A DNA stretch of 64,000 nucleotides, taken from the NCBI GenBank assembly GCA_007121555.1, contig SKKH01000100.1, positions 31,952 through 95,951 of the forward strand, read 5' to 3'. Below, piece after piece: positions 1-64,000 of this stretch; position 1 is the first letter of the stretch; each line of letters starts with the position of its first letter. A program made the translations under genes and the position numbers. The notes beneath the pieces were generated by a model. That model saw nothing but the letters and a program-made list of their open reading frames with translations. It made no database searches and was not told where the DNA came from. This DNA is from Gemmatimonadota bacterium. Lineage in GTDB: Bacteria; Gemmatimonadota; Gemmatimonadetes; Longimicrobiales; Gaopeijiaceae.

Positions 1-407
1 TGCGGACCGTGATCGAACTGAAGAAGCGGTGGAGGAGTCGGCGCATGGAGACCGGGTGTGGGAGGGCCGGAGGCTGCGGTCACGGATCGAGACCGGGGCT
101 GGGGCCGGAGTCGAGGCCTGGGTCGGGCGCGGGGTTGGAGGTTGAATGCCAGCCTTCGCCGGGAGCCCGAACGGACCGACGGTCCGTCGTCTGGAATCCT
201 GAACCGGAGCGAAGGGTCGGTGGTACTCGATCCCGAATCGACGTCTGTGGCCGATTCACCTCCCGCCCCATGCACCCCCGCTGTCCGACCGGGGGTGTCC
301 ACCATTCAATTTCCGGCCCTTCATGTCAATGTCTCCCGACACGGGGTTGCGCCTCGGACGCCGTTCCTGAGTCCGTTCCCCTGCCCGGGAGCGCCGTCTG
401 GAACCGC

Positions 408-1751
408 TCAGGTCCGGAGGAGTTCCCGAGAAGCGGACGCCGTCCCTCCGCAGCACCCCGCCTCCGGCAGGTCCGAGGAGCAGACCCCGGTTTCGGGAAG
501 GGTGAGTCGGACCTCCCGGGCCGACGCCATGTCTCCTGTGAGGCCCGCCACCACGGAGCGGACCTGCTCGTAGCCCGTGAGCATGAGAAAGGTGGGCGCT
601 CGACCGTAACTCTTCATCCCCACGACATACGCGTCTGGCTCGGGGTGCTTCAGCTCCTCATAGCCGTGGGGGCGGACGGTCCCGCAGCTGTGCAGGTTCG
701 GATCGATCATGGGGGCCAAGCGAACGGGAGCCTCCAGCGAGGGGTCGAGCTCGATGCGCAGCTCCCGAAGGAGAGAGAGGTCGGGCCTGAAGCCGGTGGT
801 GGCCACAATCCGGTCCACCGATCGGATGAGCCGATCTCCTTCTCCCTGGATCTCTAGCCGTCCGTCTCCGTCGGTGTGCACGGACTGGGTCCGGAAGCTC
901 GTTACGAACGCCACCTGACCTGAGTCGACGAGGCCCTTGAGCCGGGCCCCCAGCTTTCCCCTTGCGGGAAGGGCATCCCGCGTGCCTCCACCGAACATGA
1001 GCCCGGGCTCGTCGCGCCGGACGGCCCACAGGACCTCGGTCGTCGGCTCAGCCTCGCGAAGCCGAACCAGGTCCAGAATCACGTTGAAGGCGGAATGCCC
1101 ACTGCCGATCACGAGAATCCGACGTCCGGCATACTCCTCGCGGTCCCGGGCGAGGACATCGGGGATCCCGTAGTCGATCCGGTCGTCGTGCTCCTGTTCG
1201 CCGGGCACGGGGAGTCCGCCGGCGCCGATGGGGTTGGGGGTCGTCCAGGTTCCCGAGGCGTCGATCACCGCCCGGACCAGGCACCGTTCTGTGATTCCGT
1301 CCGCCCCGCGGGTGATCACCTGGAAGGGGGTGTCGCTCCGACCCGAGTTCTTCACCTTGTCCATTCCCTGCCGGGAGACGCCCACGACGGTGCGTCGAAA
1401 CCGGATGTGGGGTCGGAGGGCGGGGTGGTCGCCGAGGGGCTCGAGAAGCACTTCCACCAACTCCCTTCCAGTGGGCAGGTGCTCCGGATCGGGTCGTGCC
1501 CATCCCTGTCTCTGCAGGAGGCCTGCGGCCACCGGATCGATCAGATACTTCCAGGGAGAGAAGAGTCGGACGTGGCTCCACTCCCGGACGCTGGTCCCCA
1601 CCGTGGGACCCGCCTCGAAGAGGAGCGGAGTCTCTCCGGCTTCCAGCAGGTGGGCTGCGGCGACGAGGCCGATGGGCCCGGCCCCGATCACCGCCACCGG
1701 GAGGGAGGAGGTGGAAGCGGGAGGTCTCGGGCGATGGGAGTTCGTGGACAT
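408..1751 (-). CDS. FAD/NAD(P)-binding flavoprotein monooxygenase, ArsO-like
   Basis: N-terminal VAVIGAGPIGLVAAAHLLEAG dinucleotide fold and second ILVIGSGHSAFN motif; C-terminal Cys tail PETGVCSSDLPEAGCCGG resembling flavoproteins found in ars loci. Confidence 0.8.
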   Translation of the reverse strand: MSTNSHRPRPPASTSSLPVAVIGAGPIGLVAAAHLLEAGETPLLFEAGPTVGTSVREWSHVRLFSPWKYLIDPVAAGLLQRQGWARPDPEHLPTGRELVEVLLEPLGDHPALRPHIRFRRTVVGVSRQGMDKVKNSGRSDTPFQVITRGADGITERCLVRAVIDASGTWTTPNPIGAGGLPVPGEQEHDDRIDYGIPDVLARDREEYAGRRILVIGSGHSAFNVILDLVRLREAEPTTEVLWAVRRDEPGLMFGGGTRDALPARGKLGARLKGLVDSGQVAFVTSFRTQSVHTDGDGRLEIQGEGDRLIRSVDRIVATTGFRPDLSLLRELRIELDPSLEAPVRLAPMIDPNLHSCGTVRPHGYEELKHPEPDAYVVGMKSYGRAPTFLMLTGYEQVRSVVAGLTGDMASAREVRLTLPETGVCSSDLPEAGCCGGTASASRELLRT

Positions 1752-1787
1752 GGTCGCGTAGTGAGTCGTCGGAGGAATGGTTCGGGG

Positions 1788-2306
1788 TCAGCCGATCGTG
1801 CAGCAGGTGCCGCCAGTCGTCTCGATACCGGCCGCCTGTGTGTGGGCCAACTCGCCGATGAGACGGGCCATGGCCTGTCTCACCTCGGGAGGAAAGTCGG
1901 AGAGCAGTCGAGCCTCCCGGGCGAGGATATCCGCTTCGATGGTGTCCACCAGCGCCTCTCCGGCCGGGGTGACCTCCAGGCGCAGGGCCCGGCCGTCGTC
2001 CGGGTCCTGCGTCCGACGCACGTAGCCCTTCCTCTCGAGCGCGGAGACCACCCGGCTGGTCGTACTCTTGTCGAGGTAGAGGGTCGCCGCCAAGGTCGTC
2101 TGGCTCATGGGGCCCACGTCCACCAACTGCTCCAGCGCGTAGCACTGGGTCACGGAGACGTCGTGGCAGCAGATCCGGTCGCGGTCCCGGAACTGGTACA
2201 CCCGGAGGAGTTGCCGGAGGGCATCGTGGACGGCGGCAGTGTCGTCCCGGAGCGCCGGGTCCTGCTCGAGGACCGGGTCGTGCCAGGCGGAGGTCTGGTT
2301 CTTCAT
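1788..2306 (-). CDS. MarR-family winged-helix regulator with CC/C motif and C-terminal CC
   Basis: LYLDKSTTSRVVSALERKGYVRRTQDPDDGRALRLEVTPAG is a typical MarR wHTH; ICCHDVSVTQC and GGTCCTIG cysteines; start set at MKNQTSAW. Confidence 0.85.
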   Translation of the reverse strand: MKNQTSAWHDPVLEQDPALRDDTAAVHDALRQLLRVYQFRDRDRICCHDVSVTQCYALEQLVDVGPMSQTTLAATLYLDKSTTSRVVSALERKGYVRRTQDPDDGRALRLEVTPAGEALVDTIEADILAREARLLSDFPPEVRQAMARLIGELAHTQAAGIETTGGTCCTIG

Positions 2307-2398
2307 GAGCACCCCACCAGAAAACGGTTGAAGAAGCACAGGGACCACCGGGACGGGATCTCCCGGTCACGGGCATGGCGAGTCGCTGCCCCGGCGTA

Positions 2399-2419
2399 AT
2401 AGATGCACGTGACAACTAT
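2399..2419. promoter_or_regulatory. Candidate MarR operator: ATAGaTG-N7-CAaCTAT inverted repeat
   Basis: atagatgcacgtgacaactat, 6 of 7 positions pair between arms; lies between the divergent MarR and aldo/keto reductase genes. Confidence 0.4.
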
Positions 2420-2599
2420 ATGGCCGCCGGCTCAGGTCGTCAATCCCGGAGATCACCCTTCCAGGGGCGCGTCAGGACCTCCCCTCCTATATTGTCCCAT
2501 GAGTCGGAACGGGGGCTTGATCCCATGGACAGGACGCGCCCTGTCCGCTCCTGCATCGCCCATCCTATCGCTCGGAGGTCCTCGGTGAGCTTCTCCTCG

Positions 2600-3538
2600 A
2601 TGTCCCGCAGGGACGCTGTTCGTCTGGGAACCCTGGCCACCGCTGGCCTGGCCCTCCGCCCCCTTCTCCCGTGGATCGGGCAGGACCGACCCCGACTCGA
2701 CCCCATCACCAAACCCATCCCTTCGACAGGGGAGAGGATTCCGGTGATCGGACTGGGTACGAACCAGTACAGTGTCGACACGTCGGCGGAGATGGCTCAG
2801 CTCCAGGAGGTCCTGGAGACCATGGCGGAGCTGGGGGGCTCGGTGATCGATACGGCCCGGGTCTATGGGCGCGCGGAAGAGGTGATCGGCGAGTTGCTGA
2901 ACCGGATGGGCAACAGGGAGCAGTATTTCATTGCCACCAAGACGCCCATCCGTGGCGAACTGCGCTCTCCCGACGAAGAACTCCAGACCTCCTTCGACCA
3001 GCTCGGGATCGAGGTGCTCGACCTCATGCTCATCCACAACCTCCACGGGACCAACGAGCTCATGCCCGGCTTCATCCGGTGGAAGGAGGACGGGCGGATC
3101 CGGTACATCGGGATGAGCACCTCGGTGGAGTCCCAGTACGCGGCCCAGATGGAGGGGATGAGGCGGTATCCGCTGGACTTCATCCAGGTGGACTACTCCA
3201 TCGCGAATCGGGGGGCTGCCGACGAGATCCTCCCCCTGGCCGAGGATCTGGGGATCGCGGTGCTCGTGAACGTGCCCTTCGGTGGGCGGGGCGAGGGGGC
3301 CGCCGCCACCTTCGGTCGAGTGGCCGACCAGGAGCTCCCGGGCTGGGCTGCGGAGATCGACGCGGAGAGCTGGGCCCAGGTCTTCCTCAAGTACGTGGTC
3401 TCCCACCCGGCCGTCACCGCGGCCATCCCCGGCACGACCCAGGCGCGCCACATGATCGACAACCAGGGGGCCGGCCGGGGTCGCCTCCCCGACGCGGCCC
3501 TGCGTCGGGAGATTGAGCGGTTCTGGGACGCTCTCTGA
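2600..3538 (+). CDS. Aldo/keto reductase with Tat-like signal
   Basis: MSRRDAVRLGTLATAGLALRPLLPW signal; IPVIGLGTNQYS, IDTARVYGRAEEVIGE, LDLMLIHN, GRIRYIGMS AKR motifs; start uncertain (2525, 2585 or 2600). Confidence 0.85.
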   Translation: MSRRDAVRLGTLATAGLALRPLLPWIGQDRPRLDPITKPIPSTGERIPVIGLGTNQYSVDTSAEMAQLQEVLETMAELGGSVIDTARVYGRAEEVIGELLNRMGNREQYFIATKTPIRGELRSPDEELQTSFDQLGIEVLDLMLIHNLHGTNELMPGFIRWKEDGRIRYIGMSTSVESQYAAQMEGMRRYPLDFIQVDYSIANRGAADEILPLAEDLGIAVLVNVPFGGRGEGAAATFGRVADQELPGWAAEIDAESWAQVFLKYVVSHPAVTAAIPGTTQARHMIDNQGAGRGRLPDAALRREIERFWDAL

Positions 3539-3563
3539 CTCACCACAGCCTTCGATCGGATGG

Positions 3564-4229
3564 CTAGACGAAGAGCGTCAGGGCCCCGGTGAGGATCAGC
3601 GCCACGGCCCAGATTCGATCCAGGTCGATCCAGAGGGGCCGGAGAAGCCGGAGTCCCAGCCAGTGTACTACCAGGACTGCAATGGCTCCGGTGACGACCA
3701 TGTAGCTGACGGTGTGGATCAGCACGGTCATTCCGGCCTGCATCAGCTCCGTATTCACGCTCGAAGCCACGGCCACATGAGCGTGTGGGGAGTGGGGACG
3801 TCCTTGCGCCGTCCCCATCGATGCCCCGGCCATGAAGAGGGGGAGAACCATGAGACCCGCTCCGTGAGCCGACGCCATCAGGAACGACCAGATGGTCAGG
3901 TCGCGGGACCCTACCCGCATGCCTCCCCACCTCGGGTGGCCTCCGCGGAAGAGTCTCACGAGCCCATATCCCACCAGGAATGCGCCGATCCCGAACTTGA
4001 GCATTCTCGACGGGACGGCCAGTCCGAGTCCCAGAACGAGCAGGACAACGAGGCCCACCGCCAGGGCGTGACCCAGGGCGAGAGGGGCCAGGGCCCCCCA
4101 CGCTGCTGAACTGCGGCCCTCCTGCATTCCGAGGGCCGCAGCGAAGAGCCATCCCATCCCGGGATTGAGGCCGTGGAGCGCACCGAGAAGCGCCAGCCCC
4201 ACCCACGGCCATAGTTCGGGGCCGCTCAT
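3564..4229 (-). CDS. Polytopic membrane protein, possible transporter or metal-handling protein
   Basis: Multiple hydrophobic helices, HGLNPGMGW and His-containing GRPHSPHAHV loop; start overlaps the SBP56 stop (ATGA). Confidence 0.7.
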   Translation of the reverse strand: MSGPELWPWVGLALLGALHGLNPGMGWLFAAALGMQEGRSSAAWGALAPLALGHALAVGLVVLLVLGLGLAVPSRMLKFGIGAFLVGYGLVRLFRGGHPRWGGMRVGSRDLTIWSFLMASAHGAGLMVLPLFMAGASMGTAQGRPHSPHAHVAVASSVNTELMQAGMTVLIHTVSYMVVTGAIAVLVVHWLGLRLLRPLWIDLDRIWAVALILTGALTLFV

Positions 4230-5635
4230 GGAAAGCAGAAGGAGTCGGAGGAGGCGTCTCCACCCTGGAGCCGAACCTGGTGAGGCCGGATCCCCGTTTC
4301 GGTCTCCAGAAAGAAGCGCTGGTCCAGCGAAAAGGTGCCGTCCGTTCCGTTGGTGGCCAGGGCCATCCAGCCGCGGATTCCCTCCGGATAGAACTGGGCA
4401 TCCCACGGCGAATAGAGGGAGTTCGTCACGTAGACCCGCTGTCCGTCGCGGCTTACCTCCACCATCTGGGGACCGCCGTTCAATTCCCGTGACTCATCGT
4501 TGGGGTGACCCGTCCTGCGCACGATCCCCCCGAGCCGGAGGGAGCCGGTCTTTTTCGGGTGAAAGGGATCGGAGACATCGAAGCGGAGGAGCTCCCCCGT
4601 GCCCCAGCAGGAGACGTAGAGCGTCCGGTCGTCGAGTGAGAGGTTCAGGTCCGTGATGAGGGGCGGGACCGCGCCGAATCCCTTCAGCAGGGGAGGGAGG
4701 AGACCCGGATCGGCCGGCTCCGCAGGGATCTCGATCACCTTGCGCACCGCCCATCGGCTCCTGCCGTTCCTCCCCTCGCGATACCAGAGCCAGACGGAGG
4801 CCGAAAGGTCCTCCAGCGAGATCACCACTCCGGCGAACCCATAGGCCTTTCCCGGATTGCGAGCTGGACGGAGTTCGAGGGTCATCTGGTACTGGGCACC
4901 CAGCTCCAGCGTCTGGACGTGGCGGCGGCGCCGGAGGTCCCAGACATGGAGGGCATTGCCATACTTGCCGCCGAGCAGGAGTTCGGGATCCAGACCGTTC
5001 CGGACCATCTTCGGGGTCCCCCATTCACTGGTCACCACGGTGTCCTGACCGAGATGCCACGCAAAGTCATAGCTGAGGAACTGGGGCCCCCGATCCAGCT
5101 CCCACGCTCCTCGGGGTTCGAAGGTCTCGTGGTCCAGTACGAAGATGCCGCCGGGCCCATCGCCGTCAGGCGCGCCCAATCCGTTCAGGTAGACTCCATC
5201 CGGCCCGCAGTGTACGGAATGGGGAGCCGAGTACCCGGTGCGCTCCATCAGCTCCTCCGGCTCGATCATCTTCACGAGACGGGGGGACCTGGGATCCGGC
5301 CGGGTATCAAGGACATGAATGCGGGAGGAATGGATCCCCGGAAGGATCAGGTAGCGCCGCTCCACATGGGCATGGGGGGCCCAGGGGCAGAGGTGGGAGC
5401 TGCAGGCGTTCCAGCCGAAGTGGTGCAGTTCGTCGCCGGGGAAGGGCATCTCGACCCTGCCGACCATGGTCCCATAGGCGTCTGAGCCAGGGTCGACATC
5501 AACGACCCCCAGCGCGTCGGGGCGGCCGTCGTTCGCGGCGTTGAGGAGAGCCACGTAGGCCAGGGTCTCGCGAGGCGCGGAGGCGGCGAGCCGCGGGGAG
5601 GGATAGAACGTCGGGTCCGGTCGGAAGGGGGACAT
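4226..5635 (-). CDS. Selenium-binding protein SBP56 / methanethiol oxidase family
   Basis: HHFGWNACSSHLCPW, LILPGIHSSRIHVLDTRPDPRSPRLVKMIEPEEL, DFAWHLGQDTVVTSEWGTPKMV, LDDRTLYVSCWGTGELLRFDVSDPFHPK. Confidence 0.93.
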   Translation of the reverse strand: MSPFRPDPTFYPSPRLAASAPRETLAYVALLNAANDGRPDALGVVDVDPGSDAYGTMVGRVEMPFPGDELHHFGWNACSSHLCPWAPHAHVERRYLILPGIHSSRIHVLDTRPDPRSPRLVKMIEPEELMERTGYSAPHSVHCGPDGVYLNGLGAPDGDGPGGIFVLDHETFEPRGAWELDRGPQFLSYDFAWHLGQDTVVTSEWGTPKMVRNGLDPELLLGGKYGNALHVWDLRRRRHVQTLELGAQYQMTLELRPARNPGKAYGFAGVVISLEDLSASVWLWYREGRNGRSRWAVRKVIEIPAEPADPGLLPPLLKGFGAVPPLITDLNLSLDDRTLYVSCWGTGELLRFDVSDPFHPKKTGSLRLGGIVRRTGHPNDESRELNGGPQMVEVSRDGQRVYVTNSLYSPWDAQFYPEGIRGWMALATNGTDGTFSLDQRFFLETETGIRPHQVRLQGGDASSDSFCFP

Positions 5636-5742
5636 GAGAGCATCTCCGGGTGAAGTCGTGAGGGTGGCCTTCCTCAGCGATTGCGGGAGAATGCCGTCCA
5701 ACCGGACATCGAGGAGCAGCGACCGGCCAATCCCCCGGTCTC

Positions 5743-8388
<2,646 letters not shown>

Positions 8389-8397
8389 GGGAAGGGA

Positions 8398-9006
8398 TCA
8401 CGGGGGGGCCGCGTGTGATCCGGGGTTGTCGGATCCAGACGTCCCCTCCCCTGAAATGTAGAGGAGCAGCCAGGCCCGGGCCTTGACCCAGTCCCGCCGC
8501 ACAGTGCGCTCGGAGAGGCCGAGCGCCATCGCGATATCGGCCTCCACCATCCCACCGAACACCCGACACTCCACCACCATGCGCTGCCGGGGCTCCAGCG
8601 ACTCCAGGGCCTCGTGGAGGGCGAGGATCTCGTGCGTCTCATCGCCGGGGACACCCATGAGCTCATCGTGGAGGGTGGCACGGATCCACCCTCCTTCGCG
8701 CTTGTGAGCCGCCCGGGCGCGGGCATGGTCCACCAGGACCTGCCGCATGGCCCGGGCCGCGATGGCCAGGAAGTGGGCCCGATCTCGGGCATCGAGGCGT
8801 TGGCTCGGGGCGAGCTTCAGGTAGGCCTCGTGGACGAGATCGGTGGGCGTCAGGGTGTGGCCCTGCGCTTCCCGGCGGAGTTGTGCGTCGGCCAGCCTCC
8901 GAAGGTGTTGGTAGACCAGTGGGAAGACCCGGGCGAGCGCGTCGGCGTCTCCGTCCCCGGCGGAACGAAGGAGTCGGGTCACTTCCCCGGCGACGGAAGG
9001 GTCCAT
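8398..9006 (-). CDS. ECF-type RNA polymerase sigma factor (TIGR02999-like)
   Basis: ADALARVFPLVYQHLRRLADAQLRRE, TDLVHEAYLKL, VDHARARAAHKR, ERTVRRDWVKARAWL. Confidence 0.92.
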   Translation of the reverse strand: MDPSVAGEVTRLLRSAGDGDADALARVFPLVYQHLRRLADAQLRREAQGHTLTPTDLVHEAYLKLAPSQRLDARDRAHFLAIAARAMRQVLVDHARARAAHKREGGWIRATLHDELMGVPGDETHEILALHEALESLEPRQRMVVECRVFGGMVEADIAMALGLSERTVRRDWVKARAWLLLYISGEGTSGSDNPGSHAAPP

Positions 9007-9504
9007 GGAACGGCACCGGAAAGGGAGATCACCTGCCTCCGAAAGTATGCATCCATCCGAAGCATTCGTCGAGCCCCGGATGTCCGCTTCGCGACTGCTC
9101 TTCCGCAGAGCGGTATACAGCCAGCCCGAAGGGTGGCGCCGGGATCGGTGGCCGCCGGGTCGAAGGGCGCAGCAGGGACGACCTGTTTACCTCGAAGTAC
9201 GAGAGAGGAGTGGGGTCATGAGCATGGTGGGAGAGGAGATATGGCAGGTTCCTCACGGGCGCCCAAGGATCTTCGGCGGACCCTGGTCACCGCAAGGTCA
9301 CCGGATTCGGGATCTTCTGGCTCGAAGCCTGGTTTCTTTCGAATGGTCGGGCCTCGTGAGGCCGGAAAGGAGGGTGCCCGGACTCGGGTCGATCAAGGGC
9401 GTGGCGGCCTCTGCGGGAGAATGAGCCATGGTGGCCCAGCTCTTTCGCCGCGCACTCGCCGGTGTCCTGGACTCGTGGGTGAGTCCGTTGGAGAGGGTTT
9501 TCGC

Positions 9505-11307
9505 ATGAACGGGTTCTCCTGGCCCACGCTCGCTGCTTCTGCGAGGAGGATCCCGGGTCAACTCCGGAGCCGAGGGGTCTTCAGGGCGGGCCTTGCCTAT
9601 CTTGTTGCCTCCGGGGTGATCGTCCAGGTATCCGCCGCCACCTTTCCAGCCCTCACGATCCCGACCTGGGTCCTCAGCCTGGAGATCCTGTTTCTGGCCC
9701 TGGGGTTCCCGGTGGCGGTCGGGGTGGCGTGGAGCTTCGGGGTCCCTCCGCAAACCAGAGACTGGCTCGGAATGGCCACGCTCGATCATGGGGGCGGGGG
9801 GGATCCTTCCTTCTCACCCCGCGCGCCATGGGGGTCCGGTCACGGGACCGTTCGCGCGAGCGACGCTCCTGGGTCCAGCACGAAGCGTTCGCCCGCCGCA
9901 CCGGCCATCGCCGCGCTTCCCTTCCTGGACCGGAGTCCCGACGGGAGCCATCAGTTCCTTGGCGATGGGGTGGCTGACGAACTGATCGGAGTACTGGCTC
10001 GCATGCCGGGGCTGCGAGTGGTCGCCCGTACCTCCTCCTTCGGGTTCCGCGACGGAGTCGCAGATGTTCGCGAGATCGCCCACCGGCTGGGGGTGGACTT
10101 CCTGCTGGAGGGAAGTGTTCGCGTGGTTGGGGACCGCATGCGAATGACGGCCCAGCTCATCGAGGCGAGGGCTGGGACGGTGGTGTGGGCCGGGAGCTGT
10201 GAGCGGACTCTGGTGGACCTCATCGAGGTTCAGCAAGGGCTGGCACGAGAGGTGGTAGGTGCACTCTGTCAACATCTGGGACAGTCCTTCTGCCCCCCGA
10301 ACGACCTCCCGGGTCGGTCCGGAGGAGGCTCCGATAATCCGACGGCGCACAAACTCTACCTCCGCGGTCGTGCGCGCTGGAATGAACGGACTCCTCACGC
10401 CTTGCGGCAGGCGATCCGATACTTCGAGCGGGCTCTGGCCCTGGACCCCCTTTTTGCGCAGGCTCACGCCGGAATCGCTGACGCAAACTCCATCCTCACC
10501 GAACACGGTATCGTTCCTCCATCCGAGGGCCTTGCCAGGGCACGCCTGGCAGCGGCCGAGGCGATCCGCCTCGCTCCCGATCTGTCGGAAGCGCGCATGG
10601 CCGAGGCCCTCGTCCGCCAGCTCGAGGGCGACTGGGCGGGAGCGGCGGGGGAGTTTCGAGCCGCCATCGCACTGAACCCAGCGTTGGCGCCGGCACGCCA
10701 GCGTCTGGCGCTGCTTCTGGCCTGGACAGGTCGACCCGACGAAGCCCGGGAGGTCATCAGGGACGCTCTCGCCATCGACCCCCTATCCCCTGCGGTGGCC
10801 GTGTCGGAGGGATGGATCGAGTACTACGCCCGAGACCTGGATCTCGCTCAGCGGCGGCTCGGGGAAGCGGTGGAGGAGTATCCGTGGCTGGAAAGCGCCC
10901 GATGCGGGCTCGGGCTGGTTCACCTCTCCCGCGGGGATCCGGCGCAGGCGGTGGAGGTGCTCCAGCGGGCGCCTGAGGGCGGGGCTCCCTCCAGTGCGCA
11001 GACCGCCCTCCTGAGTCATGCCCTGGCCCGATCGGGCCGCGTTGCGGACGCGCTGGAGCGGGTCGATGCCCCTGCGAGTGAGGGAGGTTTCGCTTCCTTC
11101 TCCCCCTATTACCGTGCCGTGGTCCACCTCGGGTTCGGAGAGCGGGAGCAAGCGTTGGCGGCACTGGAGGAGGCCGTGGCGGAGGGAGCACCCCAGCGAG
11201 CCTACCTCGGGGTCGAACCCATCTTCGATCCGCTCAGGGGGCTCCCCCGGTTCACTCGCATCCTCGAGGAGTGTGGCTTCACACCTCGAGCATTCCAGGA
11301 CCGGTGA
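9505..11307 (+). CDS. Membrane-anchored TolB-like/FlgO-type domain plus TPR protein
   Basis: GVFRAGLAYLVASGVIVQV membrane anchor; IAALPFLDRSPDGSHQFLGDGVADELIGVLARMPGLRVVARTSSF; C-terminal TPRs. Confidence 0.85.
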   Translation: MNGFSWPTLAASARRIPGQLRSRGVFRAGLAYLVASGVIVQVSAATFPALTIPTWVLSLEILFLALGFPVAVGVAWSFGVPPQTRDWLGMATLDHGGGGDPSFSPRAPWGSGHGTVRASDAPGSSTKRSPAAPAIAALPFLDRSPDGSHQFLGDGVADELIGVLARMPGLRVVARTSSFGFRDGVADVREIAHRLGVDFLLEGSVRVVGDRMRMTAQLIEARAGTVVWAGSCERTLVDLIEVQQGLAREVVGALCQHLGQSFCPPNDLPGRSGGGSDNPTAHKLYLRGRARWNERTPHALRQAIRYFERALALDPLFAQAHAGIADANSILTEHGIVPPSEGLARARLAAAEAIRLAPDLSEARMAEALVRQLEGDWAGAAGEFRAAIALNPALAPARQRLALLLAWTGRPDEAREVIRDALAIDPLSPAVAVSEGWIEYYARDLDLAQRRLGEAVEEYPWLESARCGLGLVHLSRGDPAQAVEVLQRAPEGGAPSSAQTALLSHALARSGRVADALERVDAPASEGGFASFSPYYRAVVHLGFGEREQALAALEEAVAEGAPQRAYLGVEPIFDPLRGLPRFTRILEECGFTPRAFQDR

Positions 11308-11309
11308 CG

Positions 11310-12458
11310 TCAACGGCCGCTTCGGGCTTCGTCCTCGACGTGAAAGATTTCGCGAGAGCCGAACCCCTTGATGTCAAGTTCGCCCATCGGGCGGACCACG
11401 AAGTCGTCGCGAATCCGTTCCGCCGTCTCGGGCCCGATCAGGATCTGCATGGGCTCGCACTGCTGTTCGAGGCGTGCGGCCAGATTCACAGCGGGCCCGA
11501 AGATGTCGTAGACGTATTTCTGGACTCCTACGATGGAGCCGATCACCGGCCCGGTCCCCATTCCGATCCGGCAGAGCCACCGATGATGGGAGGCTCGGTT
11601 CCGCTTCTCGAGAAAGCGCCGCATGCGAAGGGCTGCATGGGCGAGATTTCGCGCGTGATCCGGATCCGGCTCGGGGACCCCAGCGACAGCCATGTAGGCA
11701 TCGCCGATGGTCTTGATCCGCTCACACCGAAAGTGTTCGACGATGCGGTCGAACGACGAGAAGATGTCGTTCAATTCGGCGATCAGGGCGCTGGGATCGC
11801 GGGAGATGGCCATCTCGGTAAACCCGACGAAGTCGAGCATGAGGACCGAGGCGGACGAATATGACCGGGGTGTGGTCGTGCCGGAGTCGAGGAGTTCGTC
11901 GTAGACGGAACGCGGCATGATGTTGAGGAGGAGCTTCTCGGCCCGGACCTTCTCCTGTTCCAGGTCCCGGGCCTGGCGTTCCATCATCCGGCTGTACGAG
12001 TCGAGCATGTACTCCGCTTCCTTCTGTCGGACGATGCTGGTTCCCTCGACAAGCACCACGGGCCGAGCATCGATCTCGGCACCGCGGAACTCGAGGGCGA
12101 TGGGGATAGGACGAGGACCCGAACTGGCCTCGGCTTCGAGTCGGTAGGGCCGACCCCGGGAGATCCGGTCGGCAAGACGCGCAGAGTCCAGGTGGGAAAG
12201 CCGACGGGGAAGGGTGTCGCTCGGGTTCAGTCCGTTGGTGGCTCCCGGCACGGACTCGCCAGGAGGTCCCGGGGCCTCGGTGGGATCGGGCAGGAGACCG
12301 TCCCCAGTGTCCTCGGCATGCCCGACGATGCACCCTCCCGGTGGAAACCACTGGTGAAAGCGTGGGTTCTCGAAGATCAGTTGCAGGGTGTCGGCACGGG
12401 CCACAGCGACAGCCGTATGAAGGCTGTCCACCACGGAGCGCTCAACTGCTCGAATCAT
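11310..12458 (-). CDS. Class III adenylate/guanylate cyclase with N-terminal PAS-like region
   Basis: VLMLDFVGFTEMA, RIKTIGDAYMAVAGVPEP, RIGMGTGPVIGSIVGVQKYVYDIFGPAVNLAARLEQ; start ATG at 12458. Confidence 0.92.
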   Translation of the reverse strand: MIRAVERSVVDSLHTAVAVARADTLQLIFENPRFHQWFPPGGCIVGHAEDTGDGLLPDPTEAPGPPGESVPGATNGLNPSDTLPRRLSHLDSARLADRISRGRPYRLEAEASSGPRPIPIALEFRGAEIDARPVVLVEGTSIVRQKEAEYMLDSYSRMMERQARDLEQEKVRAEKLLLNIMPRSVYDELLDSGTTTPRSYSSASVLMLDFVGFTEMAISRDPSALIAELNDIFSSFDRIVEHFRCERIKTIGDAYMAVAGVPEPDPDHARNLAHAALRMRRFLEKRNRASHHRWLCRIGMGTGPVIGSIVGVQKYVYDIFGPAVNLAARLEQQCEPMQILIGPETAERIRDDFVVRPMGELDIKGFGSREIFHVEDEARSGR

Positions 12459-12882
12459 GTGCCGACTCCACCACCCGTGCTCGAAGACCGAGGACGTGGG
12501 ACTCGATCCTGGCGATGTCGATTGGGGAGATCGCATGGTCCTCCAGGGTCTCCCGGAGGAGAAGGAGCATCTCGTCGAAGTCCGAGGGGGTGATTCCGAG
12601 ACCCCGATGGGCCCGCTCGATGTGGTCGTCGGAGTACGATGCGGGGCCCCCCATGATCGCCGAGATGAATCGGGTCTGGTGGTCGATCAGTCTCCGGGTG
12701 TCGACCCCTGCGAAGTGTCGTGACAGCCGGTCCGACTCGAGGACCTTCTCGTAGAACGCCGAGACCAGGAGCCGGACCCGCGCAAACCCCCCGAATCTCG
12801 CAAAGAGCGAATGCGCGCTCGGGGGAGCGCTTCCGACCGTCCCCGGGCCGGTCTCTTCGGGTATCGCAGCTTCAGCGCGCAT
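12442..12882 (-). CDS. Truncated hemoglobin (group 1-like)
   Basis: VSAFYEKVLESDRLSRHFAGVDTRRLIDHQTRFISAIMGGPASYSDDHIERAHRGLGITPSDFDEMLLLL, with GGP turn and candidate proximal His. Confidence 0.88.
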   Translation of the reverse strand: MRAEAAIPEETGPGTVGSAPPSAHSLFARFGGFARVRLLVSAFYEKVLESDRLSRHFAGVDTRRLIDHQTRFISAIMGGPASYSDDHIERAHRGLGITPSDFDEMLLLLRETLEDHAISPIDIARIESHVLGLRARVVESAHDSSS

Positions 12883-13135
12883 CGCTCCCTCCCGGTGTAC
12901 CGGCCACCCGTTCACGTGACGTGTTCCGAGAGAGACTGCGAGATTCTGGGGCTTAAAGCGGACAGAGGGGAAACGACCAGGTGTGGAGTGAACCCCTGCG
13001 TACCGAGGAAGGGCCCTGCTTTTCACTTGCTCTCTGCAAAGGCCCGGGACTACCTTCGACTCCGGTATGAAAGGGCTATGAGATCCCCTCGCCCGCCACG
13101 TTCGCCGGGAGCCCACCCCTCAGCCGTCGGAGGTC

Positions 13136-13597
13136 ATGTGTATGATCCGTATCCCCTGGGAGCCGACTCGAGTTCACACCCCCGCCCTGACCCTGTTCCT
13201 CATTGTTTTCGTTGGGGCCTGCGGCAATGGAGCCCCGGCCGACGATGGAGAGCCCCGGGTCTTTTTTGAACAGCCTCGGGACGGAGAGGTGCTCACCGGC
13301 ACGGTGGAGGTCGTCTTCGGGAGCCAGAACGTCGAGATCCGCGCCATCCCCGATGAGTTCGACCAGCCGCGGGAGGGAGTGGTCCACTACCACCTGGGCT
13401 ACAACACCGATTGCCTGCCACCGGGAACTGTGATTCCGGAAGCGGATCCCTGGATCCACTTCGGAGATGGGAGCAATGAGATCGAGATGCCCCTTCCACC
13501 TGGTGAATACCGCCTCACGGTGCAGGCCGGCGACGACGAGCACAGGACCCTGGAAGGCCTCTGCGAGACCATCCATATCACCGTCCAGCCGGACTGA
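13136..13597 (+). CDS. DUF4399 domain lipoprotein
   Basis: LFLIVFVGACG lipobox; VFFEQPRDGEVL, GVVHYHLGYNTDCLPPGTVIPEADPWIHFGDGSNEIEMPLPPGEYRLTVQAGDDEH. Confidence 0.85.
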   Translation: MCMIRIPWEPTRVHTPALTLFLIVFVGACGNGAPADDGEPRVFFEQPRDGEVLTGTVEVVFGSQNVEIRAIPDEFDQPREGVVHYHLGYNTDCLPPGTVIPEADPWIHFGDGSNEIEMPLPPGEYRLTVQAGDDEHRTLEGLCETIHITVQPD

Positions 13598-13757
13598 AGA
13601 CGGCCGGGACGGCAGTCTCATCGGGAAGCGGGGGCTCGGACGATTTTTCTTGCCCCTCATCGAGGTGAAGAGGAATCTTGGTGGTTGCGTGGCCCGTCCG
13701 CCCTGAGCCACTGAAGTTGCGCTCCGTTCCCGCCCCGATCCCCCCTGGAGACCCGCC

Positions 13758-14189
13758 ATGCCGAACCGACGACCCCACGACCACTTCGTGGCCTCCCTCT
13801 TCAAGGTCGAGATCGAAGGTGTGACCCAGGGCGCCTTCACTGCCATGGAGGGGCTTGAGGTCGAGGTGGATGTGGCCCAGTACGCGGACGGAGACGACCG
13901 GATCATGCGGAAGCGGCCCGGCCGGATTCACTACGGAAACCTGGTGCTGAAGCGAGGCTACGTGGATTCGGATGAGCTCTGGGCCTGGTTCAAGGCCGTT
14001 CTGGATGGCAAGGTGGAGCGGAAGGCCGGCTCGGTGATCCTGTGCAACGACGCCGGCGATGAGGTCCACCGGTACAACTTCTTCGAGGGGTGGCCGTGCA
14101 AATGGAAGGGCTTCACCTTCGACGCCAGGTCCTCGGACACTCTGGTCGAGGAACTCCATATCGCCGTCGAAAAGATCGAGCGCGGTTGA
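13758..14189 (+). CDS. Contractile phage-tail/eCIS inner tube protein (gp19/TIGR02241-like)
   Basis: FKVEIEGVTQGAFTAMEGLEVEVDVAQYADGDDRIMRKRPGRIHYGNLVLKRGYVDSDELWAWFKAV, RYNFFEGWPCKWKG, VEELHIAVEKIER. Confidence 0.9.
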   Translation: MPNRRPHDHFVASLFKVEIEGVTQGAFTAMEGLEVEVDVAQYADGDDRIMRKRPGRIHYGNLVLKRGYVDSDELWAWFKAVLDGKVERKAGSVILCNDAGDEVHRYNFFEGWPCKWKGFTFDARSSDTLVEELHIAVEKIERG

Positions 14190-14268
14190 GGGCGGGGACG
14201 GCTCCCTTCCCTCGCCGCGGTCCGCGACCCGCTTCCCAGCATCCCGCACCCGCAGCCCTCATCCCGAC

Positions 14269-14949
14269 ATGACCTGCTGCGGTCACTGCCAGGACGCGGA
14301 GGGCTTCTTCAACGATTGGACCGCACGCCGGGAGCTTCGGCGGTACCGCCGAAAGGGCCCGACGAAGTCCACCCAGCTCCTCCTCGGACCCCTCCGGCCC
14401 GACGCGGGCGGCGCCACCCTCCTGGATGTGGGTGGGGGGATCGGAGCCATCCAGCACGAGCTCTTCGGGGAAGGGCTCGCCGAGGCCGTCCAGGTGGATG
14501 CTTCGTCGCCCTACCTGGCTGTAGCCCGCAAGGAGGCGGAGCGGTCGGGACACGGCGAACGGGCCGCGTTCGTCCACGGGGACTTCGTGGAGATGTCGGG
14601 CGAGTTCTCCAGGGCCGACCTGGTCACGCTGGACCGTGTGATCTGTTGCTATCCGTACCTGGAAGCCCTGCTCGAGGCCTCCATGGACCGGGCTCGCCGG
14701 GTCGTGGGGCTGGTCTATCCTCGGGAGCGTTGGGGCACCCGTATGGCCATGAAGGTGGGCAACTTCTGGTTCCGCGTCCGAGGGAGCGCCTTTCGGCTCT
14801 ACCTGCATTCACCCGATCGGGTGGGCGCCCTCCTCCGTGAGGGCGGATTCGAGCTCGAGGAGCGGGCTCACACCTTCATCTGGAGGGTGGAGATCTATCG
14901 CCGGACCGCCGGGGATCGGCCGCGCCCATCGCGGGGCGAGGAGGGTTGA
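14269..14949 (+). CDS. SAM-dependent class I methyltransferase
   Basis: GATLLDVGGGIGAIQHELFGEGLAEAVQVDASSPYLAVAR; N-terminal MTCCGHCQDAEGFFND. Confidence 0.85.
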   Translation: MTCCGHCQDAEGFFNDWTARRELRRYRRKGPTKSTQLLLGPLRPDAGGATLLDVGGGIGAIQHELFGEGLAEAVQVDASSPYLAVARKEAERSGHGERAAFVHGDFVEMSGEFSRADLVTLDRVICCYPYLEALLEASMDRARRVVGLVYPRERWGTRMAMKVGNFWFRVRGSAFRLYLHSPDRVGALLREGGFELEERAHTFIWRVEIYRRTAGDRPRPSRGEEG

Positions 14950-14953
14950 ACTC

Positions 14954-15439
14954 GTGAGTGCCCCGTCCCCGACGCTTCCGGTGCTGTCCTTGGGGCTGTC
15001 GGCTCTCGTGTTCGGAGGAGCGGGGCTGGTCTTCCTGGTGAATCCCGGCTTCCTCGCTCACGCGGGTGTGGAGTTCTCCGGGCCGGCCGGGGCCGTCGAG
15101 ATCCGTGCCTTCCATGGTGGGCTGGAGTTGGGGATCGCAGCCTTCCTGGGCTTGTGCGCCTTCCGAGGCGGATGGCACCGAGTCGGCCTCTTCGCTCAGA
15201 TCGCCATGTTCGGTGGCCTCGCATCGGGGCGTCTGGTGGGCATGGCGCTGGATCCCGGCGCAATCGGACCTCTCATGACGGCCCTCACCGTGGCGGAGGG
15301 GTTCGGGGTCGCGGTCGGTCTCCTGGCCCTCCGCCGCGCCCCCTGCCGCCTCTCCACCCCTTCCGATCAGACGGCTAGCCGTCCAGGCCGTACTGCTCCC
15401 GGGCCAGATCCCCCAGCCCGGCCGAATCCAGGCGGGTGA
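14954..15439 (+). CDS. DUF4345-like membrane protein
   Basis: GTG start; NPGFLAHAGVEFSGPAGAVEIRAFHGGLELGIAAFLGLCAF, four predicted TM segments. Confidence 0.65.
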   Translation: MSAPSPTLPVLSLGLSALVFGGAGLVFLVNPGFLAHAGVEFSGPAGAVEIRAFHGGLELGIAAFLGLCAFRGGWHRVGLFAQIAMFGGLASGRLVGMALDPGAIGPLMTALTVAEGFGVAVGLLALRRAPCRLSTPSDQTASRPGRTAPGPDPPARPNPGG

Positions 15440-16691
15440 GGGGCGCCAGGAAGGTCACCTGGATCACCCCTGGATGCCGTCCGATCTCGATTCCACCCGT
15501 GATGGTGGCCCGGTTTCGGACCTCCGGTACGCTCATGCCCAGGAGCTCGGCGGCTCTCCGGAGGCCGTTCTCGGTGGCCGCGTTCAGATCCGGGCCGGTG
15601 CCCACGACGGAAATGGGAGCCAGCGTCTCCATGGTGATCCCTCGGCTCTCGGCCACCTGCCGGGCCCGGGCTTCTTCGTCGGGAGTCAGGGGCCTGGCCA
15701 GGGGCGGAAGGTCTTCAGCCAGAGGAAAGAGGACGGGACCCTCGAGACCCTTCCCCTGGGCACCCGCACCCTTCAGGAGATCGACCTGGAGGGTCACCGA
15801 TCCCGAGACATCGGCGGTGTGGCCGGCGATCTCCCCGTCGCCCTGCATGGCGTGCATGTCGCCGACGTAGATTCCCGCACCGGGCACCCGGACCGGGGCC
15901 ACGACGATGGCGCCTTCGCGGACGGCATCGATGTCCATGTGGCCATCGGTCCGGTGGGCCAGGTCCTCGGCCTGGATTCCATATTCATGGGGTGCGTCGA
16001 TGAGGGCGGATCCGAAGTCACCCGCGTTGTGGGAGTCGGGGAAGGGAATGGAGGGTGTGGTCCCCAGTTGCCCCAGGAAGGGACGGAGCCGCACCGGAAT
16101 CCCCACCAGGTCATGGGGAGCCCAGACGAGAATGGAGTGCTGCACCGAATCGTCGGGCAGGGCGGCCCACCGGTCCGCGTCCCGGCCCATGGCCTCGGCA
16201 GTCTCCTTGTCGACGGTGACCCCGACTCGCCGGGTCTCATCGAAGAGCACCGTGTACCCGTTCACCATCCGGAACGGGGTGATGGGATCCCCCGTGTCGA
16301 CATCCCGGACGGCCTCCTGTCCCACCCCCTCCACCCGGGTTTCGGGACGGAGTTTGTCGGTCTTCGGGTTCCTGGCGGCCACATAGGGGTCTCCCAGGAA
16401 GTGGCCCTCTACGAACTCGTCGTGGCCCGAGGCGGTCGCCAGGGAGGTGACCGTGATGTCCCGGATCCGGATCACCACCGCGTCTCCGGGTTCGGCTCCC
16501 TCCACCGCCACCGGCTGGGTCACCTCGTGACCCCCGTGCAGCCGAGGGGTGATCATGGGACCCCAGCAGCCGGGAGCCGTGTTCGCGATGATGACACCCC
16601 CGTCCTGGACCGGTCCGAGCATGGGCTTCTTCGGATCCAGCACACCGTTGGTGAACGACGAGACGAGTACGTTCCGTTTGGCTGAATTCAT
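15375..16691 (-). CDS. Acetamidase/formamidase family protein
   Basis: GCWGPMITPRLHGGHEVTQPV, GDAVVIRIRDI, GAGIYVGDMHAMQGDGEIAGHTADVSG. Confidence 0.92.
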   Translation of the reverse strand: MNSAKRNVLVSSFTNGVLDPKKPMLGPVQDGGVIIANTAPGCWGPMITPRLHGGHEVTQPVAVEGAEPGDAVVIRIRDITVTSLATASGHDEFVEGHFLGDPYVAARNPKTDKLRPETRVEGVGQEAVRDVDTGDPITPFRMVNGYTVLFDETRRVGVTVDKETAEAMGRDADRWAALPDDSVQHSILVWAPHDLVGIPVRLRPFLGQLGTTPSIPFPDSHNAGDFGSALIDAPHEYGIQAEDLAHRTDGHMDIDAVREGAIVVAPVRVPGAGIYVGDMHAMQGDGEIAGHTADVSGSVTLQVDLLKGAGAQGKGLEGPVLFPLAEDLPPLARPLTPDEEARARQVAESRGITMETLAPISVVGTGPDLNAATENGLRRAAELLGMSVPEVRNRATITGGIEIGRHPGVIQVTFLAPLTRLDSAGLGDLAREQYGLDG

Positions 16692-16766
16692 GGGTGTCTC
16701 TCCTGTGGAGAAGGTGAAGGGTTCGCGAGCACGGCCCCGGCGAGGGCCGCTCCGGGGCCGAAGGGA

Positions 16767-17033
16767 TCAGCCTCCCGACACGGGGGGGACCAGGGAGAGC
16801 TGACTGCCTGCCGGAATCACCTCCGCCGAACCGACGATCCGGTCACCGGCCACGACGAGCGACCGTCGAACCAGGGGAGCCAACTCGGGGAGTTCATCCG
16901 ACACCCGGGCCTTGAGCTCGCTCGCGGCCAATCCATCCGTGCTCCCATCGAACACCAGGTCGAGTCGGGATCGACCGGCCTGGATCGCCAGATCGCCCGA
17001 GAGCTGAATCCGATACGCGGTCTCTGGGGTCAT
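16767..17033 (-). CDS. MoaD/ThiS-family ubiquitin-like sulfur carrier protein
   Basis: 88 aa beta-grasp-like protein ending in VPPVSGG (C-terminal Gly-Gly). Confidence 0.75.
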   Translation of the reverse strand: MTPETAYRIQLSGDLAIQAGRSRLDLVFDGSTDGLAASELKARVSDELPELAPLVRRSLVVAGDRIVGSAEVIPAGSQLSLVPPVSGG

Positions 17034-17198
17034 GTGAGCGGGGCGGGTCGGGGTGGATGCGGATCCGGCTCGACGGGGCTCTGCACATACCCGAGCGCGA
17101 TCGAATTGTGGCGAGATAGGCCACTCACCGTGCCGAAGATGGGTGGCCTGGGCGGAGTGGCCTTGAGCCCCCGAAGATCCTGCCTCGCCCCCTCCTGC

Positions 17199-17894
17199 TC
17201 AGTCCAGCACCGTGCAGATCTCGGGAAACGGCTTCTTGTCGAGGGCCTTCTTCGGGATCCGGGCATCGGGCGCAGGGAATCCGGCTACCAGGAGGAGGAA
17301 GGGGCGCTCCCGCTCCGGACGATCCAGGATCCGGTTGAGGAAGCGCATGGGGCTGGGCGTGTGGGTCAGGATGGCCAGTCCCGCCTGGTGGAGGGCCGTG
17401 ATCAGGATCCCGGAGGCGAGTCCCACGGACTCCGTCACGTAGTAGTTCTTCCGCCGGTTCCCGTCCTCATCCACTCCGTAGCTTTCGGCAAAGACGGCGA
17501 TGAGCCAGGGCGCCACTTCCAGGAAGGGCTTTCGCGCATCGGTTCCGAGGGGGGCCAGGGCGTCCAGCCATTCGTCGGGAGCCCGTCCCCCGTAGAATTC
17601 CCGTTCCTCCTCTTCCGCAGCCTGCCGGATGCGGGTCTTGATCTCCAGATCGCCCACCATCACGAAGTGCCAGGGTTGATGGTTCGCTCCGTTGGGGGCG
17701 GTCCCGGCCGCTCGAATGCAGTCTTCGACTACCTCCCGGGGCACCGGCTCGGGAGAGAAGTCGCGAACGGTCCTTCGCCTCCGGACATCGGCCAGGAAGC
17801 TCGCCGCGCGAGCCTTCATCTCCGGCTCGGGCAATCGCTGGTAGCCCTTCAGTGGAAGGAATTCGGCCTCTGTCGAGTCTGCTGAATGCGCCAT
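17199..17894 (-). CDS. Nitroreductase family protein (iodotyrosine deiodinase-like)
   Basis: [68 protein letters not shown]. Confidence 0.9.
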
Positions 17895-17934
17895 GGGGTG
17901 ACGTGCTCTCGGGTGAAGTCCAAGGAGCTCGGCT

Positions 17935-17979
17935 CGCCGGGTCACGAATGCCGCCGAATCTCTGACTCACCACACTAGC
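17935..17979. repeat. Solo half-copy of a palindromic MITE-like element
   Basis: cgccgggtcacgaatgccgccgaatctctgactcaccacactagc is the perfect reverse complement of 41595-41639. Confidence 0.9.
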
Positions 17980-20647
17980 GTCGGGGACGGCTCTGCTCCA
18001 CCTCGTTGTTCAGTTCATTGATGTCCACGCTCCAGCGGTGGTCGCCCAGCAGGTGACGCACGAAGTATTCGGCGCGTTGCCAGAACCAGTAATCACTCAT
18101 GTCGCCGTAGCCGTGCCGCTGACCGGGATACATGAAGAAGTCGAAGCGCTTGTTGGCCTTGATCAGCGCCTCGGCCATGCGGAAGGTCCCGGCATGATGC
18201 ACGTTGTTGTCCACATCTCCCGTCGTCAGCAGAAGGCGCCCCTTCAGGTTCTGCGCCAGCTCCGAATTCCTGTCGATGGAATACTCGAAGGTGATCTCAC
18301 CGTCGGCTCCCTGGATCTCCTGCACTCCGTGGTGTTTCTCAGACCAGTTCTGGTTGTAGACATCGTTGTCGTGATTCCCGGCCGAAGCCACCGCGACCTT
18401 GAAGAAGTCCGGGTAGACGAGCATGGCGGCCGTGGACATGAATCCGCCTCCCGAGTGTCCGTAGATTCCCACACGGTCCACGTCGATGAAGGAGTGGCGG
18501 TCGGCGAGCTGCTCGATGGCGACCTTCTTGTCGGCGAGCCCGTAGTCTCGGAGATTTCCGTACCCGTAGTTGTGGTACCACTTCGAGCGATCCGGATGCC
18601 CTCCCCGGTTCCCCACGCTGATCACGATCATCCCGAACTGAGCCAACGCCTGCTCATTGGGGTTGAGCGAGAAGAACTTGGAGACCGACTCGGTCTGCGG
18701 CCCGGGGTAGACGTAGGCGACGATGGGGTAGACCCGGTCCTCATCGAAGTCGTAGGGCCTGTACATGACGCCGTAGAGGTCCGTGATCCCGTCGGCCGCC
18801 TTCACATGGAACGGTTCGGGAAACTCGTACCCCGCCGCGTGGAGGCCGGAGAGGTCGGCTTCCTCCAGTTCGAGGATCCGAGCCCCGCTGCCGTCGTAGA
18901 GTGCGGACTCCGGAGTGGTATCGACCCGCGACCGGTTGCTGACGAAGTATCGGCTGGATGGGGAGACCGACATGCGGTGGTCGTAGTCGCCGGGGTTCAG
19001 GAGCCGAAGATCGCTGCCATCCGTGCGGACCCTGTACATGTGCTGGTAGTAGGGGTCCTCTCCCTCCTCACGGGCGTTGGCGCGGAAATAAACGAACCCC
19101 TGATCGTCATCGATCCCCATGATCCCACCCACATGCCACGGACCCTCGGTGAGCCGTGCAACCTCGGAGCCGTCGGGAGCGTGCCGGTAGAGGTGAGCCC
19201 AACCGTCCCGCTCGGACCACCAGATCAGGTCTCCATTGGCGAGTCGGCGGGGAGTCTGGTGCTCCACGTAGGTGTTCAGCCTCTCCTCCACCACGGTCCG
19301 CACCTCCTCGGTGGCGGGGTCGAAGACCAGAAGGTCCACTCGGTGCTGGTTCCGGCTGCGCCGCCAGAAGTAGAGCTCGCTGGACTGGTCTGAAAGCCAG
19401 ACCGCCCGGGGTGAGTCCTCCGGTTGCTGGTCCACCGGGTCGGGCGCGCTGAAGAGTCCCATGCGCTGGTCCTTCCATGGGTCGTCATCGACCCGCGTCA
19501 TCTCGCGGGTCGCCATGTCGAAGACGAGGAGCTCGTCCTGGCTCACGTCTTCTTCGCCCGGCATGTCGTACTTGTAGCTCTCCAGCTTCGGGCGGTCGTT
19601 TCCGACCACGTGGACCACCCAGAGATCCCCCACGTGTCTCCGGTCCCGCCGGGTCAGGGCGAAGTAGTCGGAGTCGTGTGACCAGGTGATGTTCGAGTTC
19701 TGTCGTTTCTCGAACTCCTCCTCCGTCTCCTCGTCATGGTCGCCCCGTCCCTGGTTGCCGTAGGCGTAGTCCTTCTCTCCATCGAAGGTGAGCTGGATCT
19801 CCTCCACCTCGACGTCTTCCTCGGCCTCCTCCGCATCGTCGCCGCTCTTGCCGCGCCTCGCGTCCAGGATTTTCCGGTAGTCTTCGTAGCTCATCATCCA
19901 GAGATTGAAACTCCGGGTGAAGACGACCCACCGTTCGTCAGGAGATACCGACGCCCAGTCGGGATGGTCGTCGGGATGCTCGTAGTCCTCGAGCTCTCTC
20001 AGTTCCCGGGTGGACACATCGTACTCGAAGTAGTGGACCTTCCTGTCCGATCGGTCGCTGGTCCGCTCCTCCTGGTCCTCGTCCTGGAGTTCCTCCTCCT
20101 CCCTCTGCTCCTCCTCCTCCCTCTGCTCCTCCTCCCTCTCCTTCTCCAGCGAGGATTCCACCTCGAACTGGAGGAGGTTCTGGCTGATGAAGCGGATGTT
20201 CCGGATGGGGAGATGCTGCGCCTTGTAGGGATCGCGAGTGATCCGTGTCAGCTCGGCAGCGATCCGGTCTCGGTCGAATATGAGCTCCTTGCTGCCGCGA
20301 TCGGGATCGACCAGGTAGAAGAATTTCCCGTCCGAGGTCTCCCACTCGTACCAGAACCGGTCCTCACCGGGAATCCAGTTGGGGCTCACGCTGAGCGAGT
20401 GGACCATGTCCCGGATTCGGTAGGGGGCAAAGCGCGCGGCCAGTCGATAGTTGGCCGAGCCTTCCCCTCCCACACGGGCTTCCTGCGGGGAGGCGTTGGG
20501 GATGCTGGTCTGAGCCGAAGCGGGAGCGAAGCCTCCCATCATCAAACCGACGAGAAGGAGCCCGGGCAACACAAGGGAGCTCAGGCCCGCACGTCCGTAG
20601 CAGGTCGATGAGGGCGAGGAAGAGGCGTGGGATCGATTCGACCGCAT
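17975..20647 (-). CDS. S9 family (DPP IV-like) serine peptidase
   Basis: Signal peptide LVLPGLLLVGLMMGGFAPASAQ; YVYPGPQTESVSKFF; DRVGIYGHSGGGFMSTAAMLVYPD; GDVDNNVHHAGT; GQRHGYGDMSDYWF. Confidence 0.95.
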   Translation of the reverse strand: MRSNRSHASSSPSSTCYGRAGLSSLVLPGLLLVGLMMGGFAPASAQTSIPNASPQEARVGGEGSANYRLAARFAPYRIRDMVHSLSVSPNWIPGEDRFWYEWETSDGKFFYLVDPDRGSKELIFDRDRIAAELTRITRDPYKAQHLPIRNIRFISQNLLQFEVESSLEKEREEEQREEEEQREEEELQDEDQEERTSDRSDRKVHYFEYDVSTRELRELEDYEHPDDHPDWASVSPDERWVVFTRSFNLWMMSYEDYRKILDARRGKSGDDAEEAEEDVEVEEIQLTFDGEKDYAYGNQGRGDHDEETEEEFEKRQNSNITWSHDSDYFALTRRDRRHVGDLWVVHVVGNDRPKLESYKYDMPGEEDVSQDELLVFDMATREMTRVDDDPWKDQRMGLFSAPDPVDQQPEDSPRAVWLSDQSSELYFWRRSRNQHRVDLLVFDPATEEVRTVVEERLNTYVEHQTPRRLANGDLIWWSERDGWAHLYRHAPDGSEVARLTEGPWHVGGIMGIDDDQGFVYFRANAREEGEDPYYQHMYRVRTDGSDLRLLNPGDYDHRMSVSPSSRYFVSNRSRVDTTPESALYDGSGARILELEEADLSGLHAAGYEFPEPFHVKAADGITDLYGVMYRPYDFDEDRVYPIVAYVYPGPQTESVSKFFSLNPNEQALAQFGMIVISVGNRGGHPDRSKWYHNYGYGNLRDYGLADKKVAIEQLADRHSFIDVDRVGIYGHSGGGFMSTAAMLVYPDFFKVAVASAGNHDNDVYNQNWSEKHHGVQEIQGADGEITFEYSIDRNSELAQNLKGRLLLTTGDVDNNVHHAGTFRMAEALIKANKRFDFFMYPGQRHGYGDMSDYWFWQRAEYFVRHLLGDHRWSVDINELNNEVEQSRPRR

Positions 20648-20873
20648 GGAGGCCTACCGGGAAAGGGATGGACTTCCCGGGTGACCCGGGACACATGAGG
20701 CATCGGGAACGACTCGGATCGCTCACCGCAGCGAGGGTGGGGTTGAGAGATGGGGCGACACCCTGCCGATTCCGCATGAAGGCGATTTCGATCCATCCTA
20801 TGCGCCCTGACCTTACCCCGGCAAGGCACGGGCTCGTGAACAGCCTTCCAGCGGGCTGGTCTTCGGAAGTGGG

Positions 20874-22547
20874 CTACCCTTCCACCCCTCGGGGCCGCAC
20901 GGCCGCCTCCGCGCCTCCGAGCCCGGCATCCACCAACACTGCCAGGATCGCCGCAGGGATGGCTCCGGAGAGGATCATCCAGGGATCCGAGAGGGCGAGG
21001 CCCGAGACGATGGGGTCTCCGAGACCCCCCGCGCCGATGAAGGCGGCCAGGGTGGCGGTTCCCACATTGATCACCGCCGCGGTCCGGACGCCCGCCATGA
21101 TGACAGGGGCGGCCAGGGGAAGTCGCACATGACGAAGGATCTGGATGGGGGTCATGCCCAGCGCCCGGGCGGCCCCCACGGCGGCGGGGTCGGCGTCCCG
21201 GACCCCACTGTAGGTATTCCGGAGGATGGGGAATAGGGAGTAGAGGAAGAGGGCCACCACCGCCGGAACCACACCGATCCCGAGGAGGGGGATCATGAAG
21301 GCGAGGAGAGCGATGGAGGGGAGGGTCTGGATGACGCCCACGCTCCGGATCACCCCTTCGGCGCCCCCGCGACTCCGCTCCAGCGCCAGACCGGCCGGAA
21401 TGGCCACCAGGATCGCACCCAGCAGGGAGAGCCCTACGAGAAGCAGGTGGCGGAGGGTCTGCTCCACGGTCTCCCCGCGCCGCTCCCATAGATAGGCGGG
21501 GAGGGAGCCGGCTCGCCCTCGCGCCCGGACTCCTTCCCCCTCCACTCGCTCCAGAAGCCCGACTTCAGCGAGGAGGTCGCCGGCCACCTGCCTCACCGAC
21601 TCGCCCTCCACCTCCAGACGTCGGTTCAAGTCACGCATGAGCTCCTCGCTCAACAGGCCGGCCAGCTCGGTCAGGGCGGCCACGGCGGCCGGGTTCTCCA
21701 GGGCCATGCGCGGACCCACAAGGGGGGCGGCCTCGTAGGGAGGGAAGAACCCCAGGTCGTCCTCCAGCACCACGACCTCGGCTCGGGACAGGAATCCGTC
21801 GGTGGAGTAGCCGTCGATCACGTCGACCCGCCCGGCCCGGAGCGCCTCGTATTTCACCGCCTGCAGGAGGGACCGCGTCTCCCGCAGCTCCAGCCCGTAG
21901 GCCCCGGCGAGGCCTGGAAGTCCATCGTCCCGGCCGAGGAAATCGGGCGAGAAGCCTCCCACCAGTCCTCCTCCCTCTCGGGCGAGGTCGGAGAGAGTGC
22001 GCAGGCGGAGGTCCTCGGCCGTCTCCGTGCGCACCGAGACCGCGTAGGTGTTCTGGAAGCCCAGGGGGGGAAGCCAGCGGATCCCCCAGCGCTCCCGGAA
22101 CTCCCGGGAGACCCGCCGGAACACCTCCGGTCCGCTTCCGGTGGGCTCCTCTCCAAGGATCGCCAGGAGCCCTGTGCCCGTGTACTCGGGATACACGTCC
22201 ACCTCCCCGGACCTGAGCGCTCCGAAGGCCACCTCGGTGGAGCCCAGCCCCAGTCGCCGACTCACGGTGTGACCTCGGGCCTCCAGGAGCTGCGCGAAGG
22301 CCTCGGCCAGAAGGTACGACTCGCCGAAGGGCTTGGAGGCCACGACGAGGGGACGCTGCCTGCCCGGAGCGGCTTCGACCCCGGCGGTGTCGCCAGCCTG
22401 ATTGGGAGGCCCCGGCAGCAGGACTCCGGACAGGGCCCGAGTGCCGGCGGGATCCGGGGCCGATGTGCCGCTGTGGGCCTCGGCCGCGCACACGGCCGGG
22501 TCAAGAACGAACAGGATGAGCCAGACGGCGAGGTGGCGCCACCTCAC
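20874..22547 (-). CDS. Osmoprotectant ABC transporter, fused substrate-binding (N) and permease (C) protein
   Basis: VVASKPFGESYLLAEAFAQLLE, VDVYPEYTGTGL then LRHLLLVGLSLLGAILVAIPAGLALERSRG, IQTLPSIALLAFMIPLLGIG. Confidence 0.92.
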   Translation of the reverse strand: MRWRHLAVWLILFVLDPAVCAAEAHSGTSAPDPAGTRALSGVLLPGPPNQAGDTAGVEAAPGRQRPLVVASKPFGESYLLAEAFAQLLEARGHTVSRRLGLGSTEVAFGALRSGEVDVYPEYTGTGLLAILGEEPTGSGPEVFRRVSREFRERWGIRWLPPLGFQNTYAVSVRTETAEDLRLRTLSDLAREGGGLVGGFSPDFLGRDDGLPGLAGAYGLELRETRSLLQAVKYEALRAGRVDVIDGYSTDGFLSRAEVVVLEDDLGFFPPYEAAPLVGPRMALENPAAVAALTELAGLLSEELMRDLNRRLEVEGESVRQVAGDLLAEVGLLERVEGEGVRARGRAGSLPAYLWERRGETVEQTLRHLLLVGLSLLGAILVAIPAGLALERSRGGAEGVIRSVGVIQTLPSIALLAFMIPLLGIGVVPAVVALFLYSLFPILRNTYSGVRDADPAAVGAARALGMTPIQILRHVRLPLAAPVIMAGVRTAAVINVGTATLAAFIGAGGLGDPIVSGLALSDPWMILSGAIPAAILAVLVDAGLGGAEAAVRPRGVEG

Positions 22548-23323
22548 GATGACCCTCCTCCGGTGGTGTTTCCGAGGCCTGCCCTGGCGAGGAGCTCTGC
22601 GACATAGGGGGTTGCAGGATGCTGGATCAACTCCCGAGGAGGCGCCACCTGTTCGATCTGTCCATGCTGCAGCACCGCCATCCGATCGGAGAGCTCGAGC
22701 GCTTCATGGAGGTCATGGGTCACCAGGACCGAGGTGACGCCCAACTCGGCCCGGAGTTCCGCGAAGTGGGCACGGACCTCCGCCCGGGTAATCGCATCCA
22801 GGGCCCCGAAGGGCTCGTCCAGGAGAATGATCCGGGGCCGGGCCGCGATGGCTCGGGCGATGGCGACCCGCTGCCTCTGACCTCCTGACAGCTCACGGGG
22901 CCAGCGCTGACCGAAGCGATCCGCAGGCAGGCCCACCTGATCCAGCGCCTCCCGGGCCAGCTCCTCGGCCTCGGGGAGGCCCAGGAGCCAGGGGACCATG
23001 GCGGCGTTCCGAAGCACGTCCCAGTGCGGCATGAGGCCGCCGTCCTGGGGCACGTACCCGGTGTCGCGACGGAGCTGGATCGGGTCCAGCTCTCGTGCGG
23101 CGCGGCCTCCGACCCACACCTCCCCTCCGTCGGGCTCCACCATGCGGTTGAAGGTGCGCAAGAGCGTGGTCTTCCCGGACCCGCTCTCCCCCACCAGAGC
23201 TACGCACTCCCCCTTGGCCACCCCGAGCGACACGCCGGCCAGCGCACACACCTCGCCATACCACTTCTCGACAGAACGGGCTTCGAGCGCGGGTGAATCG
23301 ACCACCGACGGGGAGGCGGACAT
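22544..23323 (-). CDS. Osmoprotectant ABC transporter ATP-binding protein (OpuCA/ProV-like)
   Basis: ALVGESGSGKTTLLRTFNRM, ELSGGQRQRVAIARAIAARPRIILLDEPFGALD; ATGA overlap with the fused permease gene. Confidence 0.93.
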   Translation of the reverse strand: MSASPSVVDSPALEARSVEKWYGEVCALAGVSLGVAKGECVALVGESGSGKTTLLRTFNRMVEPDGGEVWVGGRAARELDPIQLRRDTGYVPQDGGLMPHWDVLRNAAMVPWLLGLPEAEELAREALDQVGLPADRFGQRWPRELSGGQRQRVAIARAIAARPRIILLDEPFGALDAITRAEVRAHFAELRAELGVTSVLVTHDLHEALELSDRMAVLQHGQIEQVAPPRELIQHPATPYVAELLARAGLGNTTGGGSS

Positions 23324-23372
23324 CTGAGCCGAGACGGAGGAACGAGGCGTCGTCAGATCCTGACCGAGGTTC

Positions 23373-24080
23373 TCACCATTGCAGTCGGTTGCGCAACGAC
23401 ATGACTTCGGGGTCCGGTCCCACCTCCAACTCCCTCCGAAGCTGTTCCGTGTGGAGGTCGGCCTCGCGCAGAGCTCCAGAGCGGTCCCCCGTTCGGACGA
23501 GGGCGTGCATGAGCCCCACTCGGATCCGCCCGTTGAGTGGGTCGGCATCCCGGAGCAAACGCCAGAAGCGCAGGGCCTCGAGGAGATCTTCCGACGTTTC
23601 CGCCACCCTGACCAGCGTCTCCAGCGCTTCTATGTAAAGGGCCTGAAAGCGGGCACGTTTCGAGTCCACCCAGTGCTCGAGTTCGTTGGCGCCCGCGAGG
23701 TGGACTCCGTCCAGGAAGAGCCCCGTGTAGAGGGGGATCGCTCCAGCTTGATCCCTGCGCCCGAGTGCGTCCAGGAATCCTCCCAGGTCGCTCGAGATGA
23801 CCGCCGGGTTCAATCGGAGTTGAGCCACGCCCAGAATCAGGGAAGGGGTGCCGAGCATCCGGCGAAGGGTGTGGAGCATCTGTTTGAGCGCTCCCCGGCC
23901 TCGCACCTCGTCGCTCTCTCCCCAGAGGAGCGCCAGGAGCTTCACACGAGCCACTCCCGCTTCGCTCCCGGCAGCCAGGATGGCGAGGAGCAACATTGCC
24001 TTCCGATGCTCCATGACCGGCCCGAGCACCCTGTCGTCCTCGGCCAGGGTGAGTCCGCCGAACACGCTCAGTTGCAACAC
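23373..24080 (-). CDS. BTAD (SARP-like) transcriptional regulator
   Basis: MLQLSVFGGLTLAEDDRVLGPVMEHRKAMLLLAILA; LLWGESDEVRGRGALKQMLHTLRR; FWRLLRDADPLNGRIRVGLMHALVRTGDRSGALREADLHTEQLRRELEVGPDPEV. Confidence 0.82.
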   Translation of the reverse strand: MLQLSVFGGLTLAEDDRVLGPVMEHRKAMLLLAILAAGSEAGVARVKLLALLWGESDEVRGRGALKQMLHTLRRMLGTPSLILGVAQLRLNPAVISSDLGGFLDALGRRDQAGAIPLYTGLFLDGVHLAGANELEHWVDSKRARFQALYIEALETLVRVAETSEDLLEALRFWRLLRDADPLNGRIRVGLMHALVRTGDRSGALREADLHTEQLRRELEVGPDPEVMSLRNRLQW

Positions 24081-24225
24081 CGTCGGGATCTCTCAGCCAA
24101 GTGACCCTCAGATGACTTTTCTGTCACCCGCACCTTGTAATATAGCGTCCATGACCCCCCGTCACCATCGACTGCGTAGGGGGTCCTTCGGCGCAGTCCC
24201 CACCGACTCCCCATAGGAAGCGACC

Positions 24226-24834
24226 ATGCAGAATGTACGTAGCTCAATGGGTTTGATCATCAGTGGAGTGGTGGTCCTCTTCGGACTGTCTGTGTCCGCC
24301 GAGTTGAGCGGCCAGCAGACTCCCCCTACCCTGGTGCCGGGCACGCCTCAGGCGGTGGATCGCTCGGAGAGGCTCATCCAGGATGTGTGGGAGAAGCTGG
24401 AGATGGCCTCGGCCTCGGCTCGGGAGTGGCGAGCCATGGGAAGGAAGATCGAACGAGCCGCGGCGCTGCGCGGGGAGGAAGATCCGGAGGTCATCGGTCA
24501 CCTGAATATGGCGGCGTCCCTTGCCTACGCCGGGGGTGACCGCAGACGGGCCCGACGGATCCTGGAAGAGATCAGCGAGCGTGCCCAGGACCAGGGAGAT
24601 GTGATGGCCAGCGCGGACGCGCTGGTGCGAGCGGCCTGGATCGCGATGGAGCTGAAGGACCAGTCGGCGGCGACCCATCTGTCCCTCAAGGCATTGCGCC
24701 TCACCCGTTCGCCCCTTCTCACCCCCGCGCAGAAGGATCTCATCGAAGGACGGTTCGCCGGCCCCCCAGACATGCGCACGGCCCTGCTCGCTGGTGAACG
24801 TGCTGCGCAGGAGGCTCGCCATCGGCCCCGATAG
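24226..24834 (+). CDS. Secreted hypothetical protein, helical/TPR-like
   Basis: Signal-like IISGVVVLFGLSVSAELSGQ followed by alpha-helical repeats. Confidence 0.6.
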   Translation: MQNVRSSMGLIISGVVVLFGLSVSAELSGQQTPPTLVPGTPQAVDRSERLIQDVWEKLEMASASAREWRAMGRKIERAAALRGEEDPEVIGHLNMAASLAYAGGDRRRARRILEEISERAQDQGDVMASADALVRAAWIAMELKDQSAATHLSLKALRLTRSPLLTPAQKDLIEGRFAGPPDMRTALLAGERAAQEARHRPR

Positions 24835-24955
24835 ACGGCTGCCCGTTGCTCTCCACCTCCAGTGGGAACGAAAGTGGCCGTCGCCGGGGAGCCACACCCG
24901 ACGACGGCCGATCCCACCCTCCAGAGACGTCCGCCTCCGCCCGGCCTCGACCACC

Positions 24956-25786
24956 TTACGGAAGCGAGACCTGCAGGTAGACCCCCACGGAAGCGCTCAC
25001 CAGGTCCCGGTACTCCTTGTCCAGCGGAACCCGGAGGTTCAACCCGGGCCGGAAGCGACCGAACTGGTAGTCGCCGTTCAGGCCCACCTGGTGAAGGCTG
25101 TTCTCGGAGAATCCGTCCTCCTCGGCCGAGACGTCCCAGCGCCCCGTCAGCCCCCCTCCGAACCGGGCCAGTCCCCTCGGATAGTGGGCCAGGATCCCGT
25201 AGTCCAGCGCCGTCATCGTCTCACCCAGCTCGTCGTCCCCTCGCCAGATCATCGAGGTCACCCCGGTCCGAGCCTGGAGCTTCACACCGGAATCCAGCGA
25301 ATGGCTGAAGGTGACGGCACTCGAGAGGGGCACCACGTCCTGCATGAAGGCCTCGCCCCTGAGGGGGTCGGCGAGGAAGCCCACCACATCGCCGAAGCTG
25401 AACTCGTCTGCGGTGGTCAGGGGCAGCCGGGCACCCGCCTCGACCCGGACCCGATCGCTGGCCGAGTACTCCATCCCGATGTAGGGATTTCCAAGCACGG
25501 CGCCACCCTCGAGCTCCGGAATCGCGGGTCCATCCACCTTCCCGTAGGCGAATGGGATCTCGGCCACACCCCAGAGCCTCTGCGCCACGGGATACCGGCC
25601 GGACGCGTACCAGGCCGTGGAGGGCACGGTGACTTCAAAGGCTTCCACTTCCGGATGGCTGACCTCCAGCCAGAGACCCTTCTCCGGGGTTCCTGGAAGC
25701 AGGTAACTCTGGGCCTGGGCGGGCAGCGGACCGAAGAGAATCGTGCCGAAGAGGAGGGTGGCCAGACCCGATCGAAGAATGTTCAT
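24956..25786 (-). CDS. Outer-membrane beta-barrel-type protein
   Basis: Signal peptide MNILRSGLATLLFGTILFGPLPAQAQ; alternating amphipathic strands and terminal GVYLQVSLP. Confidence 0.7.
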   Translation of the reverse strand: MNILRSGLATLLFGTILFGPLPAQAQSYLLPGTPEKGLWLEVSHPEVEAFEVTVPSTAWYASGRYPVAQRLWGVAEIPFAYGKVDGPAIPELEGGAVLGNPYIGMEYSASDRVRVEAGARLPLTTADEFSFGDVVGFLADPLRGEAFMQDVVPLSSAVTFSHSLDSGVKLQARTGVTSMIWRGDDELGETMTALDYGILAHYPRGLARFGGGLTGRWDVSAEEDGFSENSLHQVGLNGDYQFGRFRPGLNLRVPLDKEYRDLVSASVGVYLQVSLP

Positions 25787-25960
25787 CTCGCGCTCCATCG
25801 TCTGCAGGGTGATGGCCGGCAGCGGCCGGCCGGGGCGGGAGTGTGGCGGTCGCCATCTCCGTGGCACCCAACCGAACGATGAGCCAGGGGGATTACGGAC
25901 GGATTAAAAGGCTCCTGGAGAAGAATGCAGGGACTCAGGTCCCGGTCTGCCCGGAGTCCT

Positions 25961-28900
25961 TCAATCGCCTTCTGGAGGCCCCTTCGAGGACAGGAGCGAC
26001 TGGTACAGGGCGAGCGTCTCCTCTTCGGGCTCGGCGTCGAAGGCCTCCCGGAGCAGGGTCGAGAGGTGGCTGAAGTGCCGGATCGCCCGGTCCCGTGCTC
26101 CCGCTTGGGACCAACCCCGCATGAGGTTCCGGTGGGCCTCCTCGTTCAGTTCCTCCAGGGTGGTGACCCGGTGCCAGACGTCGAGGGCCTCGTCGTCTCG
26201 CCCAGCCCGTTCGAGGAGTCGTGCCAGCGTCACCCAGCCGTCGACCTGCAGCCGCCGGTAGTGGTCGCGGGCCTCCTCGATCCATCGGCTGGGTCCGTCC
26301 CCCTCGAGGAGTTCGCCCCGGTATAGTTCGAGGATCGAGCGGAGCTCCGCCGGATCGCCCTCTCCTTTCCGCTCCGATGCCATGGCCCCCCGAATCCCGC
26401 TCTCGAAACGCTCGGCGTCCCAGTCGAGTCCTCGTTCCCGGGTCAGGCGGTACCGATCTCCCTCCAGGACGATCCACCCTGGGTCACCGAGCTGCTTTCT
26501 CAGGTGGTGGAGGGTGACATGGAACGAATTCTTGAGCTGGGAAGGTGTGGCTTCTGGCCAGATATTCCCTCCGATTTCCGCCCGACTCGAGCCCTTGGGA
26601 TGCAGGAGGAGAAACAGGAGAAGCTCCCGGGGGCGGGCATAGCTCCAGCTTCCGGCCTCCACCGTCTCGCCCTCCAGCTCGAAGGGACCGAGGGTGCGGA
26701 TCCTGAGGCCCTGCGTTGGGGAAGGGGACGAGGAGGGAGGCTGCGATACCGAATCGACCGAACGGGAGGCTGGCTCCGGGTCCGGAGCCGGCGGAGCGAC
26801 CTCCGCAGCCTCGCCCCGCCACGATTCGAGAATTGCATCCAGCTCCTCTTCCCACTTCAGGTGACGGCCCTCGCTCCACGCGGCCGAGAAGGCCTCATGG
26901 CCTGCAGCGTCTCGCAGCCTGGGGACCAGGGTCTCCTTTCGCCTCACGTCCACGGCGAAGCCCCGGGTTCCCACGCTCTCCCGAAGGTCTTCGGCGAGGC
27001 CCATGAGCCGGGCGGCGCGGAGAGGATTTCCTCGGTCTCCGGCCACCTCGGCCAGGAAATCGAGGCCTCGGGCCAGGAAGAGGTAGGAGGGGTCATCCCG
27101 CAGCGCCGCCATGGACTCCAGGACGAGCGGCTCGGCCCGGGTGGGCTCTCCCCGGATCACCCAGATCAACGACCAGTTCTGGAGCGCGATGGCCAGGTCC
27201 CGGTCCCGGCCGAGGGTGCGAGCCACATCGATGGCGGCCTGGCTGTGGCGATCCGCCTGCTCCCGGTCACTGGAGAATTCGGCGCTGAGTGCGGCCATCA
27301 GAAGGGCGAGACGGAGGCCGTAGGGGTCCTCACCGGCCTGGAACCATTCCAGCGCACGTTGGGCGAAGTCGTGAAGCCGAGGGTCACTCTGCTGACCGAA
27401 CCCGAGGGCCAGGTAGTTGTGGCACCAGGCCTCCATGCGGAGGTCACCCAGGGAACGGGCCAGCTCCGCGGCCTCCGAAAGCCGCTCTCGGCCCACCTCG
27501 GTCCGCCCCTGAAGGGTCGCCAGGGCCCCGGCGGCGAAGAGTAGCCGAAGACGGGGGAGCGCGGGGGAACTCGCGGCCTCGAGGCCTAGGGTGTCCTCGA
27601 TCCAGGTACCTCCCTCCTTCCACTGCTGGTTCGAATACCAGAACCACCAGAGCTGTCCCACCATCTCCACATGGAGTTCGGGTGCTCCCCCGCGGCTCCA
27701 GATGAGCGCCGCCCTGAGGTTGTCCAGCTCGACCATGAGGTCCTTCACGTGGGCCTGACGCTCTGGACCCGTGAGGTGGGGCGCGACCTCTTCGATCCGC
27801 CCCGCCATGAATCGGGCGTGGCGGGCCCGTGTCTCCTCCTCCTCGTTCGACTCGCGAAGTCGAGACTCCGCGTACTGACGGATCGTTTCGAGGAGGGAGT
27901 AGCGAGCCATGCCCCGGGATTCTCGCACCCGAACGAGCGAACGGTCCACGAGGCGAGCCACCTGGTCCAGCGTCTCGAGTTCATCGAAGCCATCGCCCAG
28001 CGCACCCACGGCCGCTGCCCCGTCCAGGCCGAACCCACCCCGGAACACGCTGAGGCGGCGCAGGAGGATCCGGGCCGGCTCGGTCAGGAGTTCGTAACTC
28101 CAGTCGATGGCGGCCCGAAGGGTTCGGTGGCGGGCGATGGTACGCCGCCCTTCTGAGCTCAGGAGTCGGAAGAGGTCGTCGAGTCGGTCGCGGATCTGCT
28201 CCACCGAGAGGACCTTGACCCGGGCTGCGGCGAGCTCGATGGCCAGGGGGAGTCCGTCCAGGCGCCGGCAGATCTCGGCCACCACCGCCACGTTCTGCTC
28301 CGTGATGTGGAAGTCCGCGGAGTTCTCCCTGGCCCTCTCCTCAAAGAGTCGGACGGCCTCGAAAGAACGGGGATCGGTCAGGGAGTCACCGGCTTCGGGA
28401 AGGCTCAGCGGTGGAACCAACCACGCACACTCGCCGGAGAGGCCGAGGGCCTCCCGGCTGGTTGCCACGACCTTCAGATGCGGTCGCGCGTGAAGGCAGA
28501 CTTCGACCAGCTCGGCGCACGCCTCCACCAGATGCTCGCAGTTGTCGAGGACCACCAGAAAGGGCTCCGGATCCAGGAAGGGCACGATGGCCTCGGGGCT
28601 TCCCGGGAGAAGCTCCTCTCGCCCTCCCATTCCGCGGAGGACGTGCTGTGGGAGGAGGGTGGGATCGTCCAGGGAAGCCAGGTCGATCCAGGCGCGCGGG
28701 TCCCTCCCGGAAGGTGGGGAGTCCACCGGCCATCGCTGCAGGAGCTCCAGGGCGAGGCGGGTCTTTCCGCTGCCCCCGGCGCCGGTGAGGGTCAGCAGGC
28801 GGTTCTCGTCGAGGAGGTGAGTGAGCTCTTCCAACTCCCGGGACCGTCCCACCAGTCGGGCGATGGAGGTGGGGAAGTGCGGGGTCGGTGGAGTGCCAGG

Positions 28901-29029
28901 AGTCAAGGGGCGAGCGCGGTGAGCGCGTGGAAAGACCCGACTACAATCCCCGAACCTACGGTCGAAGACCCGTGGAGTCCGGAGAAGGATCGGCCACCGG
29001 AACGGGTTCGAGGACCAGCATCTGGCCAA
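25961..29029 (-). CDS. NB-ARC/AAA ATPase plus TPR regulator with C-terminal OmpR-type DNA-binding domain and BTAD
   Basis: LVGRSRELEELTHLLDENRLLTLTGAGGSGKTRLALEL, FLVVLDNCEHLVEACAEL; C-terminal LRIRTLGPFELEGE..ARPRELLLFLLLHPKG..LKNSFHVTLHHLRKQLG; true start unclear (no ATG near the conserved N terminus). Confidence 0.88.
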   Translation of the reverse strand: MARCWSSNPFRWPILLRTPRVFDRRFGDCSRVFPRAHRARPLTPGTPPTPHFPTSIARLVGRSRELEELTHLLDENRLLTLTGAGGSGKTRLALELLQRWPVDSPPSGRDPRAWIDLASLDDPTLLPQHVLRGMGGREELLPGSPEAIVPFLDPEPFLVVLDNCEHLVEACAELVEVCLHARPHLKVVATSREALGLSGECAWLVPPLSLPEAGDSLTDPRSFEAVRLFEERARENSADFHITEQNVAVVAEICRRLDGLPLAIELAAARVKVLSVEQIRDRLDDLFRLLSSEGRRTIARHRTLRAAIDWSYELLTEPARILLRRLSVFRGGFGLDGAAAVGALGDGFDELETLDQVARLVDRSLVRVRESRGMARYSLLETIRQYAESRLRESNEEEETRARHARFMAGRIEEVAPHLTGPERQAHVKDLMVELDNLRAALIWSRGGAPELHVEMVGQLWWFWYSNQQWKEGGTWIEDTLGLEAASSPALPRLRLLFAAGALATLQGRTEVGRERLSEAAELARSLGDLRMEAWCHNYLALGFGQQSDPRLHDFAQRALEWFQAGEDPYGLRLALLMAALSAEFSSDREQADRHSQAAIDVARTLGRDRDLAIALQNWSLIWVIRGEPTRAEPLVLESMAALRDDPSYLFLARGLDFLAEVAGDRGNPLRAARLMGLAEDLRESVGTRGFAVDVRRKETLVPRLRDAAGHEAFSAAWSEGRHLKWEEELDAILESWRGEAAEVAPPAPDPEPASRSVDSVSQPPSSSPSPTQGLRIRTLGPFELEGETVEAGSWSYARPRELLLFLLLHPKGSSRAEIGGNIWPEATPSQLKNSFHVTLHHLRKQLGDPGWIVLEGDRYRLTRERGLDWDAERFESGIRGAMASERKGEGDPAELRSILELYRGELLEGDGPSRWIEEARDHYRRLQVDGWVTLARLLERAGRDDEALDVWHRVTTLEELNEEAHRNLMRGWSQAGARDRAIRHFSHLSTLLREAFDAEPEEETLALYQSLLSSKGPPEGD

Positions 29030-29387
29030 CTATACCATCCAGACGTTCTGCAATCCAGTCCCACGTCGACGCCAGCGACGGGTCCAGGTAGACGTCCGGC
29101 TCGTGGAGCCCGAGTCCTTCGATCAAGCTCACGACCCATCGCTCCAGACGTGCCGGCTCCAGCCCCTCCGTGCCCACACCTGCGGTGCTCTCGGGCCAGG
29201 GTACGAAGGCGCTGAAGACCCGGTGCGACTCCGCCAGTCGCCGCAAGACGGAATCGCTTGCCGCCGGTTCGACGGAAGGCCTGACCCGGAGGAGAAGCAC
29301 AGGAGATCCGCGCCCCATCCTCAGATACGGGATCGTGCCTTCGCGTGTCTCCAGCACTGCGGCCCTGAGGTCCCGGAACGGTGTCAT
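28956..29387 (-). CDS. Short alpha/beta-hydrolase-like protein or remnant
   Basis: IPYLRMGRGSPVLLLR..LAESHRVFSAFVPWPES..LIEGLGLHEPDVYLDPSLASTWDW; lacks C-terminal half. Confidence 0.45.
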   Translation of the reverse strand: MTPFRDLRAAVLETREGTIPYLRMGRGSPVLLLRVRPSVEPAASDSVLRRLAESHRVFSAFVPWPESTAGVGTEGLEPARLERWVVSLIEGLGLHEPDVYLDPSLASTWDWIAERLDGIVGQMLVLEPVPVADPSPDSTGLRP

Positions 29388-29393
29388 CGCGGA

Positions 29394-29930
29394 CTACCTC
29401 TCCGCTCCGAGGAACCGCCGCGCGCCACCGAGCGAGAACTCTCCCATGTAGTTGCTGTGTCCCACCTGGCGACCGCGCGCTTCCAGCTGAAGGCCCCATT
29501 CCTCGGAGAGCCAGAGCCAGCTTCCCACTGCAGCGTGCAGGCCCCACTCCGGGCCCATGAATCCCGGGTCTGAGCTTCGGCCGCCACCGACGGAGACGAA
29601 GGGGCTCCAGCGCGGGCCGGGATAGCGGAGTTGAACGCCGGCCTCGCCTACCAGAAACCGGTCGCAGTCGAAGCATCGGTGCCACCGCCCGCCTCCCTCG
29701 ACCATGAGGTAGGGAAGGGGGCTGTACCCGACGCTTCCCCGAAGTACGGTCCCGTCGTCGAAGCGGGTATCGATGCTGTACAGGGTCATGCCTCCGCCCA
29801 TGGACACGACGATCGCTCCGGTCTCCTGGGCCCGAACGGCTCCTGGGAGAAGGAACCCGAGGCAGAGGACAACCCCGATCCCGACCTGGCCCAGGCACCC
29901 TCGGGGGCGATGTGGCTGCTTCATTGACAT
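29394..29930 (-). CDS. Secreted beta-barrel-like hypothetical protein
   Basis: Signal peptide VVLCLGFLLPGAVRAQE and Gly/aromatic-rich strands. Confidence 0.65.
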   Translation of the reverse strand: MSMKQPHRPRGCLGQVGIGVVLCLGFLLPGAVRAQETGAIVVSMGGGMTLYSIDTRFDDGTVLRGSVGYSPLPYLMVEGGGRWHRCFDCDRFLVGEAGVQLRYPGPRWSPFVSVGGGRSSDPGFMGPEWGLHAAVGSWLWLSEEWGLQLEARGRQVGHSNYMGEFSLGGARRFLGAER

Positions 29931-30053
29931 GACCCTACTCCGGTAGGAGGAAGCGATGGATCCGGTTCCCGTGGGCCGGGAGACACGGACTCGCAGGGGC
30001 GAACTATCCGTCCCAACCTCCCGCAGGTCGCTTACGGGACGATTATCCGGGGC

Positions 30054-32822
30054 TCAGGGAGGGGTCGTGTCCAGCGCCTGGCGAAGAATCGTGAGCAGTT
30101 GATCCGGAGTGTACGGCTTGGGCAGAAACCGGACCGCGTCTCGGTCCCCGAATTGTGCGGCGGTCCCCTCCCTCCCACTGACGGCGACGATCGGCACAGT
30201 GGAGCCTGCTCGTCTCAGGGTGCGAACCAGGGCCATTCCATCCATGACGGGCATGGTCATGTCCGTGAGGACCAGATCGATCTCCTGGCCACGGAGTTGA
30301 TACAGGGACAGCGCCTCCGCCCCGTGCGACGCCGTCACCACCCGGTATCCGTGGAGTTCGAGGATCCGTCGGGTCACCTTCCGTATCGCGGACTCATCGT
30401 CCACCACCAGAATGACCTCCCCGGCTCCTCGGAGCCCGGTCGACCAAACGGCTTTCTTGGCGGCGGGACCTGCCGGAGCTTCCCCCACCGGCAGGTGGAC
30501 CCGTACCGTGGTCCCGACTCCCTCCGAGCTCTCCAGGGTGAGGAATCCGTCGTGGCTCCGCACGATGGCCGCGGCGGTGGAGAGCCCCAGGCCGGTGCCC
30601 TCGCCCACCTCCTTCGTGGTGAAAAAGGGCTCGAACGCCCGCTCCTGGATCTCCTTCGACATGCCGGTCCCGTCATCGCGGACGGCGATCTCCACATAGT
30701 CACCGGAGCGGGCGTCGGGAAGCGTCCCAGCGGTGGAGGAATCGATGGAGAGGGGCTGGGCGCGGATCTCCAGGTGCCCTCCTTCGGGAAGCGCGTCTCT
30801 GGCGTTCAGGCAGAGGTTCAGAAGGATCTGCTGGATCTGGGTGGCATCGCCGATCACGGAGGGAAGGTCCGGATCGAGACTCACCGTGAGCTCCACCTTC
30901 TTCGGGAAGGTTTCGCGGATGATCTTCGACACTTCCGTGACCATCTGGCCTGGATCCACGGCGGAGCGGGCCCCCTCCACTCCCCGAGCGAACCCGAGCA
31001 CCTGCTTCACCAGGTCGGCCCCTCGCTCGGCACTGGTTCGCACCGTGTCGAGAAGTTCCTGACCCTCCGCACCGACCACCTGGGTTTCGAGGAGACCGAG
31101 GGTCATGAGGATGGGGGTCAGCACATTGTTCAGGTCGTGGGCAATGCCGCTGGCAAGGGTGCCCAGGCTTTCCATTCGCTGGGCGCGGAGGTAGTGCCGC
31201 TCCATCCGGCGCTGCTCGGTGATATCCCGGATGCCGCCCACCTTGCGGATCGGGCGACCCTTGTCGTCGCGGAGGACCCACGCCCGGTCCGACACCAGGA
31301 CATACGTGCCGTCCTTGCGTCGGAATCGGTATTCGAACTCGGAGATGTCTTCATCTTCCCCCTCGGCTCGCCGGGCGGCCCGGTTCACCCGGGCGCGGTC
31401 GTCGGGGTGGATGCGTGCTTCCCATGCAGCGCGGTCCGAACCCATCTCCGAAGGCGTATATCCGAAGACCGACTCGACCCCCTCACTCCACCATATGGTG
31501 TCGGCCTCCAGGTCGTAGTCGAAGGCTGCATCCACCGTGGCTCTGGCCACGGCCCGAAATCTCTCCTCTCCGGCCTCCAGGGCGGCACGGATCGCCCGCT
31601 CACGGCTGATATCCCGGAAGGCACCCTGTACCGCCACGATCTCACCATCAGGGCTTCGGACCGCCTCTCCTGTAGTGCGCACCCACACGCGCCGTCCCGT
31701 CCGAGTGATGATCTCCAGCTCCAGGTCATAGGGAGTCCCCTCCTGCGCGCAGGCCGTGAAATGCTCCCGGAGCACGGGTCGCCACTCGGGGGCGTAGTAG
31801 TCGATCCCCTCGTCGACGCTGACGACCGTTCCGGGTGGCTCCTCATGGATGGCCGCCACCTCGTCGGACCAGTACACGGTGTTCGCCCGAAAATCGACCG
31901 TCCATCCCCCCAGCTTCGCAAGCCGACCGGCCATAGCCACCAGTCGGCGGCTGAAATCCAGTCGCTCCAGCGCCTCCATCTCGCTGGAAAGATCCTGGAT
32001 CACCCCGAGATAGTCCGTGATCTCGCCCTGGGGGTTCCGGAGGGCCGAAACACTGCTGCGCACCCAGATCGGGGTCCCGTCCTTGCGGAGGTACCGCTTC
32101 TCGACCACGAAGCTGTCTCGAAGCCCTTCCCGGATCTCCAGGATTCCGGCCAGGTTTCCATCTCGGTCGTCCGGATGAGTGAGGTCCCGAGGGTTCATCT
32201 CCAGAAACTCATCCAGGGTGTAGCCGAGGATCCGCAGGATGGTGGGGTTCGCGTAGCGAATCTCCCCGTGGGCGTCGGCCAGCACGATTCCCATGGCGGC
32301 GCCATCGAACGCCTGTCGGAACCGAGCCTCCGTCTGCTGGGCCGAGCTTCGAGCCTGGCGCTCCCTCTCGAGGAGCCGTTCCTGCTCCTTCTGGATCACT
32401 ACCCGGTCGGAGATGTCCTGCGCCTGAACGAGGCGGGCCGCCCCATCCCGGTACACGAACGGCTGGCTGGTAACCGCCACCGGGAAGACTCGGCCGTCTC
32501 GAGCGCGGTGGTGCCAGGTTCCTTCCACCTTCCGCAATCCCTCCCCTCCCTCCTCGACGATCTGCTCCATCCCCGCCACCTCCTCCGGTGGCCGGATGTC
32601 CCTGAGGGTCATTCGGCTGAACTCCTCCCGGGAATAGCCGTACTGGAGGATGGCCGCCTCATTCACCATCAGGAAGGCCCGGGTCTCCACGTCGAAAACG
32701 AACATGGGATGGGGATGGGCTTCGAAAAGCTCCCGGTACGGAACCCCCTCGTCGCCGTCCGGCCCCGGGATGCTCGAATCCGGCCCGGTGGGCTCCGGTC
32801 TGGATTCAGGTGATGAGGGCAT
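30054..32822 (-). CDS. Multi-PAS hybrid sensor histidine kinase with receiver domain
   Basis: Several PAS/PAC blocks; LASGIAHDLNNVLTPI H-box; NARDALPEGGH, GLGLSTAAAIV; receiver ILVVDDESAIRKVTRRIL..VLTDMTMPVMDG. Confidence 0.95.
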   Translation of the reverse strand: MPSSPESRPEPTGPDSSIPGPDGDEGVPYRELFEAHPHPMFVFDVETRAFLMVNEAAILQYGYSREEFSRMTLRDIRPPEEVAGMEQIVEEGGEGLRKVEGTWHHRARDGRVFPVAVTSQPFVYRDGAARLVQAQDISDRVVIQKEQERLLERERQARSSAQQTEARFRQAFDGAAMGIVLADAHGEIRYANPTILRILGYTLDEFLEMNPRDLTHPDDRDGNLAGILEIREGLRDSFVVEKRYLRKDGTPIWVRSSVSALRNPQGEITDYLGVIQDLSSEMEALERLDFSRRLVAMAGRLAKLGGWTVDFRANTVYWSDEVAAIHEEPPGTVVSVDEGIDYYAPEWRPVLREHFTACAQEGTPYDLELEIITRTGRRVWVRTTGEAVRSPDGEIVAVQGAFRDISRERAIRAALEAGEERFRAVARATVDAAFDYDLEADTIWWSEGVESVFGYTPSEMGSDRAAWEARIHPDDRARVNRAARRAEGEDEDISEFEYRFRRKDGTYVLVSDRAWVLRDDKGRPIRKVGGIRDITEQRRMERHYLRAQRMESLGTLASGIAHDLNNVLTPILMTLGLLETQVVGAEGQELLDTVRTSAERGADLVKQVLGFARGVEGARSAVDPGQMVTEVSKIIRETFPKKVELTVSLDPDLPSVIGDATQIQQILLNLCLNARDALPEGGHLEIRAQPLSIDSSTAGTLPDARSGDYVEIAVRDDGTGMSKEIQERAFEPFFTTKEVGEGTGLGLSTAAAIVRSHDGFLTLESSEGVGTTVRVHLPVGEAPAGPAAKKAVWSTGLRGAGEVILVVDDESAIRKVTRRILELHGYRVVTASHGAEALSLYQLRGQEIDLVLTDMTMPVMDGMALVRTLRRAGSTVPIVAVSGREGTAAQFGDRDAVRFLPKPYTPDQLLTILRQALDTTPP

Positions 32823-33005
32823 GGGACAAGGGCAGGGAGGGTCGGATCCCGCCCCCTGTGGGACGGAACGGACGGATCGGAGAGTATCTTTCACCCGGGG
32901 CTTTCGACAGAGTGCCGAAGATCCCGGAAGAGAGTGTGAGAGAGCTTTCACGGGCGCAAGGTGCGACCATCCTTGGGCTGTGGCGCTTTCCCCCTCAACG
33001 GCCTT

Positions 33006-35804
33006 CTAGAGATCCAGCCAGTAGTCCACCTTCAGCATGAACACGTGCTCTCCGGGCGCATCGAAGATGGCCCGGGCGTCCCGGCTGAAGTCGAAGCTTC
33101 CGACCAGTTCCTGGCTTTGCCTCCGCTGTTGCCACACCAGGTAGATCCGGGAGCCCGGACGATACTCCCACCGGAGCGCCGCGGTACCCCGCAGGGAGCG
33201 AACGTTGAAGTTCTGCTCCCTGAACGACGTGTCGACCTTCCCGTCGCCGGTGTAGTCCAGGTGGATTCGCCCCTCGTCTCGACAGAACTCCCCTCCCACG
33301 CAATTCGTGCCCTGGGTGGTGGAGGTCGACTCCCCCTCTGAGAAGGTGATGAAGTCGAAGGTTCGGGCCGCCGCCAGCTGCCTGAATCCATCGAATCTCC
33401 CGGAAGAGATCAGGGGCTGGGCAAAGACCTGGAGGGAAAGGCTGGGCGAGAAGACGTAATCGATGCTTGTGTCCATCGAAAGTTGCTCGCGAGACAGTTC
33501 ACCAAACAGGTAGCGGTTGCCAAAGGTGGGCTCGAAGTCCGCGGTGATGAACTGGGTGACATACTGGGCCGGATCGAACGAACGGCGGTAGGAGGGCCCG
33601 ATGCTGAGGCTCAGGGCGTCCGAGGGTCTGGCGTCGATGGAGAGATCGGCCTCGAAGGTATGTGCCCCCCGGCTTCCCCGTTCGTAGTCCAACCCGACCC
33701 CGTAGCTCACGTCGTCCCGCCGATCGGTGTTGAGGCTGAACCCGACATCCCAGGCCGCCGGCTCCAGCATGACCGGACCGCCGCGGGTCATCACGTCGTT
33801 GAGCGCCTCGGCGGAATGGCCCACGTCCAACCCCAGGCTCCACCAGTTCCGGAAGGTGAAGTTCGAGCCCAGAGTGTAGCGCCCGGCCTTGTGGGTATCC
33901 TGCCAGCTCGAGACCGAGAAGAGGTCCTCGCGTACCTCGTTGCTCCACCGATGGAAGGTAAAGAAGGAGAACCGGTAGTCCTGGAAGATGTCTCCGGGCT
34001 GCGGCTGCCGATACGCCAGACGCATTCCGGAGTGCAGCCGCTCGGTGGAGGTCGAGAACCCCAGGTCGTTCACCTCGAACCCCGGTGTCTGCTGTCCGGC
34101 CCAGACGGCGCCGGTCCAGTGGCGGCCACCCTGGCGAGCGAACTGGAGTCGCCACTCGGCCCCGGTCAATTCAGTGGCCTCGGGGTCCAGCGGCATGAAG
34201 TCCTGATCCGGACGCTGGAAGTAGTGGTTGGGTGAGCGCTGGAGTCGAAGGATGGCCTCGTTGCTGCCGCTGACGAGAGTTCCGGCCAGGAATCCCTCGA
34301 GGGCCCACTCCCGGTCGTGCCAGGTGTGCTCGAAGTCCATTCCCCCGGTGGAGGCTCGCCGAGGCAGGAAGTCGAGATCTCCGTTCCCCGGAAGGTCCCG
34401 TTCCGTGGCCGTCAGGATCGCCCCGATCCGGCTCTGACCCTCTCGGATCTCCTGCTCGGCCCGCACTGTGCCGTAGATGGTGCGAGGCTCCACTTCGAAA
34501 CGGAAGATCTCGTCGGTCTCGGTGACGTACCCCCGTCCCCGTTCCCGGTCGGTGACGGCCACCAGGCCGCCCATGGAGAGTCCTCCAGGGGTGCGTCCGG
34601 TGACCTTGCCCGCACCCAGGATCGAGGTTTCACCGGGCAGGCTGGCGAAGTCCATGCCGTCCGGGGCCCCGCCCTGCGGGCTTCGCCCGATCCTCCTCGA
34701 GTAGAAGAGGTTGTTCTGGGGCCCGGAGAGCCCGAAGTCGAAGAGGGCGTCGTCGCGGGTGAAGAAGGGACGACGCTCGGGAAAGAAGGTCTCGAAGGCC
34801 GTGAGGTTGATCACCCGGGGGTCTACCTGCACCTGCCCGAAGTCCGGGTTGAGGGCCACGTCCAGGACGAAGGTGGAGCCGAGGCCGTATCGAATGTCGG
34901 CGCCCACCCGGCCACTGGTGTCCGAACCATCGAAGAAGGGGTTGCCCGGAGTCGAGGGCGCCATCTCGCCGCTGGCCAGTACGTAGGGCACCACCTCTGC
35001 GTATCTCCGGGGTTCAGTGAGCAGAAGCCCCTCCAATCGGCCCCAGCGGCTCACGTTGCCGTGCACCCCCTCCGGCACGAAGGCCCATTCGGTTCGCTCA
35101 TTGTCGGCGATCCGCCGGCGGGCGAAGTTCACGCCCCAGACCTGCTCCCCGTCGGCCGGGTCGAAGCGGAGCTGGGAGAGGGGCATCCGGATCTCGGCGA
35201 TCCACCCCTCGTCGTCGATGGTGACCGCAGACTCCCAGATCCCGTCCCAGGAGCCCTCGGAGCGGGTGTCCCCGTAGTCGTACTGGTCCCTCTGCACCCC
35301 GGCCGCGGTGACCCTGAACGTATAGCCGGTGCTCCTGTCGAAGTTGGGGTCGAGGGAGAACTCGAAGTACCCGGCCGCGCGGCCCGTGACCCCCCTCGGC
35401 GTGAGCTGACGGGCGATCCGGTCCGGGTCGGAATCGTACATCCGGGCCCCGATATAGAGGTTTTCCTCATCGTAGAGGACCCGGACCTCGGTTCCTTCCA
35501 TCGCGGGTTGGCCTTCAAAGGGCTCGGACTGGATGAAGCCCGAGGTGGGCTCAGCCCGCTCCCAGTCGGCTTCGTGCAGGAGACCGTCGATCTCGATGGG
35601 GCCTGAGGCCCGCGTGGCTCGGACCGTGCGTTGGCGGGAATCGGGGAAGGCTTGCTGGGCGGCCAGCGTCGTCCCATCCGTGATGAAGTGCGGGAGTGGG
35701 AGCGCGCCGCCGCGCCAGGACGTCATCTGATCGGGCTGGAACAGTAGCGGAATGAGCAGGAGGAGGCCCAGGGCGAATCCAACGGAGCTGTGGAGCGGTG
35801 TCAT
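33006..35804 (-). CDS. DUF5916 / CBM9-like outer-membrane-associated protein (paralog 1)
   Basis: IEIDGLLHEADWERAEPTSGFIQSEPFEGQPAMEGTEVRVLYDEENLYIGARMYD; ALNPDFGQVQVDPRVINLTAFETFFPERRPFF. Confidence 0.88.
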   Translation of the reverse strand: MTPLHSSVGFALGLLLLIPLLFQPDQMTSWRGGALPLPHFITDGTTLAAQQAFPDSRQRTVRATRASGPIEIDGLLHEADWERAEPTSGFIQSEPFEGQPAMEGTEVRVLYDEENLYIGARMYDSDPDRIARQLTPRGVTGRAAGYFEFSLDPNFDRSTGYTFRVTAAGVQRDQYDYGDTRSEGSWDGIWESAVTIDDEGWIAEIRMPLSQLRFDPADGEQVWGVNFARRRIADNERTEWAFVPEGVHGNVSRWGRLEGLLLTEPRRYAEVVPYVLASGEMAPSTPGNPFFDGSDTSGRVGADIRYGLGSTFVLDVALNPDFGQVQVDPRVINLTAFETFFPERRPFFTRDDALFDFGLSGPQNNLFYSRRIGRSPQGGAPDGMDFASLPGETSILGAGKVTGRTPGGLSMGGLVAVTDRERGRGYVTETDEIFRFEVEPRTIYGTVRAEQEIREGQSRIGAILTATERDLPGNGDLDFLPRRASTGGMDFEHTWHDREWALEGFLAGTLVSGSNEAILRLQRSPNHYFQRPDQDFMPLDPEATELTGAEWRLQFARQGGRHWTGAVWAGQQTPGFEVNDLGFSTSTERLHSGMRLAYRQPQPGDIFQDYRFSFFTFHRWSNEVREDLFSVSSWQDTHKAGRYTLGSNFTFRNWWSLGLDVGHSAEALNDVMTRGGPVMLEPAAWDVGFSLNTDRRDDVSYGVGLDYERGSRGAHTFEADLSIDARPSDALSLSIGPSYRRSFDPAQYVTQFITADFEPTFGNRYLFGELSREQLSMDTSIDYVFSPSLSLQVFAQPLISSGRFDGFRQLAAARTFDFITFSEGESTSTTQGTNCVGGEFCRDEGRIHLDYTGDGKVDTSFREQNFNVRSLRGTAALRWEYRPGSRIYLVWQQRRQSQELVGSFDFSRDARAIFDAPGEHVFMLKVDYWLDL

Positions 35805-36111
35805 CGACCTCAACGGGTTTCCAGCGAGGTGGAAAGGGTGGAGTGCGACGACGGACCCGAGACTGCGGACCGTGCTTTTTTTATCCACGACGGGGAGCAT
35901 ACGTTCCTCCGCCCCTTCCTTCCCCCAATCGTTCTGAGGAAGGGGGACTGATATTCGATGGGAGGGAGAAGTCAAACAGGCGCGTGAGACCCGCGCAAGG
36001 GGAGGTGGGCTCTCTGCCGGCCCCACTCGCCGCAGGGCCATGGAGTTGCCGAGTCCGTTGCCCAGGATGGGGATCTCCGGGTAGCTTCCATCTCCTTCAT
36101 CAGGATACCTC

Positions 36112-36633
36112 ATGGACCACCCCTCACCGTCTCCCGATCCCGCCGCGCCCGGCGCTGCGCTGCTTCGGCAGTGGAGCAGGCTTTCGAAGCTTCCAGGCGG
36201 ACGGATGCTCTTCTCGAGACTCCTGGGCTGGAAGGTCCCCTACACCGGGGCCCTGGGGTCCCGGGTCCAGGCGTTGGAGCCGGGGCGGGCCGTGGTCATC
36301 CTCCGGGTTCGACGAGGGGTTCGCAATCACCTGGGATCGGCCCATGCCGTGGCCCTCACGAATCTGGGTGAGCTCGCCACCGGCTTGGCCGTCCTGACTC
36401 AGCTTCCACCACGAGTGAGGGGAATCGTGCTTCGCCTGGAGTCCGAGTATCTCAAGAAGGGAAGGGGAACCCTCAGGGCCGAGGCGAGGTGGCCCACCAC
36501 GGCCGGCCCTCCTCCCTTCCCCGTGGAGGTCGGAGGGATTTCGGATGAGTGGGCCGAGGCGGTGATCCGCGACGAGGAGGGCGACGAGGTGGCCAGGGTG
36601 CGTGCGCTTTGGCGGCTGGGACGGAGCACATGA
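36112..36633 (+). CDS. DUF4442-like hotdog-fold thioesterase
   Basis: RRGVRNHLGSAHAVALTNLGELATGLAV. Confidence 0.8.
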   Translation: MDHPSPSPDPAAPGAALLRQWSRLSKLPGGRMLFSRLLGWKVPYTGALGSRVQALEPGRAVVILRVRRGVRNHLGSAHAVALTNLGELATGLAVLTQLPPRVRGIVLRLESEYLKKGRGTLRAEARWPTTAGPPPFPVEVGGISDEWAEAVIRDEEGDEVARVRALWRLGRST

Positions 36634-37646
36634 GCGAGACGCCCCTCACCCGAGATGCGGGAATCGAGCTCCCCCTCATCTGCGGCGCCATGTATCCCTG
36701 TTCCAATCCGGAGCTGGTGGCCGCCGTCTCGGAGGCCGGAGGCATCGGGATCCTCCAGCCCATCTCCCTGACGTACGTCCACGGGTACGAGTTTCGGGAG
36801 GGGATCCGGAAGATCCGCTCGCTCACCTCCCGGCCCATCGGGATGAACGCCCTCATCGAAAGCTCGTCACGGACCTACGAGCGTCGGATGAATGGGTGGA
36901 TCGAGGTGGCGCTGGAGGAGGGCGTGCGGTTCTTCGTCACCTCCCTGGGCAAGCCCGACTGGGTGGTGCGGATGGTGGAGCCTCACGGAGCCAGGGTCTA
37001 CCATGATGTGACCGAACGAAAGTGGGCTCTCAAGGGCGTGGAGTCGGGGGTGCATGGGCTCATCGCGGTAAATCGTCGAGCGGGAGGACATCCCGGCGAG
37101 CGCACCCCCGAGGCCCTCCTGGAGGAGGTGGGTGATCTGGGCCTGCCAGTGGTCTGCGCGGGCGGGGTGGGGACCGCTCGGGAATTCGCCGAAGCCCTTC
37201 GGATGGGCTACGACGGAGTCCAGATGGGCACGCGGTTCATCGCCACGCCCGAGTGTCGGGCCTCGGAGCCCTACAAGGAGGCCATCCTCGAGGCGGACGA
37301 GGACGACATCCTCTGGACCGAGCGGATCACGGGGACTCCGGTGGCCGTCATCGCCACGCCGTACACCCGTGCGATGGGAGAGAAGGTGGGTCCTCTGGCC
37401 CGCCGCCTCCTGAAGCATCCCCGCACGAAGCACTGGATGCGGAGCTGGTACGCCGTGAGGTCCCTCTGGAAGCTGAAGCGCTCCTCCCTGGACGAGTCGG
37501 GCTCGAAGGAGTACTGGCAGGCAGGAAAGAGTGTGGCGGGAATCCATGAGGTGGAACCGGCCGCCGAGATCGTGCGTCGCTTCGGCGAGGCGTGGCGCGA
37601 GGACCGGGATCCCGGGGAGCGGCTCAGGGATTCAGCCAGTAGGTGA
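36630..37646 (+). CDS. Nitronate monooxygenase family protein
   Basis: LICGAMYPCSNPELVAAVSEAGGIGILQP; VCAGGVGTAREFAEALRMGYDGVQMGTRFIATPE; ATGA overlap with upstream gene. Confidence 0.9.
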   Translation: MSETPLTRDAGIELPLICGAMYPCSNPELVAAVSEAGGIGILQPISLTYVHGYEFREGIRKIRSLTSRPIGMNALIESSSRTYERRMNGWIEVALEEGVRFFVTSLGKPDWVVRMVEPHGARVYHDVTERKWALKGVESGVHGLIAVNRRAGGHPGERTPEALLEEVGDLGLPVVCAGGVGTAREFAEALRMGYDGVQMGTRFIATPECRASEPYKEAILEADEDDILWTERITGTPVAVIATPYTRAMGEKVGPLARRLLKHPRTKHWMRSWYAVRSLWKLKRSSLDESGSKEYWQAGKSVAGIHEVEPAAEIVRRFGEAWREDRDPGERLRDSASR

Positions 37647-40377
37647 GCTTGAGGGCGAAGATGTTGTCCGGGCGGATCCCCCTGAGTTCGCGGACCTCCC
37701 GTCCGAGTTCGAACTCGCTGGCTCGCTGCCCTTCGAGGCCCCGCTCCATCCCGGTCAGCGTTTCAGCGCGATGCTGCTGCCAGACCAGGTAGAGGGTGGA
37801 TCCGGCCCGCCACTCCCATCGCAACACCGCGTTTCCGCGCAGACTCCGGAGGTTGAAATCCGGATCTGCAAGGAAGAAGGTGGTGTCACCGCTTCCGTCG
37901 GGATCGATGCGGTACCCCCCGTCCTCCTCCCGGCTCACGCTTCCGTTGCCGTCCTCTCCGTACCGGACGAACTCGAAGCTTCGGGACGCGGCCAGCTCCA
38001 TGGGGCCTTCGTAGCGTCCGGAAGAGAAGAAGGGCTGTGCATACACCTGCAGGGAGAGGGCCGGGGTGAAGGTCACGTTCATCCGGGTCTCCACCCCGAG
38101 GGTGGTCTGGTCGAGTCCGGCGAAAACGTACCTGTGGCCGTAGGTGTCCTCAGCCCGCTCGTCGACCACCGTCCTCAGGTACTGGGCGATCACGTGGCTG
38201 CGGGAGAATTCCGGTCCGACCTGGAATTCCCAGTTCTCCCTTGGTTTGTAGGTCACGTCCAGGCTCACGGCTCGGTCCCAGGCTCCGGCCTCGTCGGTGG
38301 ACCACCGTGCGGTGCCCCGCAGGGAGTGCGCGCTTCGACTGTCCGTATGCAGGCTCAGGTTCCCTTGCCAGCTCGCGGGCTCCCGGGCCAGCGGCCCCCC
38401 CCGGGTCAGACGGTCGTCGAAGGTCTCCATGGAATAGGAGATTCGCCCGGAGCCCCCCCAGTAGTTGGTCCACTGCCAGCGGCCGTTCAGGTTCGTGTTG
38501 TCCAGGAGGTAGTCGCCGTCGTAGTTCCAGTAGCCGTTCGGGCCTCCAAAGAGGGTCCAGCTCCGGAAGTGCCTTCCCGGCGTGGTCTGGTTGTACTGGA
38601 GGTGGGTGTCGAGGGCGATCCGGTCGGCGGACGTCTGGAAGCCGAGATCGTTCACCTCGTAGCCTGGGCTCGTGAGCCCCAGGCCCAGGCGGCCGGTCCA
38701 CGAGCCTGCGAACTTCTCCACCATGCCCATGGCGTAGTAGCCGGCGAGGGAGGTGGCCTCGCGGTCCACTCCGACGTGGCCGGCGTCGGGGCGCTGGAAG
38801 TAGCGGCGTGAGGCCCGTTGGGTTCGGAGGAGGGCTGCGGGCTCGCCCGTGACATAGCTGGGGCTGACCGAGGCGTTGAAGGCCCAGCTCCGGTCGGCCC
38901 ACTGGTGGACCAGGTCCAGCCCCACCGTGGTGGCCGACGAGTGGAGGAGATCGGCGAGAACCGGATCCGACAGATCCCGATAGACCGAGGTCAGGATCGC
39001 TCCGACCCGGGTGTCGCCCCCCCGCAGATCGCGACGGAGTCGTCCCACCAGGTAGTTCGAGGCGGGCTCCACCACGGCCCTCTCTTCGGCACCCTCCGAA
39101 TCCATGAACCGAGTCGTCTCCCGGGCCGTCACGGCGTCCAGGAGCCCCACCGACCACCCGTCGCCCGTTCGTCCGGTCAGCTTCGCGGCTCCCAGGATGG
39201 CGGTGGAGGAGGTCGCCTCGGCGAAGACCGCCTCCGCAGGCACCGGTCCCTGCGGCGATCGGCCGATTCTCCGAGGATACAGCACCTCGGGTGCGGACCC
39301 CACCGACCCCCGGGGGGCGCCCTCGCCGAAACGGAAGATCTCAGCTCCCTCCACGAAGAAGGGGCGGCGCTCCTGGAAGCGTGTCTCGAAGGCTGTGAGG
39401 TTGATCACCGCCGGATCCACCTCCACCTGACCGAAGTCCGGATTGATGGTGGCATCCAGGGTCAGGTTCGGGCCCACCCGGTATTTGAGATCAAGTCCCG
39501 CCCCCGCATCCAGGTCCCCCCGGCCGCGATAGGGACTCGGGAACTCCACGGCGGAATCCTCCGCTGGGCGCAGGTACTGGGCCCGGCCGGTGAGATAGGG
39601 GAGCAGTTCCAACCTCTGGTCCGATCGGATTCCCCGGATCCCCTCGAGGTGGCCGAATCGGTGCACTCCGCTGCGCTCCAGGAGGGGGGTGAAGGCGAAG
39701 ACAGCCTCCTCCTGGTTGCGATGGATGACCCGTTCCAGCTGAAGTCCCCAGAGCTGTTCTTCCTGGGGGCTGAAGCGGAGTTGACTGAAAGGGATTCGCA
39801 TCTCCACCGTCCACCCTTCGTCGGTGATGGCCGCCGCCACGTCCCAGACCGGATCCCAGGAGGTGTCCCGCCCTCCGCTCGAAATGATCTCGTCGTACTT
39901 CATGCCCGAGGGATTGGTCGCGAAACGGTAGGCCGTCTGGTGGTCGTGACGGCTGTCGAGGAGGATGGCGAAGACGTCGGATTCCGACATCGAGGCATCC
40001 CGGCGTGCCAGAAGTGTCGAGATCCGTCCCGTGTCGAAGAGGGTGGCGCCCACGTAGACCGCGTCCTCGTCGTAGAGGATCCGCACCTCCGTCCGCTGGC
40101 TCACCGGTGCGCCTTCCTCCGGCTGGAGCTGGGTGAACTCGGAGATGATCGGCGCGCTGGACCAGCCCCCTTCATCGAGGCGCCCATCCACCTGGATCGA
40201 CTCTTCTGTCCGCACGGCCTCTGCCCGCGGGGCGGAGGCGATGTGGGAGAGGTCCACCTGGAGGGTGTCCACGGCGGCTCTTCCATCGGAGGATTGGGCT
40301 TCCGCCTGCACTGGAGGAAGGAGGACAGCGGCTGCGACCAGGAGGAGGGACCAGCGGGAACGGTGGTTCGGGATCAT
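37624..40377 (-). CDS. DUF5916 / CBM9-like protein (paralog 2)
   Basis: IQVDGRLDEGGWSSAPIISEFTQLQPEEGAPVSQRTEVRILYDEDAVYVGATLFD; TINPDFGQVEVDPAVINLTAFETRFQERRPFFVEGAEIF; signal peptide. Confidence 0.9.
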   Translation of the reverse strand: MIPNHRSRWSLLLVAAAVLLPPVQAEAQSSDGRAAVDTLQVDLSHIASAPRAEAVRTEESIQVDGRLDEGGWSSAPIISEFTQLQPEEGAPVSQRTEVRILYDEDAVYVGATLFDTGRISTLLARRDASMSESDVFAILLDSRHDHQTAYRFATNPSGMKYDEIISSGGRDTSWDPVWDVAAAITDEGWTVEMRIPFSQLRFSPQEEQLWGLQLERVIHRNQEEAVFAFTPLLERSGVHRFGHLEGIRGIRSDQRLELLPYLTGRAQYLRPAEDSAVEFPSPYRGRGDLDAGAGLDLKYRVGPNLTLDATINPDFGQVEVDPAVINLTAFETRFQERRPFFVEGAEIFRFGEGAPRGSVGSAPEVLYPRRIGRSPQGPVPAEAVFAEATSSTAILGAAKLTGRTGDGWSVGLLDAVTARETTRFMDSEGAEERAVVEPASNYLVGRLRRDLRGGDTRVGAILTSVYRDLSDPVLADLLHSSATTVGLDLVHQWADRSWAFNASVSPSYVTGEPAALLRTQRASRRYFQRPDAGHVGVDREATSLAGYYAMGMVEKFAGSWTGRLGLGLTSPGYEVNDLGFQTSADRIALDTHLQYNQTTPGRHFRSWTLFGGPNGYWNYDGDYLLDNTNLNGRWQWTNYWGGSGRISYSMETFDDRLTRGGPLAREPASWQGNLSLHTDSRSAHSLRGTARWSTDEAGAWDRAVSLDVTYKPRENWEFQVGPEFSRSHVIAQYLRTVVDERAEDTYGHRYVFAGLDQTTLGVETRMNVTFTPALSLQVYAQPFFSSGRYEGPMELAASRSFEFVRYGEDGNGSVSREEDGGYRIDPDGSGDTTFFLADPDFNLRSLRGNAVLRWEWRAGSTLYLVWQQHRAETLTGMERGLEGQRASEFELGREVRELRGIRPDNIFALKLTYWLNP

Positions 40378-40433
40378 CGACGGGGTCAGGAAGGGGATGT
40401 GAGACGGAGCGTAATCAATCGATGGTGCGCAGC

Positions 40434-41579
40434 TCAGCCCCCGAGAAGCCGGTCCACCGAAAGGACTTCGAATTCCGGATGGTCCTCGAAGAACTGCCGA
40501 AGGGTCCAGAGATGCCCGGCCCCGAACATTACGAAGATTCGCTGCGTGTCAGGCTCGATTCGCCGGAGGATGTTAGCGAAAATCCGCAGGTTTCGCTTGT
40601 ACCACTCTCCCACCAGGTCCGCACCGATGTGGTCGTCGGGAAATCCCACCCATAGTTCGGAACGGGCGACCGCGTACCCCACGAAATCCTCCATCTCCAT
40701 GATCGGAATCTCCGCCTGTCGGGCAGCTTCCTCCATTCGTTCGCCCCCCGGGCCCGACACCAGGTAATCCGTTCGGGACGAGAGGGAATCCGCCACCACG
40801 ACACCGGCGGAGGCCAAAGCCGTTCTCACCCGCTCCACCGGAAACCCCTCGAAGTCTCCAGACAGCACGACCTCCCTGCCTTCGAGCTCGCTCTCCATCC
40901 GGATCCTCAGCTCACCGCCCTCGAAAGTCCCGATCCGGACGTAGCGTTCCAGGTACTGGGCGTGGTTTCGATAGAGCTCCTCTTGGCGGTTCAACCAGCT
41001 CAGGTAGTCCACCAGGCTGTGTTCCGAAACGACGGTCGTGCCCCGCTCCACCGCCGTGCGCCCTGCCCGGGCGAGATCCTCCACCACCTCCGGCTGGTGC
41101 CGGGCGCCGACTTGTCGGGCCTGATCACCGAGCCACAGCCCCTCGGCATCGACGCATTCGACCCGGCGTCGGCTGGATTGGGCTGCGACCCTGAAGCCCA
41201 GTTGATGGATCTCGTTCCCAATCTGGGCCTCCGTCGGATCCCAAGCCCCCGACCGATACCTCTCATAGCGGTCGTTGAGCGCATCCTCGGAGGTCGGAAG
41301 GCACTCCAGGAAGACCCGTTCCGGATCGAAAGAAGAGAGGCGTCTTGCCACCTCCGTCAGCTGGACCTGCCGATGCGGCTCGAGGATGTCCTCGATGGCG
41401 AACGTGAAGTCGTCCGAGGGGCTACCGGCGAAGTGACTGACCCCCAGGAGAACGACCCGAACGGGGCTCTCCCTTTGAGGCTCCTCCGGACTCACTGTCT
41501 GGCCTGCGGCTCCATGAGCCGTGCCAACCAGAAGTGCGGCGAGCCCCAGCGGAAGAAGTGGAAACCGGACGATCAGCAT
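40434..41579 (-). CDS. Secreted DUF5694 family protein with internal BRCT-like insertion
   Basis: Signal MLIVRFPLLPLGLAALLVGTAHGAAGQ; VRVVLLGVSHFAGSPSDDFTF..VFLECLPTSEDALNDRYERYRSG..EIHQLGFRVA..GADLVGEWYKRNLRIFANILR..IFVMFGAGH; BRCT-like REVVLSGDFEGFPVERVRTALASAGVVVADSLSSRTDYLVSGPGGERMEEAARQAEIPIMEMEDF. Confidence 0.85.
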   Translation of the reverse strand: MLIVRFPLLPLGLAALLVGTAHGAAGQTVSPEEPQRESPVRVVLLGVSHFAGSPSDDFTFAIEDILEPHRQVQLTEVARRLSSFDPERVFLECLPTSEDALNDRYERYRSGAWDPTEAQIGNEIHQLGFRVAAQSSRRRVECVDAEGLWLGDQARQVGARHQPEVVEDLARAGRTAVERGTTVVSEHSLVDYLSWLNRQEELYRNHAQYLERYVRIGTFEGGELRIRMESELEGREVVLSGDFEGFPVERVRTALASAGVVVADSLSSRTDYLVSGPGGERMEEAARQAEIPIMEMEDFVGYAVARSELWVGFPDDHIGADLVGEWYKRNLRIFANILRRIEPDTQRIFVMFGAGHLWTLRQFFEDHPEFEVLSVDRLLGG

Positions 41580-41597
41580 TGGACCTCCAAGGCTGCT

Positions 41598-41759
41598 AGT
41601 GTGGTGAGTCAGAGATTCGGCGGCATTCGTGACCCGGCGCATCCGAGGTGGCTACGTTGCTCCGGATCACGATAGCGTTGCTATCGCTCACCATCGCGCC
41701 TTGCCACCCCGGTGCGCCGGGCCCCTCGGTGGATCACCGAATCTCTGACCCACCACACT
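41598..41759. mobile_element. 162-bp MITE-like palindromic element with 23-bp terminal inverted repeats
   Basis: Ends AGTGTGGTGAGTCAGAGATTCGG / CCGAATCTCTGACCCACCACACT (22/23 complementary); central hairpin cgatagc-gtt-gctatcg (41670-41686) sits at the exact midpoint. Confidence 0.8.
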
Positions 41760-42882
41760 GGAGCTCTTCGATGTATTCCTCGGCGCACTCACCGCAGATC
41801 GAGTGGGTGATCTCGGCTCCACCCTTGGCGAGGTACTCCTCCAGCTTCTGCCAGTAGCCCCGGTCCGAGCGCACCCGCCGGCACCAGGCACAAATCGGGA
41901 GGAGTCCTTCCAGGGTCCGAACCTTTTGAAGCGCCACTTCCGCCCGTCGCCGTGCCTCGAGAAGGTCCTTCTCGTAGCGGCGTCGCTCGTGGCGTCCAGG
42001 AGGGTGAATCGGACGAGGGGGACCGGTCCGGAGGGCGAGGGCACGTCGCGTCGGGTGGCATTCAGGAGGACCGGCAGGAGGCTTCCATCCGCTCGGCGAA
42101 TCTCAGCGGCGATCTCCCGGACCGACCCTTCCACACCGAGAATCAGTTCCACATGAGTCTGGTGGAAGATTCGTCCCCCGGGCGTCAGGAGATCCTGGAG
42201 CCGATGTCCGGAGAGGAGGGCGTCCCGGTCGTATCCGGTCCACTCCAGGAAGGTCTCGTTGACCCTGATGATGTGGCCGTCGAGAAGGGTCGAGAGGTAA
42301 CTCCTCGGCGATGGCCGGATCCGTGCGGCAGAGGCTTATGGTGAGTTCCTCACCCAGCTCCGGTCGATCGGGGCGTCCCACGATGGCCGGGGCCATGTCG
42401 CTGGACCATCCGAGGTAGTTGTTGGCCATGGCGTCGAGGAGCCCTTTGATGTCGGCTCGGGTGAACCCGCCCTGATAGTCGCCGTCGTTGAGGTAATATG
42501 GCGAGGGGTCCACCAGTACGAGATGGCTGAACATGCCGGCTCGCATGCGATGCGCCAGGACCCCGATCATGGCCGCGTCGGAGTGGCCCACGAAGACGCC
42601 GTCCATGACTCCGAGAGTCTCACCGATCTCCACCATGTCTCGGGCATCCCCGTCGAGCGTTGCGTACCTCTCCGTGGAATACGCCGAGAGGTCGGACCCC
42701 CCGGCTCCCACATGGTCGAAGAGGATCACGCGGTGGTCACTCTCGAATTCCGGAGCTACGAACCGCCACATGTTCGGATCGCACCCGAAGCCATGCGCGA
42801 ACATGATCGGGCGAGCATCGGTGACGCCGGTGAGCCCAACGCTGTTGCGGCGAAGGACGTCGCTGGAAGGGCCTTGAGGCAT
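41734..42882 (-). pseudogene. Decayed RsbQ-like alpha/beta hydrolase joined to PAS-domain gene remnant
   Basis: RsbQ-like IMFAHGFGCDPNMWRFVAPEFESDHRVILFDHVGAGGSDLSAYSTERYATLDG; frame changes near 42300 and about 41990; PAS text YLSTLLDGHIIRVNETFLEWTGYDRDALL then ERRRYEKDLLEARRRAEVALQKVRTLEGLLPICAWCRRVRSDRGYWQKLEEYL in another frame. Confidence 0.75.
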
Positions 42883-42981
42883 GGGAACGGCTTGCCCGTC
42901 GGTGTGGCAAGGATCCGCTCCGAAACCGGAAGCGGTTTGATGTCAGCGGGATGGTGGCCCCTCTACTTCTTCAACAGACTG

Positions 42982-44079
42982 CTAAGTCTTTTCTCCAGCC
43001 TCGGGAAGGTACCGGCCGCTCGGTCCGTGCGGAAAGGGGGCGCATGAGGGGACGGCCACCGGCTGGATGTATTCAGTGAAGACCGCCTCGATGGATGTTC
43101 CGTTCAGAGGCTCCCCCTGACGAACGTCGTCGGCCAGACGGAAAAGATCCGCGATGACCGGCATCCCGTCGACCTCCGTTCGCATCTCGAGTCCCCCGCC
43201 CTCCAGGAGTTCGTTCCACCTCGCACGCACCTCGGCCCAGAACTCCGCGGTGGCCTCCCAGTATTCGTAGGCCGGTGTGAAATCGAAGGTGTCGGTCTCC
43301 CGGTATTCGTTGAAACCGAATTCCCGGACCAGCGTCTCCAGGGTCACGTCTCCGTTCGAGGTGAGCTCCCTCCGGACCTTGGTGTTGTCCTGCTCGTGCG
43401 TCCAACCGTGGGGGGTGATCGTGTGACGGTTCTCCACGTTCAGGGCGTTGTAGTCGTCGCGCTGCGTGTATTCCCTGCGGGGAAGGGGTCGCCAGCTCCG
43501 GTCCGAGGTCCAGGTGGCGACCCCGTAGCGATGGATCCATCGGCCGGTTCCGCAATATCTCGGGGCGTCGCTCACCTCGTAGACACACTGCGTCCAACTC
43601 CCGTCCCGGAGGTGGGGTGGAATCGGCCGGAGCTCCCACCTCTGTTCATCCACGAACTCGAAGCGCTCGTCGGCATCGTAGATCCAGTCCTGACGCCAGT
43701 GTTTGGTCACATGGCCACCAGGAGACACCAGAAGGTGCTGCAGGACGATCAGGTCGCCTCGGTCCTCCACCAGGAGGACGACCTCCTGAGCGCCACTCTC
43801 GTGAGGCTCGGTCCGAGCGTAGCCCGGCGCGAGGGGCACGGTCTCCCTGAAGCTGAATGAGACGCTGAATTCGCCCACCATGGCGAGGACGGCGTCGCGG
43901 TCGGCTGCGGGAGGACTGGGGGTGCGAGGGACGGGAGAGGTGATCATGGTCGAATCGGCATCAGGGAGGATGGGGGAGACGGCAGCAGGGAGCCCGAAGC
44001 ACATAATTCCCAGAAGCGCGAACGCTGTCGCCAGCAGGCGCGGGCGAGCGACGGAAGTCATCGGAACCTCGAGGATCAA
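42982..44079 (-). CDS. Secreted DUF6607-like hypothetical protein
   Basis: SVSFSFRETVPLAPGYA, EVVLLVEDRGDLIVLQHLLV, VTKHWRQDWIYDADERFEFV, WTQCVYEVSDAPRYCGTGRWIH; start may be 44061. Confidence 0.75.
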   Translation of the reverse strand: MILEVPMTSVARPRLLATAFALLGIMCFGLPAAVSPILPDADSTMITSPVPRTPSPPAADRDAVLAMVGEFSVSFSFRETVPLAPGYARTEPHESGAQEVVLLVEDRGDLIVLQHLLVSPGGHVTKHWRQDWIYDADERFEFVDEQRWELRPIPPHLRDGSWTQCVYEVSDAPRYCGTGRWIHRYGVATWTSDRSWRPLPRREYTQRDDYNALNVENRHTITPHGWTHEQDNTKVRRELTSNGDVTLETLVREFGFNEYRETDTFDFTPAYEYWEATAEFWAEVRARWNELLEGGGLEMRTEVDGMPVIADLFRLADDVRQGEPLNGTSIEAVFTEYIQPVAVPSCAPFPHGPSGRYLPEAGEKT

Positions 44080-44110
44080 GGGAGTGGGGGGTAACGGATC
44101 GCCGCATGTT

Positions 44111-44129
44111 GAGAATGAAAGTCACTCTC
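44111..44129. promoter_or_regulatory. Candidate Fur box
   Basis: GAGAATGAAAGTCACTCTC matches GATAATGATAATCATTATC at 14 of 19 positions; upstream of the DUF6607-like gene. Confidence 0.5.
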
Positions 44130-44231
44130 ATCTATCCTGACTGCCAGAGTAGAGTTCGGCTCATTAGATGTCAAGCAGGCTCGGAAAGGGGCCACGCAGG
44201 GCCCGGAGGTTGACTTTGAAAGGTGTCGCTG

Positions 44232-44249
44232 TATCGTACATTTACGATA
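44232..44249. promoter_or_regulatory. Candidate ArsR operator
   Basis: TATCGTA-catt-TACGATA perfect 7-4-7 palindrome just upstream of arsR. Confidence 0.65.
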
Positions 44250-44270
44250 TAGGATAAACTCGGAGTGTCC

Positions 44271-44603
44271 ATGCGAACCAAGACCCATGCGTTCGAAACG
44301 GATCTGGCCGAACTGGCCGCACTGGCCAAGGTGCTCTCGCACCCGGCTCGCCTGGCCATTCTGGAGCTTCTCGCCTCTCAGGACACCTGCGTGTGCGGGG
44401 AGATCGTCGAGGAACTTCCCCTGGCTCAGGCCACGGTGTCCCGGCACCTGAAGGTGCTGCGGGAGGCCGGTCTCATCAGCGTGACCCAGCGGGGTTTGAG
44501 TTCCTGCTACTGTATCGACGCCCCTGCGGTGGCCGCGCTCCGGGAACGCTTCGACGCCTTCTTCGCATCTGTGGAGGACGGGGGCGTCGGCGTCCAGTGT
44601 TGA
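44271..44603 (+). CDS. arsR: ArsR-family arsenic-responsive repressor
   Basis: LAKVLSHPARLAILELLASQDTCVCGEIVEELPLAQATVSRHLKVLREAGLI with CVCG metal motif. Confidence 0.92.
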   Translation: MRTKTHAFETDLAELAALAKVLSHPARLAILELLASQDTCVCGEIVEELPLAQATVSRHLKVLREAGLISVTQRGLSSCYCIDAPAVAALRERFDAFFASVEDGGVGVQC

Positions 44604-44646
44604 CCGTTGCGCTTCCGGGCCTGCTCCCTCCATCCGGCATCCATCC

Positions 44647-46476
44647 ATGCTTCAGTTCCTGAACGAGCCGCCTCGATACCTCTTCTTCACCGGAAAGGGA
44701 GGGGTGGGGAAGACGTCTCTGGCCACGGCCGGGGCGGTGTCTCTAGCCGATGCCGGTCGCCGGGTGCTCCTGGTGAGTACCGATCCGGCTTCGAATCTGG
44801 GCCAGGTCCTGGAGACCGAGGTCGGCCCTGAGATCCTTCCGGTCCGCCTCGTGCCCGGACTCTCCTCCCTCAACATCGATCCCGAAGGGGCGGCCGAGGC
44901 CTACCGGGACCGGGTCCTGGGGCCGGTGAGGGGGGAGCTACCCGAGTCCGAGGTCCGGAAGCTCGAGGAGCAGCTCTCCGGGGCGTGCACCACCGAGATC
45001 GCCTCCTTCGACGAATTCACCCAGCTCCTGACCCACCCGGGCCATGGGGCCCGGTTCGACCATGTGATCTTCGACACCGCCCCCACCGGCCATACGCTTC
45101 GACTCCTGGAGCTTCCCTCGGCCTGGAGTTCCTTCATGGTCGAGAACCCGGACGGGGCGTCGTGCCTCGGGCCGCTCTCGGGGCTCGAGTCGCAGCGGGC
45201 CCAGTACCTGGCGGCCGTCTCGGCCCTGAACGATCCGGCCCGGACCCTCCTCGTCCTGGTGACCCGGCCCGAAGTGTCGGCGCTGAAGGAGGCGGGTCGG
45301 TCCAGTCGGGAGCTCGAGCGGTTGGGAGTGCGGAACCAGCACCTGGTGGTCAACGGCGTGTTCCGGGCTTCCGACCCGTCGGACCCCTTCGCAAGGGCGA
45401 TGGAAGACCGGGGTCGTGAGGCCCTGGCCGGGATGCCGGAGTCGCTCGAGACCCTTTCCCGGGAGAGCGTCCTCCTTCGCGGGCAGAATCTCGTGGGGCT
45501 CGAGGCCCTGCGCCGGCTCGCACTCCGCGACACTCCCGACCGCAATGTCCACCAGGAGGCTCCGGACCATCCGCCCCGGGAGTCGCCCCCCGAGCCCTCC
45601 CTTCTCGACCTGACGGCGCTGGTCGACGATGTGGAGGCCGACGGTCGGGGCCTGGTCATGACCATGGGGAAGGGCGGAGTGGGGAAGACGACGATGGCGG
45701 CGGCGATCGCGGTCGAGCTGGCCTGTCGAGGTCACCACGTGCACCTCTCGACCACCGACCCCGCTGCCCACATCGAACACGCCCTCCATGAAGCAATCGA
45801 ACACCTCACGGTGAGCCGGATCGATCCGGAGACCGAGACGCGCCGGTACAGCGAAAAGGTCCTGGCCACCCGGGGAAAGGGTCTGGATGAAGAGGGCAGG
45901 CGGCTCCTGGAAGAGGATCTCCGGTCTCCCTGCACCGAGGAAGTGGCGGTCTTCCACGCCTTCTCCCGCCTCGTCCGGGAGGCGGCCCGCGGGTTCGTGA
46001 TCCTGGATACCGCACCCACGGGCCACACCCTGCTCCTCCTGGACCAGACGGGTGCCTACCATCGCGAGGTGCAGCGCCACGCCAGGGACCTGCCCGGGAG
46101 GGCGACCACCCCCCTCATGCGGCTCCAGGATCCGGAGTACACGAAGCTTCTGATCGTCACCCTTCCGGAAACGACACCGGTGTTGGAGGCCGTCAAGCTT
46201 CAGAATGACCTGCGGAGAGCCGAGATCGAGCCCTACGCCTGGATCGTGAATCAGAGCCTTGCCGCCAGTGGTCCCGCCGACCCCCTCCTGGTGGAGCGAG
46301 CCAGCGCCGAGGGCCCACAGATTCAGGCGGTGGCGGACCGCCACGCCGCCCGCACCCACCTCGTGCCCTGGGCCGCATACGAACCCGTGGGCGCCGAGGC
46401 GCTGCAGGCTCTGGTCGGGGGGAGGGCCGTTCTGGAGATGGCGAACGCGGAGCCCGCCCACAGCTCCCCCTCCTGA
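44647..46476 (+). CDS. arsA: Arsenical pump-driving ATPase, two-domain ArsA
   Basis: Two P-loops FTGKGGVGKTSLA and TMGKGGVGKTTMA; candidate metal-site cysteines in SGACTTEIASF, GASCLGPL and RSPCTEEVAVF. Confidence 0.95.
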   Translation: MLQFLNEPPRYLFFTGKGGVGKTSLATAGAVSLADAGRRVLLVSTDPASNLGQVLETEVGPEILPVRLVPGLSSLNIDPEGAAEAYRDRVLGPVRGELPESEVRKLEEQLSGACTTEIASFDEFTQLLTHPGHGARFDHVIFDTAPTGHTLRLLELPSAWSSFMVENPDGASCLGPLSGLESQRAQYLAAVSALNDPARTLLVLVTRPEVSALKEAGRSSRELERLGVRNQHLVVNGVFRASDPSDPFARAMEDRGREALAGMPESLETLSRESVLLRGQNLVGLEALRRLALRDTPDRNVHQEAPDHPPRESPPEPSLLDLTALVDDVEADGRGLVMTMGKGGVGKTTMAAAIAVELACRGHHVHLSTTDPAAHIEHALHEAIEHLTVSRIDPETETRRYSEKVLATRGKGLDEEGRRLLEEDLRSPCTEEVAVFHAFSRLVREAARGFVILDTAPTGHTLLLLDQTGAYHREVQRHARDLPGRATTPLMRLQDPEYTKLLIVTLPETTPVLEAVKLQNDLRRAEIEPYAWIVNQSLAASGPADPLLVERASAEGPQIQAVADRHAARTHLVPWAAYEPVGAEALQALVGGRAVLEMANAEPAHSSPS

Positions 46477-46544
46477 TCGCCTGACCCCTGAAGTCCCCAT
46501 CGCGTTCGGCACCCCCTACAATCCCGACCTGACAGGCGCCCCAG

Positions 46545-47687
46545 ATGTCCGCAAAATCCCCCGTAGACGTTCCAGATGTGCCTCCCAAGAGCGCGTCCAG
46601 TCCGCCTGAATCCGATGCCGATGGGTCCACGGGGGGAGGGATGGGGATCTTCGAGCGGTACCTGAGCGTCTGGGTGGCCCTCTGCATCGTGGCCGGGGTG
46701 GCCATCGGACAGCTCATCCCCATGGTGCCCGAGGTGCTGGGAGGGATGACGGTGGCCCAGGTGAACCTGCCGGTGGCGGTCCTCATCTGGGCCATGATCT
46801 TCCCCATGATGCTCCAGATCGACTTCGCCAGCATCCTGGGGGTGAGGCGCCAGCCCAAGGGGCTCACCGTGACCCTGGTCACGAACTGGCTCATCAAGCC
46901 CTTCACCATGTTCTTCTTCGCCTGGCTCTTCCTGCAGGTGCTCTTCGCGCCCCTCATTGAAGCCGGGCTGGCGCGGGAGTACGTGGCCGGAGCCATCCTG
47001 TTAGGGGCGGCGCCGTGCACCGCCATGGTGTTCGTCTGGAGTCACCTGACCCGCGGCGACCCGGCCTACACCCTGGTCCAGGTGGCGGTGAACGACCTGA
47101 TCATGCTCTTCGCGTTCGCCCCCATCGTGGCCCTCCTCCTGGGGGTCTCGGACATCTTCGTGCCCTGGGACACCCTCCTCCTCTCGGTGGTTCTGTACAT
47201 CGTGATACCCCTGGTGGCTGGGTACCTGACGCGGATCACCCTGATCCGGAAGAAGGGCGCGGTCTGGTTTGATACGGTCTTTCTGCGCCGACTGGGGCCT
47301 TTCACCATTCTGGGGCTCCTGGCCACCCTGGTGCTCCTCTTCTCCTTCCAGGGGGAGGTGATTCTCAACAATCCCCTGCACATCGCGCTCATCGCGGTGC
47401 CCCTGATCATCCAGACGTTCTTCGTCTTCGCCGTGGCCTATGGGTGGGCCTACGCGTGGCGCATCCCCCACGAGGTGGCGGCACCGGCGGGGCTCATCGG
47501 AGCCAGCAACTTCTTCGAGCTGGCCGTGGCTGCGGCCATCGTCCTGTTCGGCGTGACATCGGGGGCGGCGCTGGCCACGGTGGTGGGGGTGCTGGTCGAG
47601 GTTCCCGTCATGCTGGCGCTTGTGCGGTTCGCCAATTCCTCCCGCGACAAGTTCGCACTGCGCGCGGCCGGGGCCGGGGGTGCGTGA
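46545..47687 (+). CDS. acr3: ACR3-family arsenite efflux transporter
   Basis: FERYLSVWVALCIVAGVAIGQLIP, AQVNLPVAVLIWAMIFPMMLQIDF, GAAPCTAMVFVWSHLTRGDPAYTLVQVAVNDLIMLFAFAP. Confidence 0.95.
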   Translation: MSAKSPVDVPDVPPKSASSPPESDADGSTGGGMGIFERYLSVWVALCIVAGVAIGQLIPMVPEVLGGMTVAQVNLPVAVLIWAMIFPMMLQIDFASILGVRRQPKGLTVTLVTNWLIKPFTMFFFAWLFLQVLFAPLIEAGLAREYVAGAILLGAAPCTAMVFVWSHLTRGDPAYTLVQVAVNDLIMLFAFAPIVALLLGVSDIFVPWDTLLLSVVLYIVIPLVAGYLTRITLIRKKGAVWFDTVFLRRLGPFTILGLLATLVLLFSFQGEVILNNPLHIALIAVPLIIQTFFVFAVAYGWAYAWRIPHEVAAPAGLIGASNFFELAVAAAIVLFGVTSGAALATVVGVLVEVPVMLALVRFANSSRDKFALRAAGAGGA

Positions 47688-48049
47688 TGGCCGCCGCGAG
47701 GAGGAATCGATTCCCCATGCCCAGCGCATCCAGCGAGCCCGGAACACCGAGCCCGCCCGTGCAGCTCACCGCCGAGGCCCGGGAGTACATCCGGGAGAAG
47801 GGAGGGTCGTTCATGCTGCGGTCCACCCTGAGGCACGGCTGCTGTGGCGGGCGCGTGGAACTGGTGAAGGCGGAGCTGGGCCGGCCCCGGTCCGGTACCG
47901 GCTTTCGCAAGCTTCCCCTTGAGGAGGAGGTCGTCCTGTTCGTGGAGAAGGGGCTCCTGGCGGAGCTGGGTCAGGTGGTGGAGGTCGGCGTGGACCGGCT
48001 CCTGGGGCTTCGATCGCTCTACGTGTCGGGGACTACCAGCCGCATGTAG
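47687..48049 (+). CDS. Small CC/Se-motif family-like protein
   Basis: LTAEAREYIREKGGSFMLRSTLRHGCCGGRVELV; start overlaps the acr3 stop (TGATG); alternative start 47717. Confidence 0.75.
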   Translation: MAAARRNRFPMPSASSEPGTPSPPVQLTAEAREYIREKGGSFMLRSTLRHGCCGGRVELVKAELGRPRSGTGFRKLPLEEEVVLFVEKGLLAELGQVVEVGVDRLLGLRSLYVSGTTSRM

Positions 48050-48135
48050 TGTTCCGAGCGGCTGTTGAAGAACCGGAGCGATCATCGTTGGAGACGCCAG
48101 GCCGCCGGCAGAACACTTCAAGGGAACCGCCAATC

Positions 48136-48966
48136 ATGAACGTCTTCAAGCACGTCCTCATCGCGATTGACTTCTCCGAGACCACGGAGTCCCTCCTCCG
48201 CTCCGCCCACGAGCTGAGGGAGCTGAGGGAGCTGGGGGTGGAACGGGTGACCCTCCTTCACGTTCAGCCCGTCGGGTATCCGGGGGCTCCCCAGGTGACC
48301 CACCAGCCCCGGTACGTCGAGCGGCTCCAGGAACTGGGCGCCGGACTGGAGTCGAGTGGGTTCGAGGTGGAGCCCATGGTCCGGGCGGGGCCTCCCGGCT
48401 CCGAGATCGCGGCCGTCGCGAGCGAGTTGGGGGCTCACCTGATCCTGCTCGCGGCCCACGAACATGGGCGCGTCCTTCGCGGACTCCTGGGCTCGGTCGC
48501 CTCCGAAACGCTGCAGCACGCCACCGTGCCAGTCCTCCTGGCGCGGTTCCCTCGCACTGGGGGAGAACCGCCCGGAGGTTCTCCCTTTCGAGTTCGGACC
48601 ACATACAGCCAGCCCCTCCTGGCCACGGATGGCTCCGAGTCGGCCAGAGGCGCCGAGGCCCTCGCCCGTCAGCTCTCAGCCCGAGCCCACCACACCATCC
48701 TGGTGACCGTACATGAGGGGACGGACCAGCAGGAGGGTCACTCCGACCTGCAGACGTTGGCACAGGGGTTCGAAGGTGAAGTGGAGGTACGTGTGGAGCG
48801 CGGCCGACGGGCATCGGAGGAGATCGGGCGCGTGGCCGAGGAGGAAGAGGCCACCCTGATCCTGATGGGCCGGACGGGCCGCGGGGGCATCGTCGACCGA
48901 CTCCTGGGCTCCACCGCCGAGCATCTCGCGCAGCAGGTGGGGTGTTCCGTCCTGGTCGTACCCTGA
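48136..48966 (+). CDS. Tandem universal stress protein (UspA family)
   Basis: FKHVLIAIDFSETTESLL..LLGSVASETLQHATVPVLL and second copy LLATDGSESARGAEAL..ILMGRTGRGGIVDRLLGSTAEHLAQQVGCSVLVVP. Confidence 0.93.
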   Translation: MNVFKHVLIAIDFSETTESLLRSAHELRELRELGVERVTLLHVQPVGYPGAPQVTHQPRYVERLQELGAGLESSGFEVEPMVRAGPPGSEIAAVASELGAHLILLAAHEHGRVLRGLLGSVASETLQHATVPVLLARFPRTGGEPPGGSPFRVRTTYSQPLLATDGSESARGAEALARQLSARAHHTILVTVHEGTDQQEGHSDLQTLAQGFEGEVEVRVERGRRASEEIGRVAEEEEATLILMGRTGRGGIVDRLLGSTAEHLAQQVGCSVLVVP

Positions 48967-49027
48967 GAGACGCACGTCTTCTCCATGAGCACGCAAAGCT
49001 TCCCGCAACCCATACCAGGAGGATCCG

Positions 49028-49798
49028 ATGAAGCTGGCCCTCATGAGTGACATCCACGCCAACCTCCCGGCGCTGGAAGCCGTCCTGGCCGACCTGGAGG
49101 AACGCGCACCGGATCAGGTGGTCTGCCTTGGCGATCTGGTCGGATACGCACCCTGGCCCGATGAGGTGATCTCCGCCATCCGGAGCCGGGGCATCGTGAC
49201 CATCGCCGGCAACTATGACGAGGGCGTGGGCCTCAACTCCGACGACTGCGGCTGCGCCTACCAGACGGACGAGGACCAGGCCCGAGGCGAAGAGAGCATC
49301 GCCTTCACGAATCGGAGGATCTCGGATCGGAACCGGCACTACCTTCGCACCCTTCCCCGCCATCTCCGGTTTACCCTTCGGGCCGGACGAACCGAGGGCG
49401 CTGAGCCCTTCGAGGTCCTCCTGGTCCACGGCAGCCCCCGGAAGATCAACGAGTATCTCTTCGAGGACCGCAGCGATGCGAGCCTCCTCCGCATTGTGAG
49501 GGCCGCAGATGCGGACCTCCTCTGCTTCGGCCACACGCACAAGCCCTACCACCGGGTCCTCCCCGACCCGGAGAGCCGCTGGGGAAAGCGGCACGCGGTG
49601 AACATCGGTTCAGTGGGGAAGCCGAAGGACGGCGACCCCCGGTCGTGCTATGCGGTCCTGGAGCTGGATCCGGCCAGGGAAGTCCCCGTCGAGGTGGAGT
49701 TCGTCCGGGTCAGGTATGATGTGGAGCGGGCGGCCCAGGCCGTGGAGGAGAGTCCGCTGCCCGACGCCTTCGCCGAAGCTCTCAGGACCGCGCGGTAG
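49028..49798 (+). CDS. Calcineurin-like metallophosphoesterase (YfcE-like)
   Basis: LALMSDIHANLPALEAVL, VVCLGDLVGYAPWPDEV, IAGNYDE, LLVHGSPRKINEYLFED, CFGHTHKPYHR. Confidence 0.93.
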   Translation: MKLALMSDIHANLPALEAVLADLEERAPDQVVCLGDLVGYAPWPDEVISAIRSRGIVTIAGNYDEGVGLNSDDCGCAYQTDEDQARGEESIAFTNRRISDRNRHYLRTLPRHLRFTLRAGRTEGAEPFEVLLVHGSPRKINEYLFEDRSDASLLRIVRAADADLLCFGHTHKPYHRVLPDPESRWGKRHAVNIGSVGKPKDGDPRSCYAVLELDPAREVPVEVEFVRVRYDVERAAQAVEESPLPDAFAEALRTAR

Positions 49799-49889
49799 CC
49801 TGCGGGGCGTGCGGCACCAGGGGTGGCGAAAACGGCGCGGCGGCGGCATCGTTCGCGGACGCCTGCGCCCCCTCCCACAGGAGCTCTCG

Positions 49890-51359
49890 ATGTCTCGGTC
49901 CCCTCGCGTTCCACTCCGCTTCCTCCTCTCCGCTCTCGGAGGACTCGCACTTCTTCCCCTCCTCGCGGGGTCTCCCCAGACGGCGGATCGGACAGCCGGC
50001 GATGCGGGGATCGGTTCGGCGCCGGTCGATCTGGAGGTGGCGTCCGCATGGTTCTCTCCCCTCGCTGCCCTCGATGCCCAGGAGCGACCCTTCGGCACCC
50101 TGCGGGAGCAAGCCGAGGTCCAGCAGGAGTGGCTTCGGCTGCGACTGGAGCGGGTGGCACCTCGCCTGATGCGGGAGCACGGCGTGGACATGTGGATCAT
50201 CCCCTCCAGGGAATACAACGAAGATCCGGTGTTTCAGGCCCTGGTATCACCCACGACTTTCGCGGCCCGTCGCCGCTCGATCTACATCTTCTGCGACCGG
50301 GGCGAAGAGCTGGGCGTGCAGCGCCTTGCGATCGGGGGCACGGACCAGGGGGGCCTATGGGAGGTGATCCGGGAGCCCGACGCCGCCGTGGACGCCCGGG
50401 GCCGCGCCCAGGAGCCCTACGGGTTCGACCAGTGGCGCCTGCTCACCCCGGTGGTGGAGGAGTGCGACCCCCAGCGGATCCAGGTGAACATCTCATACAA
50501 CTACGCCTTCTCCGATGGTCTCAACGCCGGGGAGTGGGAGCAGATGCAGGTGGCGCTGGGGCCGATCTACCGGCATCGGGTCGTCCACGAAGAGCTCCTC
50601 CCCCTCCAGTACATCGAAGAGCGCCTCCCCGAGATGCTGCCCACCTACAGGGAGATGATGGGGTGGGTGCACGAAACCATCGCCACCGCCTTCTCCAACG
50701 AGGTCATCGTCCCGGGGGAGACCCGGACCCAGGACGTGGTCTGGTGGATGCGACAGCAGGTGAACGATGCGGGGATGCAGAGCTGGTTCCAGCCCTCTGT
50801 GAGCGTCCAGCGGAGAGGAGGTGTGGAGGGGTCCAACCCGGTGATCCAGCGCGGCGACGTCCTTCACACCGACTTCGGGATCTACGTGATGGGGCTGGCC
50901 ACCGACACCCAGCACATGGGGTACGTGCTGGCCGAGGGCGAGACCGACGTGCCCGAAGGCCTCAAGGTGGCGCTCCGCAACTCGAACCGGTTCCAGGACA
51001 TCCTGCTGGAGGAGATGGTCCCGGGACGGAGCGGCGACGAGGTGCTGCACGCCAGCCTGGAGCGGATGCACGAGGAAGGGCTGGACGGGACGATGTACAC
51101 CCACCCCATCGGAGACCATGGCCACGGCGCCGGCCCCCTCATCGGCCTCTGGGATCGTCAGGAGGGAGTTCAGGGCATGGATGCGGTGCCCATCCGCCCC
51201 AACACCTGGTTCTCCACCGAACTCCAGGTGACCACCCCCGTTCCGGAGTGGGACGACCAGCCCGTCCGAAGCGCCCAGGAGGAAGAGGCCTACCTGGACG
51301 AGGAGGGCGAGCGCCACTGGGTCCTGGAGCGACAGGAGGAGTTTCACATCGTGAGGTGA
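49890..51359 (+). CDS. M24 family aminopeptidase-like protein, secreted
   Basis: Signal-like RFLLSALGGLALLPLLAG; pita-bread ligand motifs DVLHTDFGIYVMGLATDTQHMGYV, THPIGDHGHGAGP, TELQVTTPVPEW, QEEFHIV. Confidence 0.88.
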   Translation: MSRSPRVPLRFLLSALGGLALLPLLAGSPQTADRTAGDAGIGSAPVDLEVASAWFSPLAALDAQERPFGTLREQAEVQQEWLRLRLERVAPRLMREHGVDMWIIPSREYNEDPVFQALVSPTTFAARRRSIYIFCDRGEELGVQRLAIGGTDQGGLWEVIREPDAAVDARGRAQEPYGFDQWRLLTPVVEECDPQRIQVNISYNYAFSDGLNAGEWEQMQVALGPIYRHRVVHEELLPLQYIEERLPEMLPTYREMMGWVHETIATAFSNEVIVPGETRTQDVVWWMRQQVNDAGMQSWFQPSVSVQRRGGVEGSNPVIQRGDVLHTDFGIYVMGLATDTQHMGYVLAEGETDVPEGLKVALRNSNRFQDILLEEMVPGRSGDEVLHASLERMHEEGLDGTMYTHPIGDHGHGAGPLIGLWDRQEGVQGMDAVPIRPNTWFSTELQVTTPVPEWDDQPVRSAQEEEAYLDEEGERHWVLERQEEFHIVR

Positions 51360-51423
51360 GGGGCGTTTCAGCTGATGTGCGGGTCGGGGAGTGGGGGCGG
51401 TCGCGCCGTCCCCGCAGCTCGAT

Positions 51424-51858
51424 TCAGCGCACGACCCCCTGCACGTAGTCCCTCAGACGGTGGTTCTCGGCTTCCACCTCCTGACGGACGGCGTTGACCA
51501 CGTCGCCGATGGAGATGATGCCCGCGAGGGTGCCTTCGTCCATCACAGGGAGGTGGCGGACCCGATTCCGAGTCATGATCTCCATCACGTACTGGACGTC
51601 GTGGCTCGGCAGGCTGACCATGAGGTCCTGGGTCATCTGACTCTCGACCGACTCGGAGCGGAGCTTCCCCGGATCCCGGCTCGCCAGCCGCAGGATGTCC
51701 CGCTCCGTCAGGATCCCCACCACCTCCTCACCCTGCAGGACGACCAGGGAGCCGATCCCATTGGCCACCAGAAGTTGAAGGGCGTCCATCACCGTGGCGC
51801 CTGGCGAGATCGTGACGACGCCCCTTCCCTTCTTGTCCAGAATCTGTCGGATCTTCAT
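51424..51858 (-). CDS. Tandem CBS domain protein
   Basis: TVMDALQLLVANGIGSLVVLQGEEVVGILTERDILR and VMEIMTRNRVRHLPVMDEGTLAGIISIGDVV. Confidence 0.92.
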   Translation of the reverse strand: MKIRQILDKKGRGVVTISPGATVMDALQLLVANGIGSLVVLQGEEVVGILTERDILRLASRDPGKLRSESVESQMTQDLMVSLPSHDVQYVMEIMTRNRVRHLPVMDEGTLAGIISIGDVVNAVRQEVEAENHRLRDYVQGVVR

Positions 51859-52044
51859 GGGGAACCTCCTGTTCCGGGCGGAGCGCACGGACGAGAGGTC
51901 GTCCCGGGCGACTCCAGGTGAGACCGTGTGAACCTTCAATATGGGGTGGAGGAGCCTCTGAGCGTAAGACTCGATTGGTTCGATCCCGCAGCCGGTTCGC
52001 CCCGATCAAGGTCGGAATGTCCTGTTACCGTCGTGACGCCTCGA

Positions 52045-52989
52045 CTATGCCGGAGCCATCTCATCCACGTCCTCGACGATCTCGGTCCTCGTCTTCACCG
52101 CTCCCCGCGAGGGAGGAATGATCTCGCCCCGCTGCTGCACGCTGGCCCGGGTGAACGCGGCCCCGAAGAAGATGATCAGGGCCGAGTAGTAGACCCACAT
52201 CAGGACCAGGACGAGCGACCCCGCAGCCCCATAGGTGGAGGCGGGTCCGGCCTGGGTCAGGTAGATGGAGATGAGATATTGACCCAGTACGAAGAGGATC
52301 CCGGTGACCGCCGCCCCCCGCGCCACGTGGGCCCAGCGGAGTCGAACGTCCGGCAGCACCTTGAAGATCATCGCGAAGAGGAGGATGGCCATGAGGAGTG
52401 AGATCCCCAGGTCCAGCCCCGACACCAGGACCGATGGGATGGGGATGAGGTCTTCGGCGAAGCGTACGACGGTCCGCACCGCCATGCTCACCAGGAACGA
52501 GGTCAACAGGAGTAGGCCGATCACCAGCACCATTCCGAACGACACCAGACGAGTGAGGATGAATACGACGATCCCCTTTCGTGACGGACGAGCGGTCACT
52601 CCCCAGATCGAGTTCAAGGCGGTCTGGAGCTGAGCGAACACCGTCGTGGCCCCGAAAAGCACCGCGCCGATGCCAAGTAGCGTAGGCAGGATTCCAGCTT
52701 CCTCGATCCGGGAGCTTCGTACGGCCTCTTCGACCACGCCGGCCGCATCGGGACCGATGAACTGGTCGATCTGGGCGGTGATCTCCCCGCGCACGGCCTC
52801 TTCACCGAAGAAGACGCCGGTGAGGGTGATCACGATGATGAGGAGCGGAGCCAGGGAGAAGAGGGTGTAGAAGGCCAGTGCGCCAGCTAGCTGGAAGGCG
52901 TTCTTCGACGACCAAAGCTCTGCGGAGTCCTTGAGGAGCCTCCAACCGCCTTGCAGCCGGTTCGAGCTTGAGGATCCATCAGATTTCAC
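52045..52989 (-). CDS. YihY/BrkB family membrane protein
   Basis: QLAGALAFYTLFSLAPLLIIVITLTGVFFGEEAVRGEI, LNSIWGV, GAAGSLVLVLMWVYYSALIIFFGAAFTRA. Confidence 0.9.
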   Translation of the reverse strand: MKSDGSSSSNRLQGGWRLLKDSAELWSSKNAFQLAGALAFYTLFSLAPLLIIVITLTGVFFGEEAVRGEITAQIDQFIGPDAAGVVEEAVRSSRIEEAGILPTLLGIGAVLFGATTVFAQLQTALNSIWGVTARPSRKGIVVFILTRLVSFGMVLVIGLLLLTSFLVSMAVRTVVRFAEDLIPIPSVLVSGLDLGISLLMAILLFAMIFKVLPDVRLRWAHVARGAAVTGILFVLGQYLISIYLTQAGPASTYGAAGSLVLVLMWVYYSALIIFFGAAFTRASVQQRGEIIPPSRGAVKTRTEIVEDVDEMAPA

Positions 52990-53077
52990 AGAACCCCTCC
53001 ATGACGAGATGATTCGAGCGAAGTTGTACCCGAGAGTTTGGGGATCACTCCGGGACTCGACCGAAGCGGCGCCGGGG

Positions 53078-53365
53078 TCATTCCGCAGCCTCCCGGATCG
53101 CCTCCCTGAGACGGGGCCAGACGTAGGGGGCCTGAGTCAGGAACCGAGCACGCTGCTCCGGACGGGAGGCCAGGTAAGCCCAGGCAGCCCTTCCCCCTTT
53201 CGCCCGATTGCATCCCACACACGCGGTCACCAGGTTGCCGGAGCTGTTGTCCCCTCCCCGCATCCGCGGCTCCACATGGTCCACCGATAGCTCCACCTCC
53301 GGGGACGCCTCCCCGCAGTAGACGCAGGTGAAGTCGTCGCGCGCGAAGATCTCGGAGCGATTCAT
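53078..53365 (-). CDS. HNH endonuclease family protein
   Basis: FTCVYCGEASPEVELSVDHVEPRMRGGDNSSGNLVTACVGCNRAKGG. Confidence 0.92.
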   Translation of the reverse strand: MNRSEIFARDDFTCVYCGEASPEVELSVDHVEPRMRGGDNSSGNLVTACVGCNRAKGGRAAWAYLASRPEQRARFLTQAPYVWPRLREAIREAAE

Positions 53366-53452
53366 CGAGTGAAGGTCGGAGGTTGGGGATCGTGGGCCTG
53401 GGCGGACGCCAGGTAATGGTTCCCAAGAACCCCAGTGTTTCCAACGATATGG

Positions 53453-54819
53453 TCAACGCTCGGGAAGGGGCCCGAGCTGGATGTCTCCTCCGACTTCCAG
53501 CTCTGCCCGCAGCTTGGCCCGATGGGCTTCGTCCGAAGCCACCTCCAGCGCCCGTTGATGAAGCCTCAGTCCGTCGTCGGTTCGGCCCCACTGGAGATAG
53601 ACCAGCGCGAGCTCGTTCAGGCCGTTCGTGTACCGCGAGGTCTCGGGCGAGGGATGAAGGGCCTTCAGGTACTCCGACTCCGCCTCCGGAAACCGATGCT
53701 GAAGCCGACGGAGATTGCCCAGATTGGCGTGTGCGAAGTCCCGAATGCGGCTTCCTGAACGGGAGATCCGAAGGGCCGTCTGAAGCTCGGTCTCCGCTTC
53801 CTTCCACCAACCATCGGCGTCGTCCGTGCGTCCCATGGCCTTCAACTCACTGCCCCCCTTGGTCAGGATGTACCCCAGGTTGTTGTGGGTCACCGCGAAT
53901 CGGTTCGGATGCTCTCGGATGAGTGCCCGGTAGATTTCTCGTCCTTTCCGGATGTCGTCCAACCGCTCCGTACAGTGCCAGGCGAAGGCCAGGGCCTGCA
54001 TGGCGGCCGGGTCGTCCTTGCCCAGGAGGGTCACCGCCTCCTGCCCTGCCTGACGAGCTCGGGCTACGACGCCGTCGTCGATTCTTCCGTAGCGATGCCG
54101 CTTCTGGCTGAGGCAACGGGAGATTCCCACCCAGGCGAGCCCTTCCACCCGCCGGTCCAGCTCCAGACGCAGGTGTGCGATCCTGTCCGCCTCGGCCCGG
54201 GCGGCCTCCTGAGCCCTACGGAAGAATCCCAGCGCCCGCTCGTTGCTGGCGGCCCCCTGAAAGGTCGACATGTGGAGGGCTCCCCGGTTGTACCAGGCCA
54301 GTGCATAGAGCGGATCATGCTCCAACGCCTCCGCCAGCAGGGCGTCCACCGCTCCAAATGCCTCGGGATCGCCGACATGGTAGTCGGGGCCGTCCCAGCG
54401 ATGGATCGCCAGGGTAAGGGCCCGGAAGGCCCGCCAGTCCCGGGTCGAGGTGCTACCCGACCCCTCCAGATGCGGCAGCCGGACCGTATCCAGGACGATG
54501 CGGTGGGCCAGCTCCTCGGTGACGTCCTTCAGCTGGTCCGGTCCGGATCCGGCCACCGGAACGCTCCAGGCGTGGAAGGCGCTTCCACCCCGCCGAAGTC
54601 GGGATCGGTGGACGGGTGTCCGAAGGTACGGACGAAGACCGTCCGCTCCCGCCGGATTCTCACCCAGATCGCCACCGCGATCAGGCCGATGGCGATGACG
54701 AGGACGGCGATCTTGAGGAGCTGCCAGGCCCCCGTGAGGATCGGATGCGTCACCAGGGCGTCCCCCATGGTCAGGGTAGCGTCGCGTCGAAAGGGTCGGG
54801 GAGGGCATTCCCATACCAT
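53453..54819 (-). pseudogene. Membrane-anchored TPR protein split by an apparent frameshift
   Basis: TM N-terminus AWQLLKIAVLVIAIGLIAVAIWVRIRRERTVFVRTFGHPSTDPDFGGVEA is in ORF 54529-54819; continuation FHAWSVPVAGSGPDQLKDVTEEL plus TPRs is in ORF 53453-54814. Confidence 0.55.
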
Positions 54820-55523
54820 TCCGCTACCAGAGTGGAGCCGTCGGCCAGATAGGTGGTGGCGTCGTACTCCTCTCCGAATTCCGGACCGATCCGGTACGCG
54901 GCGCCCCGGGCGAGTACGATGTCGCGCCAGAGGGGAAGGAGGCGCTCGGGCCCGGCCCCTAGCCAGGGTTCGACCCAGGGAGTGTCGGGCCGGCCGACGT
55001 AGATGAGTGCTTCGGTCGGGAGGAACCCATCCGGTGGGGCCTCGGCCCCGTTCGACTCCAGTTCCTCCGAGGGCGAATCCCAGGACGGGACCGGCTCCAC
55101 CTGCACCCGGACGCGGTCGTAGTACCTCTCGCGCTGGTGGAGCGCGTCCAGGGCGAGGGGGTCCAGTGTGAACAGGACTCCGTTGAAGTGCGCTTCCTCT
55201 CTCCTCTCCAGATTCGCTGCCGCCGCCTCGATGGGCTCGCTGGAATCGTGGAGGCTGGGCTCGTAATGGTCAGGGCGGAGATTGAAGAGCCGGCGATATC
55301 CCCGGACACGGACCGGGAGGAATCGCGCCCGCCGGGCGGCACCCTCGCCCACGGTCCGAGCCAGGGAGGCACGACTCAGGAGCGTCCCGTAGCCGACGAT
55401 TCCGGCGGGCCCCGTGGGAGGAGGTTGGTGGTTCACACTGGTATCCTGAAGGGTTGGGAGCCTCGACTTCAGCCGGGAGCAACATGGGGTTCTGCCCGAT
55501 CGCGGCGCTACCGCCCGAGCCAC
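54771..55523 (-). CDS. Gamma-glutamylcyclotransferase-like protein
   Basis: AGIVGYGTLLSRASLARTVGEG, VRGYRRLFNLRP, FNGVLFTLDPLALDALHQRERYYDRVRV; true start probably internal. Confidence 0.75.
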   Translation of the reverse strand: MARAVAPRSGRTPCCSRLKSRLPTLQDTSVNHQPPPTGPAGIVGYGTLLSRASLARTVGEGAARRARFLPVRVRGYRRLFNLRPDHYEPSLHDSSEPIEAAAANLERREEAHFNGVLFTLDPLALDALHQRERYYDRVRVQVEPVPSWDSPSEELESNGAEAPPDGFLPTEALIYVGRPDTPWVEPWLGAGPERLLPLWRDIVLARGAAYRIGPEFGEEYDATTYLADGSTLVAEWYGNALPDPFDATLP

Positions 55524-55624
55524 CGCTGAGGGTCGAGACTTCCCTTCGGGGAGTGGTTTATAATAAAATCACATTATTCTGTCGCGTCTCCAGCTTCCAG
55601 GGGGCCTCGGGGCGAATCGGCCTT

Positions 55625-57019
55625 CTAGCTCCTGGAGAAGGCTTCGTGCGGCGACCCGGCCGTTGAACTCTCCCTGTCGTCCGTGGGCGAGCCGCCGCCT
55701 CGGCTCAGCGCTCCGGCCAGGTCGCCACCCGAGGGCTTCTGGTAGACGCGCAGTCCGAACTCGGGGATGGTGGCCAGGACGTGATCCATGATGTCTCCCT
55801 GGATCCCTTCGTAGACCGGCCACCGGGTGTCGTTGGCGAAGCCGTAGATCTCCATGGGAAGGCCCTCGGGACCCGGCTCCATCTGCCTGACCATGCTGAT
55901 CATGTCGGCGTGAATCCCCGGGTGGCTTCGGATGTACTCGATCAGGTATGCGCGGAAGGTGCCCAGGTTCGTGAGTCGACGCCGGTGGGGGATGAGCCCC
56001 TCCCGAGCCGGGTGCTCGCGGTTGAAGGCCTCCACTTCCTCCCGCTTGCGGCGCATGTAGTCCTCCAGGAGCTCCCACTGCTCGAATCGCTCCATTTCGT
56101 CTTCGGTGAGGAAACGAACGCTGTTCTGATCCAGGAAGACGCACCGCTTGATCCGCCGGCCTCCGGACTCGGTCATCCCTCGCCAGTTCCGGAAGGAGTG
56201 CTCCAGGAATTTGTGGGTGGGGATGTAGGTGAGGGTACGGTCCCAGTTCTGGACGGTGATGGTGTTCAGGGCGATGTCCACCACGTCGCCATCGGCCTGG
56301 AACGGCGACATCTCGATCCAGTCTCCGGTCCGAAGGGTGTCGTTGGTTGTGATCTGTATTCCCGCCACCAGCGAGAGGAGGGTGTCCCGGAAGACCAGGA
56401 GGAGGACCGCGGTCATGGCGCCGAGCCCACCCAGGAAGATGGCTGGATTCCGGTCCATGAGGATGGACACGATGATGATGAGCCCCGCCAGATGGGCCAC
56501 CACGTTGGCCAGTTGGAGGAACCCCTTGATGGGCCGCTCCCGAGCCCGTGGGTTCTGGGTGTAGATCCGGTTAACGCCGTCCAGGAAGGCGTCGAAGGCG
56601 CGGATGACCACCAGGAACATGCTGGCCAGGAGCACCCGGCGCAGGATGTCCAGCGGCGCCTCGGGGAGGTGAGGTACGACCGGAAGACCGAAGTACCAGA
56701 CCAGGAGTGGAAGCCCCCAGGAGAGCCGCTGGGGGAAGCGGGCTTCAAAGAGAGCCTGGTCCCATTGGGCTGGGGTCTGGCGAGCCACGTATTCCACGAA
56801 GCGCAGGATGTAGTGCTGCACGATCCGGAGCAGCACGAGACCGGCCAGAAAGATCCCGAGCAGAGCCAATCCGGTGGCCCATCCCGGATTCGCCTGGGCC
56901 CAGGCCTGGAGCCCCTCCAGCCAGGGCGCCCAGGGCTCCGGGGCGTCCGGGCCGTCCGGCGCACCGAAGGTGGACTGGAGGGACGTTGGCACGACGCTGA
57001 CGTTCCACTCGTTGGTCAA
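55625..57019 (-). CDS. MscS-family mechanosensitive channel
   Basis: DRNPAIFLGGLGAMTAVLLLVFRDTLLSLVAGIQITTNDTLRTGDWIEMSPFQADGDVVDIALNTITVQNWDRTLTYIPTHKFLEHSFRNW. Confidence 0.93.
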   Translation of the reverse strand: MTNEWNVSVVPTSLQSTFGAPDGPDAPEPWAPWLEGLQAWAQANPGWATGLALLGIFLAGLVLLRIVQHYILRFVEYVARQTPAQWDQALFEARFPQRLSWGLPLLVWYFGLPVVPHLPEAPLDILRRVLLASMFLVVIRAFDAFLDGVNRIYTQNPRARERPIKGFLQLANVVAHLAGLIIIVSILMDRNPAIFLGGLGAMTAVLLLVFRDTLLSLVAGIQITTNDTLRTGDWIEMSPFQADGDVVDIALNTITVQNWDRTLTYIPTHKFLEHSFRNWRGMTESGGRRIKRCVFLDQNSVRFLTEDEMERFEQWELLEDYMRRKREEVEAFNREHPAREGLIPHRRRLTNLGTFRAYLIEYIRSHPGIHADMISMVRQMEPGPEGLPMEIYGFANDTRWPVYEGIQGDIMDHVLATIPEFGLRVYQKPSGGDLAGALSRGGGSPTDDRESSTAGSPHEAFSRS

Positions 57020-57159
57020 GTTCGTCTTCCCGTTTCTTCGGCGCAGGCGTTGGAAGCCCGGCCATGGTTCGATGTCCCGGTCCCTGGACAGAAGGCCTTC
57101 GGAGTGCCCACTCTCAAAATAGACACAGCCCGCAGCATATCACGAATGGAGATTGCCCC

Positions 57160-59397
57160 ATGCGTTGCTCTACCTCCCAGACCTCCCGATGCCAGCGTTC
57201 GGAAAGGGTGCACCCACGCCCGCGTCCTGTCCAGGCTTCGGCGCTGTCCCCCGACCGCCTATCCCCCATCCAGACTTGGCCCGTCGGGGATGGCTCCCCT
57301 GCGCGCTTGCTCTCCCTGGGCACGCTGCTTCTCGTGATCGGCCTTCTTCTTCCCGGAGCGCCCGTGTTCGCACAGGAGGCGGGAGCACCGGAGGCTCCGG
57401 CCGCCGACGCTCCGGCCGCCACCGAGCGCCTCTCTCTGGCTCACCACCTGGAGTGGGAGACGCTCCAGTCGCCACGGATCTCCCCCGACGGCCGACAGAT
57501 CGTGTACACCCGGCGGTTCAGGGATCCAGTGGGAGATGGGTGGGACAACGAACTCTGGGTCATGAACGCCGATGGGAGCCGGAACCGGCTCCTGGGAGAG
57601 GGCTCGGATCCCCGGTGGTCTCCAGATGGGGAGCGGATCGCCTACCTGCGTGAGGGGAGGCCGGGCGGCACCCAGATCTGGGTGCGCTGGATGGACGAGG
57701 AGGGAGCCGCGAGCCAGGTGACCCGTATGGAGCATGGGCCCTCCAGCCTCCGCTGGTCCCCGGACGGGCGGACCCTGGCCTTCCAGGCCCCGGTGCCCGC
57801 GGCGCCGGATCCGAGCTGGCGGATCGACCTGCCCGATCGACCGGGTGGGGCGGAATGGACTGAGGACGCCCACGTGGAGGACCGGATCCACTACCGGCGA
57901 GACGGCACCGGAATTCTTCCTCGAACCTACCAGCAGCTCTTCGTGGTCTCTGCGGAGGGAGGGTCACCGCGGCAGGTCACCCATGGGGACTGGGATCACG
58001 GTGCACCCCGGTGGACCTTCGACGGCCAGCGCCTGGTCTTTCAGTCCCTTCGGGTGGAGGATGCGGATCGCCAGTGGCGACACTCGGAGATCTACGACGT
58101 GGAGGTGGCCACCCGGGAGATCCGTCAGCTTACCGATCGCCGGGGGCCCGATGGGAGTCCGGTCCCCTCGCCCGACGGACGGCACATCGCCCTCGTGGGC
58201 CATGAGTTCACCCGGGACACCTTCTACGAGCAGAAGCTCTGGGTCATGGACTCCGACGGCCAGAACCTTCGGGAACTGGCCGCTGAGCTGGACCGGACCC
58301 CCCGCAACCCCCGCTGGGCCCCCGATGGGAGCGGGGTCTATTTCGATGCGGAGGACCGGGGGCATCGACACGTCTTCTTTGCCTCGCTGGATGGGGGCCT
58401 CGAGCAGGTGACTGACGGGACCCAGGTCGTGACCCTCACCGGGATGGCGGACGACGGCACCGCGGTGGGCACCCTGACCACGGCCCACGACCCGGGGAGT
58501 CTCATCCGCCTGGACCGGGGCGAGGGAGGGGTCGGCTCAGCCCGGAGTCCCACCGTCCTCCTTTCCAGCAATGCGGAGCTACTGGCCCGGGTGGAGCTCG
58601 GCGAGGTCGAGGAGATCTGGTACGAGTCCTTCGATGGCACCGAGGTCCAGGGCTGGATCGTCAAGCCGCCCGAATTCGATCCCAATGAGCGCTATCCCCT
58701 GATCCTCGCCATCCACGGCGGCCCTCACATCATGTGGGACGTGGGCTTCGATTTCGCCTGGCAGGAGCACGCCTCGAACAATTACGTGGTCCTCTACACC
58801 AACCCCCGGGGCAGCTCGGGGTACGGCAGCGCCTTCGGGAACGAGATCGATCACGCCTACCCTGGAGGGGACTACGACGATCTCATGATCGGGGTGGATT
58901 CTCTCCTGGCCCGGGGATACATCGACGAAGAGAACCTCTTCGTGTACGGGGGAAGTGGAGGTGGGGTGCTCACCGCCTGGATCGTGGGCCACACCGACCG
59001 GTTCACGGCAGCGGTGTCCAAGGCCCCCGTGATCAACTGGATGTCCTTCGTGGGGACCACGGATGGCTCGGGGTGGTACCGGAACTTCCGGGAGTTGCCC
59101 TGGGATGACCCCTCGGAGCACCTGGAGCGGTCTCCCCTCATGTACGTGGGGAACGTGACCACACCCACCATGCTCATGACCCATGAACGGGATCTCCGGA
59201 CGCCCATCAGCCAGAGCGAGGAGTACTACATGGCTCTGCAGATGGAAGGTGTACCCACCGCCATGGTTCGACTCAAGGACGGGTGGCATCACCGCCGCGA
59301 GCCTCCCTCCAACTTCTACCGGGTCCAGCTCTACCTGCGGAACTGGTTCGAGCGCCACATGGTGGGGGAGACCCCGGCCACGGCCGACGGGCTATGA
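57160..59397 (+). CDS. S9 family (prolyl oligopeptidase-type) serine peptidase
   Basis: Signal LLSLGTLLLVIGLLLPGAPVFAQ; WSPDG repeats; LILAIHGGPHIMWD; NLFVYGGSGGGVLTAWIVGHTD; DGWHHRREPPSNFYRVQLYLRNWFERH. Confidence 0.94.
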   Translation: MRCSTSQTSRCQRSERVHPRPRPVQASALSPDRLSPIQTWPVGDGSPARLLSLGTLLLVIGLLLPGAPVFAQEAGAPEAPAADAPAATERLSLAHHLEWETLQSPRISPDGRQIVYTRRFRDPVGDGWDNELWVMNADGSRNRLLGEGSDPRWSPDGERIAYLREGRPGGTQIWVRWMDEEGAASQVTRMEHGPSSLRWSPDGRTLAFQAPVPAAPDPSWRIDLPDRPGGAEWTEDAHVEDRIHYRRDGTGILPRTYQQLFVVSAEGGSPRQVTHGDWDHGAPRWTFDGQRLVFQSLRVEDADRQWRHSEIYDVEVATREIRQLTDRRGPDGSPVPSPDGRHIALVGHEFTRDTFYEQKLWVMDSDGQNLRELAAELDRTPRNPRWAPDGSGVYFDAEDRGHRHVFFASLDGGLEQVTDGTQVVTLTGMADDGTAVGTLTTAHDPGSLIRLDRGEGGVGSARSPTVLLSSNAELLARVELGEVEEIWYESFDGTEVQGWIVKPPEFDPNERYPLILAIHGGPHIMWDVGFDFAWQEHASNNYVVLYTNPRGSSGYGSAFGNEIDHAYPGGDYDDLMIGVDSLLARGYIDEENLFVYGGSGGGVLTAWIVGHTDRFTAAVSKAPVINWMSFVGTTDGSGWYRNFRELPWDDPSEHLERSPLMYVGNVTTPTMLMTHERDLRTPISQSEEYYMALQMEGVPTAMVRLKDGWHHRREPPSNFYRVQLYLRNWFERHMVGETPATADGL

Positions 59398-59465
59398 GGG
59401 CTGTCGAACAAGTGGAGTGATCCCCGTCGGAAGCGCCGGGCCGCCGAATCCAGGGCCGTGCGCCC

Positions 59466-60383
59466 TCATCCCTCCGACTCGCCCTCGTCCAAATCGGGCC
59501 CTGACCGGCCGACGGGTTCGGCGATCCTGCGGAAGACCGGCTCCGAGGGTGTCCATGGCTCCAGGGGCCAGCGTCCTTCGGGGAGGGTTTCGTGTGCGCC
59601 CAGCACGAGCCCTCCTCCCCTCTCCAGCCGAGCGAGGAGCCCGGAGAGGATCCGCCTCTGTTCGTCCTCCTCGAAGTAGGTGAAGACGAGATTCCGACAG
59701 AGGATCAGGTGGAAGGACTCGTCGGGCAGTTCCCGGCGCAGATCGGCCTGCCGGAACTCCACTCCCTCGCTGAACTCCGGCCGAAGGCGGTACTCGTCCC
59801 CCCCGGGCTCGAAGGCCCGCTTGCGGTGGGTGTCGGGAAGCTCCCGGAGGGTCCCGGACGGGTAGGAGGCCTGACGGGCTCGGTCCAGGACGACCGGGTC
59901 CACGTCCGTCGCCAGGATCCGGAGTTCGGCGTCGGGAGGACGGGTGGAGGGCTCGAGTCGCCAGAGGATGGCCAGGGTGTAGGGCTCCTCCCCGGAGGCG
60001 CAGCCGGCGGACCAGATTCGCAACCGCGCGTCCTCCCCGGCCCGAGCGACCCCATCGGCCAGTGCGGGGAGGACCTCGGACGACAGGAACCGGAAGACGC
60101 CCCGGTCCCTGTGGAAGCGGGAGATAGTGACCCGGCAGAGGGTCGCCAGGTGCTCCCACTCCCGGGGCTCCTTCTGGAGATGAGATCGGTACGCCTCGGG
60201 TCCCTCCAGCCCCAGCTCGACGATCCGGTCGCGGATCCTGCGGCACACCTGGCGACGAACCTTTCGGAATCCCTGCCACCGCATCCCCATGTGGGGGAGC
60301 GCCCACTGGAGGAAGGCCACGCAGCTGCGATCATCCATGGCCGGGTTCGTACCTCCCTCGAAGGACCTCTCCTGGTCTGCCAC
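59466..60383 (-). CDS. CheR-type protein-glutamate O-methyltransferase
   Basis: VTISRFHRDRGVFRFL, LRIWSAGCASGEEPYTLAILW, LATDVDPVVLDRARQASYPSGTLRELP, FHLILCRNLVFTYFEEDEQRRIL. Confidence 0.93.
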   Translation of the reverse strand: MADQERSFEGGTNPAMDDRSCVAFLQWALPHMGMRWQGFRKVRRQVCRRIRDRIVELGLEGPEAYRSHLQKEPREWEHLATLCRVTISRFHRDRGVFRFLSSEVLPALADGVARAGEDARLRIWSAGCASGEEPYTLAILWRLEPSTRPPDAELRILATDVDPVVLDRARQASYPSGTLRELPDTHRKRAFEPGGDEYRLRPEFSEGVEFRQADLRRELPDESFHLILCRNLVFTYFEEDEQRRILSGLLARLERGGGLVLGAHETLPEGRWPLEPWTPSEPVFRRIAEPVGRSGPDLDEGESEG

Positions 60384-60424
60384 CCGATCCTTCCTCCGAG
60401 GCGGTCCGTCCCGCAGTCATCGGG

Positions 60425-63400
60425 TCACGGGGTTGGCTCGGGCCCTTCGTCGTCTTGGGTCTCGGGGGTCCTACCCGACGGCAGCCACGCCATCCAGATC
60501 CGGGATCCCTGGGAAGCCTCCCGGGAGGACGCGACGGCCCCTTCCTCCGAAGCATCTCCGTTCGACGGCGGGGTCATGGCTTCGGATGCAGCCAGCGCCT
60601 GAACGACCCGTGTCGGCACCGCATCCTCTTCGACTTCCCGGAAGGCCGCCGATCGGTAGAGCTGCACCTCGTTGGCCAGGTCCTTCTTTTCGGTGGCTCC
60701 GTCGCCCTCTCTTCCCTCGATGAGGACGAAGTATCCTCCCATGGGGTCGCCCCTGGGATCGTTCACTACATCCGGACGTCCTGGAGCGCCGGCCTCGGGC
60801 GAGGTCGCGGAGCCGGCCGCATCGGGCGTAGTGAGGGCCCGCAGGAAGCTTCCGCCGATTCCCGCTCCCCAGAGTCCGGCGGGCACGAAGAAGTCCTCGG
60901 TGCGCCAGGCCAGATCCCCATTCACCGGGATGGCGGTGAGTTGGGCCACCTGGATGGGATAGCCCCGGTCGAGGTAGGTCAGGCTCAGGTAGTAGGGAAT
61001 CACCCTCCGCGCCTCTTCCAGGAGGATGTCGGCTCCGCTCCATCCCCTGAAGGCCAGAGCCTCTTCGGAGGACAGGGGCGCGCCTACCTTCGCGGTGGAG
61101 ATCCAGTCCTCCTCCCGGCCCCCCACCCCGAAATGACGTTCCACGAAGCGGGTGAAGGGTCTGGGGTGCATGGTCCGGAGCACGGGCCACCAGAGGCGGA
61201 AGAGGGGGGCCGAGGTCCAGCGGGCGAAGTAGTTCATGAGCCCGAGGTACAGGGGGTGGTTCGCTCGGAGTTCCAGCTCCTCCCGCGTATAGACCTCCTG
61301 CATGAGGAGGAGGACCCTGCGTACGAGGTGGAGGGCCGGCCCCAGGTCCGCCGGATCCATGGCCGCGGCTTCCGCTTCCCGCTCCGCGTCCGAGTCCCGC
61401 TTCGAACTCCCGGGATCCAGATCCCCGATCTCCCGGAAGACCTGGCGCCTCAGATTCGTGCACTCCGGGTCCCGGAGGAGCTTGTCGATCTCCCCGATCC
61501 GGTCCGAGAAGAGGGAGAGGCGCTCGGCGAATCCCTCCGGCACGGGCTGCCACTCCCGCCGGGCCTGGAGGAAGAGGCCCGGAACCGGTGGTCGTCCCTG
61601 GAGCTCGCGGGCTCCGGAGCTGAAGGCGGCCCGGGCCACATGCTCGCCCAACCGCCGGTAGGCTTCCCACTGTGCTTCGTCGTAGAATTGGTCCCCGGTG
61701 GACTCGTGGGGGAAGACTGGATTCCGGGCCCTGTACTGAGCTACGTCGGCCGGCTCGTCTCCGGTCACCGTGGGCTTGATGAGGAGAAGGATGCCCGTGT
61801 CTCCCTCGGGATAATGGATGTCTCCGGCCACCATGGCCTGTCTGGAGCGGCCGGACTCGTCGGGCCGGAGGGGAGAGAGGTCGATCTGGATGTCCACCCC
61901 GAAGTCTGCCCGCACCCGACGGACCAGGTTGCCCAGGTCATTGAATTCCACGTCGGGGTCCATCCCACAGTCCGAGGCCACGATGAACCGGCAGTGCCTC
62001 CGGATCAGCTCGTAGACCGCCATGTTCTCGAAGTGCCCCCCGTCGGAGAGATGGACCTGGGGTCCGTCGGCCCGGGCGTGCCCGAACAGCTCCAGGAAGA
62101 AGGGCCATCCGCTGAGTCCCATGGGATTCGAGCGGGCCGAGCGGGAAGGAGTCCGTGAATCGGCCCCTTCGTCCGGAGCCACCCCCGGGAGCCAGAGCCC
62201 CAGACGGAGGTTGAAGGCCGCCATGAGGAAGGTGACGGCGGGGCCCAGGCCCCGGGAGCGATCGCCCATCAGGGGGTTGAAGGCCGCGGCCGAGGCGGTG
62301 GCGGCGGCCGAAAGGGTGGGGCTGTCCCCCTCCCACTCCCGGGCTCGCCCGTCCACCGAGAATCCAGCCGGCGCGAGCACCGCACTCCGGGCCCCCCTGT
62401 GGAGTCCGCCCAACTCCCTCGACGAGAGGTCATTGGCGGCACAGCAGATCAGGTGGCAGGGGCCCGAGCGCGGCACCGCCGAGAGTTCCACGTCGTCGTC
62501 CCGCTGCTCCTCCGTTCGGCCCCGCGCTCGGGGGTCGGGGTTGGAGGCCCCGAGATACGCCCTGGAGATGCGGGCCCGGTAAAAGGTGTGGAGTCCCACC
62601 TCGTTGGGATCGAAGAAGACGAGGATGAGGAGGAGTGCCAGGGTCGCCGCGCCTCCCAGGATAAGCTGCCCCGAAGCGGTGGGGGTCGCCGCTTCCAGCG
62701 CCAGGAGCGCCACCATGAGACACACGAGGAGGAGAGCGATGGCCAGGTAGGCCAGAAGCGCCGGGAGGACGGGCCGGAGCCGCTGCAGCAGGGTGCGGCC
62801 CACGGCGGCCGTGAACTCCCCGCTCATCCGCTTCTGAAGCTGGGAGAAGAGCCAGACCGTGAGCCCCGTGCTCCCCACCAGGCCCGCGGTGATCTCGGCC
62901 TCGAACCCGAGCCGGGCCCATTCCCAGAGAAGAATGCTCACCCACCAGAGGAGGACGGCCCCGATCCAGACCCCCGCCAGGAGGAGTAGACGGGCATGGA
63001 GGCGGTCGAAGGCACTCCGGTCGAGCCGGTCCTGATGGGTCCGGATCCTCCGAGAACCCAGGAAACGCCCCAGAGAGAAGAGGAGGCTCAGGATGACCCA
63101 TACCACCACCGGGGTCAGGAGGAGGGTCCATCCGGAGACCCCGGCGTCCACCAGGGGAACGGGAAGTCCCACGGCTCCTCCGAAGGGTTCATCCGCGCCC
63201 GTGGCGAAGGGGGGCGCGCCATCAAGAGCAAAGGGCGCCGAGGGGTGGTGGAGAAGGGCGAGCCAGAGTCCCACGGTCAGCGCAAGGCAGACGAGAAGCG
63301 CCCGCACATACTTCCCCAGGGACAGCTCCTCTCCCAGCCGTCGCCAGCTCCTCTCCATGGCGCTCATGGCGACGGCCGTGAGCACACCGAAGAGGATGGT

Positions 63401-64000
63401 GGAAACGAGGGGATCCGTCGCCAGGAGTCCCCACGCCAGGAGGGTCCAGACCAGGATGGCCAGGGCCAGGAGCGAGAGGGCGGCCAGAAGCGAGGGGAGG
63501 ATCGACGAGAGCACGGTGACCACCATGCGGCCAGAGTCCCAGCTCAGGAGCCCCAGCCGAGGGGCCAGGAAGTTACTGAACTCCCTCAGGTGCTGAACCG
63601 GATCGTCCGAGGCCGCCGCGTCCCGGCCGACCCCTGCCCGTCCCGTCTCCTGGAAGGGGGTGGAGGGCCGCTGCGTCTCGCGCTCTTCGTCCCTGTCCGT
63701 CTCGTGGGCCCGAAATCGCCACGCGCTCCAGCAGCTTCCGATGTATCCGCCACCGGAGACCGTGGAGAGGTAGTCCAGGCGATCCAGTACATCCAGGCGC
63801 CGGAGGCCCTGGAGGAGTCCCAGGTTGAAGGTGGCGCTCCGGATCCCGCCGCCGGAGAGGGCGATGCCGGTGAGGTCCCGGGGCGGCACGGTGACCCGAC
63901 GCCCTTCGACGGTCAGGGAGGGTGCGGGGTCTCCTTCGTCGGTGAGCTCCCGGACGATCTGTTCGCGGAGATCTCCGTTCTCGAGATTCTCGTCGTCGCC
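60425..64000 (-). CDS. Large membrane-spanning patatin-like phospholipase family protein (partial; open through window edge)
   Basis: LTGIALSGGGIRSATFNLGLLQGL, YLSTVSGGGYIGSCW, multiple TM segments, VHLSDGGHFENMAVYELIRRHC; frame stays open from 63889 to 64000. Confidence 0.88.
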   Translation of the reverse strand, partial: GDDENLENGDLREQIVRELTDEGDPAPSLTVEGRRVTVPPRDLTGIALSGGGIRSATFNLGLLQGLRRLDVLDRLDYLSTVSGGGYIGSCWSAWRFRAHETDRDEERETQRPSTPFQETGRAGVGRDAAASDDPVQHLREFSNFLAPRLGLLSWDSGRMVVTVLSSILPSLLAALSLLALAILVWTLLAWGLLATDPLVSTILFGVLTAVAMSAMERSWRRLGEELSLGKYVRALLVCLALTVGLWLALLHHPSAPFALDGAPPFATGADEPFGGAVGLPVPLVDAGVSGWTLLLTPVVVWVILSLLFSLGRFLGSRRIRTHQDRLDRSAFDRLHARLLLLAGVWIGAVLLWWVSILLWEWARLGFEAEITAGLVGSTGLTVWLFSQLQKRMSGEFTAAVGRTLLQRLRPVLPALLAYLAIALLLVCLMVALLALEAATPTASGQLILGGAATLALLLILVFFDPNEVGLHTFYRARISRAYLGASNPDPRARGRTEEQRDDDVELSAVPRSGPCHLICCAANDLSSRELGGLHRGARSAVLAPAGFSVDGRAREWEGDSPTLSAAATASAAAFNPLMGDRSRGLGPAVTFLMAAFNLRLGLWLPGVAPDEGADSRTPSRSARSNPMGLSGWPFFLELFGHARADGPQVHLSDGGHFENMAVYELIRRHCRFIVASDCGMDPDVEFNDLGNLVRRVRADFGVDIQIDLSPLRPDESGRSRQAMVAGDIHYPEGDTGILLLIKPTVTGDEPADVAQYRARNPVFPHESTGDQFYDEAQWEAYRRLGEHVARAAFSSGARELQGRPPVPGLFLQARREWQPVPEGFAERLSLFSDRIGEIDKLLRDPECTNLRRQVFREIGDLDPGSSKRDSDAEREAEAAAMDPADLGPALHLVRRVLLLMQEVYTREELELRANHPLYLGLMNYFARWTSAPLFRLWWPVLRTMHPRPFTRFVERHFGVGGREEDWISTAKVGAPLSSEEALAFRGWSGADILLEEARRVIPYYLSLTYLDRGYPIQVAQLTAIPVNGDLAWRTEDFFVPAGLWGAGIGGSFLRALTTPDAAGSATSPEAGAPGRPDVVNDPRGDPMGGYFVLIEGREGDGATEKKDLANEVQLYRSAAFREVEEDAVPTRVVQALAASEAMTPPSNGDASEEGAVASSREASQGSRIWMAWLPSGRTPETQDDEGPEPTP

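Follow-up and report, generated by a model that had tools for sequence, protein, structure and literature searches.

A LigA-type BRCT domain inserted into a probably exported DUF5694 protein of Gemmatimonadota

Organization of the gene and its surroundings

The window analyzed here (a stretch of 64,000 nucleotides from a Gemmatimonadota genome assembly) carries a gene for a DUF5694 protein into which a BRCT domain is inserted (Table 1). The open reading frame, coordinates, and peptides quoted in a preliminary description of the locus, which had been made from the sequence alone, proved correct when ORF and translation were checked. An in-frame ATG further upstream, at 41642, would give an ORF of 402 amino acids; because this longer ORF crosses an arm of an inverted-repeat element dispersed in the genome, the ATG at 41579 was preferred and the upstream start is considered less likely. 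The closest intact relatives (genomes G074 and G260) have signal-like N-termini of a length comparable to that obtained from ATG 41579. The segment formerly given as residues 251–326 is the right one but had been numbered on the 402-residue ORF; counted from ATG 41579, it comprises residues 230–305.

Table 1. Features of the DUF5694–BRCT gene (positions in the window; residues counted from ATG 41579).
Feature	Position	Strand	Residues and remarks
Whole gene, exported DUF5694 protein (probable) with inserted BRCT domain	40434..41579	-	381 aa + stop
Probable Sec signal peptide	41502..41579	-	1–26 (MLIVRFPLLPLGLAALLVGTAHGAAG; cleavage, then Q); basic n-region, hydrophobic core, A-x-G↓Q motif
DUF5694 core, N-terminal part	40929..41465	-	39–217; with H49 (41433–41435) and E92 (41304–41306)
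Insert	40638..40928	-	218–314; absent from 25 other DUF5694 proteins
BRCT fold proper	40662..40892	-	230–306; NCBIfam, PDB, and AlphaFold2 matches
DUF5694 core, C-terminal part	40437..40637	-	315–381; YKRN helix, GAGH motif, H356 (40512–40514)

The repeat is a MITE-like element of ∼162 bp, several arm pairs of which face each other ∼139 bases apart, and one copy lies directly upstream of the gene. Its 23-base arm (AGTGTGGTGAGTCAGAGATTCGG) was found in the window at 41598–41620 (plus strand), 41737–41759, and 17954–17976 (both minus strand); with up to two mismatches allowed, it occurs 39 times in the genome and not once in the control. At 41688–42882 (minus strand), an α/β-hydrolase ORF (PF00561) overlaps a PAS-like ORF in another frame, and the two may constitute one hydrolase–PAS gene carrying a frameshift. 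Downstream, on the same strand, two DUF5916 proteins are encoded, each CBM9-like in its N-terminal domain (33006–36113 and 37624–40377, minus strand), the nearer lying 56 bases past the BRCT-insert gene; they are not conserved beside the other carriers. No shared gene neighborhood was seen across the source genome (G000; DUF5916), G074 (a beta-lactamase-type gene), and G260 (FtsH, MscS).

The DUF5694 core and the inserted BRCT domain

That DUF5694 sequence lies on both sides of the inserted segment, as had been proposed, was confirmed by a full-length match to the Pfam profile PF18950 (E 4.2e-39, 135.3 bits versus a cut-off of 27.5), in which residues 98–379 cover profile positions 2–185 of 185. 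The match spends 282 residues on 184 profile positions, the surplus being one block of ∼97–98 residues. It sits in a loop between 'VRIG' and 'GADLVGEWYKRN', just ahead of a long helix (residues 318–340) that bears the near-invariant R329–N330 and leads into the last core strand, ending in GAGH. When 29 DUF5694 proteins of this phylum were aligned, 25 passed from the 'YMRFASVG' block to 'GADLVAKWYERN' via a loop of three to four residues with no insert; the full insert was present in three proteins and a partial one in the remaining sequence. The claim of an insertion therefore holds, and the alternative that the segment is native to all DUF5694 proteins was rejected, since 25 homologs run straight through the site.

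No paper on DUF5694 was found in the open-access literature searched. Residues G46, H49, E92, E123, Q126, R130, N197, G353, and H356 are invariant in all 29 sequences, irrespective of whether the insert is present or not; the putative catalytic residues H49, E92, and H356 are thus retained in the carriers. Members of the TIKI superfamily hydrolyze peptide or ester bonds by a set of two His and two Glu (PMC6254334). The corresponding TIKI/TraB/Ere signature is present here as the putative catalytic set H49, E92, E123, and H356, and a GxxH near the start, a Glu after strand 2, and GAGH near the end are common to DUF5694 and the TIKI/TraB/erythromycin-esterase-like proteins. The TraB Pfam profile stayed under its cut-off (E 0.11), and the whole-protein model matched Ere-type BcR135 (2rad) weakly (probability 0.75, TM 0.25). 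By analogy, we infer that the DUF5694 protein is an exported hydrolase of TIKI/TraB/erythromycin-esterase-like type; the analysis did not turn up a TIKI member carrying a BRCT insert. The insert-free DUF5694 proteins have the same full domain, the same putative catalytic residues, and an apparently exported N-terminus, but they contain no BRCT domain, have a short loop at the site, and lack a pair of cysteines (C93 and C142) seen in the carriers.

The insert had been read as a BRCT domain of the DNA-ligase/RFC1 type, with a profile search and a structural model suggested as checks. The Pfam BRCT profile PF00533, taken alone, gave no significant match to the window protein (E 0.08, 13.6 bits versus a cut-off of 21.3); the orthologous insert of G260 exceeded that cut-off (22.2 versus 21.3). 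The NCBIfam profile of LigA (NF005932) aligned residues 212–300 with the C-terminal end of the ligase (positions 573–661; E 2.4e-7), a domain match that is, as expected, far under the whole-ligase cut-off, and a PDB sequence search found the BRCT domain of Thermus LigA (1l7b, E 3.5e-4). In the AlphaFold2 model of the whole protein, the insert adopts BRCT topology (mean pLDDT 86.9, pTM 0.82, with blocks of 91–98 over residues 231–240 and 261–300). A control model of the insert alone, the alignment for which consisted of the four inserts only and not one LigA sequence, again gave a BRCT domain (strand-helix-strand-strand-helix-strand-helix, pLDDT 82.5) with the α/β fold and central four-stranded sheet, so that a bias of the model by LigA sequences was rejected. 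All of its 50 best PDB matches were BRCT domains or BRCT-containing chains, the best being LigA (TM 0.82 by query length, 1.3 Å), with RFC1 at 2.2 Å. Thus, the BRCT reading is upheld by profile and structure and can be narrowed to LigA type: the insert is almost certainly one complete domain of this kind. Its fold, length, and sequence signature are those of the C-terminal BRCT domain of LigA, which was the best hit in NCBIfam and in PDB searches by sequence and by structure. The two differ in context, as the LigA domain forms the C-terminal end of a ligase in the cytoplasm, whereas the insert is embedded in a probably exported, putative hydrolase, and they differ in several consensus residues.

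For these residues, the inserts were compared with 31 LigA BRCT domains of the same class. The structural positions G234, G241, G259, T270, and G276 are kept. In contrast, three residues present in 31 of 31 LigA sequences are replaced: T240 by S/A/A/A, R248 by V/I/I/V, and K282 by M/A/V (missing from the truncated copy), which in the window protein corresponds to S240 (40860–40862), V248 (40836–40838), and M282 (40734–40736). The Arg is a DNA contact in RFC1-type BRCT domains, and the LigA Arg and Lys presumably correspond to known DNA contacts. The inserts also share a new loop of the form G-[DE]-F-x-G-[FL]-P. In the phosphate pocket of BRCT domains, strand 1 is followed by Ser/Thr-Gly and helix 2 (α2) begins with a Lys (PMC10386641); T240–G241 and K282 occupy these places. 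With S/A/A/A and M/A/V at T240 and K282, the inserts do not display this pocket, which marks only the phospho/DNA-binding subset of BRCT domains. Judged from these replacements, phosphate and DNA binding has probably been lost. The earlier reading of a BRCT domain in an unusual compartment is upheld and refined: the domain does lie inside a probably exported protein, but a cytoplasmic DNA- or phospho-related role probably does not apply, because the side chains that would contact phosphate or DNA have been exchanged.

Probable export, descent, and selection

The N-termini of all three intact carriers have basic residue(s) followed by a hydrophobic core and A-x-[AG]↓Q (A-x-A↓Q in G074 and G260), features that support the Sec-like signal peptide assigned previously; no lipobox was seen in these three N-termini. 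AlphaFold2 confidence was low over the signal-peptide region. Hydrophobic N-termini also occur across other DUF5694 members. In all four carriers, the only cysteines are C93 and C142, placed after core strands 2 and 3, and none of the 25 other proteins has a cysteine at either place; a C93–C142 disulfide could form and would suit an oxidizing compartment. Taken together, these features make it very likely that the protein is exported.

Of the 400 genomes sampled from the phylum, 29 have DUF5694 above the cut-off; the figures are 11 of 159 for the order of the window and 6 of 43 for that of G260. The distribution of carriers is sparse and patchy. The intact insert occurs in the source genome, in G074 (same genus, 60% identity), and in G260 (another family and order, 42%), the last having three DUF5694 genes (L056:2276-3448, L057, and L061), only one of which carries the BRCT insert. 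A 138-residue "standalone BRCT" in G260 was discarded, as it is a piece of ligA at a contig end. Two further relatives lie on short contigs. In that of G082 (same genus; L004:1399-2262), an in-frame deletion reaches from the middle of the BRCT domain to the helix ahead of GAGH. In G068 (another genus of the same family; L026:1248-1940), the in-frame deletion is larger and the start is broken; as 'WLGDQAR' joins directly to 'LVGEWYKRN' and the N-terminus is disturbed, this gene has probably lost the insert together with flanking core. The single relative returned by a scan of genome contigs has a large deletion of its own. Other phyla were covered through viral contigs, among which no relative was found, and through plasmids. 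Of the 15 plasmid records with DUF5694, eight span both sides of the site and, judged by their span, have no insert; the other seven reach the N-terminal part only and are uninformative in this respect.

In a tree computed without the insert columns, the four carriers formed one side of a branch (support 99/97), and in a tree of the inserts with the 31 LigA BRCT domains, the three intact inserts grouped together (96/97), apart on a long branch. This position, and an identity of 23%, do not support a recent copy of the source genome's own ligA. The insert is thus inherited and no product of an assembly join, as it is intact in three genomes belonging to two families and its carriers form a single clade. 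The domain was captured once, probably in an ancestor common to members of two families of the class; the distribution fits a single capture followed by losses, or by transfer between families. The suggestion of a new domain architecture thus stands in that most family members lack it, but it is not confined to the window and characterizes a small clade of two families within one class. No relevant paper on an exported or periplasmic BRCT domain was found in the open-access literature searched.

Between the source genome and G074, dN and dS were 0.38 and 1.23 for the insert (dN/dS of ∼0.3 over its whole length), 0.33 and 1.37 for the N-terminal core, and 0.14 and 1.39 for the C-terminal core; with dS near saturation, the ratios are rough and state only that the insert is constrained, and unevenly so. 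The first half of the BRCT domain is tighter (dN 0.30); evolution is fast in the second half of the insert (dN 0.56 versus dS 0.98; 35% identity), which may therefore be little constrained. The insert as a whole is under purifying selection.

Possible role of the inserted domain

The explanation we favor, with some reserve, is that of an exported TIKI/TraB/Ere-like hydrolase in which a captured BRCT domain, blind to phosphate, serves as a lid or as a module binding proteins. A Sec-exported DUF5694 hydrolase would have captured a complete LigA-type BRCT domain once, in the loop before the helix leading to GAGH; the phosphate and DNA contact residues would then have been lost, and the domain may now act as a phosphate-independent lid beside the active site, binding protein or substrate. 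Hinged ahead of helix 318–340, it would, from its insertion site, be well placed to cover the active site or to dock next to it. Whereas the identity of the domain is strongly established and export is well supported, its function is what we infer, and an interaction or lid role in itself is put at slightly short of even. The complete scenario, in which a ligase BRCT domain moved to the periplasm or the outside, shed phosphate and DNA binding, and came to serve a TIKI-type hydrolase as its specificity lid or as a module for docking partners, is possible but rather doubtful. A precedent for non-phospho, non-nuclear use is Chs5 of the yeast exomer (4yg8), the BRCT domain of which works away from DNA in a protein–protein scaffold; it differs in being eukaryotic, in lying on the cytosolic face of the Golgi, and in its FN3–BRCT module with an unrelated partner domain.

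BRCT domains are normally taken as markers of DNA repair and phospho-signaling, and annotation pipelines would label the domain found here in this way. This one seems to be a repair module put to new use outside the cytoplasm, its fold kept and the residues gripping phosphate or DNA lost. The novelty lies in the combination of two known families, with loss of ancestral binding residues, rather than in a new kind of system. With relatives free of the insert, a clade that has it intact, and copies partly deleted, the locus provides a compact natural experiment on domain insertion, compartment change, and retention, and gives a handle on the DUF5694 family; if both the compartment shift and the lid or docking module are true, this would be a case, open to dating, in which a repair domain changed both compartment and function.

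The most serious competitor, although we consider it less likely, is that the insert is a passenger that the protein tolerates, fused neutrally and having no role of its own, in a gene that is being lost. The small number of carriers, the absence of a DUF5694 match from five of the eight genomes of the genus, the fast second half of the insert, and the damaged copies of G082 (lacking mid-BRCT to the C-terminal helix) and G068 (larger in-frame deletion, broken start) would all fit. However, the insert has been kept since the two families split, its fold is predicted with confidence, its overall dN/dS is low, and the G-[DE]-F-x-G-[FL]-P loop is conserved. The favored reading of a phosphate-blind module also competes with one in which the exported domain still binds a phosphorylated ligand (extracellular DNA, a teichoic-like ligand, or a phospho-peptide) and aims the hydrolase at it. 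Single BRCT domains, those of LigA and RFC1 among them, do bind DNA or phosphate, and fold and SG motif persist in the window copy; given that the LigA-invariant Thr, Arg, and Lys are replaced in all inserts, we regard this as improbable.

Even less probable is a cytoplasmic protein, the N-terminal hydrophobic stretch of which is no signal and the BRCT domain of which resides in its usual compartment. Against it speak the signal-like N-termini of the intact carriers, the hydrophobic N-termini across other DUF5694 members, the clade-specific cysteine pair, and the loss of DNA contact residues. An assembly chimera of a ligA fragment and a DUF5694 gene could be imagined, as the source assembly is fragmented (293 contigs), but its probability is negligible, and an artifact was rejected: the junctions are identical in three separately assembled genomes, two of them at 60% and 42% identity to the window protein, and ligA is intact elsewhere in the source genome, its own BRCT domain differing from the insert at more than three quarters of positions.
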